DNA of 45,077 nucleotides from a virus. The first letter of the stretch is position 1; every line of letters begins with the position of its first letter. Positions 1 to 45,077 of the stretch are shown here, piece by piece. Under the pieces are notes generated by a model that did no database searches, was not told where the DNA came from, and worked only from the letters and a program-made list of their open reading frames with translations. Location of the stretch: positions 1 to 45,077 of the IMG/VR virus record IMGVR_UViG_3300035689_000029, one strand, 5' to 3'. A program made the position numbers and the translations under genes.

Positions 1-67
1 ATATTTGGATAAAGTGAATGATTACATTCTCAGCACACAAGATGAAAATCTAAGCCTTAAAAATTAA
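1..67 (+). CDS. 3' end of an upstream gene (partial)
   Basis: The frame starting at base 2 is open from the window edge to TAA at 65-67 and encodes a 21-residue tail that ends DENLSLKN. It lies 11 nt before the next plus-strand gene, on the same strand. Too little is present to assign a family. Confidence 0.45.
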   Translation, partial: YLDKVNDYILSTQDENLSLKN

Positions 68-73
68 TAAATA
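66..73 (+). promoter_or_regulatory. T4-type late promoter octamer, AATAAATA
   Basis: AATAAATA is one base from the T4 late consensus TATAAATA. It is separated by exactly 5 nt from the ATG at 79, and no Shine-Dalgarno sequence is present. With T4-like initiation the transcript would start at the A of ATG. Confidence 0.6.
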
Positions 74-78
74 ATATT

Positions 79-810
79 ATGAGCGACTTAAACAGAGATC
101 TAATCGAACAACTACTTCAACGCATCGACCTTCTTGAAAAGGAAATGAAGCACCACAAGAAGAAAAAGATGGCTGACAAGGATTATGACAAAGACGGAAA
201 GGTAGAGTCTTCAGAAGACGAATACCTAGGTTCAAGAGATCGTGCCATCAAGAAGGCCAAGGGAGAAAAGATTGAAGAAGCCCTTGACAGAATCGGTGGG
301 AATGTAAATAATAACAGCCCAAGCATTCGCTCCTTGGCAAGCAAGATTGAAAAGTCAGATTTGGTTGAAAAAGTTTTAAACAAACTAGACGAGATGAACT
401 CTATGAACAAAAAGTCATTCAAAGATCAAGGAACCCGAGTTCAACTTTCTGAAAATTTGGTATTTGGTGGGTTTCCTCGCACTAAGTTGAATGAACAGTC
501 TGCCAATTTACATCAAGAACTTGAAAAACATATGTCTGTCATTGGAAGACATGGACAAATGTTACACGATACAGATAATCCAAATAGATATAAATTTGGA
601 AAAATTTGGTCTGCATTTAGTCAAGGAAAATTTGATAACGCTGATGAATTAATCAAAATGGGGGCTGATGCAGAAGCAATTGGTAACTACATCAAGATTG
701 CGACTTCTCCGGAATATAAAGAACATATGGCAAAAGTGCGTGCTAATATTTCTCCAGAGTCAATGGGATACGGTGCTCCGGGATCTCCATCAAGACGAAC
801 CGGGGACTAA
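79..810 (+). CDS. Hypothetical phage protein with an EF-hand-like loop
   Basis: 243 aa, highly charged and helical, of no family I recognise. Around residues 35-48 is a calcium-binding EF-hand-type loop (DYDKDGKVESSEDE: acidic residues at loop positions 1, 3, 5, Gly at 6, Glu at 12). A Lys-rich stretch precedes it and a Gly/Pro/Ser-rich tail ends the protein. It starts MSDLNRDLIE, which loosely fits an [L/I]-x-E processing site. The late promoter 5 nt before the ATG suggests late expression, so a virion or prohead role is possible. Function not determined. Confidence 0.75.
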   Translation: MSDLNRDLIEQLLQRIDLLEKEMKHHKKKKMADKDYDKDGKVESSEDEYLGSRDRAIKKAKGEKIEEALDRIGGNVNNNSPSIRSLASKIEKSDLVEKVLNKLDEMNSMNKKSFKDQGTRVQLSENLVFGGFPRTKLNEQSANLHQELEKHMSVIGRHGQMLHDTDNPNRYKFGKIWSAFSQGKFDNADELIKMGADAEAIGNYIKIATSPEYKEHMAKVRANISPESMGYGAPGSPSRRTGD

Positions 811-813
811 ATA
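806..813 (+). promoter_or_regulatory. Late promoter octamer candidate, ACTAAATA
   Basis: ACTAAATA overlaps the stop codon of the preceding gene and lies 16 nt before the ATG at 830, leaving room for an AAGG ribosome-binding site. Confidence 0.4.
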
Positions 814-829
814 AAGTACAAGGCAAACA

Positions 830-1159
830 ATGGACCCATATATCAAACATCTCAACGAACTCGTCTACACCGTTCAAGCCCTCACAGAGGAACTTGAAAT
901 TGCCTATGACATCATTGACAATCTTTTTGAAGACGAGGACTTTGACCTGAACGAAGAAGTTCTTCTTGAGAAGAAGAAGTGGATTCAAGCAGCCATTGAG
1001 AAGGAAGGGTCACTCCGCAAGACTCTCAAGGCCAAGGAAGGGAAGAATATTCCTGTATCCAAACTTGAGAAGGCTGCACAAAAGAGTGGCAAGACTGGCA
1101 AGAGAGCCAGACTTGCACTCACCCTTCGTAAGTTGTCCAAGAAGAAAAAGAAAGACTAA
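830..1159 (+). CDS. Small basic phage protein (DUF7218-like C-terminus)
   Basis: 109 aa. The N-terminal half is acidic and predicted helical. The C-terminal half has the pattern LRKTLKAKEGKNIP, then KLEKAAQKSG, then RARLALTLRKL, ending in a Lys tail. This pattern recurs in small phage proteins I associate with DUF7218; the family name is from memory and was not searched. The gene follows the EF-hand protein by 19 nt and is closed by the hairpin terminator at 1188. Molecular role unknown. Confidence 0.75.
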   Translation: MDPYIKHLNELVYTVQALTEELEIAYDIIDNLFEDEDFDLNEEVLLEKKKWIQAAIEKEGSLRKTLKAKEGKNIPVSKLEKAAQKSGKTGKRARLALTLRKLSKKKKKD

Positions 1160-1187
1160 TACCCTAGGAAGAGTATTCTTAGGCCGA

Positions 1188-1217
1188 CAACCCCGTGAAG
1201 TGCGGGGTTGTTTCTTT
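1188..1217 (+). terminator. Rho-independent terminator
   Basis: AACCCCG pairs with CGGGGTT around a short loop and is followed by TTTCTTTT. It ends the plus-strand pair of genes and touches the 3' end of the convergent minus-strand operon. Confidence 0.8.
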
Positions 1218-1537
1218 TAGCAATCTGAGTGACGATAATAATCCATAATTTCAACATGATCTTCAAGATCATGGAATCTCTTCATCACTTGCATCTTGAT
1301 ATCGTATGCACGGGCTGAGATGTCAAGATATTCTTTCTTGTCATAGTACTTGTCTGGAAACTTGGCAATGATCTTGCCAATCTCTTCGCAAGCATTTGCA
1401 TACTCGTTCAGAAGAATCTTGACAGGCATGAAACTAATTCTCTCTTGGAATTGCTTTTCATCCATGTCAATGAAGAATGGGGTGGTCTTCCAAGGAATTG
1501 TTTTTGTGACGATTTTTTTAATTTTCTTTTTTGCCAT
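1217..1537 (-). CDS. Hypothetical phage protein, last gene of the 1.2-5.2 kb operon
   Basis: 106 aa starting MAKKKIKKIV. I chose ATG 1537 because AGAGAGAT stands upstream and the longer frame would run into the GroES-like gene. The N-terminus is Lys-rich; the rest is predicted helical and rich in aromatics. It lies 2 nt after the GroES-like gene and is probably translationally coupled to it. No family recognised. Confidence 0.7.
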   Translation of the reverse strand: MAKKKIKKIVTKTIPWKTTPFFIDMDEKQFQERISFMPVKILLNEYANACEEIGKIIAKFPDKYYDKKEYLDISARAYDIKMQVMKRFHDLEDHVEIMDYYRHSDC

Positions 1538-1539
1538 AA

Positions 1540-1806
1540 TTATCTCTCTACGAATGAAACCCAATCTTGATGAACTACATGGTTACCAGCGTAACCATCC
1601 TTGATCTTGCTGACATCCCACCAGATTACATCGCCAACCTGAATGTCTTCGGTGAGTTTATTACCGATTGACTCTACCTTTGCGGGAATGATTTTTGAGG
1701 ATGACTTCTCGTTGTATATGATCCCTGCTGTAGTGGTCTTTTGACCACCAATCAAAGATTTTGCGAGTATCCATTTGCCGACTGGTTTAATTTGTTTGTC
1801 TGTCAT
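1540..1806 (-). CDS. GroES-like co-chaperonin (functional analogue of T4 gp31)
   Basis: 88 aa with the Cpn10 pattern: an N-terminal IKPVGKWILAK strand, a mobile-loop region QKTTTAGIIYNE, then AKVESIGNKL and VQVGD-type DIQVGDVIWWD. Length and order match GroES (about 95 aa). Known biology: T4 gp31 replaces host GroES so that GroEL can fold the major capsid protein; the same role is inferred here. The ATG is only 3 nt after the 3' end of tRNA-Gln, with no Shine-Dalgarno, so translation probably depends on tRNA processing or a leaderless mode. Confidence 0.85.
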   Translation of the reverse strand: MTDKQIKPVGKWILAKSLIGGQKTTTAGIIYNEKSSSKIIPAKVESIGNKLTEDIQVGDVIWWDVSKIKDGYAGNHVVHQDWVSFVER

Positions 1807-1809
1807 AAA

Positions 1810-1880
1810 TTCCTTCGCTAGGATTCGAACCTAGAAAGAGAGATCCAAAGTCTCCCGTGTTACCGTTACACCACGAAGGA
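1810..1880 (-). tRNA. tRNA-Gln (anticodon TTG), copy 1
   Basis: Complete cloverleaf on the minus strand: acceptor TCCTTCG/CGAAGGA, anticodon loop CTTTGGA, T-arm CTAGG-TTCGAAT-CCTAG, discriminator A at 1810, CCA not encoded. Its 5' 15 nt overlap the last codons and stop of the SpoU methylase gene. A near copy lies at 35798. Confidence 0.93.
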
Positions 1881-2420
1881 GTGAACCTTGGCACAATAAT
1901 TGTTCATTATAATGCCAGAGGCAGTACCAACATTGATGCTTCTCACAGAACCATACTGAGGAATGTAAAGAAGATCATCACACATATCTAGAACGTTTTC
2001 AGGAACACCGATTTGTTCCTGCCCAAAGATCATAATATAATGCACATTTGGGTCAAAGTCAAATGCATTTACGTCTTTTGCTTCACGTACATTGTCAATT
2101 CCCAATAGTTTAACTTTGCCTTCATGCTTGGAAACAGTTTCTTCAATGTAGGAGCCGAGATCTTCAATACCCCTGACATGACGCAAGTGGGTGTAGTGAT
2201 GAGTACCGACAGTCCCTCGCCTATCGTATTTCTTATTCCCATAGATTACGACCTCTTGCGCGAGAAACGCATTGCTATTGCGTATAACGGTTGCAATATT
2301 AAAATCGTTACCAATATTGCAGCACACAACAGAAAAGTTATGGCGCTTACTGTCAAGATTAGTGAGTATAGCTTCATCGGTCCAATATTTATAGTGGTCG
2401 ATGAGATTACGAGTTTCCAT
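1866..2420 (-). CDS. SpoU/TrmH-family RNA 2'-O-ribose methyltransferase, copy 1
   Basis: 184 aa, SPOUT fold. Motif 1 is NIGNDFNIATVIRNSNAF, motif 2 is IMIFGQEQIGVPENVL, and motif 3 (the SAM-binding knot) is IPQYGSVRSINVGTASGI. The segment YDRRGTVGTHHY is reminiscent of tRNA Gm18-type methylases. The last codons (SFVV, stop) are read from the 5' part of the tRNA-Gln gene. It is preceded by the SpeD-like gene (2 nt) in an operon. A close paralogue, largely identical along its length, is at 35252. The substrate is inferred to be tRNA, perhaps the linked tRNA-Gln. Confidence 0.85.
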   Translation of the reverse strand: METRNLIDHYKYWTDEAILTNLDSKRHNFSVVCCNIGNDFNIATVIRNSNAFLAQEVVIYGNKKYDRRGTVGTHHYTHLRHVRGIEDLGSYIEETVSKHEGKVKLLGIDNVREAKDVNAFDFDPNVHYIMIFGQEQIGVPENVLDMCDDLLYIPQYGSVRSINVGTASGIIMNNYCAKVHSFVV

Positions 2421-2422
2421 GT

Positions 2423-2818
2423 TTAGCCAATATCCCCATATCCCATACCACGAACAAAGAAATGTTCTTCGTGGCGATCAAAGCCAAAGCATTCTCTTGC
2501 ATAATCAAGAACAATCATCTTGTCAAATTTGTTGCAGGAGTATACATCAAGAGTGATAAAATGGGTTGGTTCGATTGAATGGATTTGAATCCCACTTTCA
2601 ATCAAAGGAACCCAAGCACTCACACCAAGTTTGTCTGGATAGAGTTCTTTGCCATCTTTGGTTGGACCATGAATGACAATTGGCTGACTCATGCGGGTCA
2701 TACCGATCTTATCAACAACTCGCTCAAGGAAGCGATAATGTAGTTCTAGATCATCTGCTGCACCAACACGACAATTGTACATATCCAAAAAATACGAATA
2801 TCCGAATGGCTTACTCAT
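2423..2818 (-). CDS. speD: S-adenosylmethionine decarboxylase proenzyme (SpeD-like)
   Basis: 131 aa. It would make decarboxylated SAM, the aminopropyl donor for spermidine. The signature block GVSAWVPLIESGIQIHSIEP...LDVYSC keeps, at the exact spacing of bacterial SpeD, the pyruvoyl-forming Ser of the E-S self-cleavage site, the processing His five residues later, and the Cys fifteen after that. Overlaps its upstream neighbour by 8 nt. SpeD is also known from some marine T4-like phages; polyamines may serve DNA condensation. This gene is present in this copy of the SpoU module and absent from the copy at 35 kb. Confidence 0.85.
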   Translation of the reverse strand: MSKPFGYSYFLDMYNCRVGAADDLELHYRFLERVVDKIGMTRMSQPIVIHGPTKDGKELYPDKLGVSAWVPLIESGIQIHSIEPTHFITLDVYSCNKFDKMIVLDYARECFGFDRHEEHFFVRGMGYGDIG

Positions 2819-2960
2819 TGATTAATACTTTCTTTTCAAGTTCCTTGACTCTATTTTCCAATCTTTCAAATTGCACAAGTTGAAGTATGAATGTGATACA
2901 CAATACCGCTGTAGCAAACAGTGCGTCTTTGTAAGTAAAATACTTATTGTCGTTATTCAT
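2811..2960 (-). CDS. Small membrane protein, copy 1
   Basis: 49 aa starting MNNDNKYFTYKDALFAT, with one hydrophobic segment (about residues 13-28, ALFATAVLCITFILQL) followed by a charged coiled-coil-like tail (LENRVKELEKK). The start is set by alignment with the paralogue at 35110. It overlaps both neighbours by 8 nt. Function unknown; the size and layout resemble small phage inner-membrane proteins. Confidence 0.75.
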   Translation of the reverse strand: MNNDNKYFTYKDALFATAVLCITFILQLVQFERLENRVKELEKKVLINE

Positions 2961-3198
2961 CCTTGCCCTTTCCCCAACCACCACCATTTTCGTATTCATT
3001 CAAGATAGAACGATTAGGTGCAACATGATCTTTGTAAATTTCATTCAATCTATGTTGCATGGGAAAATGCTTCAATACTCTTGATGCTCTTTCACGAACT
3101 TCAGAAGGAACATTTGGAGTATGAGCAGAATTCAAAAGATCATATAAAAAGTTTTTTGCTGCAACTAAACTATAATATTCTTCATGAGGTAAAGTCAT
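2953..3198 (-). CDS. BPSL0761-like small protein, copy A
   Basis: 81 aa with the pattern MTLPHEEYYSL, FLYDLL, TPNVPSEVRERASRVLKHFP. I recognise this as the MTLP-EERY small-protein family (named BPSL0761 from memory), function unknown. ATG 3198 overlaps the upstream TGA as TGATG. A second family member, 9958..10188, lies inside the GC-rich island. The C-terminal GWGKGKDE tail is shared with the small protein at 34935, which links the two duplicated modules. Confidence 0.75.
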   Translation of the reverse strand: MTLPHEEYYSLVAAKNFLYDLLNSAHTPNVPSEVRERASRVLKHFPMQHRLNEIYKDHVAPNRSILNEYENGGGWGKGKDE

Positions 3199-3494
3199 CA
3201 ATGTAACCCTAATTCTTCATCTAGATCAGCAAGCCTATCAAGAGCATCATTTGATTTATTCCATCTCTCTTGATATGCTTTCTCTCGTTCAGTAGTTTTA
3301 AACTTTTTCATATGAGAACATTTACAAAATTGAAATTCGTCAGAGTCAGCGTGAATGAGAAGATCATCCCATTCATCACAGAAATGCCAGCCTTCTTTCA
3401 TCTCATTTTCAGAAAGACGGATGCATGGACCTGTACCTTCCATTAGGCACTTGTAACGCTCAATGGGCATTCCATAAAAAGTTTTATCTGACAT
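3198..3494 (-). CDS. Hypothetical Cys-containing protein starting 2 nt after a tRNA
   Basis: 98 aa starting MSDKTFYGMPIERYKCL. Contains scattered Cys/His (C-x-W-H-F-C and F-C-K-C-S-H clusters) that could bind zinc, though no complete known finger is evident. The C-terminal tail NDALDRLADLDEELGL recurs in the gene at 4941 (NDALDRIAELDQEMGL). ATG 3494 sits 2 nt after the discriminator base of tRNA-Glu and has no Shine-Dalgarno; the longer frame would read through the tRNA and is rejected. Confidence 0.7.
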   Translation of the reverse strand: MSDKTFYGMPIERYKCLMEGTGPCIRLSENEMKEGWHFCDEWDDLLIHADSDEFQFCKCSHMKKFKTTEREKAYQERWNKSNDALDRLADLDEELGLH

Positions 3495-3496
3495 AA

Positions 3497-3570
3497 TGAT
3501 CCCTAGGGGATTCGAACCCCTGTTATGGCCTTGAAAGGGCCGTGTCCTAGACCGACTAGACGAAGGGACC
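3497..3570 (-). tRNA. tRNA-Glu (anticodon TTC)
   Basis: Minus-strand cloverleaf: acceptor GGTCCCT/AGGGATC with one G-U pair, anticodon loop CTTTCAA between GGCC stems, T-arm AGGGG-TTCGAAT-CCCCT, discriminator A. CCA not encoded. Confidence 0.92.
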
Positions 3571-3573
3571 AGT

Positions 3574-3738
3574 TCACTCGTACTTAGCCTTGATCTCAAG
3601 AGCAAGGAAAGCAACAATCATTCCAACTACGCTTCCAACGACAGCACCCTCATAGTTCTTGTGGAATACAAAACCAACGAAGTTGATGGCAAGGAGAATG
3701 AGCATAGGAACCATAAGTTTGCTTAGAATCTGTTTCAT
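3574..3738 (-). CDS. Small two-helix membrane protein
   Basis: 54 aa, MKQILSKLMVPMLILLAINF then a short loop (HKNYEGA) and a second hydrophobic helix VVGSVVGMIVAFLAL. Both segments are long enough to span a membrane; the N-terminus is basic. It lies 3 nt downstream of the VPAPG gene and ends 4 nt before tRNA-Glu, so it is part of the same operon. Function unknown. Confidence 0.7.
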   Translation of the reverse strand: MKQILSKLMVPMLILLAINFVGFVFHKNYEGAVVGSVVGMIVAFLALEIKAKYE

Positions 3739-3741
3739 ATT

Positions 3742-4194
3742 TTACTCTTTTCTGAAAGTGTTCTTAGTAAGTATAGCAGCAATTCCAAGGATTGCAAGAA
3801 CTCCTGGTGCAGGAACATCAGGAGGCTCACAATCGCTTCCATTCAATTCGGTAGAAGCCTGCATACAGACGCTCTCAATGCGATCATGGGCAACAGGAAT
3901 GAACATATCCTGATCCACGGTCTGAACAGTCATTACAAGCCTGCCACCGTTGAAGATCTTATGGACCCAAAATCCATCAAAAGATCCCATGAAGTATTTA
4001 TTTGCAGTTTCAGGATAATTTGAAACCGTATTATTTGAAATAGATTCCTTGATGGGCTCGGTGATCGTGAATTGAGTATCGAACACAAGTCTATCGGTGA
4101 AAGTGACTTCCTGATAAATTGCTCCCTGATACTCGGAGCGAGAGAAAGTCTGACCGTTTGAATTATAGATTGTAGATGTAGGTACGATAGCCAT
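3742..4194 (-). CDS. Protein with a VPAPG (PEP-CTERM-like) C-terminal sorting tail
   Basis: 150 aa. The C-terminus has the three-part layout of PEP-CTERM-type sorting signals: the motif VPAPG, a hydrophobic helix (VLAILGIAAIL) and a basic end (KNTFRKE). VPAPG variants are common in planctomycete secreted proteins. The body is predicted beta-rich (ITEPIKES, GGRLVMTVQTV) and has two Cys just before the tail. Oddly, no N-terminal signal peptide is visible (starts MAIVPTSTIYNSN). It may be a host gene fragment captured by the phage. Function unknown. Confidence 0.7.
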   Translation of the reverse strand: MAIVPTSTIYNSNGQTFSRSEYQGAIYQEVTFTDRLVFDTQFTITEPIKESISNNTVSNYPETANKYFMGSFDGFWVHKIFNGGRLVMTVQTVDQDMFIPVAHDRIESVCMQASTELNGSDCEPPDVPAPGVLAILGIAAILTKNTFRKE

Positions 4195-4195
4195 T

Positions 4196-4522
4196 TTATT
4201 TCATATCCGTAGTGCGAAAGAGTTTGTTGTTTGAATCGGCTTCCATCTTTGCATGGTCATCGTCGCCAACAAAGAATTTCTCCTTGAAGCAATCCCAACC
4301 ACGCCGATTCGCAACTTGATTTGCCGTGCATGGTGGTGATGGTGAAGGACGATACGCTTCATCCCTGCACACCTCTCGCCTTGCCTCGTCGCGCTCACGT
4401 TCCAACTCACAGATTCTTGCATAGCCGTGAGAAATTATATTGATAATTTCAGGACTGAGACTGGTGTTCTTGGAAAGTTCACGCAGTTCGTATGCAACAT
4501 CTTCAGGCTTGATCTTCTTCAT
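4196..4522 (-). CDS. Hypothetical phage protein
   Basis: 108 aa starting MKKIKPEDVAYELRELSKN. A helical N-terminus with a charged segment CELERERDEARREV is followed by a Pro/Ser-rich linker and RRGWDCFKEKFF. The ATG overlaps the stop of the preceding gene by 4 nt. The segment RDEAR also occurs in the 4941 gene. No function assigned. Confidence 0.65.
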   Translation of the reverse strand: MKKIKPEDVAYELRELSKNTSLSPEIINIISHGYARICELERERDEARREVCRDEAYRPSPSPPCTANQVANRRGWDCFKEKFFVGDDDHAKMEADSNNKLFRTTDMK

Positions 4523-4944
4523 GGCATTATATTTCTGTTGTAGGGGATGTATTCATCCTTTGCACACTCAGAGCAGAGAGTCTTTAGCCAGAAGCCACCA
4601 TTTGATACTTGGACAACTCCGCGTTTTGCACAGACTTCGCAGACATTGGCACTCTGCTCCTCTGCAAGATTGATCCAATCCCACATGGTTTCATCGACTT
4701 CACCACTCACATAGAATCGCAGAGTACCAAACTTCTCTTTGATCTGATCTATGCGAAACGGAAACTCACAGTTGATAAACTTGTCAGGATTGAGAGTGAG
4801 ATGATCTTCAAGTCTTGCAAGAAGAACATGAATAATCTTGTTCCAACCGGGCTGGATCTCAACTCCATACATACAGCACCCCTTGTGCTTGAAGCATAGA
4901 GGATACTGCTGTTCTAGTTGTTCGATGTCGAGTGGCTCGTTCAT
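4519..4944 (-). CDS. Conserved phage protein with IKEKFGTLRFY motif and a C4 zinc site
   Basis: 141 aa. The central IDQIKEKFGTLRFYV motif and the pair CEVCAKRG / CSECAKDE (two CxxC knuckles about 20 residues apart) are familiar from a widespread phage protein family of unknown role. N-terminal Cys residues (FKHKGCCMYG) precede GW, also typical. Overlaps the 4941 gene by 4 nt (ATGA type), implying translational coupling. A zinc-binding fold is inferred. Confidence 0.75.
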   Translation of the reverse strand: MNEPLDIEQLEQQYPLCFKHKGCCMYGVEIQPGWNKIIHVLLARLEDHLTLNPDKFINCEFPFRIDQIKEKFGTLRFYVSGEVDETMWDWINLAEEQSANVCEVCAKRGVVQVSNGGFWLKTLCSECAKDEYIPYNRNIMP

Positions 4945-5177
4945 AACAATCCCATCTCCTGATCCAACTCGGCAATTCTGTCAAGGGCATCATTGTCCTT
5001 GTACCAACCAAGTTCGGTGGCTGCATTTTTGGCTTCATCTTCGGAGAAGTCTAGCCTAATTCTATTAAGGTACATACCTCGGGCTTCATCTCTTTGCCTA
5101 ATTAGGCTAGAGATGATCTTTTTAGCCATATGCAAACGGCGTTCAAGTGTTTTGATGTCTGGTGTATCGTTGCTCAT
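4941..5177 (-). CDS. Hypothetical protein, first gene of the minus operon
   Basis: 78 aa starting MSNDTPDIKTLERRLHMAKK. Predicted helical. The C-terminal tail NDALDRIAELDQEMGL matches the tail of the 3198 gene, so this module has been shared between the two. It is the promoter-proximal gene of the operon running to 1217, but no convincing sigma70 promoter is visible upstream. Confidence 0.65.
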   Translation of the reverse strand: MSNDTPDIKTLERRLHMAKKIISSLIRQRDEARGMYLNRIRLDFSEDEAKNAATELGWYKDNDALDRIAELDQEMGLL

Positions 5178-5248
5178 GTCGGTATTCTACATACTTTATG
5201 CTAATTTGCAAGCAATTTTTAAAAGGCATTTGTGGCTCAAGGCAAAAA

Positions 5249-5256
5249 CCTAAATA
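5249..5256 (+). promoter_or_regulatory. Late promoter octamer candidate, CCTAAATA
   Basis: CCTAAATA lies 19 nt before ATG 5276, with the ribosome-binding site AGGGAG in between, so this late gene would have a conventional leader. Confidence 0.45.
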
Positions 5257-5275
5257 ATACAATCAGGGAGAAAAC

Positions 5276-6235
5276 ATGGATCACTTTTACCAACAAAAAC
5301 TCATCAACGAAAAGAATCACCTTCAACGGCAACTCATAGAAGCCGAACGCAAACTCAAGAGCCTAACCGAACAAGTTAGTGACTATGAATATCTTGTTTC
5401 TCTTCTGAAAGAGGGAATCGATCTTCAAGAGATCACAGCATTCACAGATGTCCAAAGAGCAGCAAATCCAAATGTCAGAGCATTGGAAGTACACCAAGCA
5501 AAGCGACTTAGAAATTTGATGCATAGCGCAAATAGAGGAACATTGCAGGTTCGTTCTGTTCGAACAGTCGAAGATCCAAAAGGTCCAGAAAATAAAGTTG
5601 TTGCGATTGACAATGCATCCAAAGCCGGAGCAGGATTCGCAAGATCAAGACTCGCTGCAATGGGAAAGGCTCGCGGTTTGAATGTTGGATCGTTTGGTAA
5701 TCAGATGAGGCTAACACCCGAGGGGCATCCAGTTGGTTCGGTTGTGGATACAAAGACCAAGATGAGTCTACAGGGAGTTCCTGAAGCAGATAGAGCAGCA
5801 TCGGCAGAGAATGTTAATATCTTGAGAAAGAATGTTCATGCCATAGGAAGAATGGCAGATCGTCAAATGACAGCACAAAAAAGAGCAAAGAATTACTCAG
5901 ACAGCCTCACGATTGAAGAGGGACGGTTTGTACAACGGGTTGTAGATGACTTATCAAGAGTTGGAAATTTACTAAGAGGTAGAGGGTTTGCTACAAACGA
6001 TGAAGTAGGAGCATTGCAAAGAGAGAAGCAAACAGCAATAAACATTGCAGCAGGCGAAGCAAAACAAAAAAGAATAAATGCTGAATATGAAGCAGGAAGA
6101 CCAGCCAGAGAAGCAGCAAAGAAAAAAGCACAATACCAGAAAGACCTTGAAGCAGCAGCCGCTTACAGAAAAGCAAAAGAAGAAAGAGCAGGCAGAGAAG
6201 ATTCAATCTTTGCTTGGAAAGATCGACAACTCTGA
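5276..6235 (+). CDS. Coiled-coil late protein, probably virion or prohead associated
   Basis: 319 aa. Begins MDHFYQQKLINEKNHL, in which [L/I]-x-E sites (LINE) suggest possible prohead-protease processing. Residues 10-50 and 250-315 are predicted coiled coil (long E/K/R/A/Q runs), and the middle is basic and Gly/Ala-rich. It has a strong Shine-Dalgarno (AGGGAG) and a late-promoter octamer upstream, and ends at a GNRA-loop terminator. No sequence family recognised. Confidence 0.75.
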   Translation: MDHFYQQKLINEKNHLQRQLIEAERKLKSLTEQVSDYEYLVSLLKEGIDLQEITAFTDVQRAANPNVRALEVHQAKRLRNLMHSANRGTLQVRSVRTVEDPKGPENKVVAIDNASKAGAGFARSRLAAMGKARGLNVGSFGNQMRLTPEGHPVGSVVDTKTKMSLQGVPEADRAASAENVNILRKNVHAIGRMADRQMTAQKRAKNYSDSLTIEEGRFVQRVVDDLSRVGNLLRGRGFATNDEVGALQREKQTAINIAAGEAKQKRINAEYEAGRPAREAAKKKAQYQKDLEAAAAYRKAKEERAGREDSIFAWKDRQL

Positions 6236-6271
6236 TTTAACAACACAATCCTCTCCATGCCATGAAAGAAG

Positions 6272-6298
6272 CCCCCTAGCAATAGGGGGTTTTTCTTT
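6272..6298 (+). terminator. Rho-independent terminator (GCAA tetraloop)
   Basis: CCCCCTA-GCAA-TAGGGGG followed by TTTTTCTTTT. It lies between convergent genes and could serve mainly the plus strand. Confidence 0.85.
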
Positions 6299-6305
6299 TA
6301 GTAGA

Positions 6306-7712
6306 TCAACAAGAACCCCAATTAGCAAGAAAGATACCCAAATCTATACCATCTGTGGTTCCGTCATCGTTGATATCGTATTGTGGTGTTCCCCAAGAAC
6401 CAAGTAACATACCAAGATCGTCACCGTTTACAATCCTGTCTCCATTAAAATCTGCTGGACAAGAGACAGGGAGAGCAGCCCGAACTGCCGCTTCGGCATT
6501 GAGCATTCCCCACCCGGTGAGAGTATCGTAGCCTGCGGTTCCCATGTCCTTGCATGATGACTGCATGATCGATTCCACTTGTGCTGCCGAAAGGGAGGGA
6601 TTGACTGAAAGAATCAATGCTGCTACCCCTGCTGCATATGGCGAAGAGAACGATGTACCATCAATCGTGGTGTAATCTCCCGACACATATCCATCGGTTC
6701 CCGTTCGGTCTGTGGTATAAATCGATTGTCCTGCTGCAACAAAAGCCAGTTTTGTACCATACGAAGAGAAGGATGCTTTCTGCCCGTTTCGGCTTGAAGC
6801 ACCGACTGCTACGACTCCATTTGATCGTGCAGGAAATCCGATGCTTGTGTTTCCCGAGTTACCCGAACTCGCAAAGTTGACTACACCCGCATTTCGTGCA
6901 GCGATGTATGCATTCGTCATGGCCGTCGATGCCGTACCATAGTCGTTGCTATTGTTTGTGACACGAACACCGTTTGCGATGCCCCAATTGATTGCATTGA
7001 CAGTCCATGATGTCTGCCCCTGCCACGATCCATTGCATGGTGTGATGGCTGTTCCCACTTTCGCAGAAATCACCTTGCATTCAGGAGCGACACCAACCGT
7101 ACCGATGCCATTGTTGATGATGCCTGCAATGCAGCCAGCAACCGCTGTACCATGATTGTCACACGAATTGCTCGGTCCTCCTCCAGCCACACCATTCACC
7201 GCACCAGTAGTGAAGTCACGACCAGCCAGTTGGTTGATATCGGGATGGTTTTGCTGTATGCCTGTTTCGAAAACAAGAATGCGAATATTCGCAGAACCTT
7301 TCGTCATTGTCCACGCATTCGTGGTATTCATGTCAAAGTTGATGAGTCCACCCGACTGCCCTATGTTGCGATGACCCCAGCACTGAGAAAAGCCAGAGTC
7401 GTTTGGAATCACCTCGTTTTGCTTTGCTACAAATATTCTATCTTCTTCTACAAATTCCACATTTGGATTCATAGAAAGAGTGGCCATGGCGGTTTGCATA
7501 AAAGCCACATTCTTCATGTTGACTAGAGAAAGGTTTGGAATATGGGAATAGTGTTCCACCGCTTCAATTCCATTCACATTCATCAAAACGGCATCTTTAT
7601 TCACATTTTCTTTCCATTGTACAAAGAAAGTATCGACTTCCTGCTTTCCTTTGTTTATGTCTACTCCACCCACCATCAGCAAACTCATCAGAACTAATAG
7701 AATGGCTTTCAT
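6306..7712 (-). CDS. Secreted subtilisin-like (S8) protease with C-terminal dockerin-type repeats
   Basis: 468 aa. A signal peptide (MKAILLVLMSLLMVGG) is followed by an inhibitor I9-like propeptide (FFVQWKENVN...VEFVEEDR) and an S8 domain: ILVFETGIQ, DNHGTAVAGCIAG (His), FASSGNSGN (oxyanion Asn) and DGTSFSSPYAAG (Ser). The catalytic Asp position reads Glu (FETG instead of the usual DTG). The last 55 residues are two dockerin-type calcium repeats (ADFNGDRIVNGDDL and YDINDDGTTDGIDL) each ending in a GSWG/ANWG motif, typical of planctomycete secreted proteins. Strong RBS GGAGG. Unusual for a phage; it may aid release or entry, or be captured host cargo. Confidence 0.88.
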   Translation of the reverse strand: MKAILLVLMSLLMVGGVDINKGKQEVDTFFVQWKENVNKDAVLMNVNGIEAVEHYSHIPNLSLVNMKNVAFMQTAMATLSMNPNVEFVEEDRIFVAKQNEVIPNDSGFSQCWGHRNIGQSGGLINFDMNTTNAWTMTKGSANIRILVFETGIQQNHPDINQLAGRDFTTGAVNGVAGGGPSNSCDNHGTAVAGCIAGIINNGIGTVGVAPECKVISAKVGTAITPCNGSWQGQTSWTVNAINWGIANGVRVTNNSNDYGTASTAMTNAYIAARNAGVVNFASSGNSGNTSIGFPARSNGVVAVGASSRNGQKASFSSYGTKLAFVAAGQSIYTTDRTGTDGYVSGDYTTIDGTSFSSPYAAGVAALILSVNPSLSAAQVESIMQSSCKDMGTAGYDTLTGWGMLNAEAAVRAALPVSCPADFNGDRIVNGDDLGMLLGSWGTPQYDINDDGTTDGIDLGIFLANWGSC

Positions 7713-7773
7713 GATTTGTCCTCCATGTCTAATACGATAGACTACGGGTGTGTGTTCAGTATTATGTAGATTT

Positions 7774-7781
7774 GATAAATA
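7774..7781 (+). promoter_or_regulatory. T4-type late promoter, GATAAATA
   Basis: GATAAATA with exactly 5 nt to ATG 7787 and no ribosome-binding site; a leaderless transcript is predicted. Confidence 0.6.
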
Positions 7782-7786
7782 ACTCT

Positions 7787-8254
7787 ATGCTCACCTTTCG
7801 GCAATACCTCGCAGAGATCTTTCGGCCTAGTGCAGTATACAGAGCCAAAGAAAAGCATCCTGATGTCACTCACGACAGCGATGAGAGAGTATCCTATGCC
7901 AACATCACAAAGGATAGCAAGGGAAAGCCTATCTCCGCCAAAACCATACGAACAGACTTCATGAATCTTGGTCAAAACAATTGGGAAGTATTGTTCAGCG
8001 TAGGTGGATATCATGGCATAGAAGATCCAAGCAGAGAATTTCCTTCAGATGTGGCAAGAAAAGTATTCGATCATATCAGTCATTTCGTACAAACACAGCA
8101 TGAGTTGAGCGGAAAGAAGCCATTTCTGCAATACGACACAGAGCATCCAAAGAAGCACAGAATCTATCAGGCTGGAGCAAAACGGCTCGGAATCGTCGCA
8201 TCAAATGTATCCGCACTTCCACCAAACAAAGAACTAGATAGACCAAGGAGATAA
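7787..8254 (+). CDS. Late protein with capsid-targeting-like N-terminus (candidate internal head protein)
   Basis: 155 aa. The N-terminus MLTFRQYLAE resembles the T4 internal-protein packaging peptide MKTYQEFIAE, ending in an [L/I]-x-E site where the gp21 protease would cut. The rest is basic and contains DSKGKPISAKTIRTD and WEVLFSVGGYHG. The start at 7787 rather than the upstream in-frame codon is set by the late promoter 5 nt before it. The downstream gene starts 1 nt after the stop. Biochemical function unknown. Confidence 0.7.
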   Translation: MLTFRQYLAEIFRPSAVYRAKEKHPDVTHDSDERVSYANITKDSKGKPISAKTIRTDFMNLGQNNWEVLFSVGGYHGIEDPSREFPSDVARKVFDHISHFVQTQHELSGKKPFLQYDTEHPKKHRIYQAGAKRLGIVASNVSALPPNKELDRPRR

Positions 8255-8255
8255 T

Positions 8256-8651
8256 ATGGACAAGAACAAACAACTCAAATCAGTCGCCGACGCATACCGT
8301 CAAATGAAACTAGACGAGCAACAACGCCTCACACCACAAAGAGAAAAGGTATTGGATGCTGCCGATAGACAATCACAAATAGCATTAGGACAATCTCTCA
8401 CTTTTGGTAAAAATGATCCAGCGTATATACAACGAGCCACGGATGCTCTAGGTAGACATTCAAGAGCACAAGTACTTCGTCATTTAGCAGAACCAGAGGG
8501 TAAAAGAACAGGTGCATATGCAGGATCAACAGACAAAGAACTAAAAGCCGATTTAGATCATATGCGGAAACTACGAACCTCACCGGAACATCAAAAAGCA
8601 GTAGAGGATTGGGTAAAGAAAGAATCAGATAAGAGAAAGAACAGACAGTAA
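8256..8651 (+). CDS. Hypothetical charged helical protein
   Basis: 131 aa starting MDKNKQLKSVADAYRQMKLDE, rich in K, R, E, Q and A; predicted mostly helical. It follows the previous late gene by 1 nt, with RBS AAGGAG upstream inside that gene, so the pair is probably co-expressed late. No family recognised. Confidence 0.7.
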   Translation: MDKNKQLKSVADAYRQMKLDEQQRLTPQREKVLDAADRQSQIALGQSLTFGKNDPAYIQRATDALGRHSRAQVLRHLAEPEGKRTGAYAGSTDKELKADLDHMRKLRTSPEHQKAVEDWVKKESDKRKNRQ

Positions 8652-8716
8652 GGTATATACAGGGATAGACACCCGTTTCGGCATTAGCATACACGGGGAG
8701 CTGAAAGCCTGTATAC
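8652..8716 (+). ncRNA. Structured hairpin element after the 8.6 kb late genes
   Basis: TATACAGG (near 8657) pairs with CCTGTATA (near 8708), and inside it ACCCGT pairs with ACGGGG, giving a two-part stem. There is no T-run, so it is not a classical terminator. It could be an RNA processing site, a 3' stabiliser or a small RNA. Confidence 0.4.
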
Positions 8717-8739
8717 GAAATGTGTCAAAATGACAGGTA

Positions 8740-8792
8740 GTGTGGGTAGGGGTTAGAAATGTGTGGGGGAATATGGGGGGAAGTGGGGCTTA
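8740..8792 (+). repeat. G-tract cluster at the left edge of the GC-rich island
   Basis: GGG, GGGG, GGGGG, GGGGGG and GGGG runs separated by short A/T-containing spacers; the plus strand could form a G-quadruplex. The element GGGTAGGGG here reappears in inverted orientation in the repeat region at 18.6-18.8 kb. No gene is supported between 8717 and 8892. Confidence 0.45.
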
Positions 8793-8892
8793 GGTGGCAA
8801 TCTATTCCGAATGCCGCCAATACCGCGAATGCCTCTCAGCCCCTCTGTCGAGAAACCCCAAAAGTTTGCAATAAAACACTTACGGCTCCCAG

Positions 8893-9189
8893 TCACCCTT
8901 TCCAACGCTGGCCAGTACCGCCAGACCCCTCTACATTCTTGTGAAGCCGCTTCGGCACCTTAGACTTTATGCGAGAGATCACCTCGCTCCAGCGTCCCCC
9001 AGATGCTTTGTCTGGTGTGAGTGTTGCATCGGCTCCCAGACCGGGTAAGCATCCCTCCATTGTCTTGAATACCTTTTTCTTTCGGCAATGGGGACAGGGT
9101 TTCGAACAGGGAGATTCCCGTTCGGCAATGGTATGCATTTCTTCCCAGAGTTTGTTGCAATTTGAGCACGAATAATTATACGTTGGCAT
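8893..9189 (-). CDS. FmdB-type zinc-ribbon protein
   Basis: 98 aa. Starts MPTYNYSCSNCNKLWEEMH, then CPHCRKKKVFKTMEG: the two CxxC knuckles and the opening MPTYxYxCxxC are those of the FmdB/regulatory zinc-ribbon family, known in phages as small proteins of unclear role. The C-terminus is basic. ATG 9189 is chosen because TAGGAG stands 8 nt before it and a late octamer lies further upstream; the longer frame lacks support. Confidence 0.82.
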   Translation of the reverse strand: MPTYNYSCSNCNKLWEEMHTIAERESPCSKPCPHCRKKKVFKTMEGCLPGLGADATLTPDKASGGRWSEVISRIKSKVPKRLHKNVEGSGGTGQRWKG

Positions 9190-9207
9190 GATATAGACTC
9201 CTATGCA

Positions 9208-9252
9208 TCTATTTATTCCATGTAATAATATGCTATGCAATGGAATAATATG
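9208..9252 (-). promoter_or_regulatory. Late octamer AATAAATA plus direct repeats upstream of the zinc-ribbon gene
   Basis: On the minus strand AATAAATA (9217..9210) lies 20 nt before the ATG. Just upstream, GCATATTATT occurs twice (each followed by a CCAT or ACAT) at 22-nt spacing. This looks like an operator or activator site as well as a late promoter. Confidence 0.4.
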
Positions 9253-9256
9253 CACA

Positions 9257-9266
9257 TACTATCAAC
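9257..9266 (-). promoter_or_regulatory. Conserved island box GTTGATAGTA
   Basis: Copy 1 of a 10-bp box (minus strand GTTGATAGTA) seen between genes of the island. This copy begins 1 nt after the stop codon of the upstream HExxH gene. Confidence 0.55.
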
Positions 9267-9267
9267 T

Positions 9268-9858
9268 TTATACGAGTTTGACTAGTGCTTCTTCGATGTG
9301 TGGTGGAATAGCAGCGTGGGTCTGTGTGCGGAAGTCGCTGGGCATCATGGATAGAATGGTACGACTGCGGAATGGATCGCGCTTGAACGCCCAGAACTTG
9401 CGTGTTTGATGCATGATGAAATGGCTGTAAATGTAGCAGTTAGCACGGCGAATGTATAGGTCTAGATTGACGGGTAGTTGATAGTATTTGATCAGATCAA
9501 CGGACCTCCGTTCGGCATCCCTCTCCATCTCTCGTACAATACGGAAAGCCCTGGTTAGGTCCCGTTCGGCATACTCCTTGCCTCCAAACCAGTTGTCGAT
9601 CATGTCGATAGCGTTTCCAGAGCGGTGGTAGGAGCGATCCCCTTCCACCCATTGGCGGTAATGGGCATACTCATGCGCCAATACTCCAAGCCATTGAGTG
9701 CTCGCTCGTGCTACTCGAATCTCTTTCTCGTGTTCTGAGAAGTAACCATCGACGCGAAAGCCGTTGCAATTGATTTGCTTTCCCCTGCCGAAGACCAGGA
9801 TACAATCCCGTTCAGCGAGGTCGTTTCGAACCATTCGGATGAAGTGTGATTGCTGCAT
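9268..9858 (-). CDS. HExxH zinc metallopeptidase-like protein
   Basis: 196 aa. The motif VLAHEYAHYRQW (about residues 59-70) is the zincin HExxH signature, preceded by a predicted beta segment. The following helical part contains WFGGKEYAERD. No signal peptide, so it would act inside the infected cell or virion. ATG 9858 is chosen because GGAG lies 7 nt upstream; the earlier ATG at 9873 has no RBS. The copy of the GTTGATAGTA box overlaps that earlier ATG. Substrate unknown. Confidence 0.75.
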   Translation of the reverse strand: MQQSHFIRMVRNDLAERDCILVFGRGKQINCNGFRVDGYFSEHEKEIRVARASTQWLGVLAHEYAHYRQWVEGDRSYHRSGNAIDMIDNWFGGKEYAERDLTRAFRIVREMERDAERRSVDLIKYYQLPVNLDLYIRRANCYIYSHFIMHQTRKFWAFKRDPFRSRTILSMMPSDFRTQTHAAIPPHIEEALVKLV

Positions 9859-9872
9859 GGGTGATCTCCACA

Positions 9873-9882
9873 TACTATCAAC
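9873..9882 (-). promoter_or_regulatory. Conserved island box GTTGATAGTA
   Basis: Copy 2, 14 nt upstream of the HExxH gene start and just after the terminator of the preceding gene. Confidence 0.55.
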
Positions 9883-9891
9883 AATCTTACC

Positions 9892-9931
9892 AAATGAAAA
9901 CGAGCCAGTCAAGATATGTATCCTGACTGGC
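9892..9931 (-). terminator. Terminator hairpin after the 9958 gene
   Basis: GCCAGTCA pairs with TGACTGGC on the minus strand and is followed by TCGTTTTCATTT. Confidence 0.7.
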
Positions 9932-9957
9932 CCGCATGGGCAAAGAATCGTTACGAT

Positions 9958-10188
9958 TTATTCGACGGGTGACTGCATGGGTGGCAGCCCTTCGAAACCG
10001 GGTTCTGTCGTGATCGCTTCCCGGTATCGCTCCATCAGCATCACGGGAAGGGGCATGTGCTTTGCGCGCCGCCTCGCTTCTGCGCGAATGTGCTTCGGAA
10101 CCCTCGGTGTCTTCTTGGGGTCCATCAGATCGTACAGAAAGCGGGTTGCGGCACAGATTGCGTTGTATTCTTCGGAAGGAAGTGTCAT
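9958..10188 (-). CDS. BPSL0761-like small protein, copy B
   Basis: 76 aa, MTLPSEEYNAICAATRFLYDLM...TPRVPKHIRAEARRRAKHMP. Same family as 2953..3198 but written with GC-rich codons, so the two copies probably entered or diverged long ago. The RBS AAGGAG is 6 nt before ATG. It follows the VWA gene by 9 nt and probably shares its transcript, ending at the terminator near 9900. Function unknown. Confidence 0.78.
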   Translation of the reverse strand: MTLPSEEYNAICAATRFLYDLMDPKKTPRVPKHIRAEARRRAKHMPLPVMLMERYREAITTEPGFEGLPPMQSPVE

Positions 10189-10197
10189 GGGTTCTCC

Positions 10198-12648
10198 TTA
10201 TCGGGCGATCATCTCAATGAAACGGTTGACGAGAACGCGGGACTTGTTCTTGTTCTCAAACGACTTGAGGAAGGCGCGCTTGACAACCGCCTGCGAAGCA
10301 CCCGCAGCAACCTTGTCGAACACATCCTCCTGCTCCATGATGGAGGTGTTGGCACGGATGATGAAGAACTCATCGTAACCCGTCGAACCCTTGTCCGCGA
10401 ACAGCACATTGTCCTCGCGCAGCTTGCGAGTGAGCGAATCCTTGACGACGGAGACAGCCTTGCGAAGCACATCCTGCTTGAAGTAGTAACGGCTCTTCGC
10501 GTGGGGATTGATACGCAGCATCTCCTGCTCGGTGACAGGCGCCTGACGAGTAACCTGATCACGGAAGAACACATCGACAGACGGAACCGAACCGCACAGG
10601 AACATACCGATGGCGCGAGAACCCGTGATGTCACGGAACGCAGTCAGCAGAATGTCCGTCGAACGCGCAGTCGGAGTGTGGTACTCCGTCATCATGCGCT
10701 TGCGAATGTCGATGTCCGAATAGACGGCGCGAGTCTTGGGATCGATGATCGTCGCGCTACCGTTGTGGTGATCAAGGTACGGGCACGAAGTGTCGCCGTC
10801 AGTCAGCCAGATCGTGTGAACGATGTCGAGCCGGTTCTGATCACGGAACTGCGGAACCATCTGAATCGCAGCGACGATGGACTCGTCAAGCGCCGTACCG
10901 GACAGGTGCCAGCGATTGGGGAAACGGAAGTAGTACGAGTCGTTGCGACGAGCAAAGGCGCGAGTGAACAGCATCATCTCCGCGATCTCGCTCTTACGCA
11001 TACGCGACGAGAACAGATTGATCAGGCTGAAGTACGGGTGAACGTGGGGAGCCTGCATACCGTTCTCAACCGTCTGAACCGCAGCGTAACCGATGCGAGT
11101 GCGACCGTTCCACACACAGTCCTGCTTCTGCTCCTCAGTCGGAGTCGCGTACTGATTCGCCTCCACACCGTCAGCCGTGTCGAACTTGCGCGTGGTGAAC
11201 GCATACACATCGAACGGAATACCGGCGCGACGGCAGAACTCCACAAGCACGAAGCACTGCTCAAGCACGGACATCAGAGTGCCACCCATCGAACCCGACC
11301 AGTCAACATACATGACGAGTCCGTGGTTCTTACCCTCGGGGAGGCGCACATTGCGACGGAACAGATCCTCGTTGAACTTGTAAGTGGCGATGCGCGTCAT
11401 GTCAAGCACACCGGTCTTGGCGATGCTGGCGCGCTTGGAGATCTGAGCAGCCTTGCGAAGTTCGAACTGCTTGATCAGCAGATCGACGGTACGCTTGCTC
11501 TCACGAATGAAAGTCTCCTGCTCCTTGAGGACTGAACCACGCGCAGTCTGCTCCTCGGGAGTGGTGGGGTTGAACACCGCCGGAACATCGGTGCGGGCGC
11601 ACTCCAGGACCTTCTTGCAGTCGATCACAACCTTGTCGAGATCGACGCTGACGAGTTCGGTGGGAGCGAGAATACCGTCGCTGTTGTCCCACGCTTCCAT
11701 CTTCGACACGCTGTTCTGAAGGTTGTTGTTCAGACTCTGCTGAGTGGTCGGAGTCGGTGCAGCAGTCTGCGACGAACCGTTGCCCGGCGCAGCGCCAGTC
11801 TTGGTCTGCGACTCCTCCTTCTTCTCAGACGAATCGCCTTCGGGGGAACCCTGACCATCGCTCTTGTCACCGGCGCCGTCGCCGTCGTTCGCTTCGCTCT
11901 TCTCCTTACCCTTCTCAGACTTGTCGCCAGACGCGGGAGACTTGCCGGGGTTGTTGTCGCCCGTGTCGTTACCAGGCGCACCAGCCGGAGGATTCATCTC
12001 GGGCTGATCCTGCTTGTCCGCCTTCTTGTGCTTGCAGTACTCGTAGAGATCCGCGGCGATTGCAGCCGCATCCTCAAAGGACTGCGAAGCGTCGATGCGG
12101 GTGATGAACTGCTGCTCCTCAGCGGTGAAACGAATACCGACAGAGCCGATGGTGCCCAACTTGTAGTAGAGGTTGAGGCGATCCGCCAGCGGCAGAGCGT
12201 TCATGTCCATCTTACCGATACCGAAGAAGTCCTTGGCGGACAGTTCGCTGTAAGCGTTCACGAAGTCGCGCTTGAACCCCGGAAACTTGTCCTTGATCAG
12301 CCGCTCAATGCGCGCATCCTCAACGACATTGAGGTACAGGCTGGCGATCTGCCACTCCTGACGCGAGGTGTCAGTCGTACCCGACATCGCGTTGATCGTG
12401 TTGCGCCAGCCCTCGGTGGGAGTGTGCAGAGCGTGGGAGATCTCGTGCCCGATGAGCATATCGAACACGTTGCGCGACATGTCGCGCCACTCGGGCAGAA
12501 TGAGGGTGCGATTCTTCAGATCGAACGCGGCGGTGCTCGCCTTGCGATCAACGATGACCGAGATGTTCTCGGTCGCGAGAATGCGAGCCATGACGCTAGC
12601 GGCGCCGTTGTTGTGCGTGGAGGTGGAGGTGGTAAGATTCTTTGCCAT
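10198..12648 (-). CDS. CobT-like protein: N-terminal HExxH region plus C-terminal von Willebrand A domain
   Basis: 816 aa. Near residue 65 is MLIGHEISHALHTP (zincin-type HExxH). A long acidic, Ser/Gly/Lys/Glu-rich linker spans about residues 215-310. The C-terminal half is a VWA domain with the MIDAS start YVDWSGSMGG and later IWLTDGDTS. This layout matches CobT-like partners of MoxR/CobS AAA+ ATPases, which are carried by several marine T4-like phages. Its likely partner is the AAA+ gene at 13476. The pair probably remodels or inserts metal into a target protein; real cobalamin synthesis is unlikely. A sigma70-like promoter lies immediately upstream. Strongly GC-rich. Confidence 0.85.
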   Translation of the reverse strand: MAKNLTTSTSTHNNGAASVMARILATENISVIVDRKASTAAFDLKNRTLILPEWRDMSRNVFDMLIGHEISHALHTPTEGWRNTINAMSGTTDTSRQEWQIASLYLNVVEDARIERLIKDKFPGFKRDFVNAYSELSAKDFFGIGKMDMNALPLADRLNLYYKLGTIGSVGIRFTAEEQQFITRIDASQSFEDAAAIAADLYEYCKHKKADKQDQPEMNPPAGAPGNDTGDNNPGKSPASGDKSEKGKEKSEANDGDGAGDKSDGQGSPEGDSSEKKEESQTKTGAAPGNGSSQTAAPTPTTQQSLNNNLQNSVSKMEAWDNSDGILAPTELVSVDLDKVVIDCKKVLECARTDVPAVFNPTTPEEQTARGSVLKEQETFIRESKRTVDLLIKQFELRKAAQISKRASIAKTGVLDMTRIATYKFNEDLFRRNVRLPEGKNHGLVMYVDWSGSMGGTLMSVLEQCFVLVEFCRRAGIPFDVYAFTTRKFDTADGVEANQYATPTEEQKQDCVWNGRTRIGYAAVQTVENGMQAPHVHPYFSLINLFSSRMRKSEIAEMMLFTRAFARRNDSYYFRFPNRWHLSGTALDESIVAAIQMVPQFRDQNRLDIVHTIWLTDGDTSCPYLDHHNGSATIIDPKTRAVYSDIDIRKRMMTEYHTPTARSTDILLTAFRDITGSRAIGMFLCGSVPSVDVFFRDQVTRQAPVTEQEMLRINPHAKSRYYFKQDVLRKAVSVVKDSLTRKLREDNVLFADKGSTGYDEFFIIRANTSIMEQEDVFDKVAAGASQAVVKRAFLKSFENKNKSRVLVNRFIEMIAR

Positions 12649-12655
12649 GTCGTAG

Positions 12656-12685
12656 ATTGTACCACAATTCGGGGGTTCATGTCAA
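12656..12685 (-). promoter_or_regulatory. Sigma70-like promoter TTGACA-N18-TACAAT
   Basis: Minus strand, with the -10 only 8 nt upstream of the VWA gene ATG, so the predicted leader is very short. TTTTCTAGGTAG and the conserved box lie further upstream. Confidence 0.75.
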
Positions 12686-12717
12686 CCCCCCCAAACCTAC
12701 CTAGAAAACGCCATATA

Positions 12718-12739
12718 GTCCGATAACTGTACTATCAAC
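12718..12739 (-). promoter_or_regulatory. Extended island box: GTTGATAGT + GTTATCGGAC
   Basis: On the minus strand GTTGATAGT is followed after 3 nt by GTTATCGGAC. The same 22-bp layout occurs at 15043 and 17147, always between a terminator and a sigma70-like promoter. Probably a binding site for a phage or host activator or repressor. Confidence 0.65.
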
Positions 12740-12759
12740 AACAATTGGCTGCCAAATGA

Positions 12760-12790
12760 TAAGGGGCGAGTCCTGCGAAGACTCGCCCCT
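12760..12790 (-). terminator. Strong hairpin after the 12822 gene
   Basis: AGGGGCGAGTC pairs with GACTCGCCCCT; the T-run behind it is weak (TTATCATTT). Confidence 0.65.
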
Positions 12791-12821
12791 GAAACGATGG
12801 GAGATGAACGATGCGGCGCCT

Positions 12822-13145
12822 TTAGACTGCCGCCGGCTCCATCTCTGTGCTGTCCGCAGTCACATCCCGACTGGTGCTCTCGTTAGGCATCACGGAGAGA
12901 ATGTAATCACACACCTCGGGAACCATGTATGTACCTCGGTTCTTGATTCGGTTCTTGTCCTTCACGATCCAAGCAGGCGCCCACTTCATTCCGTTGTTGA
13001 TGGCGATCTCGCGAAGGTAAGAGCGGTTGAAACCATGATCAGCCTTCAGCGTGACGGCTGGTGAAGAAGCGAGCCATGCGTTGGCGATCATGCGAACAAA
13101 TTCCTGCTGGTAAGACTTGAGATTGTCGTAAGTGTTAGTATTCAT
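12822..13145 (-). CDS. Stand-alone copy of the AAA+ ATPase N-terminal (PAWIVKD) domain
   Basis: 107 aa. The segment MKWAPAWIVKDKNRIKNRGTYM...VPE matches the N-terminus of the AAA+ protein at 13476 (MAFPPAWIVKDAYRNAGRG...VPE), and both begin with a short helical region. I take it as a shared substrate- or DNA-binding domain. ATG 13145 is chosen for its RBS AAGGAGTG 8 nt away, which overlaps the stop of the preceding gene. It may act as an adaptor or competitor for the AAA+/VWA pair; this is inference. Confidence 0.7.
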   Translation of the reverse strand: MNTNTYDNLKSYQQEFVRMIANAWLASSPAVTLKADHGFNRSYLREIAINNGMKWAPAWIVKDKNRIKNRGTYMVPEVCDYILSVMPNESTSRDVTADSTEMEPAAV

Positions 13146-13152
13146 TGTAGTG

Positions 13153-13401
13153 TCACTCCTTGTCGAAGTTTGGGAAATGGTTTGCGAACTCTCGGTTTGC
13201 TGCATCCTCGGCTGCGTGAAAGATGTTCACGAACCTGTTGTACTCATCCGGGAGCAGCGTGTTGGGGTCGTAACGGATGATGTCGAGAACTAGACGCGAT
13301 GCTTCAAGCAACTTGGATCGCTTGGTGAACATCGGATCGTGAGTGTAGAGCGAATCCAAGTACATCAGTCGGTCGCTGAGATTAGGTGGGCTCGGTTGCA
13401 T
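13153..13401 (-). CDS. Hypothetical helical protein
   Basis: 82 aa starting MQPSPPNLSDRLMYLDSLYTH; helical, acidic, with FVNIFHAAEDAANREFANHF near the end. Driven by the TATACT promoter at 13411. The stop lies 7 nt before the next gene. No family recognised. Confidence 0.65.
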   Translation of the reverse strand: MQPSPPNLSDRLMYLDSLYTHDPMFTKRSKLLEASRLVLDIIRYDPNTLLPDEYNRFVNIFHAAEDAANREFANHFPNFDKE

Positions 13402-13410
13402 CGTGTTTCT

Positions 13411-13438
13411 AGTATAGCAGGAGGCGGGGTACTATCAA
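13411..13438 (-). promoter_or_regulatory. Sigma70-like promoter whose -35 is the island box (TTGATA-N16-TATACT)
   Basis: Minus strand. Here the conserved GTTGATAGTA box (13431..13440) itself supplies the -35 element, with TATACT 16 nt downstream and the ATG 10 nt after that. Confidence 0.65.
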
Positions 13439-13439
13439 C

Positions 13440-13460
13440 AAAAATCCCGAAGGATTTTCG
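13440..13460 (-). terminator. Terminator hairpin after the AAA+ gene
   Basis: AAAATCC-TTCG-GGATTTT on the minus strand, running into T residues and directly into the GTTGATAGTA box. Confidence 0.7.
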
Positions 13461-13475
13461 TTGAAGCGGCTGCCA

Positions 13476-14975
13476 TTAGATGGTAGCCGGCTGAGCGTTC
13501 TCGGCGAGACCGAGTCCGACGGCGATGCGACCGTTCATGTCAACGGGTCGCGGCTCGTACTTGTTCCACAGCGGCTGATTGGTCCAGTACTGATTCGGGG
13601 TGATACCCCACCGCTTGTTGCCAGCATCCCACTTCGCTCCGCTGTTCTTCACATCGACGCGATCCTCGTACTTGGCAGACATCAGCCACAGCACCTTTGC
13701 GTTGTTGATCTGATCCGCCGTGTAGGCACGCGACGCATCGTAGGGCTGCGGACCAGCAGCGTCCTCCGGGTTCTGAGTCGCATCGACCGGCGACACCTGA
13801 GCGTCGATCTTGGTGTACGCATCAAGCATACCCTGGCGCGTCAGTTCATCGAACCGCGAAACGCACATCTTGATCGCTTCCATGCGGTCGCCGAAGATGG
13901 CGAACGCCTTGCACACACCCTCCAAGCGGCGGGTGGTGATGATCTCGTCAAGCGCGTTGTCCTCGTAGGAGGCGCGAATGATCTCAGCCCACCGAACGAG
14001 ATTGTCGGCGAACACATCATCCACCTTCCCGAACTTCGCCATCTTCTTCAGGAGAATCTTCTTCTCCGTCGCCTTGGGTGCGTAGTCCTGCTCAATGGTG
14101 AAGTCGAAGCGGTCAAGGAACGCTTCGTTGAGGATGCGCGTACCGGCGAAACGCCCGTTGTCGTCGCCCTTACCCTTCGTGTTCGCAGTCGCGATGACAT
14201 TGAACCCCGGCGCAGGGTGAACGAACTGGCCGATCTTCTTGATCATCACACCCTTACCCTCAAGCACGGACTGCAAGGACATGATCTTCTCCGTGCCGAG
14301 GTCGATCTCGTCAAGGAGAAGAATGGCGCCGCGCTTGAGCGCCAGCGTCACGGGACCGTCCTGCCAGACGGTGTTCCCGTCAACGAGTCCGAACGAACCG
14401 AGCAGGTCGCTCTCGTCAGTCTCTGCGGTGATGTTGACGCGGAAGCACTCGCGCTTCAACTTGGCGCAGACCTGCTCCACCATCGTCGTCTTGCCGTTGC
14501 CCGACAGACCCGTGATGAACATGGGCGAGAAGAGCGTGGACTTGATGATCGATTCGATGGAGGAGAAGTGTCCCCACGGAACGTAGGTGTCAATCTTCTC
14601 CGGGATCAGCGTGGTGCGGTCGCCGCCAGTCATCCCGAGGATCTTGGTCGTGTCAACGGACTGCACCGGCGCAGCGGCACCGCGCACCGCCTGAACGATC
14701 ACGGCAGCCGGCGCAGGAGCGGGAGCAGGAGTGCTGACGATACGGGCAGTGATCTGCGGAGTGGAAGTCATTGCGACACCGTTGATCTCCGGGACATGGA
14801 AGAGGCCGCGCCCGGCGTTACGGTAAGCGTCCTTGACGATCCACGCGGGCGGGAAAGCCATCCCCACCTTCGCCGCAGCGGCGACGAGGTCTGCGCGCTT
14901 GACGGGCGAGACCTTGGTAATGGAGGCGAGAGCGGTGATGAACGCGGACTGCTTGGTGGAAAGAGTGGTAGTCAT
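13476..14975 (-). CDS. MoxR/CobS-like AAA+ ATPase
   Basis: 499 aa. N-terminal PAWIVKD domain (about residues 1-65); Ala/Pro-rich linker; AAA+ core with Walker A GLSGNGKTTMVEQ (about 190), Walker B AILLLDEIDLG, sensor region NVIATANTKGKGD and arginine-rich FAGTRILNEAFLDRFDF. The C-terminus has VDVKNSGAKWDAGNKRWGI, reminiscent of DUF5710-type domains. CobS-like ATPases pair with CobT/VWA proteins, here the gene at 10198; both sit in the same island with the same promoter style. The opposite strand is also open because of GC-rich codons, but that is a shadow. Confidence 0.87.
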   Translation of the reverse strand: MTTTLSTKQSAFITALASITKVSPVKRADLVAAAAKVGMAFPPAWIVKDAYRNAGRGLFHVPEINGVAMTSTPQITARIVSTPAPAPAPAAVIVQAVRGAAAPVQSVDTTKILGMTGGDRTTLIPEKIDTYVPWGHFSSIESIIKSTLFSPMFITGLSGNGKTTMVEQVCAKLKRECFRVNITAETDESDLLGSFGLVDGNTVWQDGPVTLALKRGAILLLDEIDLGTEKIMSLQSVLEGKGVMIKKIGQFVHPAPGFNVIATANTKGKGDDNGRFAGTRILNEAFLDRFDFTIEQDYAPKATEKKILLKKMAKFGKVDDVFADNLVRWAEIIRASYEDNALDEIITTRRLEGVCKAFAIFGDRMEAIKMCVSRFDELTRQGMLDAYTKIDAQVSPVDATQNPEDAAGPQPYDASRAYTADQINNAKVLWLMSAKYEDRVDVKNSGAKWDAGNKRWGITPNQYWTNQPLWNKYEPRPVDMNGRIAVGLGLAENAQPATI

Positions 14976-14984
14976 AGTCTGTAA

Positions 14985-15013
14985 ATTGTACCAATTCCTG
15001 GCTCCCGTGTCAA
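14985..15013 (-). promoter_or_regulatory. Sigma70-like promoter TTGACA-N17-TACAAT
   Basis: Ideal spacing, -10 hexamer 9 nt before the AAA+ gene ATG. TTTTCTAGGTAG lies about 15 nt upstream of the -35, as at the VWA gene. Confidence 0.8.
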
Positions 15014-15042
15014 GCCCCTAAAACTACCTAGAAAACGGCAAT

Positions 15043-15064
15043 GTCCGATAACACTACTATCAAC
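15043..15064 (-). promoter_or_regulatory. Extended island box: GTTGATAGT + GTTATCGGAC
   Basis: Same 22-bp layout as at 12718, between the terminator at 15076 and the AAA+ promoter. Confidence 0.65.
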
Positions 15065-15075
15065 TTTGTAGGGAA

Positions 15076-15107
15076 ATAAAAAACCCCCACTTCTCAGTCG
15101 GGGGGCT
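15076..15107 (-). terminator. Rho-independent terminator after the acidic-tail gene
   Basis: CCCCCCGACTGAGAAGTGGGGG followed by TTTTTTATTT on the minus strand. A second GC hairpin lies at about 15143-15170. Confidence 0.8.
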
Positions 15108-15175
15108 TGACTGCCTAGATGCACTAGGTTGGTTCGAATTGGGCGGCGCGGATTACTCTCGGCGCCCTGATGTAT

Positions 15176-15424
15176 TTAGTCGATATCGTCGTGATATCCG
15201 GACCAGTCATCAGAGTCGGCAGACGAACGATGGCTACCACCGTCATGCGTATCGTCTTCCAAATCTTCCCAATCGTTGTCTTCGTCCTCGTCCTCTTCGC
15301 GCTCTCGTTCACGCGGATCGTAGTCAGGGACATCGCGATCAAGGTTCACCGCACTATAGTAGTACGGATCGTTTCGCCAGTATCTTCCGTTTGCCATATC
15401 GAAATCCTTCTGGTCGAGGGACAT
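15176..15424 (-). CDS. Small protein with a very acidic tail
   Basis: 82 aa starting MSLDQKDFDMANGRYWRND. From about residue 35 it is dominated by D/E/R (REREREEDEDEDNDWEDLED). Such acidic tails occur in DNA-mimic or histone-binding-like proteins, but nothing specific is recognised. Start has a GGGGATGA region upstream; terminator-flanked on both sides, so it may be monocistronic. Confidence 0.6.
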   Translation of the reverse strand: MSLDQKDFDMANGRYWRNDPYYYSAVNLDRDVPDYDPREREREEDEDEDNDWEDLEDDTHDGGSHRSSADSDDWSGYHDDID

Positions 15425-15437
15425 GATTCATCCCCGT

Positions 15438-15473
15438 AAGAGGGGAGGGAGCGTAGCGGGTGCCCCCTCCCCA
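15438..15473 (-). terminator. GC-rich hairpin between the 15491 and 15176 genes
   Basis: GGGAGGGGGC pairs with the GCTCCCTCCC segment on the minus strand, followed by TCTTA. It may act as an attenuator as it lies just upstream of the next ATG. Confidence 0.55.
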
Positions 15474-15490
15474 ACACACGGGAGAATGGT

Positions 15491-15739
15491 TCAGGCGTTC
15501 GCGAACTTCGACCAGTTGTAGTCGTTGCTCTCAAACACGCGCATCGTCACCGAATCGGCGCTGCAAGCGCGATCAAGTCGGTTGATCAGACCCGCATCAC
15601 GGGCGATCTGACGAACGGTACGAGCGCGGGCGAACAGGTCGCGCTGCTCACTCTTGGTGCTGCGGCTCACATCAGAAGCGAGGCGGCGAGTGTAGTCGCG
15701 GAACATGTTAACGATCTTGTCTTGAGCAGTCATGGGCAT
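15491..15739 (-). CDS. Hypothetical basic helical protein
   Basis: 82 aa starting MPMTAQDKIVNMFRDYTRR; helical, R/D/A-rich. ATG 15739 is chosen because AAAGGAA precedes it by 6 nt and because the sigma70-like promoter at 15795 lies inside the longer open frame, which excludes the upstream start. No family recognised. Confidence 0.65.
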   Translation of the reverse strand: MPMTAQDKIVNMFRDYTRRLASDVSRSTKSEQRDLFARARTVRQIARDAGLINRLDRACSADSVTMRVFESNDYNWSKFANA

Positions 15740-15794
15740 TTCAGTTTCCTTTGTTGGGGTTGTCTGTGGGAGCGTTTCCCACTTGTACGGATGA

Positions 15795-15823
15795 ATTGTA
15801 ACAAACTTGCGAACGAGCGTCAA
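15795..15823 (-). promoter_or_regulatory. Sigma70-like promoter TTGACG-N17-TACAAT
   Basis: Minus strand, about 56 nt before ATG 15739. Same -10 hexamer as four other island promoters. Confidence 0.75.
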
Positions 15824-15849
15824 CAACTTGTTGAGCATATAAATGGCTC

Positions 15850-16173
15850 CTAGTAAGAGGGGAACAGATCGGTGAAGTCGGGGTTGTCGTAGTCAAACCT
15901 AGCCGGCGGCTCCTGGTCGCGACTGGCGAATAGGTCTGCTTCGTGCTGGAGAATGCGCTCTGCTTCGCTCTCCAAGTTTGACAGATCTGGCGTACTGCCA
16001 TCGGCGTTCTCATACAGCCAGTGGTTAACCAACTTGCCGTAGCGAGTCTTATACCAATGGTGGTCGTTCAGGTTGTAGGTTAGGCAGAAACCTGGCGCCT
16101 GAAACGCACGAAAACTCACGCGACGGGACATGCGCGTGAGAACTGAATCGGGATTTATCTTTCCTGCGATCAC
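15850..16173 (-). CDS. Hypothetical protein with GTG start
   Basis: 107 aa. The GTG at 16173 overlaps the stop of the upstream gene as GTGA and has an ideal AAGGAG 7 nt before it, so I prefer it to any ATG in the frame. The protein starts MIAGKINPDSVLTRMSRRV and contains WYKTRYGKLVNHWLYE, with an acidic C-terminus ending FTDLFPSY. No function recognised. Confidence 0.65.
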   Translation of the reverse strand: MIAGKINPDSVLTRMSRRVSFRAFQAPGFCLTYNLNDHHWYKTRYGKLVNHWLYENADGSTPDLSNLESEAERILQHEADLFASRDQEPPARFDYDNPDFTDLFPSY

Positions 16174-16316
16174 TCGAAATCTCCTTGACGAATCGCTTGC
16201 TTGTTCTGCCGACGATCGGCACGGGGACTGCGATCCTTCTTTCCCCAAGTCTTTGCACGAAGACGCTGCCCTTCGCGGAGCGCGTCATACACGAACTTTG
16301 CTCTTCGAATCTTCAC
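16170..16316 (-). CDS. Small basic protein with GTG start
   Basis: 48 aa, MKIRRAKFVYDALREGQRLR then KTWGKKDRSPRADRRQNK. The GTG overlaps the stop of the preceding zinc gene (GTGA) and has AAGGAG 8 nt upstream; its own stop overlaps the next GTG in the same way. Part of a chain of overlapping genes (16465, 16313, 16170, 15850), which strongly suggests coupled translation. Highly basic, so nucleic-acid binding is plausible. Confidence 0.6.
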   Translation of the reverse strand: MKIRRAKFVYDALREGQRLRAKTWGKKDRSPRADRRQNKQAIRQGDFE

Positions 16317-16465
16317 TTGCAGCACTCCTTGTGGCACTTGCCACATAGAACGGCGGATTCTCCCTCATTTGCACTCGCAATGTCGCAAGGGAGTTCCGGG
16401 ACGATGTAGCGATCATCGATGTTTGGAAGCGGATCAGCGCAGTTGTCGCAGTACTGAATTTCCAT
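16313..16465 (-). CDS. Small four-cysteine (zinc) protein
   Basis: 50 aa starting MEIQYCDNCADPLPN and ending LCGKCHKECCK: CxxC near each end, typical of a small zinc knuckle. ATG overlaps the stop of the kinase-like gene (TAATG). Role unknown; could bind RNA or protein. Confidence 0.65.
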   Translation of the reverse strand: MEIQYCDNCADPLPNIDDRYIVPELPCDIASANEGESAVLCGKCHKECCK

Positions 16466-17073
16466 TAGACGGCCGCTCCGACGAGGTGCGATCCGAAGTC
16501 GATCACGACTGGAGACTTGCGCCAGAACCCAAGGTTCTCGCAATGCAGATCTTCCGCCATGCGCGGAGAACGGCGCCCACGGTAGTTCACACCGATGGGA
16601 CCGAAGTCCATCTGCGTACCGTTGGTGGAGAGCGTCAGCATCAGCGTGTAGAGGCGGCGCACACCCGACTCAGAACACCACTTGGGATTACGATAGCGTT
16701 CCGCCATCTCATCGACGTGAATGCGGCCGATACCGTATGCGAGACAAGTCTGATACCCCCACATGAAGCGGCGGTCGCCACGATGATCGGTAGTCTCCAC
16801 GCACACCATGCGGCGCACAGGCGGCGCGATCCCGAGTTCAGCGGCCATCTTCTGGCGCTGGTACGCAGCGAACGCCTGAGAGATACCGCCGAACAACTTG
16901 ATACCGTACTCATTGCGGCGATTCGGGCGAGCGTTGTTGACGAGGAACGACGCCTGCGCGCCGTGAGAGTCTTCACGAATCGACTTCATGTGGTACAGGT
17001 CGTAACGACCGACGACGAAGTGCGTACTGGTGCGAACGGGACGATACTGAGGATTGAACTTGGTGGTAGCCAT
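16465..17073 (-). CDS. Protein-kinase-like fold protein
   Basis: 202 aa. The C-terminal part has MAEDLHCENLGFWRKSP then VVIDFG: a DLHxxNxG catalytic-loop pattern followed by a DFG-like metal-binding motif, as in atypical kinases and aminoglycoside-phosphotransferase-like proteins. A candidate ATP-binding Lys is in NEYGIKLFGG near residue 56. A conventional Gly-rich loop is not obvious, and the protein is small, so it may be a degenerate or minimal kinase. Driven by the promoter at 17083 and leads a four-gene overlapping chain. Targets unknown. Confidence 0.6.
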   Translation of the reverse strand: MATTKFNPQYRPVRTSTHFVVGRYDLYHMKSIREDSHGAQASFLVNNARPNRRNEYGIKLFGGISQAFAAYQRQKMAAELGIAPPVRRMVCVETTDHRGDRRFMWGYQTCLAYGIGRIHVDEMAERYRNPKWCSESGVRRLYTLMLTLSTNGTQMDFGPIGVNYRGRRSPRMAEDLHCENLGFWRKSPVVIDFGSHLVGAAV

Positions 17074-17082
17074 AGTGTGTAG

Positions 17083-17111
17083 ATTGTACCCTACTGGGGG
17101 TTCCGGTGCAA
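17083..17111 (-). promoter_or_regulatory. Sigma70-like promoter TTGCAC-N17-TACAAT
   Basis: Minus strand, -10 hexamer 9 nt before ATG 17073. Confidence 0.75.
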
Positions 17112-17146
17112 GGGGGGAAACTAGGTAGAAATCAAATTAATTTTCA

Positions 17147-17168
17147 GTCCGATAACACTACTATCAAC
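17147..17168 (-). promoter_or_regulatory. Extended island box: GTTGATAGT + GTTATCGGAC
   Basis: Third copy of the 22-bp layout, directly after the hairpin at the end of the 17178 gene. Confidence 0.65.
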
Positions 17169-17169
17169 A

Positions 17170-17191
17170 ATCGCACCTCATGCGGTGCGAT
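17170..17191 (-). terminator. Hairpin overlapping the 3' end of the 17178 gene
   Basis: ATCGCACC pairs with GGTGCGAT around GCATGA, which includes the TGA stop. The T-run is short; it may be a weak terminator. Confidence 0.55.
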
Positions 17192-17606
17192 CATTGCGCG
17201 GTGCTTCGAACTGCGCGTTGAAGTTGTTCAGCAGCGTATCGCGCTCTGCTTCCCGCTTCGCATCGTTCAGCAGCGCGAGCGCATTGTCAATGCGCTTCTC
17301 CGCATCGTTGCGCTCGTTCATCAGACGCAGCGCATCGTCTTCCCACCGCTCGGCCTGCTCCTCAGCATCCTTACGCTTGGTGCGCTCCTCCTCAATCGAC
17401 GCGACGAGCGAATCGATGAGAATCAGCGCATCAAGCGGGTAGTTCTCAATGCTGCGATTCGCAACGCGCTTGGAGCGCCAGATCTCGACCTCCTTCCGAA
17501 TGTCCCGATCACCCTCGGGAGTGGTGGGCGGAGTGTAGAACACATACGACTCCGGGCCATCGTTAGAGGTGCGAGTGGTGTTGGTGTTATTGTTGGTGTT
17601 GCTCAT
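17178..17606 (-). CDS. Coiled-coil hypothetical protein
   Basis: 142 aa starting MSNTNNNTNTTRTSNDGP. The N-terminus is Asn/Thr-rich and disordered; residues about 70-135 form a long K/E/R/A/D coiled coil (SIEEERTKRKDAEEQAER). ATG 17606 is supported by AAAGGA 8 nt upstream. It follows the GP88-like gene by 22 nt in an operon. No family recognised. Confidence 0.65.
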   Translation of the reverse strand: MSNTNNNTNTTRTSNDGPESYVFYTPPTTPEGDRDIRKEVEIWRSKRVANRSIENYPLDALILIDSLVASIEEERTKRKDAEEQAERWEDDALRLMNERNDAEKRIDNALALLNDAKREAERDTLLNNFNAQFEAPRNDRTA

Positions 17607-17628
17607 TGTATGAGTCCTTTGGTTAGAG

Positions 17629-18378
17629 TTAGTGCTTCTTGTAGTTGACGACTTCGACATTCTTATCCCAACAAGCGCGACAATCCATGCACTTGTTTCC
17701 CTGCTTCGACGCAGGACAATCGACCCACGCGGTGAGCGGAGTACGCGCAGCATCGACGCTGCTGCTATTCTCCCACTCGCTGGCGACTGCACCGATCATG
17801 GGTGCGGACACGCGCACCGTGAGATTGGCGGGGAATGCGCCATACTCGCGAAGGTACTTACGCACCAGCGCATACTCGCGGGTGGGCAGCCAGTGCTGCA
17901 CGGTGGGAGTTGCTTCCGCGATGAACACGATGGCCATCAGGTGATTGAACCCCTGAAGGTCGCCGCTGTCGTGCCAGCGGAAGTGAGTCGATCCGCACTT
18001 GCGAATGCTGGCGATCATGGCAGCAGCCCACGCCGTGGGGTTGGAGCGCATCGCCTGGTAGCGGCGTTCCATTGCAGCAGCCACATTCGGGAACACATAC
18101 CGACCCTTCAGCGCGTAGCACTTGCTGCAAGTAGAGCCAGCAACCTTACGCAGCGCAGCGCCAACCTTGCAACGCTTCGCGCTGATACTGTAGGCGAATC
18201 CAGGCATCTTCGACGGCGACGACAGCCCGCCAGTGAGAGCGTCGAGCGTACCCCACGATGCGTCACCGAGTTGGTGATCCGCGTAACTGCTTGCGTACCC
18301 ATCATGGACGGGATCGATGTCCGTGGTGGTGGTGCAAGGTGCGTGAATGGGAGTGAGTTGAGCGAGAGCGATAGTCAT
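17629..18378 (-). CDS. GP88-family phage protein
   Basis: 249 aa. Shows the chain of motifs I associate with the phage gene-product-88 family: SPSKMPGFAYSISA, CSKCYALKGRYVFPNV, THFRWHDSGDLQGFNHL, AEATPTVQHWLPTREY, VRVSAPMI, and the Cys-rich end CPASKQGNKCMDCRACWD. The conserved Cys pattern suggests metal or Fe-S binding. Biochemical role unknown. Own promoter upstream at 18407; first minus-strand gene of the island on this side. Confidence 0.82.
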   Translation of the reverse strand: MTIALAQLTPIHAPCTTTTDIDPVHDGYASSYADHQLGDASWGTLDALTGGLSSPSKMPGFAYSISAKRCKVGAALRKVAGSTCSKCYALKGRYVFPNVAAAMERRYQAMRSNPTAWAAAMIASIRKCGSTHFRWHDSGDLQGFNHLMAIVFIAEATPTVQHWLPTREYALVRKYLREYGAFPANLTVRVSAPMIGAVASEWENSSSVDAARTPLTAWVDCPASKQGNKCMDCRACWDKNVEVVNYKKH

Positions 18379-18406
18379 AGCGATAGTCCTTTGGTTTGGT
18401 GATTAG

Positions 18407-18435
18407 ATTGTACCTGAAACGGCACACGAATGCAA
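18407..18435 (-). promoter_or_regulatory. Sigma70-like promoter TTGCAT-N17-TACAAT
   Basis: Minus strand, upstream of the GP88-like gene with RBS AAAGGA further down. Confidence 0.75.
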
Positions 18436-18439
18436 GGGT

Positions 18440-18781
18440 GTTTGCCACTTGGATTCATGCGTTTCTGAGTGGGTGAAGTAGGTAGTGCAGCGTTCTAAGC
18501 ATTGTCTGTGCATTGTCCTTATTGCAATGCATTGCTTATGCAATAGGGTTGTCCGAACAGTAGGGGGAGCGATGGGACTCCCGTTGGAGCCTCCCGCTAG
18601 CGAGCCCCCCTCAAAGAATTCTTAATTACCTCCCCTACCCGGAATCCTGCGTTGGGACTCCTGCGTTGGGACTCCTACCTCCCCTACCCTATGATTCCCA
18701 GTAAGAATTCTTTTAAGGGACTCCTCCCCTACCTCCCCTACCCCTGAGACTCCCGGTAGGGGACCCCTAGATTGGAGTCCC
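18440..18781. repeat. Repeat-rich divergent intergenic region (no gene seen)
   Basis: About 340 bp between divergent transcription units. It holds ACCTCCCCTACCC three times (18628, 18677, 18731) plus an inverted GGTAGGGG at 18755, a tandem 14-bp repeat TCCTGCGTTGGGAC (18645-18672), two GAATTCTT palindromic blocks (near 18615 and 18704) and GCAATGCATTGC near 18534. The minus strand is G-tract rich. No open frame is convincing. It could be an origin, a regulatory hub or an island border. Confidence 0.6.
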
Positions 18782-18789
18782 CATAAATA
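18782..18789 (+). promoter_or_regulatory. T4-type late promoter, CATAAATA
   Basis: 5 nt before ATG 18795; no RBS; leaderless transcript predicted. Confidence 0.65.
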
Positions 18790-18794
18790 ATTCT

Positions 18795-19388
18795 ATGTTG
18801 CGATTTATTCGATACATTACAGAAGAATTAAATTATTCACCTCTACACCATATCATGTCTGGTGCAATGCCGGATGGTGATGGAGTAGAACATGCATATC
18901 ATGCAACTATTCCATCGAATAAAACTCAATCTGGAAAAACAAATATGTGGGCAGTAAGAGTAACTTCGAATGACGGCAAAGATCATCATTTTCATTTTGC
19001 AGTGGATAACAATGTGACTCCAGATGTTCTTAGAAAACAACACACAGAGATAAGTTCAAAACGAGGACAGTCTGTTGCACCACACGAGGCTTTCTATGCG
19101 TATGGTGATACTCAAGCAGAACAATTAGGACTTGAGCATCATGGTCCCGAAACCATGCTTCATGTAATGCACCACTTCAGAAACATGGCACGAAACCTTT
19201 CTGTTGGGCATAGAATTCATATAGATCCGGGTGAAGTAACAGCAGATACTCCAGAGTCTGTAAAGAAAATCCGAGATAGAAAACTTAGAGCCTATCGAAA
19301 GATGACAGAGAGAGCAACAAGAGGTGGTGAATGGAAAATAACATCACCACCAGATCATCCTACAATAATTCTTTCAAGAACTAAATAA
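18795..19388 (+). CDS. Late protein with capsid-targeting-like N-terminus
   Basis: 197 aa. Begins MLRFIRYITEELNYSP, where YITE matches the [L/I]-x-E processing pattern of T4 internal proteins. The body is His-rich (KDHHFHFAVDNN, HHGPETMLHVMHHF) and ends in a basic segment (KLRAYRKMTERATRGG). No known domain recognised. The late octamer placed 5 nt before the ATG and the N-terminus suggest a protein packaged in the head and delivered to the host. Confidence 0.72.
   Translation: MLRFIRYITEELNYSPLHHIMSGAMPDGDGVEHAYHATIPSNKTQSGKTNMWAVRVTSNDGKDHHFHFAVDNNVTPDVLRKQHTEISSKRGQSVAPHEAFYAYGDTQAEQLGLEHHGPETMLHVMHHFRNMARNLSVGHRIHIDPGEVTADTPESVKKIRDRKLRAYRKMTERATRGGEWKITSPPDHPTIILSRTK
19380..19387 (+). 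promoter_or_regulatory. Late promoter candidate, ACTAAATA
   Basis: Overlaps the stop of the preceding gene and stands exactly 5 nt before ATG 19393, the same spacing as the other leaderless late genes. Confidence 0.45.
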
Positions 19389-19392
19389 CAAT

Positions 19393-19686
19393 ATGCACAT
19401 CATTATTGCTGCCATTCTCGCACTTCTTATTACCACCACTTCTTTCAGTCAGACTCTGATTATTCCCGTGGCAGATTTGCTCATGGAAATACCCGAGTTT
19501 CGAAACTCTCCACAGTTCAATCTGAATACCGGAATGATGGGTCAACTTCCTGTTGGGAATTCCACAAAGGAAGAGCGAGTACAGAAAAGGCAACTTGAGA
19601 CACAACTGATACAATTCATGTGGGTGGAATACCCAGATGCCAAATCAATAACGATTTGGAACAAGAACCTGATTATAAAACTATGA
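19393..19686 (+). CDS. Small secreted or periplasmic protein
   Basis: 97 aa. N-terminal signal peptide MHIIIAAILALLITTTSFSQ with a likely cleavage after SFS or SQ. The mature part is small and charged (STKEERVQKRQLETQLI) and ends YPDAKSITIWNKNLIIKL. The stop overlaps the next ATG (ATGA). Function unknown; export suggests action at the envelope. Confidence 0.65.
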   Translation: MHIIIAAILALLITTTSFSQTLIIPVADLLMEIPEFRNSPQFNLNTGMMGQLPVGNSTKEERVQKRQLETQLIQFMWVEYPDAKSITIWNKNLIIKL

Positions 19687-20009
19687 TCGTAAAGCGTGGC
19701 TCACAGTATTGCGTTACAAGCAAGAAGGGCAAAAACCTAGGTTGTTCTCCATCTCGCGCTGGTGCTGTGAAACGGCTTCGTCAGGTGGAGTATTTCAAGC
19801 ACATGAAGGAAGAGAGAAACATCATGTCTTTCAAACAATTCCTCAATGAAGAACAAGAGTGGTCTGCTACTGTCACTTACACTCACCCAGAGAAAGGTGA
19901 GGTTTCAGAGAAGGTGACAAGCAAAGAGAATATTCGCAAAGCGGTCCATGAGTTCGTAAAAAAATTGCCGGAAAACGCGAAGTTTCAGAAAGTAGACTAC
20001 GACTTATAA
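19683..20009 (+). CDS. Two-part late protein: SKKGKNLG domain, then a capsid-targeting-like internal start
   Basis: 108 aa from ATG 19683. The first 47 residues (YCVTSKKGKNLGCSPSRAGAVKRLRQVEYFKH) match a small phage module I have seen in prohead-linked proteins. An internal ATG at 19824 begins MSFKQFLNEEQEW, again like the T4 packaging peptide, and has a purine-rich AAGGAAGAG upstream. So this may be one fused protein or two genes in one frame. The end overlaps the convergent gene by 6 nt. Confidence 0.6.
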   Translation: MIVKRGSQYCVTSKKGKNLGCSPSRAGAVKRLRQVEYFKHMKEERNIMSFKQFLNEEQEWSATVTYTHPEKGEVSEKVTSKENIRKAVHEFVKKLPENAKFQKVDYDL

Positions 20010-20720
20010 ACTAAGTTTCTTGTCTTGACGAGTGCGAATGTACTCGTTCATCTTGTCAAACAATCCTGAGTTTCTTATTTCCTTGAAGACCATGTTTTCG
20101 AAGGAGAACTCTCCGGCTTTCTTCAATCCTGCGGTTCTCATGTTCTTCATCTTCTCCTTCAGTTCCTTGAAGGATTCGTCACTTGCATTAGAGGATATCA
20201 GATTGTTTATTCTGTGGGATAACTCACGAACCTTCTTTTCGATGTGGGGGTCGTTTGTTTCAATGTCCTTTTTCTTGGGCTTGACGATCCACTTGTTTCT
20301 CATCAAACTGTAAGCACCCTGATCCTTTGGTGTCTTTACATCCTTGTCTTGTGCATAGAGTTCCACATCATGTCCGTAGATCTTGATATTGTGAGTCAGG
20401 CTCCAAAGTTGCTTTTTGTCCTGAAAGTAATCGTCAATGACTTCCGGGCAATCTGGTAGTTTGGTTTTATCAACTACCACATGCACATCCACATCGGAAT
20501 ATGCGGTATAGTTATAGTTGGCATTTCCCCCGACTAGAATGATGTCTGTGATTGCTTCATTCGGAATGTTTGCATACTCAGCCCATGCTTTGCCTATTTG
20601 CAACATCTTTTTTCGAACAATAGGTTTCAATGACTCTCCATTCCATAGTTTGGAATTTAACTCGTCGTGATATTGGAGAGTCAGGTTCTCCTGTAACATG
20701 TATTGGCTAAAGTGCTTCAT
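20004..20720 (-). CDS. Nucleotidyltransferase-like protein with capsid-targeting-like N-terminus
   Basis: 238 aa. Residues about 63-84 read LVGGNANYNYTAYSDVDVHVVV, the hG[GS]...DxD motif of the polymerase-beta-type nucleotidyltransferase superfamily. The N-terminus MKHFSQYMLQENL resembles the T4 internal-protein packaging peptide. ATG 20720 is set by the late octamer CATAAATA 5 nt upstream; the longer frame is not used. The C-terminal half is helical and basic. It may be injected with DNA and modify a host target, but the target is unknown. Confidence 0.75.
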   Translation of the reverse strand: MKHFSQYMLQENLTLQYHDELNSKLWNGESLKPIVRKKMLQIGKAWAEYANIPNEAITDIILVGGNANYNYTAYSDVDVHVVVDKTKLPDCPEVIDDYFQDKKQLWSLTHNIKIYGHDVELYAQDKDVKTPKDQGAYSLMRNKWIVKPKKKDIETNDPHIEKKVRELSHRINNLISSNASDESFKELKEKMKNMRTAGLKKAGEFSFENMVFKEIRNSGLFDKMNEYIRTRQDKKLSL

Positions 20721-20725
20721 CAAAG

Positions 20726-20733
20726 TATTTATG
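20726..20733 (-). promoter_or_regulatory. T4-type late promoter, CATAAATA
   Basis: Minus strand, exactly 5 nt before ATG 20720, no RBS. Confidence 0.65.
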
Positions 20734-20758
20734 AAAACTACATATATTGGGAGATTAT

Positions 20759-21250
20759 ATGAAAACACCTGAAACACTAATTCGTGGCATCATGCAAGAG
20801 GCTGCAAAGAAGCAGTCAGAAAAAATCGCTGCTTTGGTCGGAAGACACATTGGAAAAAAGAACCCAACCGCAGCACAAGCAGAAAAGCATTTCACTCATG
20901 ATGAAAAAGCAGCAGAAGAAATAAAGAAGTTGGCTGGCTCTATGGAAGAGCAAGTTGCTTTGGATGAAGCAAAATCAGCAGCATGGCAGCGCAAGGAAGG
21001 CAAAGATCCAGAGGGTGGATTGAATCAGAAGGGTGTTGAGTCATATCGTCGCGAGAATCCCGGTTCAAAACTACAGACAGCAGTTACAACCAAACCAAGC
21101 AAACTAAAGCCAGGATCAAAGAAAGCAAAGCGGCGTCTTTCTTTCTGCCGACGCATGAAAGGCATGAAAGCAAAGTTAACATCTGCCAAAACTGCAAGAG
21201 ATCCTGATTCCAGAATCAATAAGTCTCTACGCAAATGGAATTGTGAATGA
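20759..21250 (+). CDS. DUF6321-like phage protein with basic C-terminal domain
   Basis: 163 aa. Starts MKTPETLIRGIMQEAAKKQ (possible packaging peptide with IMQE). The C-terminal 85 residues follow a strongly conserved phage pattern: SAAWQRKEGKDPEGGLNQKG, VESYRRENPGSKLQTAV, KRRLSFCRRMKGMKAKLTS, RINKSLRKWNC. I recall this as DUF6321. ATG 20759 has GGAG 7 nt upstream, so it is preferred. Function unknown, but its basic nature suggests nucleic-acid contact in the head. Confidence 0.78.
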   Translation: MKTPETLIRGIMQEAAKKQSEKIAALVGRHIGKKNPTAAQAEKHFTHDEKAAEEIKKLAGSMEEQVALDEAKSAAWQRKEGKDPEGGLNQKGVESYRRENPGSKLQTAVTTKPSKLKPGSKKAKRRLSFCRRMKGMKAKLTSAKTARDPDSRINKSLRKWNCE

Positions 21251-21342
21251 CACCAAAAAAACCACAAAAACCAATTGACTTTCGAAAGCAACCAATTACA
21301 ATAAAGAAGAAAGAATGCGGTTGCAATAAAAACAAAAAATAA
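21247..21342 (+). CDS. Very small basic Cys protein
   Basis: 31 aa, MTPKKPQKPIDFRKQPITIK then KKECGCNKNKK. The ATG overlaps the preceding TGA (ATGA). Too small to classify, but its position and coupling are typical of real phage micro-genes. A CxC pair is present. Confidence 0.5.
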   Translation: MTPKKPQKPIDFRKQPITIKKKECGCNKNKK

Positions 21343-21370
21343 CCCCACCGAAGATAGCATCTTCGGTCCG

Positions 21371-21402
21371 ACCCCCGAGATGCATATCGGGGGTTTCTTT
21401 TT
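21371..21402 (+). terminator. Rho-independent terminator
   Basis: ACCCCCGA pairs with TCGGGGGT, followed by TTCTTTTT. A second hairpin (CCGAAGAT/ATCTTCGG) lies just upstream at 21347-21366. Confidence 0.85.
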
Positions 21403-21403
21403 A

Positions 21404-21411
21404 GATAAATA
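21404..21411 (+). promoter_or_regulatory. T4-type late promoter, GATAAATA
   Basis: Starts 2 nt after the preceding terminator and ends 5 nt before ATG 21417; leaderless transcript predicted. Confidence 0.65.
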
Positions 21412-21416
21412 TTTGC

Positions 21417-21785
21417 ATGAAACACTTCGCTCTATTTTTAGCAGAACAGTATGAGAAACAATCTCAAGTCGATGAGTTTGTGAAATTTGCAGCAAAGCAA
21501 CTTGACTTACCAGTTCCTTCGATTACACTTGTTCAAGAAAGAGAAGAAGGAATGACAACTGCTAGTTACAACACGAAAACCAAAGAGATAAAGGTTTACA
21601 TAAAAGGCAGAGCGTTGTTTGACATTTGCAGAAGTATAGCACACGAAATGGTACACGCGGCACAGCACAAAGAAACCGATGACTTGGATGGTTCTACTGG
21701 TTCTCCCCACGAAGACGAAGCAAACGCAATGGCTGGAAGAATCATTAGAATGTATGGTAAAATGAATCCCGGTTTTTATGAATAA
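21417..21785 (+). CDS. Zinc metallopeptidase-like late protein with capsid-targeting-like N-terminus
   Basis: 122 aa. MKHFALFLAEQYEK fits the T4 packaging peptide (FLAE as the [L/I]-x-E site). Residues about 75-83 are HEMVHAAQH, a zincin HExxH with a third His, and a downstream Glu-rich helix HEDEANAMAGRII could supply another ligand. So this is a small metalloprotease-like domain perhaps delivered from the capsid. Its 3' end overlaps the next gene by 8 nt. Confidence 0.78.
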   Translation: MKHFALFLAEQYEKQSQVDEFVKFAAKQLDLPVPSITLVQEREEGMTTASYNTKTKEIKVYIKGRALFDICRSIAHEMVHAAQHKETDDLDGSTGSPHEDEANAMAGRIIRMYGKMNPGFYE

Positions 21786-22494
21786 CAAAATAAAACTAGT
21801 AAAGCAAATACTAAACGAAATGAACGACTTTAGATCTTCTCCGCGTTCACAGGTTGATCGTTTTCACCATGAGTTGGTTCACAACCACATTCATAATCCA
21901 ATATCACACGAAGTGAAAGCATTGGGGTTTTTCATCAACAAACCAGAACACAAAAACGGAGTTGCAAATTATTCTGTCAGTGGAAACTACAGAGGCAATG
22001 AAATTCTTACCCATCAACTGGGTATTGGAAAATCCTTGATTCCCCTACCACAGCACCATCCAACACAGGAACATTCTGTTCGACATTTGGTTGACAGGGC
22101 TTTTTCAAAAAAACCAACTAAGTATCTAAAGTACTTGAAGACTATTCATACTGGTCTTACAAATACCATAGAAGCACACAGACAAAAATGGAATGACTCT
22201 CATAAGGCTGCTACAGAGTCTTTTCGTTCCATGAAACAAAAGACAGTGAATTCATTGAGTAATTCTGTTCCTATCGGTAGTACAATAGAACAACACCAAC
22301 TGATGGCGCATCATCACTCTGAGACTGCGGCACAGCACGAAAGAAATATAAGAGAACTAGAGTTACATCGACAAACCATAACAAGACATGCAAATGCCTT
22401 GGGTAGAATCTTTGGAGTTGATGCATCAGAGCAATCATCCGGTGATTTAAATTCAAGAAAAATAGTTTCCGGGGTATGGGATGAGGTTCTATAA
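21778..22494 (+). CDS. Late protein, His-rich, possible packaging peptide
   Basis: 238 aa. Starts MNNKIKLVKQILNEMNDFRS, where ILNE fits the [L/I]-x-E pattern. The protein has many His (HHELVHNHIHNP, QLMAHHHSETAAQH) and helical segments. It overlaps the metallopeptidase gene and its stop overlaps the next ATG (TAATG). No domain recognised. Confidence 0.65.
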   Translation: MNNKIKLVKQILNEMNDFRSSPRSQVDRFHHELVHNHIHNPISHEVKALGFFINKPEHKNGVANYSVSGNYRGNEILTHQLGIGKSLIPLPQHHPTQEHSVRHLVDRAFSKKPTKYLKYLKTIHTGLTNTIEAHRQKWNDSHKAATESFRSMKQKTVNSLSNSVPIGSTIEQHQLMAHHHSETAAQHERNIRELELHRQTITRHANALGRIFGVDASEQSSGDLNSRKIVSGVWDEVL

Positions 22495-22823
22495 TGATTG
22501 GGTTAGTCCGAGATAGATCATATAGAATAGTAAACAAACTATTCAATCCATCTTTGGATTGGATGAAAGACCAACTAGAAAAAAATGTTTGTTTGGTTTT
22601 GTTCAAGAAAAAATTAAATGGGCAATATCGTTCGATGAAATGTACAAGGGATCTATCGAAATTGCCAAGAAACAGAAAAACCATGATTAGCACTATTGAA
22701 AATCCTCACGGTTATGATAATATCATTACCGTATGGGAAGTAGAGAGCAGAGAATGGAAAAGTTTTTACTATGAATCCGTTCACTCTTTTACTGTGCTTC
22801 TAGAAACTTTGGAGAAAAAATAA
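22494..22823 (+). CDS. Hypothetical basic protein
   Basis: 109 aa starting MIGLVRDRSYRIVNKLFNPS; contains EKNVCLVLFKKKLNGQYRSMKC and WEVESREWKSFYYESV. Predicted mixed alpha/beta. Sits in an overlapping chain (TAATG upstream, stop then ATG downstream). The pattern resembles small T4-like phage proteins of unknown function. Confidence 0.6.
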   Translation: MIGLVRDRSYRIVNKLFNPSLDWMKDQLEKNVCLVLFKKKLNGQYRSMKCTRDLSKLPRNRKTMISTIENPHGYDNIITVWEVESREWKSFYYESVHSFTVLLETLEKK

Positions 22824-23093
22824 ATGGAAAATTTAGAATATGTACAAACTCCTGTAGCCAAATTAGTTGAAGTTGGCAATCGTTGTGTTTTAATTCTTGA
22901 AGATTGGAACACAGAGGAAGCAATAGATGGCTACAGCCAAGAAGAAGTAAAGAGTTTGATTGAAATGTTACAGCAATCTCTTGATATAATGTCTAGATAC
23001 AATAGAGTGAACGATAAAATGCCACTCTTCGAAAATTGGGAGGAATCACAACCAAATGTTCAACAAGACTCCTCACCAACCAGAGTGGATTGA
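22824..23093 (+). CDS. Hypothetical acidic protein
   Basis: 89 aa starting MENLEYVQTPVAKLVEVGNR, with EVKSLIEMLQQSLDIM helix; starts immediately after the previous stop. No family recognised. Confidence 0.6.
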   Translation: MENLEYVQTPVAKLVEVGNRCVLILEDWNTEEAIDGYSQEEVKSLIEMLQQSLDIMSRYNRVNDKMPLFENWEESQPNVQQDSSPTRVD

Positions 23094-23277
23094 TAAACTT
23101 ATCGAAGCGTCTGTGGATGCCGTAAAAGGCTATGAAGATTATTTGTTAGACAAAATCAAATACAATGATTTGGCTAAAATAATGAAAAAACTTCATAATG
23201 CAATTCCAGACGAAAATCAACAACCACAAAAAGCAAAACGTATAGACCCAAAAGATTATAAACACTACTTTGATTAA
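23056..23277 (+). CDS. Hypothetical helical protein
   Basis: 73 aa starting MFNKTPHQPEWIDKLIEASV; overlaps the preceding gene by 38 nt in another frame. Its own stop is 2 nt before the GMP reductase start. Helical with a Lys-rich C-terminus. No function recognised. Confidence 0.6.
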   Translation: MFNKTPHQPEWIDKLIEASVDAVKGYEDYLLDKIKYNDLAKIMKKLHNAIPDENQQPQKAKRIDPKDYKHYFD

Positions 23278-23279
23278 TT

Positions 23280-24329
23280 ATGAAAATAGAAGATGAAGTG
23301 AAGTTAGATTTTTCTGATGTATTAATTCGCCCCAAAAGAAGTGAATTAGAATCAAGAAATGAAGTATCGTTATTCCGCCGTTTTACATTTAACAATACGG
23401 TGTGGGAAGGCGTTCCAATTGCAGCAGCAAACATGGCTGGAGTTGGAACATTCGATGTTGCACAGAAACTATCGGCACACAGAATACTGACTTGCATTCA
23501 CAAATTTTATTCTGCCGAGAGTTGGGTTGACAACTACTATCAACAATATGCGATCAATCCAGATGTAGATTGCCTTGTCTATAGCATGGGAATGGGTGCG
23601 AATCCATACGAAGAATTACAAAAAGCAGAAGCAGTATTGGATAAATGTTCTTTTGTAAAATTCATTTGCATTGATGTTGCCAATGGATATACACAGAAGT
23701 TTGCAAACTATGTCAAGACTGTGCGAAAACATTTTCCAGACAAGATCATAATTGCGGGAAATGTTGTGACTAGAGAGATGACAGAAGCATTGATTCTCTC
23801 TGGTGCAAACATTGTGAAGGTAGGTATTGGTCCTGGATCAGTATGCACAACAAGAAAAGTAACTGGAGTTGGTTATCCTCAATTGTCTGCGATCATGGAA
23901 TGTGCAGATGCAGCACATGGTTTGGGTGGGCATGTAATGGCTGATGGTGGTTGCACTTGCCCTGGCGATGTTGCAAAGGCATTTGGTGCTGGTGGAGATT
24001 TCGTTATGTTGGGTGGTATGTTTGCCGGAACAGACGAAGCCGCCCAGTACGAGGTTGGAGAAGACGGAACAGAAACTAGAGTTTTCTATGGTATGTCCTC
24101 CGATGTGGCCATGAATAAGTTTAGTGGTGGTGTTGCATCGTATCGTGCATCCGAAGGAAAGAAAGTTGTTGTTCCGGAGTCAGGTCCAATCGATGGGGTT
24201 GTGCAACAGATACTTGGTGGTCTTCGTTCTGCTTGCACATATATTGGAGCAAAACACTTGAAAGATTTCCCAAAATGTTGTACATTTATTCGTGTCAATC
24301 GTCAACTTAATACGATTTATGGAGTTTAA
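23280..24329 (+). CDS. guaC: GMP reductase (GuaC-like)
   Basis: 349 aa, very close to the E. coli GuaC length of 347. It converts GMP to IMP with NADPH and loss of ammonia. TIM-barrel motifs: DFSDVLIRPKRS, VKVGIGPGSVCTTRKVTGV (catalytic Cys and GMP loop), VMADGGCTCPGDVAKAFG, GGDFVMLGGMFAG, FYGMSSDVAMNKF and YRASEGKKVVV. The absence of the CBS insert and the GVGYPQLSA motif favour GMP reductase over IMP dehydrogenase. In a phage it would rebalance purines during host RNA breakdown. Codon use matches its neighbours. Confidence 0.9.
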   Translation: MKIEDEVKLDFSDVLIRPKRSELESRNEVSLFRRFTFNNTVWEGVPIAAANMAGVGTFDVAQKLSAHRILTCIHKFYSAESWVDNYYQQYAINPDVDCLVYSMGMGANPYEELQKAEAVLDKCSFVKFICIDVANGYTQKFANYVKTVRKHFPDKIIIAGNVVTREMTEALILSGANIVKVGIGPGSVCTTRKVTGVGYPQLSAIMECADAAHGLGGHVMADGGCTCPGDVAKAFGAGGDFVMLGGMFAGTDEAAQYEVGEDGTETRVFYGMSSDVAMNKFSGGVASYRASEGKKVVVPESGPIDGVVQQILGGLRSACTYIGAKHLKDFPKCCTFIRVNRQLNTIYGV

Positions 24330-24331
24330 TT

Positions 24332-24496
24332 ATGAATAGCACAGATAGAAAAAATAAATTAAAAGTTTCTCGCCGTCGCAAGTTAAAGAAGCAAAGACTT
24401 CAACTTGAACTATTGAATGCCAGCAAAAAGACACTGGATCGTCTAGACAGACAGGGCTCGCTTCCAAAGATTGTAAAGCAAAAACTAGGTCGATGA
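24332..24496 (+). CDS. Small very basic protein
   Basis: 54 aa, MNSTDRKNKLKVSRRRKLKK then a helix and KIVKQKLGR. GGAG lies 8 nt before ATG. The stop overlaps the next ATG (ATGA). Likely nucleic-acid binding by charge; no family. Confidence 0.6.
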   Translation: MNSTDRKNKLKVSRRRKLKKQRLQLELLNASKKTLDRLDRQGSLPKIVKQKLGR

Positions 24497-25062
24497 ATAT
24501 CTTTGTCTTAGACCAGAATCCTATTGTTGCTGCACAGCACATGTGTAACAAACATGTTGTCAAGATGATTGTTGAGTCTTGTCAACTGCTGTCAACAGCA
24601 CACCATGTGTTGGATGGTAATAAGATTACCAGAGTTGCAAAAAATGGTCGCAACTATTCAACATATGAATGTGTGAATGATTTGTTTACTCCAAACATTC
24701 TTCGTTGTACTATGGTAAATCATCCTTGTACAATTTGGGTTCGATCCAGCCACATGGCATATAATTGGTTATGGTTACATGTAAGAGAAATGTTGAATGT
24801 GTACAGCGAAAGATATGAGAAGATTCATTCCTATTATTCTTTGGTTCAATTTACTCTGATAAAGCATCCAAAAAATATTCCCCATGTTCCAATAGAACCA
24901 TTTGCCCAAGCAATGCCAGATAAGTACAAAAATAACGATGCTGTAAATGCATATCGTGCCTATTACATAGGCGAAAAAAGTCGGTTTGCTAAGTGGCCTG
25001 ACGGAAAAACCCCAAGTTGGTATCTTGACGGAATCAAACAACCTGCTATAATTTCAGCATGA
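24493..25062 (+). CDS. Conserved phage protein of the MNIFVLDxxP / CNKHVVKMIVE type
   Basis: 189 aa. The opening MNIFVLDQNPIVAAQHMCNK, then HVVKMIVESCQLLSTAHH, NHPCTIWVRSSHMAYNWLW and RYEKIHSYY form a pattern common in T4-like marine phages and some cells. Invariant-looking His, Cys, Arg and Trp residues suggest an enzyme, but the activity is not known to me. It ends 5 nt before tRNA-Leu, whose promoter lies inside this gene. Confidence 0.75.
   Translation: MNIFVLDQNPIVAAQHMCNKHVVKMIVESCQLLSTAHHVLDGNKITRVAKNGRNYSTYECVNDLFTPNILRCTMVNHPCTIWVRSSHMAYNWLWLHVREMLNVYSERYEKIHSYYSLVQFTLIKHPKNIPHVPIEPFAQAMPDKYKNNDAVNAYRAYYIGEKSRFAKWPDGKTPSWYLDGIKQPAIISA
25025..25052 (+). promoter_or_regulatory. Sigma70-like promoter TTGACG-N16-TATAAT for tRNA-Leu
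   Basis: Inside the 3' end of the preceding gene; the -10 lies 15 nt before the tRNA-Leu 5' end. Confidence 0.65.
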
Positions 25063-25067
25063 CATAC

Positions 25068-25150
25068 GGGATTGTGGCGGAACTGGCAGACGCAGCAGAC
25101 TCAAAATCTGCCGCCCTTAAAGCGTGTGGGTTCGATTCCCACCTGTCCCA
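25068..25150 (+). tRNA. tRNA-Leu (anticodon CAA)
   Basis: 83 nt class II tRNA with a long variable arm; anticodon stem GCAGA/TCTGC with loop CTCAAAA; T-arm GTGGG-TTCGATT-CCCAC; acceptor GGGATTG/CTGTCCC with one mismatch; discriminator A. Confidence 0.93.
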
Positions 25151-25204
25151 CTATGGAGACTGAGATGATTTACTAATTATGGACTATACTTGTATTATAT
25201 TATA

Positions 25205-25357
25205 AGGAGTCTGCTCGCCTAAAGGCAGTTGGTGTTGATTGGTTTAGAGATATCCAAGCAGCACCGAAACTAAAACTCTCGTCGTAAGGAGAATCGACGC
25301 CTCCCCTGTAAGTACTAGGTAAACGACTTCCCCAGTAGCAATACTGGGGTTTTTTTA
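25205..25357 (+). ncRNA. Candidate structured small RNA with terminator
   Basis: About 150 nt between tRNA-Leu and the next gene, with no open frame. It contains a long hairpin (GGTGTTGATTGG pairing with CCAAGCAGCACC, one mismatch), a second hairpin CGTCG/CGACG whose loop carries TAAGGAGAAT (Shine-Dalgarno-like), then CCTCCCC (anti-SD-like), and ends in a strong terminator CCCCAGTA-GCAA-TACTGGGG with TTTTTTT. AT-rich TATATTATAAG precedes it. It could also be processed from the tRNA transcript. Confidence 0.5.
25330..25357 (+). terminator. Rho-independent terminator (GCAA loop)
   Basis: CCCCAGTA-GCAA-TACTGGGG followed by a run of T. Confidence 0.9.
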
Positions 25358-25359
25358 TT

Positions 25360-25367
25360 TCTAAATA
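25360..25367 (+). promoter_or_regulatory. Late promoter candidate, TCTAAATA
   Basis: 6 nt before ATG 25374, directly after the terminator; no RBS. Confidence 0.5.
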
Positions 25368-25373
25368 TATTAT

Positions 25374-27050
25374 ATGAAGAATAAACGGCTAAAATTATTA
25401 AAATCATTAATGGAGCAAACACAAACATTTGATCCTGATGCGAATCAACATTTTTCAAAACTTTCACCAGAAGATCAAACTAAGGCAAGAGAAAGATTTG
25501 AAAGATTTGCTAGAGTTGGAGCCATAAACCCAAACACCGCGACTCCATTTGGTTGGAGGAGAGCAACAGGGCCTGTTCATGATCGTGATTTTCATGGAAG
25601 AACCACGGAAGACTATAAAAAAATATATCATGCAAATCGAAGAAGCGGTGCTTCACACGAAGAAGCATTGCAACATGTTCAGGGAATGAGAAAAAAAGCA
25701 CATGAAGAGGGACTTGCTGCAATAAAAACTGGTAGAGCAGAACATCTTCGTGGCGAAAGAAATGCTAGAAATTTAACAGCAGCAGATCAAATTAAAAGAG
25801 ATAGTAGGGAATCTACTGACTTATTTCATGCAGCAATGGGCGCAGCCGGTAAGGCTCATGAGTATTTTACCAATGCTACTCAATCTTGGGACAAACTATC
25901 TCCAGAGGCTACCAAACACCTTTCTTCCATTACACGAATGGCAAGACACGTTATACACAATACGGTTATCGGTGGTTTGAGAAAGGTTTCTGGTGATTTT
26001 GTAAAACACGCACAAGATAGATTTACTTCCAATTTTTCTGGAGTTAGACCTTCAGATTTTGGTTATAGTAAACCACATGACATTGTTCCAAGTTTAATAC
26101 GACCAACAAGAGTTCAGCAAATACTAAAAAATTATTCTAATCTGTCCGGTTATCATGGACCCCATAAAGAATATGTTCATGATTTGTATCAGGGGCCCGA
26201 TAGAGATGGTTTTGATCCCGGTGGCACTGACAGTAAACGAATGCATGATGTAGCATCACATATTGGTGAACTTGGAGACATACATCCATTCGCAAGACAC
26301 CTTCATTTGGGTGCAAGCCATAGAACATCGTCCTCTACTTCTGCAATGCACCACTTTGAAGATATTATAGGTCATCATATGACCAGTCATAGATCTTTAG
26401 CAGGAACTAGCGATACACCACACGAAGGATTCAGTAGACAGTGGACTAGTAGTTCTCCTATAGGTGCTTATAAATTTACACCACAACACGGAGATGTTGG
26501 AAGCAGAGTTGACGCAGAAAAAAGAAAAGATGTAGATCAGACTATTAGATCTGGAATGCATGATGTTATAGGCCACATTTGGGCAATACCAAATTTGTCT
26601 AGAAGTGATAGAAGAAATTTAATGAAACATTTTGAAGTACAAATGAGGCATCATAATGTAGCAGCAATGGCAAATCCTCGTATGTACGCTGAACATCACG
26701 CAGGGAAAGCAGCACAAGAAGCCGAAGCAGCAGCCAGCCAACGAGAACAAGCCAGAGAAAGAGCCAGGCAAAGAGCAAGTGCTGGTGGCTCTGGTGAAGC
26801 ACCACCACCAAGAAGAAGTAGATGGGCTCATAGAGAACAACCACATGAGATTTTGGGTATTGGTCCAAATGCTTCTCCTGCTGAAATTAAAAGAGCATTC
26901 AGAAAATTATCATTACAGCACCATCCAGATCAGGGTGGAAGTGCTGAAATGTTTAAAAAGATAAACGATGCTCATGCACATATGAGTGGCAAGTTAAATG
27001 AAATGGTAATGATGCTTGCCGAATGGATCACAAAAAGATATAAAAAATAA
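25374..27050 (+). CDS. Large late protein with C-terminal J domain
   Basis: 558 aa. N-terminus MKNKRLKLLKSLMEQTQ could be a packaging peptide (LME). The middle is Arg/His-rich and contains repeated HH- and SS-rich segments. Residues about 455-485 are A/R/Q/E-rich, then a J domain: HEILGIGPNASPAEIKRAF, LSLQHHPDQGGSAEMF, with the HPD motif that stimulates Hsp70/DnaK ATPase. A phage J-domain protein might recruit DnaK during assembly or right after injection. The late octamer stands 6 nt before ATG. Phosphorylation-type or enzymatic domains are not seen. Confidence 0.78.
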   Translation: MKNKRLKLLKSLMEQTQTFDPDANQHFSKLSPEDQTKARERFERFARVGAINPNTATPFGWRRATGPVHDRDFHGRTTEDYKKIYHANRRSGASHEEALQHVQGMRKKAHEEGLAAIKTGRAEHLRGERNARNLTAADQIKRDSRESTDLFHAAMGAAGKAHEYFTNATQSWDKLSPEATKHLSSITRMARHVIHNTVIGGLRKVSGDFVKHAQDRFTSNFSGVRPSDFGYSKPHDIVPSLIRPTRVQQILKNYSNLSGYHGPHKEYVHDLYQGPDRDGFDPGGTDSKRMHDVASHIGELGDIHPFARHLHLGASHRTSSSTSAMHHFEDIIGHHMTSHRSLAGTSDTPHEGFSRQWTSSSPIGAYKFTPQHGDVGSRVDAEKRKDVDQTIRSGMHDVIGHIWAIPNLSRSDRRNLMKHFEVQMRHHNVAAMANPRMYAEHHAGKAAQEAEAAASQREQARERARQRASAGGSGEAPPPRRSRWAHREQPHEILGIGPNASPAEIKRAFRKLSLQHHPDQGGSAEMFKKINDAHAHMSGKLNEMVMMLAEWITKRYKK

Positions 27051-27051
27051 G

Positions 27052-27079
27052 TTGATTGGCTTGCGTTGAGCGTTATAAT
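27052..27079 (+). promoter_or_regulatory. Sigma70-like promoter TTGATT-N16-TATAAT
   Basis: Upstream of the tRNA-Lys/tRNA-Glu pair; -10 lies 15 nt before the tRNA-Lys 5' end. Confidence 0.7.
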
Positions 27080-27094
27080 TGGAGTCGTTAATGC

Positions 27095-27168
27095 GCCTCC
27101 ATAGCTCAGTCCGGTAGAGCAGTTGACTTTTAATCAATTGGTCCTAGGTTCGAATCCTAGTGGGGGCA
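27095..27168 (+). tRNA. tRNA-Lys (anticodon TTT)
   Basis: Acceptor GCCTCCA/TGGGGGC, anticodon loop CTTTTAA in stem TTGA/TCAA, T-arm CTAGG-TTCGAAT-CCTAG, discriminator A. Confidence 0.94.
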
Positions 27169-27181
27169 CTTACAATTGAAT

Positions 27182-27257
27182 ACGCGCTCATAGATTAACT
27201 GGCTAAATCCCCGCCCTTTCAAGGCGGTGAGTCGGGGTTCGAGTCCCCGTGGGCGTA
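27182..27257 (+). tRNA. tRNA-Glu (anticodon TTC)
   Basis: Anticodon stem CCGCC/GGCGG with loop CTTTCAA, T-arm CGGGG-TTCGAGT-CCCCG. The acceptor stem has two mismatches, so its function is a little uncertain. ATG of the next gene is 2 nt after its discriminator base. Confidence 0.85.
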
Positions 27258-27259
27258 TT

Positions 27260-27430
27260 ATGAAGACATCTGAGATTCATGTTACTTTTGTCGATGATAA
27301 CGAGAAAGATATTATCTTTTTTGTTTTGTGTTTCAAGGATGAAACTATCGTGAAGAAATTTGCTTTCAAGAACAGAGACAAGGCAGAAGAGACTGCACTT
27401 TCTTGGAACAATTCTGTTGACAATAACTAA
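27260..27430 (+). CDS. Small protein starting 2 nt after tRNA-Glu
   Basis: 56 aa, MKTSEIHVTFVDDNEKDIIF then VLCFKDETIVKKFAFKNRDK; predicted beta-rich N-terminus with a helical end. There is no Shine-Dalgarno; the tRNA acceptor occupies that place. Function unknown. Confidence 0.6.
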   Translation: MKTSEIHVTFVDDNEKDIIFFVLCFKDETIVKKFAFKNRDKAEETALSWNNSVDNN

Positions 27431-27444
27431 AAAAAGTTTATAAT
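27417..27444 (+). promoter_or_regulatory. Sigma70-like promoter TTGACA-N16-TATAAT
   Basis: Good -35 and -10 at 16-nt spacing, overlapping the end of the preceding gene, about 80 nt before ATG 27526. Confidence 0.75.
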
Positions 27445-27525
27445 GTGTTTTGTAAAGAAGTGAGGGTTGATGAGACTTACTCCCACTTCTTGAGTGAACA
27501 AGTCTCAAAAAGGATTCTTTTTACT

Positions 27526-27795
27526 ATGGCTAATACTCTTAGCAAGACTCGCAAGGTCATCAACTATCTTGCAAACGGTAATTCAATTACCGCTGCCGAG
27601 GCTCGCGCCCGCTTTGGCGTTCGCAACCTCCGCGCCACGATCAGCAACATTCGTGAACTGGTCGAGCGTTTTGGAAATTGGGAGATCGACACTGACGTTT
27701 CTCCCACGGGCAAGACCCGTTACACCATGGTCGACACTCATCCGGGTGATCGCGCCTATGGTTTCCGTGCAGACGGTACTCGTTACCTACTCTGA
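27526..27795 (+). CDS. Winged-helix/HTH DNA-binding protein
   Basis: 89 aa starting MANTLSKTRKVINYLANGNS. The pattern KVINYLANGNSITAAEARAR then FGVRNLRATISNIREL is a helix-turn-helix seen in small T4-like phage regulators. ATG 27526 is preferred (AAAGGA upstream). The codons are noticeably more GC-rich than the neighbours, which suggests high expression or recent transfer. A strong terminator follows, so it forms a monocistronic early-type unit. Confidence 0.75.
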   Translation: MANTLSKTRKVINYLANGNSITAAEARARFGVRNLRATISNIRELVERFGNWEIDTDVSPTGKTRYTMVDTHPGDRAYGFRADGTRYLL

Positions 27796-27843
27796 AAAAC
27801 TAAGACTGCCCTCCTAATCGATCCATAGTGATTACAGTCATTG

Positions 27844-27876
27844 GGGTGCTGCTAGAGGGAGCAGCACCCTTTTTAT
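27844..27876 (+). terminator. Rho-independent terminator
   Basis: GGGTGCTGCT pairs with AGCAGCACCC; followed by TTTTTATTTT. Confidence 0.88.
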
Positions 27877-27881
27877 TTTGT

Positions 27882-27889
27882 CATAAATA
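27882..27889 (+). promoter_or_regulatory. Late promoter octamer CATAAATA
   Basis: 15 nt before ATG 27905, with RBS GGAGG between them. Confidence 0.5.
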
Positions 27890-27904
27890 TTTTGGAGGAT
27901 TTAT

Positions 27905-28126
27905 ATGGAACCAAAGTATTTTTATGCTAAAGTAGAAATAGATGGACGTTGTGTTGATTTGCTATTGACTAACTCTGAAACTGTCAGAGCATATAGTAGA
28001 GCAAAAGAAAATCCTTCTATGGTTAGTGATGTTCGTGGATATACAGAACTTTGCTGCGAAGTTCCTGTAGAAACTCGTAAGTGCAGCATTTGGGAAAAAC
28101 TTTTAGGCAAATGTAATTGCCAATAA
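27905..28126 (+). CDS. Hypothetical small Cys-containing protein
   Basis: 73 aa starting MEPKYFYAKVEIDGRCVDLL; ends CSIWEKLLGKCNCQ. Strong RBS GGAGG. Predicted beta strands followed by a helix. Function unknown. Confidence 0.65.
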   Translation: MEPKYFYAKVEIDGRCVDLLLTNSETVRAYSRAKENPSMVSDVRGYTELCCEVPVETRKCSIWEKLLGKCNCQ

Positions 28127-28136
28127 TGGAGATAAT

Positions 28137-28478
28137 ATGTCATCGATTAAAATGGTTCGTTTGAGTTCTGGTGAAGAAATTATTTGTAAGTGGAGAGTTG
28201 ATAAAGATGCAGATTCCAAGATTCATATTTTAAAGGATGCTGCAATTCTTTTCCCAATGGGACAAGGTAAGTTGGCATTTGCAAAGTGGATGCCTTATGT
28301 TTCAGAAGAGCAACATAAGTATGGTATAACTGTTCCTGAGAAATTTGTGATGTTTGTTGTTGATATTGATGCTGAAATGGAAAAGCAATACCAATCAATG
28401 ATTAGTGGTCTTGTTGTTCCAAGCAATGGATCAGTAAGTGGTGGACCACTCGGAGCAGGATTGAAACTTACGACTTGA
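28137..28478 (+). CDS. Sm-like beta-barrel phage protein
   Basis: 113 aa. The pattern IKMVRLSSGEEIICKWRV ... LKDAAILFPMG ... LAFAKWMPYV ... KFVMFVVDIDAEMEKQY recurs in T4-like marine phages and looks like an Lsm/SH3-type small barrel. GGAG is 6 nt before ATG. It heads a cluster of four tRNAs that starts 34 nt after its stop. Could bind RNA; this is inference. Confidence 0.7.
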   Translation: MSSIKMVRLSSGEEIICKWRVDKDADSKIHILKDAAILFPMGQGKLAFAKWMPYVSEEQHKYGITVPEKFVMFVVDIDAEMEKQYQSMISGLVVPSNGSVSGGPLGAGLKLTT

Positions 28479-28512
28479 CAGGAATCGAACAACAGATATA
28501 ATTTTGTTGTCG

Positions 28513-28586
28513 GTTCCCGTAGCTCAGTTGGATAGAGCATTCGCCTTCTAAGCGAATGGTCAGTGGTTCGAATCCACTCGGGAACG
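28513..28586 (+). tRNA. tRNA-Arg (anticodon TCT)
   Basis: Acceptor GTTCCCG/CGGGAAC, anticodon stem TTCGC/GCGAA with loop CTTCTAA, T-arm AGTGG-TTCGAAT-CCACT, discriminator G. Confidence 0.95.
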
Positions 28587-28587
28587 T

Positions 28588-28660
28588 TCCTCTGTAGCTC
28601 AGTAGGTAGAGCGGGAAGCTGTTAACTTCCATGTCACTGGTTCGATTCCAGTCGGAGGAG
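28588..28660 (+). tRNA. tRNA-Asn (anticodon GTT)
   Basis: Acceptor TCCTCTG/CGGAGGA, anticodon stem GGAAG/CTTCC with loop CTGTTAA, T-arm ACTGG-TTCGATT-CCAGT, discriminator G. Confidence 0.95.
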
Positions 28661-28667
28661 TTTGAGC

Positions 28668-28739
28668 GCCACTTTAGCTCAACGGTAGAGCCTTGCTTTT
28701 GTAAAGCAGAGGTTGCGGGTTCGAATCCCACAGGTGGCT
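28668..28739 (+). tRNA. tRNA-Thr (anticodon TGT)
   Basis: Acceptor GCCACTT/AGGTGGC, anticodon loop TTTGTAA in stem TTGCT/AGCAG, T-arm TGCGGG-TTCGAAT-CCCAC, discriminator T. Confidence 0.93.
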
Positions 28740-28741
28740 TG

Positions 28742-28823
28742 GCGAGTATACTCAAGCGGTCAACGAGGTCTGACTGTAAATCAGATGGCAGCGCCTACGG
28801 GAGTTCGAATCTCTCTGCTCGCA
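28742..28823 (+). tRNA. tRNA-Tyr (anticodon GTA)
   Basis: Class II tRNA with long variable arm; anticodon stem TCTGA/TCAGA with loop CTGTAAA; acceptor GCGAGTA/TGCTCGC; discriminator A. Confidence 0.94.
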
Positions 28824-28839
28824 TTGTGTAGGAGGTTTT

Positions 28840-28959
28840 ATGGAAGGAAAACATGGAGCCGGAAAAGGCGATTCGTATAGACCAGTAAATTATAAAAAAT
28901 GGTCTGATAATTGGGACAAGATATTTAAAAAGAAATCTAAGAAGGAGAAAAAGAAATGA
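28840..28959 (+). CDS. Small HGAGKGD-type phage protein
   Basis: 39 aa, MEGKHGAGKGDSYRPVNYKK then WSDNWDKIFKKK and a Lys tail. Perfect RBS TAGGAGG 5 nt before ATG. The HGAGKGDxYRPV opening is familiar from many T4-like phage micro-proteins of unknown role. The stop overlaps the next ATG (ATGA). Confidence 0.72.
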   Translation: MEGKHGAGKGDSYRPVNYKKWSDNWDKIFKKKSKKEKKK

Positions 28960-29168
28960 ACTATAGACCAGGTGAAGGTTACGATAAAGGATATACTTGC
29001 AGAATGAGTGGTGGATCTAAGCCAGTACAAGCGGCTACACCATCTGATGCATATTGGCAAGAATATTCCACAGGGTGGGAAGATGCCAATGAAAAGATCA
29101 TCAATGAAGCAAGAGCAAGAAATGGTATGCTGAATGAACACGGAAAACAGCAATTCTTGCAAGACTGA
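28956..29168 (+). CDS. Small phage protein
   Basis: 70 aa starting MNYRPGEGYDKGYTCRMSGG; C-terminal helix NEKIINEARARNG. AAGGAG lies upstream and translation is coupled to the preceding gene. No function known. Confidence 0.65.
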   Translation: MNYRPGEGYDKGYTCRMSGGSKPVQAATPSDAYWQEYSTGWEDANEKIINEARARNGMLNEHGKQQFLQD

Positions 29169-29295
29169 AGAATCTGTACTAAAAAATCATCCTCTCTACC
29201 AAAATAGAGAGGATGATTTGCTTTATAGATTGATGAAAGAAAACGAAGAACTTAAGACTGAATTAGAGTATTGGAGCAAAAATTGTTCCAATTAA
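29134..29295 (+). CDS. Possible small coiled-coil protein read through a hairpin
   Basis: 53 aa, starting MNTENSNSCKTEESVL and containing DDLLYRLMKENEELKTELEYW, a credible leucine-rich coiled coil. It overlaps the preceding gene by 35 nt and the convergent virion gene by 33 nt, and its coding sequence spans the minus-strand terminator hairpin. There is no Shine-Dalgarno. Codon pattern looks coding, but evidence is modest. Confidence 0.4.
   Translation: MNTENSNSCKTEESVLKNHPLYQNREDDLLYRLMKENEELKTELEYWSKNCSN
29187..29216 (-). terminator. Strong terminator for the 29263 virion gene
   Basis: A 15-bp stem (CATCCTCTCTA with TAGAGAGGATG plus flanking pairs) followed on the minus strand by TTTTTT. 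Confidence 0.8.
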
Positions 29296-31683
29296 ATGAC
29301 CATTAGCCAAATATACATTTATATTATTTTGTTGCTTTGTACAATAAGCCAAAACATAAGTTGCTGGTATTTCTCTAGCAACTAAAGAATTAATTGGGGA
29401 TTTTTCTCTCCCTCGTGTCAAAAAATTATTTTGACCAGAACCAGATAATATGGGTTGGTCAAACAGATTCGATGGACCACTTTCTTTTTCAACTCTAAAC
29501 GATAAAAATTCTCTAGAGTCAAATAAAACATTTCTATCTGCGCCACATGGTGAATTTGTACTAGATCCATTTGAATTGTCTTTGAGATCTGAGTATTCAT
29601 TGCATGAAATTAAATTGATTGTATCAATTTTTGGAACAATTATTAAATATTGATTTTCATTTAAATTTTTTAATTCTGAGTTATCAATTAACATAAAATT
29701 ATTCATTAATTTTATAAAACTTAAATCATAATAATCGTTGCCACCAATATTGACATAATCATCTATTGTTCCTTCTGTCCTTCTGACTCCTCTTTGTTTA
29801 GAATGCAACATATACCAACCTTCATTTGTGTTAATCTCATAATTAACTACTCCATTTATAGTTCTGGAATTTAAAGACACCAAATCTTTAGAAATTGGTA
29901 TAATTTTATTAACACGATAAAATCCGTTAAATAAATTATCTCTTTGTGATGTTCCCAGTATATCAATATTTGAAGATATTAAAAATTCTTTACTCAACCA
30001 ATTTTTATTATACTCAATAAATAAACTTTGGTTTTTATAAAATTTTTCTTGTAATTCGTTTAGTTCAGATGCTTGAAGCATTCTTTTTTCTTTAAAATCT
30101 ATTAAATTTGCATTTTGATATATTGAATTTGTAGATTCTCTAGAAAAGTAAGGATTGTTTTTAAGCGGGAAGTTAAATTCTGATTCTTGAGATAAATTTG
30201 GTAAATTTGCAGATTCTTCAATAAACAAAGGACCAAAACTATATGTGGCAATTTCTGGTTTTTGTATTGATCTCAGAAATGTATTTTGTCTATAAGTAAT
30301 TGATCCAAATGACCCATCTCCAAAACCTATTAGTTCTAGAGGATCATTATCTGGATAGCCTGGAATTGATTCTTCGGGATGATATATATTAGGCAAACAC
30401 CAAGTGTTTATATCTACAGTTTTAGTTTCATCGTTTAAATAAAATATATTTTCTGGATTACATCTATTTAAATCTGGAGTTCCAATATTTTTTCTAGCGG
30501 CCCCGTGTTTGTGATTGGAAAATCCAAGAAATAGAGTTTCTCCCTCATTTGATACAGTAAAAACTGATGCACCATCATCACCCTGTCCTCCGGTGTGTAT
30601 CCAATCATTCATTACCCAATTGTCCTCAAACTGCGTTATGCCCCAAAACGTTCCAAATCCATAAGTTTCTGGTAAATTTCTGTCGGGTCTTCCAACATAA
30701 GAACCACTTGAATTTTTCTTAATTATTGCTTTTGTTACAGTTGCATTTTGACTGACACCATAAGTAGGAAAGTTTTCTTTGACTTTTCCAACTAAAACTT
30801 TATATCTTTTTATTCTTTGGGGTATTGGTTCTTGTCCTTTTTTCATTCTGAATAAAGTAAAAGGCTCTTCATTTATTATTATTGTACCGATGCCATAATT
30901 ATCACATGTGTCTGGTGGATCAAGAATAACATCAAATGCTTTACAAGCACACTCAAATACTCTAGTAATAAATTCATTTATTTCTGGATCAAAGAATGAA
31001 GCCGTTGTATCAGCGCACGGTGGACCTACTGAGTGACCAATTCTATAAAGGTATTCCTCTCCACCATCTTCATATGAAGGTCCTGTATTTTCTAGCAATA
31101 CTGCACCAGAAAGAAGAAACGACCCGTTGAACCATAAATTCATATCATTCCAATATTCTGCGCTTTCTATATCCGTTGGTTTTATTATTCTAGATGGATA
31201 TCTTAGTCCGTCATCTGGTGCTTTTAATCCAAAATTTTCTAAACATTCTGGAACCGTACCCCCTGAATTTTCTACAGCAGTTCCGTATAAGTTACAACTC
31301 CAAAACGCTCCGCTGCATTGGCCAATTTGATCGCTTAATTTAGAATAGGAGTATTGAGCAGCACATCTAGGCCATGGTAAAGCTTGACATACATTATATC
31401 CTTCATAACATTCTGGTAAATCAAGATCATAACACGGTCTACAATAAACCGATCCACCATCTCCTAATCTTCTTATACCAAATATAACACCACTAAAGTC
31501 TAATTGTAATGGTATTGTTTCTCCATCTACAGTTATTGTTTCAGAATTGGTAAATATATTTTCATTCAAAGATATTGGATATGCTGTTCTGTATTGTGGA
31601 TAAACTTGTGGTGTTGTATTATAGTTAAATATACTAACTTTATTCAATACAGAAGGTGTGTTTAGTCTGTGAATCCATGTCAT
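29263..31683 (-). CDS. Large virion-type structural protein
   Basis: 806 aa from ATG 31683 (MTWIHRLNTPSVLNKVSIFN). Rich in N, S, T, G, Y and P; with a Cys-rich region near residues 85-250 (YCRPCYDLDLPECYEGYNVC) that could form disulfides or bind metal. No signal peptide. Composition and length suggest a tail fibre, baseplate-proximal protein or decoration. TATACATA, a variant of the late octamer, lies 8 nt before the ATG. No family recognised. Confidence 0.7.
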   Translation of the reverse strand: MTWIHRLNTPSVLNKVSIFNYNTTPQVYPQYRTAYPISLNENIFTNSETITVDGETIPLQLDFSGVIFGIRRLGDGGSVYCRPCYDLDLPECYEGYNVCQALPWPRCAAQYSYSKLSDQIGQCSGAFWSCNLYGTAVENSGGTVPECLENFGLKAPDDGLRYPSRIIKPTDIESAEYWNDMNLWFNGSFLLSGAVLLENTGPSYEDGGEEYLYRIGHSVGPPCADTTASFFDPEINEFITRVFECACKAFDVILDPPDTCDNYGIGTIIINEEPFTLFRMKKGQEPIPQRIKRYKVLVGKVKENFPTYGVSQNATVTKAIIKKNSSGSYVGRPDRNLPETYGFGTFWGITQFEDNWVMNDWIHTGGQGDDGASVFTVSNEGETLFLGFSNHKHGAARKNIGTPDLNRCNPENIFYLNDETKTVDINTWCLPNIYHPEESIPGYPDNDPLELIGFGDGSFGSITYRQNTFLRSIQKPEIATYSFGPLFIEESANLPNLSQESEFNFPLKNNPYFSRESTNSIYQNANLIDFKEKRMLQASELNELQEKFYKNQSLFIEYNKNWLSKEFLISSNIDILGTSQRDNLFNGFYRVNKIIPISKDLVSLNSRTINGVVNYEINTNEGWYMLHSKQRGVRRTEGTIDDYVNIGGNDYYDLSFIKLMNNFMLIDNSELKNLNENQYLIIVPKIDTINLISCNEYSDLKDNSNGSSTNSPCGADRNVLFDSREFLSFRVEKESGPSNLFDQPILSGSGQNNFLTRGREKSPINSLVAREIPATYVLAYCTKQQNNINVYLANGHLIGTIFAPIL

Positions 31684-31701
31684 AGTAAAAATATGTATAA
31701 A

Positions 31702-31709
31702 CATAAATA
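31702..31709 (+). promoter_or_regulatory. Late promoter octamer CATAAATA (for a small RNA?)
   Basis: Predicted start at about 31715 would give an RNA that meets the terminator-like hairpin ending at about 31813. Confidence 0.45.
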
Positions 31710-31714
31710 CAAGT

Positions 31715-31813
31715 ACAAGACGGGCTCGCGAACTACGCTGTTCGTGCGAAAAAGGAACTTCGCTACCTTTCGACCGTCAGGGGGGGATTCGGGTAATCCC
31801 CCCTATCTTTTTC
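31715..31813 (+). ncRNA. Candidate late small RNA of about 99 nt
   Basis: GC-rich relative to its AT-rich surroundings. It has three hairpins: CGCGAAC/GTTCGTGCG with a bulge, AAAGG/CCTTT, and a terminator-like GGGGGATT/AATCCCCC followed by TATCTTTTT. There is no open frame. If readthrough occurs, the same RNA is a structured leader for the gene at 31827, which has no Shine-Dalgarno. Confidence 0.5.
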
Positions 31814-31826
31814 TACATATAGTAAC

Positions 31827-33191
31827 ATGGCAGAAGAAATAGCAAACATAAAAGTAATTCCAGTTGTTTATGAAAAAGGCACAACGGGTTCCTATGTCTT
31901 AGATTTGCGTGGGGAAAAGAAAATAATAAAATTTGGCGATAATGTTGAAAAAAATGATGATTGGGAATCAATTGTCTATTCTGAATTCACTGGTTCTCCG
32001 AGAGTTGACATTGTTACAAATTTGGCAGATCCAACAATACCAAAATTATTTTTGGATGTAATCGTTCCAGAACTACAGGAAAATAGAATAGAAGCAGGTC
32101 TAGTTCTTTATGAAAATTGGGCAGATTTACCTTCAATCTATCCAGATCATCCTAATGGAATTTCTTTTAACTCGGCTTTGTTTAAAACTAATTTACAAAC
32201 AGAATTAGATAAATGGTCTGGTGTAACAAATTATCAAACATTCTTTAATAATTATCCTCATGATATTGAAGTAGGATATGAATCATATGTCTCTGGAAAA
32301 ATAAACGGATATACTGGTGATGGTGTAGATATTCCTGGCATAACAGGGCCATTAGTTTTAAATGGTATTACTTTACTTAGTCTTACTTTGACTGCTGCAA
32401 AGGAATTATCTCCTTCTTCTAGGGTTTATGAATACCACGCACCAGTTCTACCTTATAATTTTCCAAGTCCTGCTTTGGGGGCGGATTGGTATCAAAGAAG
32501 CAATATTGGATATACAGAGAGTGATCAAGCATATGCAGATTTCAAGATAATGGCTCTGCAAAGATTTTCAGATAAAGTGAATCTTATAAAAGGAAGTTCG
32601 GATCTGATAAATCTTGAGGTTTATCCAAAACACTTTGCTGGATACACTTATCCGATGGGTGAATTCGAGTTTGGTTATCCAGATCAATTTGCGCTCAAAG
32701 CAAATGGAACAAAGGAATATACCTATGTTTCAATCAAGGGTGCATATGATAATATTCCAACTAGTAAAAGAGTACAGTTGCAAACCAGTCCGGTGATTTA
32801 TAATGGATCTGGTTATTTAATATCTCAACTTACATCTGTTGCTGCTGTTCAGCAATTGGATGCCTTAATTTGGACTAATGAGTTTCTAGCAAATTACATT
32901 ATAAAACCAGCAAAGGATGCCGGAGCCAGAAGTATGTTTATTTGGCATCCTTGGTATCAAGATACAATAATAGCCGGCAGACCATTAACTGGTATATGGA
33001 ATTCTGACGGTGATAATTTAACACTAGTGACAAGAAAACTAATTAATGATTTATTTACTGACACTGGATATACAGGCACTATAGGGCTGACAAATGATTC
33101 TGCATGGGCAGCACAAAGTACAAAAATATACGCATTGACGGCTGCCACAGAAAAGACAGTTTCTATGGCTGATCTTTTCAGACAACTTTAA
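31827..33191 (+). CDS. Large hypothetical protein, possible TIM-barrel-like enzyme
   Basis: 454 aa. N-terminal 80 residues are beta-rich (VIPVVYEKGTTGSYVLDL). The remainder alternates strands and helices, with acidic/aromatic segments such as FIWHPWYQDTIIAG and GLVLYENWADLPSIYPD that recall glycoside-hydrolase-like barrels. No catalytic pair can be fixed by eye. It is expressed on the opposite strand to the neighbouring virion gene. No RBS is evident. Confidence 0.65.
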   Translation: MAEEIANIKVIPVVYEKGTTGSYVLDLRGEKKIIKFGDNVEKNDDWESIVYSEFTGSPRVDIVTNLADPTIPKLFLDVIVPELQENRIEAGLVLYENWADLPSIYPDHPNGISFNSALFKTNLQTELDKWSGVTNYQTFFNNYPHDIEVGYESYVSGKINGYTGDGVDIPGITGPLVLNGITLLSLTLTAAKELSPSSRVYEYHAPVLPYNFPSPALGADWYQRSNIGYTESDQAYADFKIMALQRFSDKVNLIKGSSDLINLEVYPKHFAGYTYPMGEFEFGYPDQFALKANGTKEYTYVSIKGAYDNIPTSKRVQLQTSPVIYNGSGYLISQLTSVAAVQQLDALIWTNEFLANYIIKPAKDAGARSMFIWHPWYQDTIIAGRPLTGIWNSDGDNLTLVTRKLINDLFTDTGYTGTIGLTNDSAWAAQSTKIYALTAATEKTVSMADLFRQL

Positions 33192-33193
33192 TA

Positions 33194-33221
33194 TTGATTT
33201 TTATCATTAGTTTGTTATAAT
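33194..33221 (+). promoter_or_regulatory. Sigma70-like promoter TTGATT-N16-TATAAT
   Basis: The -10 is only 7 nt before ATG 33229, so the deaminase-like mRNA would be leaderless or nearly so. Confidence 0.72.
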
Positions 33222-33228
33222 TCGTGTC

Positions 33229-33606
33229 ATGCAAGTTTGTCGTGCTGAAGAATATCTTCAATTGGCATATCCAATGTGTCTTAGTATTCCTAGACAGAAG
33301 AAGCATGTCTCTTTGATCATTTGCAAAAAGAGAATTATTTCTGTTGGTATGAATTACTTCAAGACCCATCCAAAAGCAAAAGAGATTGGATATCAATACG
33401 AGGAAATGCATTCTGAACTTGATGCCTTTCGCAAACTAGACAAGCAAGATAGGCAAAAAAAACTACATCTCATTAATGTCCGTTTCAATCGATTCGGTCA
33501 AATGAGAATGTCAAAGCCGTGTGAAAAATGTTTACCGTGGTGTATTGAAGTTTTTCACACAATTCACTATACTACTGATAACGGTGTTATCCGTCTTAAC
33601 TACTAA
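33229..33606 (+). CDS. Cytidine/deoxycytidylate deaminase-like zinc protein
   Basis: 125 aa. The zinc motifs HSELDAF (H-x-E) and PCEKCLPW (P-C-x-x-C) occur in the right order and about 38 residues apart, as in the cytidine deaminase superfamily. The N-terminal part SLIICKKRIISVGMNYFKTH gives the usual strand-helix core. It is short; a dCMP-deaminase or a nucleic-acid-editing deaminase are both possible. A sigma70-like promoter sits directly before it. Confidence 0.8.
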   Translation: MQVCRAEEYLQLAYPMCLSIPRQKKHVSLIICKKRIISVGMNYFKTHPKAKEIGYQYEEMHSELDAFRKLDKQDRQKKLHLINVRFNRFGQMRMSKPCEKCLPWCIEVFHTIHYTTDNGVIRLNY

Positions 33607-33617
33607 AAGGAGTAATT

Positions 33618-33920
33618 ATGATTTATCGTACTAGACTGTTTGGATCTGTTGAATCTTTTGTTTGCGCTCTTGTAACCGCTGGTCTTTTTGTTCACTTTTC
33701 TGGTGCAAATTTCGACAATGTTTTGGCTGTAGTTATGGCTATTGCTTCTGTTGGATTTGTTTATCTTGGTATTTCATCCTACAAGGATAAGAACGAAGAT
33801 CTTCGTAGTGAACTTCGTGTTGAGCGTGAGTTCACCGCCCAAGAGGATACTAAGCGCGAACTGAATGATCGAATTGCTGGTCTTGAGCGTGAGTTCAATA
33901 ATCTAGCAAACAAGAACTAA
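33618..33920 (+). CDS. Membrane protein with C-terminal coiled coil
   Basis: 100 aa. Two hydrophobic helices (VESFVCALVTAGLFVHF and VLAVVMAIASVGFVYLG) then a charged coiled coil (DKNEDLRSELRVEREFTAQ). RBS AAGGAG 6 nt before ATG. Topology suggests an inner-membrane anchor with a cytoplasmic coil, perhaps an rI/superinfection-type or holin-associated protein; this is speculative. Confidence 0.68.
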   Translation: MIYRTRLFGSVESFVCALVTAGLFVHFSGANFDNVLAVVMAIASVGFVYLGISSYKDKNEDLRSELRVEREFTAQEDTKRELNDRIAGLEREFNNLANKN

Positions 33921-33930
33921 TCTTGTTGTT

Positions 33931-34004
33931 GGCACGGTAGACCAATAGGCAGAGTCAATAGACTTAAAATCTGTGTAGTGTGGGTTCGAGTCCCACCCGT
34001 GCTA
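33931..34004 (+). tRNA. tRNA with Leu anticodon (TAA) but short variable loop
   Basis: Acceptor GGCACGG/CCGTGCT, anticodon stem ATAGA/TCTGT with loop CTTAAAA, variable loop only GTAGT, T-arm GTGGG-TTCGAGT-CCCAC, discriminator A. Anticodon UAA reads Leu UUA codons, but normal bacterial tRNA-Leu has a long variable arm (compare 25068). Confidence 0.85.
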
Positions 34005-34019
34005 TTTTAGGAGATGCAA

Positions 34020-34247
34020 ATGTTTCGACTTCATATTGATATTCCACTTTCAATGACAGAACAAGATTCAGTTTCTATTTCTCAGAAGATTATCGACCTT
34101 CTAGAAAAAGAAAAGATGTTGACTTTTGGTGTGGAACAAGTAAATTACCGTTTGGGACACGACGAAGATCGTCAAAAGAGCAATTACTTGATCAAGAATG
34201 AAAATGGTCATGTCTCAAACAAAAAGTGTCACATTTATTGGATGTGA
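34020..34247 (+). CDS. Hypothetical protein
   Basis: 75 aa starting MFRLHIDIPLSMTEQDSVSI. ATG 34020 is chosen because AGGAG is 6 nt upstream; the ATG at 34014 abuts the RBS. N-terminal strand, helix ISQKIIDLLEKEKM, basic C-terminus. It ends 6 nt before tRNA-Ile. No family recognised. Confidence 0.6.
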   Translation: MFRLHIDIPLSMTEQDSVSISQKIIDLLEKEKMLTFGVEQVNYRLGHDEDRQKSNYLIKNENGHVSNKKCHIYWM

Positions 34248-34253
34248 CTTCAT

Positions 34254-34326
34254 GGGATGTGGGGGTCTGGGAGGCCCAGCCTTGCTTATAACGAGGTGGC
34301 AGTAGGTTCGAATCCTATACATCCTA
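34254..34326 (+). tRNA. tRNA-Ile (anticodon TAT)
   Basis: Anticodon stem CCTTG/CGAGG with loop CTTATAA; acceptor GGGATGT/ACATCCT; T-arm GTAGG-TTCGAAT-CCTAT; discriminator A. Encodes decoding of rare AUA without needing TilS lysidine modification. Confidence 0.88.
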
Positions 34327-34329
34327 TTT

Positions 34330-34337
34330 TATAAATA
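34330..34337 (+). promoter_or_regulatory. Perfect T4 late promoter TATAAATA
   Basis: Exact consensus, 17 nt before ATG 34355, with GGAG between them. Confidence 0.75.
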
Positions 34338-34354
34338 AGGTACGGAGAATTAAT

Positions 34355-34780
34355 ATGGCCAAATTTTCAGTACCAGCCGGTTGTAGAGATGCGATGACAA
34401 ACCTTCATAACGCCCACAATGAGCGTTATAACCGCATAAAAACAAAACTAACTCAAGCAAGAGTAGACGCAAAGGAAAGTGATCGTCTAATCGGTGCATA
34501 TATGGACACCCATAATGTTCTGCATGGCGCAGTCCAAAAAGCATTATCTGCAAAGGTAACAGAAATGCCCGACACAGTTAGAGACACACTACATGCCGCT
34601 AGTGTTCATGCCGGTGATGTTCATTCGTCATTGACAAAAGGCCAAAGAGGCGCTGATATTGGAAGACAAACTGTTGCTGGAAAGCCAGTAGGATCTAAAA
34701 TGGCTGGACAAAAAGTAGATCCACAGACACATCTACTAAAAGTAATTTCCGATATTAGAACTAGACACGGCAAACAGTAA
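34355..34780 (+). CDS. Late hypothetical helical protein
   Basis: 141 aa starting MAKFSVPAGCRDAMTNLHNA; helical, Ala/His/Lys-rich, ends basic (DIRTRHGKQ). It has the only perfect TATAAATA in the window plus a good RBS, so late and fairly strong expression is expected. Probably virion or head associated; family unknown. Confidence 0.68.
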   Translation: MAKFSVPAGCRDAMTNLHNAHNERYNRIKTKLTQARVDAKESDRLIGAYMDTHNVLHGAVQKALSAKVTEMPDTVRDTLHAASVHAGDVHSSLTKGQRGADIGRQTVAGKPVGSKMAGQKVDPQTHLLKVISDIRTRHGKQ

Positions 34781-34797
34781 ACGTTATACTGTTTGAC

Positions 34798-34938
34798 ATG
34801 AAAAACAAAAACTACTTAGAAAAGGTGCTTATTAATTCATTTGCATTTCTTTTGGTGTCTTTTGGTATAACAATGATGATTCTTTCTTTTTCATTCATGT
34901 GTGACACCATTAAAAAGATTGAAATTTACACAAAATGA
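34798..34938 (+). CDS. Small membrane protein
   Basis: 46 aa, MKNKNYLEKVLINSFAFLLV then SFGITMMILSFSFM: one long hydrophobic helix with charged ends. The stop overlaps the next ATG (ATGA). An AT-rich TATACT lies just upstream. Confidence 0.55.
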   Translation: MKNKNYLEKVLINSFAFLLVSFGITMMILSFSFMCDTIKKIEIYTK

Positions 34939-35117
34939 TAGACATTGAAATTCGATTAATGGAATTGGCCAATAAATGGCGATATGCAAACCAAGAAGTA
35001 TATGATGTTTGCAGAGATGCCGTTGAACAAATTCGTTTGTTGAGAGTCACTAACCCAAAGAAAACAATGCCATATGATCCCGGAACCAGTGGTTGGGGTA
35101 AGGGTAAAGATGAATAA
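34935..35117 (+). CDS. Small protein with GWGKGKDE tail
   Basis: 60 aa starting MIDIEIRLMELANKWRYANQ. The C-terminus GTSGWGKGKDE matches the end of the BPSL0761-like protein at 2953 (GGGWGKGKDE), and in both places the next gene is the small membrane protein paralogue. The N-terminal parts are unrelated. Overlaps both neighbours. Confidence 0.65.
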   Translation: MIDIEIRLMELANKWRYANQEVYDVCRDAVEQIRLLRVTNPKKTMPYDPGTSGWGKGKDE

Positions 35118-35280
35118 CGAGAAAAAATATTTTACCTACTACGATGCATTATTTGCAACCGCAATTTTGTGCATAACATTCTTTATGCAACTCATAGTAT
35201 TTGAACGTTTGGAAACTCGCGTTAAGGATCTTGAAATCAAAATTTCAGCATATGAATTCCGAAACTCGCAATTTGATTGA
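35110..35280 (+). CDS. Small membrane protein, copy 2
   Basis: 56 aa starting MNNEKKYFTYYDALFATAIL; close paralogue of 2811..2960, with one hydrophobic helix and a charged tail. It overlaps the SpoU gene start by 29 nt, where in copy 1 the SpeD gene intervenes. Confidence 0.72.
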   Translation: MNNEKKYFTYYDALFATAILCITFFMQLIVFERLETRVKDLEIKISAYEFRNSQFD

Positions 35281-35812
35281 TCACTACCACTACTGGAACA
35301 CAGATGCCATCATTGCTGATCTTGAGACTAAGCGGTTTAACTATAGTGTTTTGTGTTGCAATATTGGCAACGATTTTAATATCGCAACTGTGGTACGCAA
35401 TGCGAATGCATTTTTGGCGAAGGAAGTAGTGATCTATGGCAATAAGAAATACGATAGACGGGGGACTGTCGGTACTCATCACTACACCAAATTCCGTCAT
35501 GTTAAAGGCATTGAAGATCTCGGCTCCTACATTGAAGAAACTATTTCCAAGTATGAAGGCAAAGTTAAATTATTGGGAATTGACAATGTACCTGAAGCAA
35601 AAGATGTAAACACATTTGATTTTGATCCAAGTGTGCATTATATTATGATTTTTGGTCAGGAACAAATTGGAATTCCTGCCAATGTTTTGTCTATGTGTGA
35701 TGATCTTCTTTACATTCCCCAGTACGGCTCTGTGAGAAGCATCAATGTTGGTACTGCCTCTGGTATTATAATGAACAATTATTGTGCCAAGGTTCACTCC
35801 TTCGTGGTGTAA
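35252..35812 (+). CDS. SpoU/TrmH-family RNA 2'-O-ribose methyltransferase, copy 2
   Basis: 186 aa, starting MNSETRNLIDHYHYWN. Same motifs as copy 1: NIGNDFNIATVVRNANAF, IMIFGQEQIGIPANVL and IPQYGSVRSINVGTASGI. The last 35 residues are identical to copy 1, and the stop codon again lies inside the 5' part of tRNA-Gln. Sequence identity between the copies remains high even at the DNA level near the 3' end, so the duplication is recent or kept uniform by recombination. Function inferred as tRNA Gm methylase. Confidence 0.85.
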   Translation: MNSETRNLIDHYHYWNTDAIIADLETKRFNYSVLCCNIGNDFNIATVVRNANAFLAKEVVIYGNKKYDRRGTVGTHHYTKFRHVKGIEDLGSYIEETISKYEGKVKLLGIDNVPEAKDVNTFDFDPSVHYIMIFGQEQIGIPANVLSMCDDLLYIPQYGSVRSINVGTASGIIMNNYCAKVHSFVV

Positions 35813-35868
35813 TGGTAGCACAAGAGGCTTTGAACCTCTTTGTCTAAGTTCGAATCTTAGCGAAGGAA
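35798..35868 (+). tRNA. tRNA-Gln (anticodon TTG), copy 2
   Basis: Acceptor TCCTTCG/CGAAGGA, anticodon stem AGAGG/CCTCT with loop CTTTGAA, T-arm CTAAG-TTCGAAT-CTTAG, discriminator A. It overlaps the SpoU 3' end by 15 nt. Same anticodon as copy 1, but the anticodon and T stems differ. Confidence 0.93.
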
Positions 35869-35870
35869 TT

Positions 35871-36146
35871 ATGAAAGACACTTTTAAATCTCGTTATAAT
35901 CAAAAGCGCACAATCACAGAACAAGGTGATGGTTCTTACTTGGTTGAGGGAGAGAGCCGGTATTATCGCTGTGGTGCTAATGAAGGAGAGGATAGCATTT
36001 GGATGGTAGACTTTGAAGGTGGTCCATTTATTGCTGTTGGCGATCCTTTGCTTGGTTCCAAGAAAGAATATGGAACAGTAACTAGAATCGAAATTCTTAA
36101 AGAACAAAAAGAAGGTAGTTTTGCCGTAAAAGTATTTTGTGAATAA
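35871..36146 (+). CDS. Hypothetical protein starting 2 nt after tRNA-Gln
   Basis: 91 aa starting MKDTFKSRYNQKRTITEQGD. The central GESRYYRCGANEGEDSIWMV and FEGGPFIAVGDPLL suggest a beta-rich fold. ATG 35871 is 2 nt after the tRNA discriminator and lacks an RBS; the longer frame would need to start inside the SpoU gene. Confidence 0.65.
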   Translation: MKDTFKSRYNQKRTITEQGDGSYLVEGESRYYRCGANEGEDSIWMVDFEGGPFIAVGDPLLGSKKEYGTVTRIEILKEQKEGSFAVKVFCE

Positions 36147-36149
36147 ATA
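36142..36149 (+). promoter_or_regulatory. T4-type late promoter, AATAAATA
   Basis: Overlaps the preceding stop codon and ends 5 nt before ATG 36155; leaderless transcript predicted. Confidence 0.65.
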
Positions 36150-36154
36150 CTTGT

Positions 36155-36535
36155 ATGGCTGATCAATTTTCTTTCAATATCGATCCATCATTACTAGAAG
36201 GTGATTTTGGCTTTAGCACAGTAAACCAAGAAGAACTTGGTAGTTTGCTTTCTCCTAGTCTGACTGAGCCAGAAGAAATATCTGCTATTAAGTCAAAACT
36301 AGATTTGATTTTAGAGATGAATTCCACATGCGAAGGTGCAATGGCTGTAAAGTCTCAATATGACGAATTGCTCAAAGCCAGAATGACCGAAATCGAAAAA
36401 GTAATACTACCTCTTCTCGCTAGTCTTAAAAAGAACAAAGCAAAAGATTATATCTTTTGGCCAGGCGCACAGAGAGAAGCCCAGTGTGATCTTCAAATTC
36501 AAAAACTTTTATCCTTGACTCGCGCAAAACTTTGA
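36155..36535 (+). CDS. Late hypothetical protein
   Basis: 126 aa starting MADQFSFNIDPSLLEGDFGF. Acidic N-terminus; helical middle LDLILEMNSTCEGAMAV; C-terminus KDYIFWPGAQREAQCDLQIQ. Late promoter 5 nt before ATG and no RBS. Resembles small T4-like phage proteins of unknown function. Confidence 0.68.
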   Translation: MADQFSFNIDPSLLEGDFGFSTVNQEELGSLLSPSLTEPEEISAIKSKLDLILEMNSTCEGAMAVKSQYDELLKARMTEIEKVILPLLASLKKNKAKDYIFWPGAQREAQCDLQIQKLLSLTRAKL

Positions 36536-36543
36536 ATTATAAT
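36515..36543 (+). promoter_or_regulatory. Sigma70-like promoter TTGACT-N17-TATAAT
   Basis: Directly upstream of tRNA-Gly (-10 ends 8 nt before its 5' end); would serve tRNA-Gly, the Cys-like tRNA, the next gene and the tmRNA. Confidence 0.72.
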
Positions 36544-36551
36544 TCAGTTGT

Positions 36552-36623
36552 GCGGGTGTAACTCAGTGGTAGAGTGTTGGTTTTCCAAACCAATTGTCGA
36601 GGGTTCGATCCCCTTCTCCCGCT
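36552..36623 (+). tRNA. tRNA-Gly (anticodon TCC)
   Basis: Acceptor GCGGGTG/CTCCCGC (one mismatch), anticodon stem TTGGT/ACCAA with loop TTTCCAA, T-arm GAGGG-TTCGATC-CCCTT, discriminator T. Confidence 0.92.
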
Positions 36624-36629
36624 TACTAT

Positions 36630-36710
36630 GCGTAGTTCAGTGTGTGATGCTGACTAGGATCATTGGTTGCAAACAGTGATTGAGTATGGGTGCAGGCCCC
36701 ACGCTACGCT
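36630..36710 (+). tRNA. Unusual tRNA-like element with Cys anticodon GCA
   Basis: Good acceptor GCGTAGT/GCTACGC and D stem TCAG/CTGA. The anticodon region is abnormal: a 7-bp stem ATCATTG/CAGTGAT with an 8-nt loop carrying TTGCAAA, and a T-loop TGCAGGC far from the TTCRANY consensus. Could be a degenerate or specialised tRNA-Cys. Confidence 0.6.
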
Positions 36711-36712
36711 TT

Positions 36713-37060
36713 ATGAATACATTATTTGTTGAAAATAGAACTGAAGAGTGGCAAAAATATAATAGTTATTGTGGTACTAATAAATGGTTTGCTGGCTGGG
36801 CTATTAATTATAATGCCGCTACAAATGGTTTAGGTTATCAAAATTATGATTATGTTGTAATTGGAGACACACTCGGAGATGGTGAATCCCCGGTGTCTTT
36901 TGTGAAATACATTATCGATAATCGTATAAAAATTGGTACAATATTATTGTTCATAGAAAATAGTCATTTAAGGCAGACTATTGAAGATGAATTTCTTAAA
37001 AACTTTTATTCAGTAAAAATTTTTACCAATTCTTGGGAAGAAACTTTTGCTAATAAATAA
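36713..37060 (+). CDS. Receiver-like small protein starting 2 nt after a tRNA-like element
   Basis: 115 aa, MNTLFVENRTEEWQKYNSYC. The layout (LFVEN; YDYVVIGDTLGDG; VKYIIDNRIKIGTILLFIENS; IEDEFLKNF) recalls cyclic-phosphate-processing receiver (cREC) domains, but acidic residues expected in the pocket are altered (Glu, Gly). ATG 36713 is 2 nt after the Cys-like tRNA; the earlier TTG frame would read through that tRNA. Tentative. Confidence 0.55.
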   Translation: MNTLFVENRTEEWQKYNSYCGTNKWFAGWAINYNAATNGLGYQNYDYVVIGDTLGDGESPVSFVKYIIDNRIKIGTILLFIENSHLRQTIEDEFLKNFYSVKIFTNSWEETFANK

Positions 37061-37069
37061 CTTTGGTAT

Positions 37070-37367
37070 TGTTGATCTCGGATAGAAACACGAACAGCAC
37101 TGGGGTTCGAATCCCCACGACTCCATTAGCCTAACCGAAGGATTCTGCAATTCCTTAGAGATGGCGAGACAAGTCCTCGTAGCAGCGGGGCACAATTAGG
37201 GGTCGAAAGGAATCGACTGGCGTAGAGTATTGAAGAAGGAGATACCCGACACGGGTAACAAGTGTCGTAAATAAACAGTTGCAAATATAAAAGCCGCACC
37301 AATGCGGATGGCTGCTTAAAGCAGTGGGGTTTCCCGGTTTTCCCGCGACTGAAAAACCGGGTTTTTT
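37070..37367 (+). ncRNA. ssrA: Circularly permuted (two-piece) tmRNA
   Basis: The 3' (acceptor) part comes first: T-arm TGGGG-TTCGAAT-CCCCA (37101-37117), acceptor strand CGACTCC (37118-37124), discriminator A 37125. After a 73-nt spacer the 5' part starts with GGGGTCG (37199-37205), which pairs with CGACTCC with one G-U, then GGAATCGACTGG as in tmRNA. Pseudoknot PK1 is clear: ACCC-GACAC-GGGT with GACAC also pairing to GTGTC (37244-37266). The resume codon GCA is at 37281, and the tag is ANIKAAPMRMAA, stop TAA 37317. A terminator follows at 37333. The 5' limit of the acceptor piece is uncertain (at least 37075, where ATCTC can pair with GAGAT at 37239). It would rescue stalled ribosomes and tag peptides for proteolysis. 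Confidence 0.9.
37333..37367 (+). terminator. Rho-independent terminator of the tmRNA gene
   Basis: CCCGGTTTT pairs with AAAACCGGG; followed by TTTTTT. Confidence 0.88.
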
Positions 37368-37368
37368 A

Positions 37369-37396
37369 TTGAATGCCAATTTAGTTTTAGTATAAT
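37369..37396 (+). promoter_or_regulatory. Sigma70-like promoter TTGAAT-N16-TATAAT
   Basis: Directly after the tmRNA terminator; the -10 is 6 nt before ATG 37403, again predicting a leaderless mRNA. Confidence 0.7.
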
Positions 37397-37402
37397 ACAA
37401 TT

Positions 37403-37591
37403 ATGCCAAAACGAGTATGGGATAACATTGACGAAGAAGCAGTTTCTCAAGGTAATGCATTTCGTCGGCAACTCACTCAGATTGCCAAACGAGCAATGGG
37501 TAAGCAAATTATCAAACAACGCAAAATGCACCTAGACGGTGTTTATGTCGTTCAACGCAAACTAGTAAAGTGCATGGAGAAAGATTCATGA
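37403..37591 (+). CDS. Small basic protein
   Basis: 62 aa starting MPKRVWDNIDEEAVSQGNAF; basic helical (RRQLTQIAKRAMGKQIIKQR), probably nucleic-acid binding. The ATG lies 6 nt after the -10 hexamer. The stop overlaps the next ATG (ATGA). Family not recognised. Confidence 0.65.
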   Translation: MPKRVWDNIDEEAVSQGNAFRRQLTQIAKRAMGKQIIKQRKMHLDGVYVVQRKLVKCMEKDS

Positions 37592-37797
37592 ATTGCCAAA
37601 CTTGTGGGTGTGAAATTCCTGCCGCTAGGATTGAAGCACTACCATATACCACTAAATGTGTCAAGTGTTCTGATGCCAAGCCATATGTTGGCTTCATGGA
37701 TTGGTATCATAAGACAGCACCCGAACTTGTTATGATCAACTCAGGAGATAAAGAAAATCTCCGAAGAGCGCAACGAGTCTCAAACAGAGCCCGCTAA
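37588..37797 (+). CDS. TraR/DksA-type C4 zinc-finger protein
   Basis: 69 aa. CQTCGCEIPAARIEALPYTT then KCVKCSDAK: the C-x2-C ... C-x2-C finger and the EIPxARxEALP motif are those of TraR/DksA-like RNA polymerase regulators. The long N-terminal coiled coil of DksA is missing, as in short TraR-like phage proteins. It could redirect host RNA polymerase during infection. A terminator overlaps the end of the gene. Confidence 0.82.
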   Translation: MNCQTCGCEIPAARIEALPYTTKCVKCSDAKPYVGFMDWYHKTAPELVMINSGDKENLRRAQRVSNRAR

Positions 37798-37812
37798 ACA
37801 GCGGGTTTTTTA
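37789..37812 (+). terminator. Rho-independent terminator
   Basis: GCCCGCT-AAAC-AGCGGGT with TTTTTTATTT; partly within the last codons of the TraR-like gene and adjacent to the convergent structural gene. Confidence 0.82.
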
Positions 37813-39165
37813 TTTCACATTAATTTTGATCGATAACTTTCTATCGGCAGATGTCAGATAGAAAGTTGTATTCTTTTGGCCTGTTTTTATTGATATGTAA
37901 GAATTTGAAGTTCCTGGCAGACCAATATTCAACACATCTTCCGTGATTCTTGTTATCTTGGAATTTGGTTCTGTTGATGAAAAGGTAAATAAATTGTTCA
38001 ATAGAGTTGGGCTTGTGAGTATAAATTTAAGAGTTGTGTTTTTATCTACTTGTAATTCGGAAATGACGCCACTATTGCTTGCTAGCGTGTTATTTGTCTT
38101 TTTCAGTTCGATGATATTGAATTTGGTCTTTGGTCTGACATAAGAAACAGATTCAACCACCCCCACCGTTTCTTCTGTGGTGGTTTGTGCTGAAGAAGTA
38201 ATTCCGGCTATAAACTGTTGAGATTGTTGGCTAATTATTTCAATATCAACATCTTCACATGTTGTGTTCGCTGTGTATGTTGATAGTATTGCGTTTAGTT
38301 GTTTTTTCCGTTCATCACACAAAAACATATTTTGGCAAGGTATGCAAACGGGGCTTCCCTGTGGGAAGTTCAATACGCATGTTCCATATGTTTTATCATT
38401 TATATTAGCATTTGTTTTTGATTCGCCTTGAAGATACAAATTAACTAAGATAGGCGAACCAATTAAATTTTCATTTGCTATAGTCTGATCTACTTGTAAA
38501 TTTTCAAAGCCATCTGAATCTACAAATATGTTCATAACCTTGAACTTTTTATTTTGATTGCTTTGAGAGCCACTAAATTCAATATAGTCCCCTATTCGTA
38601 CTCCCATTTTGGTAAATGAGAAAAGACCATTAGACAGGGTATTTTTGATTAAGTTTTTTCTTTGATTTGAAGAAGAAACCGTGGTGGAAACCTTTGAGAG
38701 TTGTGGTGTTGTGACAAAAAACTTTGGATTATATAAATCCTTTTTTGTTGAAACGTTAGTAGCAGACACCAACTCTGCTCGTATTATTGTGTTCTGATCA
38801 AATGATTTGAATGTATAGATTCCAGATAAATTTGATTTTACATTATTAGAATCTTCAACATAGTTTGCGTTTGAAAATTCAAATGTTATACCAGATTGAA
38901 CTGAATTAAAGAACGAAGAAATAAAAGCCAAATCGTCTGGATTTTTAGAATTGCTGTAATCTATTACAACCTTTGTCTGTGAATCATAAAACAAAAATGA
39001 GGGTGTTGTGGTTAATGACCTATTTTTCTTGAATGTATAGTCTTCTGTTGATGAAAAAATTAATCCAAAGAATACATCACTTGCAACCAGATAAAATGAT
39101 CTAGTGTCTAAGTTTGTAAATGCTCTTTTGGTATTTTTTCTAAAACCAGACATATTAAGAGCCAA
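37810..39165 (-). CDS. Virion structural protein
   Basis: 451 aa starting MALNMSGFRKNTKRAFTNLD; Ser/Asn/Thr-rich beta protein with a Cys pair region (CVLNFPQGSPVCIPCQNMFL). Composition, and overlap by 11 nt with the repeat-rich structural gene upstream, point to a tail or baseplate accessory protein. C-terminus is beta-rich (TTFYLTSADRKLSIKINVK). No specific T4 homologue recognised. Confidence 0.7.
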   Translation of the reverse strand: MALNMSGFRKNTKRAFTNLDTRSFYLVASDVFFGLIFSSTEDYTFKKNRSLTTTPSFLFYDSQTKVVIDYSNSKNPDDLAFISSFFNSVQSGITFEFSNANYVEDSNNVKSNLSGIYTFKSFDQNTIIRAELVSATNVSTKKDLYNPKFFVTTPQLSKVSTTVSSSNQRKNLIKNTLSNGLFSFTKMGVRIGDYIEFSGSQSNQNKKFKVMNIFVDSDGFENLQVDQTIANENLIGSPILVNLYLQGESKTNANINDKTYGTCVLNFPQGSPVCIPCQNMFLCDERKKQLNAILSTYTANTTCEDVDIEIISQQSQQFIAGITSSAQTTTEETVGVVESVSYVRPKTKFNIIELKKTNNTLASNSGVISELQVDKNTTLKFILTSPTLLNNLFTFSSTEPNSKITRITEDVLNIGLPGTSNSYISIKTGQKNTTFYLTSADRKLSIKINVK

Positions 39166-40414
39166 TATAACTTAGTTGCTGAGTTCCCTCCACAGAACGA
39201 GCATATAAGGCACTAACGTTACTGCACTCTATGTAAATGCTTTCTCCTGGCTCTAACGGATATCCATCTATTGGATTTCTAGTTAAATTTCCACCACCAA
39301 TATAAACTATCGCAGTGTTTGAACTACTTGCCTTCAGTGTAACACCAACTTGTAGTGGAGTATTTGAGTTTACTTGTGTTACTGATGGAGTCAAAGAAAT
39401 TGTTGCGCTTGACACCTTAGATGGTCTGGTGATTTCGCTAATCCTTGCTCGTAGATTTCCGCTTGTTATATCGGTTCTAATGTTTGATATAGGAGATGTG
39501 TTTGTTTTGATGTCAGTCAATCTCCCAATCAAATTGCTGTTTTCGCCGGATAGAGCAGCAACTATAGCAGAATCATCAATAGAAATTTCATTAGTTACAT
39601 CTACGTTTAGCGGAGTTGTTGCAGTAACTTCTATTGCATCTCCGTTTTCACCTTTAACAATTATTGCACCACCAGAGGTTGTTCCGGCAACAACTAGTGG
39701 AATGTTATTGTTATTGAAAACACCAACGCTTGCTCCTACATTTACTGTTGCTGTAAATCCAGCATTAGTCATATAAACATTGAGTGCATTTGATGTTGAA
39801 TTTAGTGTTGTACCAGATGAATCATAAAGTCTGGTTAGGACTTTGGAACCCAAGTCAGAGCCCAACACAGATACAGTATCTGTTACTGCGTTCAGTGCTC
39901 TTCCACCACTTACAGTAACGGTTCCAGTTACTCTTACGCTATCGTTAGATGAAGATAGATATCTTCCACCAGTTATTGTGATTGGATTTACTGTTATACC
40001 CCCAGAACCGGCACCACCGATAATAACTGGTTGTGAAATATTAACTGTGCCTGTTACTCCAACTAGAGTTCCATTAGTAATTCCCTGAACTCTGGCTGTT
40101 ACTGGAAGTTCATAGCCAGTACTACCTCTCACATAAACAAAACTTCCTGTGGTTCCAGTATTTGTAACTGTTACAGCGCCGCTAATTGTTCCTGTAATTC
40201 CAACTCTAGTTGCTGGATTTGCTGAATAAATATTTACTGGTAGTGGTGTTGTTTGTGAGACTCTGAATGATTCTGCACTGGCACCCCATACTAGTTTTGT
40301 TAGTTGAACGTGAGCAGCATCTGCGCTTAAACCATTGACAAATAGATAATCCGTGGCTATACTTGCAGTGTTTCCTGAAACATCAATGGTCAGATCTTTA
40401 TCGGTGTCTGGCAT
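39155..40414 (-). CDS. Virion structural protein with TGT-type beta repeats
   Basis: 419 aa. Repeated short beta elements such as VGVTGTVNIS, VTGTVTVSGG and GTISGAVTVTNTG suggest a beta-solenoid or fibre-like structure. The C-terminal 75 residues (VGVTLKASSSNTAIVYIGGG ... YPLEPGESIYIECSN) form a domain I associate with marine T4-like virion proteins. RBS CGGAG 9 nt before ATG; TATACATA lies further upstream. Likely a tail fibre or capsid decoration. Confidence 0.75.
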   Translation of the reverse strand: MPDTDKDLTIDVSGNTASIATDYLFVNGLSADAAHVQLTKLVWGASAESFRVSQTTPLPVNIYSANPATRVGITGTISGAVTVTNTGTTGSFVYVRGSTGYELPVTARVQGITNGTLVGVTGTVNISQPVIIGGAGSGGITVNPITITGGRYLSSSNDSVRVTGTVTVSGGRALNAVTDTVSVLGSDLGSKVLTRLYDSSGTTLNSTSNALNVYMTNAGFTATVNVGASVGVFNNNNIPLVVAGTTSGGAIIVKGENGDAIEVTATTPLNVDVTNEISIDDSAIVAALSGENSNLIGRLTDIKTNTSPISNIRTDITSGNLRARISEITRPSKVSSATISLTPSVTQVNSNTPLQVGVTLKASSSNTAIVYIGGGNLTRNPIDGYPLEPGESIYIECSNVSALYARSVEGTQQLSYIGS

Positions 40415-40467
40415 TAAAAATCTCCGTATTAAGTAAAGTATGTATAACTATAGAAATAGGACAGTAA

Positions 40468-40695
40468 ATGATATTTGATATTGAAAAGCAACAGCAGTTT
40501 TGTAAAAAAGTAGAAAACCATGTCAAAAAATGGGACTGTACCTATTTAGAGGCAGTCATAGCAGTCACAGAGGATATGGAAATTGAACCAGAGGTATCTG
40601 CCAAGTTTTTGACAAAACCAATTATTGAGAAGATTCAAGAAGAGGGTAGGCAGATAAATCTTCTACCAAAAATAAAAAATAAACTTCCAATCTAG
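40468..40695 (+). CDS. 33: gp33-like late-promoter co-activator
   Basis: 75 aa starting MIFDIEKQQQFCKKVENHVK, then TYLEAVIAVTEDMEIEPEVS and KFLTKPIIEKI, ending NLLPK. This matches the small gp33-type late transcription accessory proteins of marine T4-like phages, and T4 gene 33 also lies close to gene 32. gp33 binds the RNA polymerase flap and couples the sliding clamp to the late sigma factor gp55. Its presence fits the many late octamers in this window. The clamp-binding tail is short. Confidence 0.72.
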   Translation: MIFDIEKQQQFCKKVENHVKKWDCTYLEAVIAVTEDMEIEPEVSAKFLTKPIIEKIQEEGRQINLLPKIKNKLPI

Positions 40696-40701
40696 CAATA
40701 A

Positions 40702-40781
40702 TCTGTTATAATTACTTATGTTCGTGGCGGGGAGTTCCCGTCTTTCACACTAGCAGTGGGTAGATCCCACAAAGGATTTAG
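40702..40781 (+). promoter_or_regulatory. Promoter and structured leader of the gp32-like gene
   Basis: Extended -10 TGTTATAAT at about 40705-40712, then a leader with hairpins CGGG-GAGTT-CCCG (40728) and GTGGG-TAGAT-CCCAC (40756). The segment TAGATCC (40761) can instead pair with GGATTTA (40774), which contains part of the ribosome-binding site and abuts the ATG. This is suited to translational autocontrol, as known for T4 gp32. Confidence 0.6.
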
Positions 40782-41699
40782 ATGTCATCATTTAGCGATT
40801 TTAAAAAGAAGGCAAAGTCTAGCATTAGCGACTTAACCAAGGCTTTAGAAAGCCTTGATGGAAAGAAGGATTACAAGGATGATCGTTTGTGGAGGCCTGA
40901 GCCAGATAAGTCTGGTAACGGCTATGCGGTTATTCGCTTCCTACCCGCTCCGAAGAACGAAGAACTCCCATTTGTGAAGATGTATTCACATGCCTTTCAG
41001 GGCAAGGGTGGTTGGTTCATTGAAAATTGTCTAACAACTAACGGTGGTAAGTGCCCCGTTTGCGAATTGAACAATGAACTTTGGAACAGCGGCATTGAAA
41101 CAGACAAGAATATTGCAAGAGAGAGAAAGCGTAAGTTGACTTATATCTCTAACATTCTTGTGGTTAAGGATGAAGCAAATCCACAAAATGAAGGTAAGGT
41201 TTTCTTATTCAAGTATGGAGTTAAGATCTTTGATAAGATCAAAGAAGCCATGTATCCTGAATTCAAGGATGAGCAAGCAATTGATCCATTTAACTTTTGG
41301 TCTGGTGCGGACTTTAAGTTGAAGATTCGTAAGGTGGCTGGATACACCAATTACGATAAGTCAGAATTTGCAGCATCATCTCCACTATTCGGTGGCGACG
41401 ATGCAAAACTTGAGGCCCTTTGGAATAAGCAATATTCTCTACAGGATTTTGTCGCACCAAAGAATTTCAAGGAGTATTCTGCACTGAAGTCTCGTCTGTA
41501 TGAAATTCTTGGCGACGATATTCGTTCTACTCTAATGGAGAACACAAGTCGAGCCGAAGACGAGACAGAAGAACCAAACCCTTTTGATGCTCCCAGTCGC
41601 ACCAAACCTTCACCAAAGAAGCAAGAACCGGCTCCAACAGATGAGCCGGGCGAGGAAATGGATTCCTTGTCTTACTTCCAGAAATTGGCTGAAGAGTAA
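40782..41699 (+). CDS. 32: gp32-like single-stranded DNA-binding protein
   Basis: 305 aa, close to T4 gp32 (301). It coats ssDNA in replication, recombination and repair. The N-terminal basic segment FSDFKKKAKSSISDL corresponds to the cooperativity domain; the OB core has the zinc site H-x12-C-x7-C-x2-C (SHAFQGKGGWFIENC, then KCPVC) and FNFWSGADFKLKIRKVAGY. The C-terminus is acidic (DEPGEEMDS...EE), used for protein contacts. The gene has its own promoter, structured leader and terminator. Confidence 0.93.
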   Translation: MSSFSDFKKKAKSSISDLTKALESLDGKKDYKDDRLWRPEPDKSGNGYAVIRFLPAPKNEELPFVKMYSHAFQGKGGWFIENCLTTNGGKCPVCELNNELWNSGIETDKNIARERKRKLTYISNILVVKDEANPQNEGKVFLFKYGVKIFDKIKEAMYPEFKDEQAIDPFNFWSGADFKLKIRKVAGYTNYDKSEFAASSPLFGGDDAKLEALWNKQYSLQDFVAPKNFKEYSALKSRLYEILGDDIRSTLMENTSRAEDETEEPNPFDAPSRTKPSPKKQEPAPTDEPGEEMDSLSYFQKLAEE

Positions 41700-41702
41700 G
41701 AA

Positions 41703-41729
41703 AAAACCCCGCGAAAGCGGGGTTTTTTT
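41703..41729 (+). terminator. Terminator (usable in both directions)
   Basis: AAAAAACCCCGC-GAAA-GCGGGGTTTTTTT: symmetrical A and T runs flank the stem, so it can stop gp32 transcription and the convergent tape-measure-position gene. Confidence 0.9.
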
Positions 41730-41731
41730 AT

Positions 41732-43267
41732 TTAACCATATTCTCGTCTATAGTTTGGAAGCATAAAGGAGTCTTCGGCAGTCTTCTTATAAATGTCATA
41801 TTGATATGCAATGTTCGTGACATTTACAGTAGAACCACCTGTCTGTAAAACAACATTTGCTTTTTTATCTTGATCATCTTTTTTCTGAGAAGCACCGAAA
41901 AGAGATTGCATCAAAGCAAATCCCGGACTCATCATGGCCGCTGCTCCTAATCCTGCACCAAGACCAGAAGCAACACCACCTATAGCAGAACCAATTCCTT
42001 GAAGAGCACCACCGACAACACTGCCCACACCACTACCACTTTCTGGTTTTTGTGATTCAATTGTTGATTGTGCGTCTTCACCAATGTCATCTGTTGCTTC
42101 TTTTCTCTGAAGACCACCAGAGGATTGTTGCATTGCAGAGAATTGTGCAGATGACTGTTTTTGTTTTTCTAGTTCCGCACCCAAGTCTTTTGATTCTTCT
42201 TTTGTTGCTGCTTTGACGGAGGCACCAGAGGAACCAGAGACAGAGGACATCAATCCCTGAACTTTACCCACTTGTTTTTCTACTTCTTCTTTAACGACTT
42301 CTGTGCCTTCTCTCATTGCTGCTTTTGCTGCTTTTAATCCCGTTTTTGCTAAACCACCCAAGCCTTTAGCGATTCCACCTGCGGCTTTCATTCCGGCTTT
42401 TGCTACTTTAGCAACTTTGGCAGCACCAGTAACCACTCCCAAGAAATGTGCTGGAGTTTCAATTTGAATTGCTCCTGTTTCATTAATCGATGGTTTATTT
42501 TGAAGTTGTCCTGATTGAACCATATTAATAAGACTCATTTTATCGTGTCTTGCCAAAAGAACAGAACTCTGTTGATTTAATCCGTCTGTTGCCAAAATTT
42601 TTAATCCAGATTCTTTTTGCTTTGGTTCTTGTTGTTTTAATCTTTGCATCATTTCAACTGGTATTACAGAACCAGTATCTTGGTCAATTATTTCTTTTCC
42701 TGCCTCCCCAACCAAAGCCGCTTCTTTCTTACCGGGTTTATCTGTATTGAGAAACACTATTTTTGGTGGTTCGTTTCCACCAGCAGTAGTTGCATTTGGT
42801 TCTAATTTTGCTTTTATTTGTTCTATGTTTTTTCTGGTTGGGACTAGACTGTTAGAAAAATCAGATTTTACACCAATTTTTCCAGACTTATACGCAGGAA
42901 TTGATAACAAATTATTGTTGAATTTATCCGTTTTTATTTTATTTGTAAGTGTTCCAATTTTGAATACAGATAGTAATTGTTTTTCTTCATTTTTTGGAAG
43001 AAGAACTGAGTAATTTGTTTCAATTTTTGCAAAATTTGGTTTCTTTGGAGAAGTATTAGTGTTTGTTTCCACTAAAACTTGTTTTAATTCTGGGGAATCT
43101 TCCATAGATTCTTCTGGTTTTATTAATTTTGGTAAAACTTCTATGGTTTTTTGATAAATTTTTTCAACAATAGGAGAAACTTTATTTAATTTCAAAAAAG
43201 GCAAAACTTTTTTCTTAAGTTCTTGCGTCAAGAATTTTTTAATTTGAGTTTTTTGTGCCTTTTTCAT
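41732..43267 (-). CDS. Probable tail tape-measure or hub protein
   Basis: 511 aa. The N-terminal half is Lys-rich and helical. Two Gly/Ala-rich hydrophobic stretches (about residues 283-310, GMKAAGGIAKGLGGL, and 425-450, IGSAIGGVASGLGAGLGAA) are typical of tape-measure membrane-active segments. It directly follows the gp26-like gene and its -1 frame extension by 6 nt, the normal place for a tape-measure gene. It is short for a myovirus tape measure, so another hub protein is possible. The end reads LPNYRREYG. Confidence 0.6.
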   Translation of the reverse strand: MKKAQKTQIKKFLTQELKKKVLPFLKLNKVSPIVEKIYQKTIEVLPKLIKPEESMEDSPELKQVLVETNTNTSPKKPNFAKIETNYSVLLPKNEEKQLLSVFKIGTLTNKIKTDKFNNNLLSIPAYKSGKIGVKSDFSNSLVPTRKNIEQIKAKLEPNATTAGGNEPPKIVFLNTDKPGKKEAALVGEAGKEIIDQDTGSVIPVEMMQRLKQQEPKQKESGLKILATDGLNQQSSVLLARHDKMSLINMVQSGQLQNKPSINETGAIQIETPAHFLGVVTGAAKVAKVAKAGMKAAGGIAKGLGGLAKTGLKAAKAAMREGTEVVKEEVEKQVGKVQGLMSSVSGSSGASVKAATKEESKDLGAELEKQKQSSAQFSAMQQSSGGLQRKEATDDIGEDAQSTIESQKPESGSGVGSVVGGALQGIGSAIGGVASGLGAGLGAAAMMSPGFALMQSLFGASQKKDDQDKKANVVLQTGGSTVNVTNIAYQYDIYKKTAEDSFMLPNYRREYG

Positions 43268-43273
43268 TTATGT

Positions 43274-43455
43274 TTACGCTTGTTTTAGTTTTTCGTTCAT
43301 TTCTTCTATGTGTTTTCTCATCATTTCTACAAAAAGTGTTCTCTCCCACGGTATCATTCTTTCAATTTGATCAATTGGTACTTTATGTTCAAAGAATATT
43401 TGAAAATTTATCTTTAGAACTTCTACTAAATTTGCATAACCAAAAATAATTCTAA
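43274..43455 (-). CDS. -1 frame extension of the gp26-like gene (predicted frameshift product)
   Basis: No suitable start codon opens this frame, yet it is open from the slippery site to TAA 43274. It encodes FGYANLVEVLKINFQIFFEH, then IDQIERMIPWERTLFVEMMR and a basic helical end, closely resembling the C-terminal half of frameshifted tail-assembly chaperones (the IPWERxLF pattern). It overlaps the end of the 0-frame gene by about 30 nt. Expression by -1 frameshifting would give a fusion of about 295 residues. Confidence 0.7.
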
Positions 43456-44163
43456 AAAATCGGAAAATCCTCGTATTGTAATGTCTCTTTTTACACCATC
43501 TTTTGTGGTGTATTCTATTTTTTGCTCAATTGTGGGTATTTCTTTCAAAAAGTTTAGCAAATTTTTAAATTGTTTTGCTGTAAGTGTTTCCAAAAACTGT
43601 ATAACTTCTTCATGAGGCACGTCTTTTGTATAATATTGTTCTTCTCCGGACTGAATTTCTTCTATACACAGAGATAAAAGTTCTAAAACACCAGTTTCGT
43701 CTTCTTGGATATTGAATTTATTAAGTTTTAGATACACATCAAGAGTCGGTTGTGCTAAAACTACAGAAATTGAAGAATCTAATGCTATTTTGTTCTTAGG
43801 TTTCTTGTTTGTGACTTTAGTATTTCTTAAATCTACAAATGATTGTACTTTTTCGTTAGTAACTGGACATGTAATATAACATTCCACTACTTCACCAACA
43901 GATTTTTCTCTTATTTTCAAAAATAAGTATTCTAAATCACAAAATGGCAAATTTTTACAGTCGTTGTCTGGTAAACCAGTAACACACGAATTTATAACCT
44001 CTTGTATGGTTGTCATCAAGTTGTCGAATGAAGAAGTTTCTTTTGCTATCAATAGATTCTTCTCTTCCCTGACAACAAATGGTCTATAAGTTACTCTTTT
44101 TTGTGTAATTGGCAAAATTTCAGTATACTTTGGTGTTTTTTCTATTAACAGTTCTTTTAGCAT
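43426..44163 (-). CDS. 26: gp26-like baseplate hub / tail-assembly protein
   Basis: 245 aa. Matches the T4_baseplate (gp26) pattern: TYRPFVVREEKNLLIAKET, VINSCVTGLPDNDCKNLPFC, DLEYLFLKIREKSVGEVVEC. It lies between a tail-tube-like gene and the tape-measure-position gene. The 3' end contains the heptamer T TTT TTA in the zero frame, 9 codons before the stop, and an overlapping -1 frame continues. This suggests the T4-like gp26 is the short form of a G/GT-type tail-assembly chaperone in this phage. Confidence 0.82.
   Translation of the reverse strand: MLKELLIEKTPKYTEILPITQKRVTYRPFVVREEKNLLIAKETSSFDNLMTTIQEVINSCVTGLPDNDCKNLPFCDLEYLFLKIREKSVGEVVECYITCPVTNEKVQSFVDLRNTKVTNKKPKNKIALDSSISVVLAQPTLDVYLKLNKFNIQEDETGVLELLSLCIEEIQSGEEQYYTKDVPHEEVIQFLETLTAKQFKNLLNFLKEIPTIEQKIEYTTKDGVKRDITIRGFSDFLELFLVMQI
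43453..43459 (-). promoter_or_regulatory. Slippery heptamer U UUU UUA (-1 frameshift site)
   Basis: In the zero frame the codons read GAT TTT TTA GAA, giving the canonical X XXY YYZ signal T TTT TTA. No obvious strong downstream hairpin is seen in the AT-rich sequence. Confidence 0.7.
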
Positions 44164-44184
44164 TATAATTTCACTTTCTTATGA

Positions 44185-44192
44185 TATTTATT
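44185..44192 (-). promoter_or_regulatory. Late promoter octamer AATAAATA upstream of the gp26-like gene
   Basis: Minus strand, 21 nt before ATG 44163. The RBS is weak (GAAAGTG). Confidence 0.5.
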
Positions 44193-44200
44193 TTTCAAGT

Positions 44201-44770
44201 TTAAGATTGTCCCGGTAAATATTGATAACTGGTATAGAAAATATTTACGCTAAATCTGACAACTGAATTCATTTCTATTGCATCAAACTTGGCTGGCAAT
44301 ATTTCTAGGGGAATACATTCTTTTAATAATATTGTGTAATTTATTTCGTTGGTTTGTGACAATGCTTCTATTTTTATATCTCTTTTTATGTCATCAAAAT
44401 AACCAACTCTATTGACTAACGTTCCTCCGGTTCCTAAACCAGATAATCCATTTGCATCTATTGTTGCGATAGTTTGCCAGTCTTCGAAGTATTTTCTGCT
44501 ATTCCAGTTTCCTTCGATTGCAAAATCAAACAAATTATTATTGTATTCTATGCCATATATTGCTGGTATTGGTGACATGGCACCGGACAGAAAATCACCA
44601 TATGCTTTAAGTTTCTTAGATGGTATTTGTGCTAAAGGACAAAGAAATACCTGTTGACTTCCATTTGGTGGGATTATAATCACTCTATATCTACTAGAAG
44701 TCTGTACTCCATTGTTTTGTTTTAAATATTCAAATAAACCACCCGGATTTCCGGGAAATAGGGATGACAT
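44201..44770 (-). CDS. Tail-tube-fold protein (gp54/gp48/gp19-like)
   Basis: 189 aa starting MSSLFPGNPGGLFEYLKQNN. RYRVIIIPP, then a middle with FDFAIEGNWNSRKYFEDWQT and the C-terminal strands RFSVNIFYTSYQYLP, give the conserved tube-fold layout (RYxV strand start and final antiparallel strands). Likely a tail tube, tube initiator or baseplate-tube junction protein; the exact T4 counterpart is uncertain. Its start directly follows the stop of the gp4-like gene. Confidence 0.65.
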   Translation of the reverse strand: MSSLFPGNPGGLFEYLKQNNGVQTSSRYRVIIIPPNGSQQVFLCPLAQIPSKKLKAYGDFLSGAMSPIPAIYGIEYNNNLFDFAIEGNWNSRKYFEDWQTIATIDANGLSGLGTGGTLVNRVGYFDDIKRDIKIEALSQTNEINYTILLKECIPLEILPAKFDAIEMNSVVRFSVNIFYTSYQYLPGQS

Positions 44771-45077
44771 TTAATTTTTTCCTCTGAAAAGATTATTTTC
44801 GGTTAAAACCATGAATTTCCATCCGTTTTTTGAGCAAAATTTAGATGCAGAGTCCCACTTAGATTTATTTATCTGATATTGAACCATCTCTGTTAAAAAT
44901 GTTCTATTACTCTTCTCGCCACGCTTTGGTTCTTTTGTCTGTTTATCTGGTTTTATTTCTACAACTATTGTTTCTATTTCATTTTGTTTTTTAACTTCAA
45001 AAAGAAAATCAGGATAATACATGTGAACTTTATTATCTACTGGAGAAACATAAGGAATCTGTAGTTCTTCGCTAGAC
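44771..45077 (-). CDS. 4: gp4-like head-completion nuclease (partial, cut by window edge)
   Basis: The frame runs in from the edge with IPYVSPVDNKVHMYYPDFLF, then TIVVEIKPDKQTKEP and a basic C-terminus. T4 gp4 and related TnsA/PD-(D/E)xK-like proteins have this PxxDxxxHxYxPDF ... VEIKP core. gp4 completes DNA-filled heads before tail joining, trimming DNA ends. The 5' part lies beyond the window. Confidence 0.78.
   Translation of the reverse strand, partial: SSEELQIPYVSPVDNKVHMYYPDFLFEVKKQNEIETIVVEIKPDKQTKEPKRGEKSNRTFLTEMVQYQINKSKWDSASKFCSKNGWKFMVLTENNLFRGKN

Follow-up and report, generated by a model that had tools for sequence, protein, structure and literature searches.

In the published layout of two-piece tmRNA, a coding piece with pseudoknot PK1, the tag and pseudoknot PK2 is accompanied by a separate acceptor piece (PMC3985003). 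Phage genomes have yielded 53 two-piece tmRNA structures, 50 of them marine or aquatic, including those of the myophages Melnitz and Mosig (PMC9004378). By DNA similarity to permuted viral tmRNA, the T4-like Synechococcus phages S-CAM1 and S-CAM3 are further seen to have permuted tmRNAs with a short intervening sequence (IVS), for the most part without annotation, and pattern scans of viral contigs gave 31 permuted tmRNAs with an IVS of 60–90 nt and more than 100 with one of 4–20 nt. One-piece phage tmRNAs have the standard gene order and no IVS, and are in these respects unlike the gene dealt with here. Those of Bxz1-like mycobacteriophages and Bacillus phage G nevertheless resemble it in being phage-encoded and in having a tag (PMC4131195).

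The window, i.e. the whole stretch of DNA that was analysed, corresponds to an entire IMG/VR record (45,077 bases), and there is strong support for its positions 37065–37364 (plus strand) being a phage-encoded, circularly permuted (two-piece) tmRNA gene. Its anatomy agrees with the published two-piece layout (PMC3985003), and it shares with bacterial permuted tmRNAs the gene order, an acceptor with G3-U70, the T arm and the succession PK1, tag, PK2. A sequence-only reading had considered a permuted tmRNA unusual for a T4-like phage, a view that does not stand given Melnitz (Methylophilales) and Mosig (Pelagibacter; PMC9004378) and S-CAM1/S-CAM3, all of which are like the window in this regard. 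The kind is already known, and what is new is a separate, phage-only lineage of permuted tmRNA. From the cyanophage form it differs both in its tag, which is short and of the ...MAA type rather than long and NNIV-type, and in its IVS, which is structured and of 73 nt in comparison to 4–8 nt in cyanophage-type loci. The features are as follows.

36552–36623, plus strand: tRNA-Gly gene upstream of the tmRNA
37065–37125, plus strand: acceptor (3′ tRNA-like) piece, from the start of the RF04321 match, its 5′ end being approximate
37065–37069, plus strand: P2 distal strand GGTAT, pairing with ATACC at 37242–37246
37101–37117, plus strand: T arm, TGGGG-TTCGAAT-CCCCA, from sequence and covariation
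37118–37124, plus strand: acceptor stem 3′ strand CGACTCC, pairing with 37199–37205 and carrying the U of G3-U70
37126–37198, plus strand: IVS of 73 nt, predicted to be removed and, from IVS comparison, a structured module
37199–37205, plus strand: acceptor stem 5′ strand GGGGTCG, with which the mature coding piece is predicted to begin after RNase P-type cleavage
37244–37266, plus strand: PK1, with S1 37244–37247/37253–37256 and S2 37248–37252/37262–37266
37281–37319, plus strand: tag frame ANIKAAPMRMAA (37281–37316) followed by TAA (37317–37319)
37312–37324, plus strand: hairpin CTGCT-TAA-AGCAG, whose loop holds the stop codon, from sequence
37324–37361, plus strand: PK2, with S1 37324–37328/37342–37346 and S2 37333–37341/37353–37361

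In a covariance search of the window, RF04321 (tmRNA_permuted) matched 37065–37319 over the full model (1–213) with 63.9 bits, the family cut-off being 47 bits, and an E value of 3.5e-10. The Rfam search proposed in the sequence-only reading was borne out for this family and not for the alpha and cyano models. These, with a beta model, are bacterial lineage models that were merged as RF04321, and in the window all three remain below cut-off (RF01849, alpha, 19.4 of 50; RF01850, beta, 24.1 of 84; RF01851, cyano, 25.3 of 70), with one relative, L134, reaching 53 of 84 bits with the beta model. ARAGORN does not call a permuted tmRNA in the window; it does so in the relatives L152, L155 and L157, with a tag of exactly ANIKAAPMRMAA. 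A script scan of both strands required a T arm, an acceptor of 7 bp that includes G3-U70, and an H-type pseudoknot, correctly ordered; it matched the window at a single place and had no match in 200 simulated Markov windows.

That the acceptor half with its T arm is encoded upstream of the coding half, as first proposed, is confirmed by coordinates and by the RF04321 match, though the start of the acceptor piece has to be moved from 37070 to about 37065; its initial sequence, GGTATTGTTGAT, is conserved among relatives. Also confirmed is the pairing of the two halves as a 7-bp acceptor, all 7 pairs of which form in 59/59 distinct sequences, with double changes at positions 4–7 (position 4 occurs as G-C, C-G, U-A and A-U). 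The third pair is a G-U wobble in the window and this G3-U70, which is the alanine identity element, is invariant. In the T arm 5 pairs show compensatory changes and pairing is present in 58–59 of the 59, and the P2 distal helix is paired in all 59, with GACAT/ATGTC and GGCAT/ATGCC as compensatory forms. For the T arm, both parts of P2 and PK1-S2, the compensatory changes in these 59 sequences exceed those in column shuffles. After the discriminator A37125 comes TTA, so that CCA is not encoded and would need to be added; those of the window's other tRNA genes that were checked are likewise without encoded CCA. The P2 distal helix (37065–37069/37242–37246) and PK1 S1 compete for 37244–37246. 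As both are conserved and share these bases, one of the two may be confined to the precursor, with a switch between precursor and mature RNA being possible.

PK1 has ACCC/GGGT as S1 and GACAC/GTGTC as S2, the latter swapped for GTTTC/GAAAC in a second clade and, as read by eye, GGGGC/GCCTC in L327. Verification of positions upholds the initial description of an H-type pseudoknot ending 14 nt 5′ of the resume codon, GCA at 37281–37283, which has an A at −4. The tag frame with its Met-Ala-Ala end was likewise correctly seen; its tag is identical in 19/69 distinct relatives. The stop-codon hairpin, for which L145 has a compensatory T/A to C/G form, is similar to the helix at the end of the tag in other tmRNAs. 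What was overlooked is PK2: the apparent plain 3′ terminator is a second pseudoknot, with S1 GTGGG/CCCGC and S2 CCCGGTTTT/AAAACCGGG, and S2 together with the T6 that follows it (37362–37367) can double as an intrinsic terminator. Among relatives, several of which have a separate terminator after PK2 S2, S1 GTGGG/CCCGC is conserved and S2 covaries (TGATCC/GGATCA, GACCA/TGGTC, GGTCA/TGACT). The tag is accordingly flanked by PK1 upstream and PK2 downstream, both covarying, as is called for in a permuted tmRNA.

The IVS has a GCC/GGC stem and two hairpins, A (loop CTGCAA) and B (loop TAGCAG), with complementary loops. It is of type 1, one of four forms in the family: 5–6 nt, 39 nt, type 1 of 71–99 nt and type 2 of 122–173 nt. 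The type 1 fold is closed by a GCC/GGC stem of 3 bp (GGC/GCC in L127) and contains hairpins A and B, whose loops, CTGCAA in A and TTGCAG or TAGCAG in B, can pair. A compensatory pair, CTGTAA/TTACAG, is present in L155, the window has a 4-bp loop-loop core (CTGC/GCAG), and a kissing pair is possible. Type 2 (L131, L132, L145, L165, L175, L181, L191, L195) is unrelated to type 1, structured and closed by GGTTAG/CTAACC. In the 5–6 nt forms (L120, L137, L138, L140, L142, L147, L153, L156, L168, L179, and also L182, L183, L190) a tiny loop closes the acceptor stem. Such short forms were considered as a special trait of the window's family, an idea discarded on finding them common in other phage tmRNAs. 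Likewise rejected was the IVS as a mobile RNA element: in motif searches of viral contigs, 45/45 type 1 and 9/9 type 2 matches are inside this tmRNA gene. At lenient thresholds no Rfam family, whether ribozyme or other known RNA, was found in the window's IVS or in either main IVS type. Since it is confined to this tmRNA gene, the type 1 IVS most likely aids folding or processing, and the existence of 5-nt forms shows that it is dispensable.

About 80 related viral contigs were found, 78 having a motif that spans PK1 through the resume codon, and searching for the IVS motif adds others, divergent PK1 forms among them. In the window gp32 is recognizable (phrog_224, 6.6e-117) and is 82–90% identical to gp32 of 16 uncultured viral contigs, 7 of which carry the tmRNA above cut-off; none of the contigs searched that have a more distant gp32 does so. 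With gp23 present at E<1e-130 in 7 related contigs, the window and its relatives are T4-like on gp23 and gp32. These proteins are 51–58% identical to those of named phages, mostly cyanophages. No DNA similar to the window's tmRNA was detected in 50,697 phage records or in plasmids, and the PK1/lead motif is in 0/84,980 species genomes by a scan that required a near-exact motif and that diverged cellular cousins could escape. Since no cellular genome has the motif, the family has presumably persisted in phages. Together, the sub-threshold scores with the lineage models and these two null results argue for a lineage separate from known permuted tmRNAs. Neither psbA nor psbD was found in 36 related contigs, all fragments, and an attempt at host assignment failed, with gp23/gp32 distant from named phages and no cellular motif match. 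SmpB was also not found in the 36 (about 2.2 Mb), which would make the tmRNA dependent on host SmpB.

Knowledge of processing, charging and tagging in the tmRNA family in general allows us to infer how the product would come into being and act. The tmRNA would be transcribed as a single precursor within a tRNA-rich region, with host RNase P cutting at G37199, and RNase Z/E and 3′ trimming generating the end after A37125. These tRNA-processing cuts would release the 73-nt IVS, leaving acceptor and coding pieces (about 61 and 166 nt) that P2 and the 7-bp acceptor stem would join, and the host CCA-adding enzyme would supply CCA to the former. Charged with alanine by host AlaRS via G3-U70 and bound by host SmpB, the tmRNA would enter stalled ribosomes. 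Translation would resume at GCA 37281, adding (A)ANIKAAPMRMAA, with the ribosome freed at TAA and the tagged product marked for a host protease. The benefit to the phage may be that ribosomes are kept free, or that faulty products are recycled, during infection; the sequence-only reading had proposed ribosome rescue late in infection or the tagging of particular proteins as possible roles.

The least expected point of the analysis is a difference in tag register among relatives. Among 69 distinct contigs, the tag lies in the GCA register in 40 and in the +1 register (CAA...AMAA-stop) in the remaining 29 (~42%), which include L121, L122, L126–L131, L134, L144, L148 and L150. A tag frame ending xAA-stop is retained, in one register or the other, in 69/69. 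The GCA group has no internal stops in its tag frame. Nor does the +1 group in its AMAA frame, where single-base codon differences are 138 synonymous versus 109 nonsynonymous, compared to 57/297 for one of the remaining frames and 97/182 for the other, an excess that may be partly due to the tag hairpin rather than to coding alone. The canonical register would yield a junk tag in the +1 group, e.g. AKNNC*. An assembly error is an unlikely origin of the +1 register, as 29 contigs with different tags are involved, several without an A-run. L151 (GCA register) and L129 (+1 register, predicted tag QNIIAAPMAMAA) are nearly identical in tRNA domain and PK1 and different in tag frame.

In published work the frame is determined by nucleotides −6 to +1, the A at −4 acting as ruler (PMC3985003, PMC2481249), and in E. 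coli tmRNA the change A86C at −4 shifts resumption to +1 (PMC2481249). In both register groups the lead through GTTGCAA is identical, with the same PK1 and the same nucleotides from −6 to +1, the search motif having fixed the upstream sequence so that forms with compensating changes there would escape it. Under the known resume rule the +1-register tags would be unreadable. A tentative reading, to which we would give somewhat less than an even chance, is that the resume point in this phage family is not set by upstream sequence, in which case the tag frame would depend on something else, such as host SmpB, the tag or leaky two-frame resumption. One contig, L324 (minus strand, ~300–600), has a natural C at −4, the equivalent of E. 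coli A86C, and a +1-register tag, QTMIANKLAMAA; the other +1-register contigs keep A at −4. Natural +1-register relatives make the choice of resume codon on tmRNA testable, with L151 and L129 as a matched pair.

Anatomy, conservation, covariation and spread over phage contigs are directly established here, and it is highly probable that an uncultured T4-like phage here carries a genuine, working permuted tmRNA gene, with its host-dependent processing, charging and tagging being what we infer. Counting against this are the 36 related contigs in which SmpB was not found, the missing ARAGORN call in the window, the competition between the P2 distal strand and PK1 S1, and the +1 tag register of about 42% of relatives. 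An improbable though not negligible alternative is a decoy, in which the processed phage RNA binds SmpB or stalled ribosomes and mainly inhibits host tmRNA. There is a precedent in mycobacteriophage DS6A, whose tmRNA, consisting of the tRNA-like domain only, inhibits host tmRNA (PMC4131195, PMC11915505), and the junk tag of the canonical register in 29/69 relatives also speaks for a decoy. However, PK1 and PK2 would be needless for that purpose and are conserved, every relative retains an xAA-stop tag frame in either register, and the +1 group has the synonymous excess and lacks internal stops.

Functionless descent is much less probable still. A decaying remnant acquired from a host genome could account for the low scores with each of the three lineage models, but compensatory change preserves all helices across diverged contigs, and the motif, being in no cellular genome, has persisted in phages, so that this explanation is graded close to refuted. 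That an ordinary tRNA remnant and unrelated hairpins merely look alike by chance would fit with ARAGORN making no call in the window; it is refuted by the covariation of the two halves and by the ARAGORN calls in relatives, and both the Rfam E value of about 1e-10 and the absence of matches in the 200 simulated windows are against it. A working permuted tmRNA adds a widespread phage-only two-piece lineage that common tools miss or miscall, and phage control of ribosome rescue is therefore under-annotated.

The surroundings of the gene also merit mention. The window, a phage contig of 45 kb, has 13 tRNA genes (1810–36623), and in relatives tRNA-Gly/tRNA-Tyr is directly upstream of the tmRNA. 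At 25374–27050 the window encodes a protein of 558 aa whose C-terminal part is a DnaJ domain; no other part of it has a match among the 50,697 phage records. Directly downstream of the tmRNA in L122, L150, L320 and L328 is the gene for a small, very basic protein, MPNSKQRITSRKHK...
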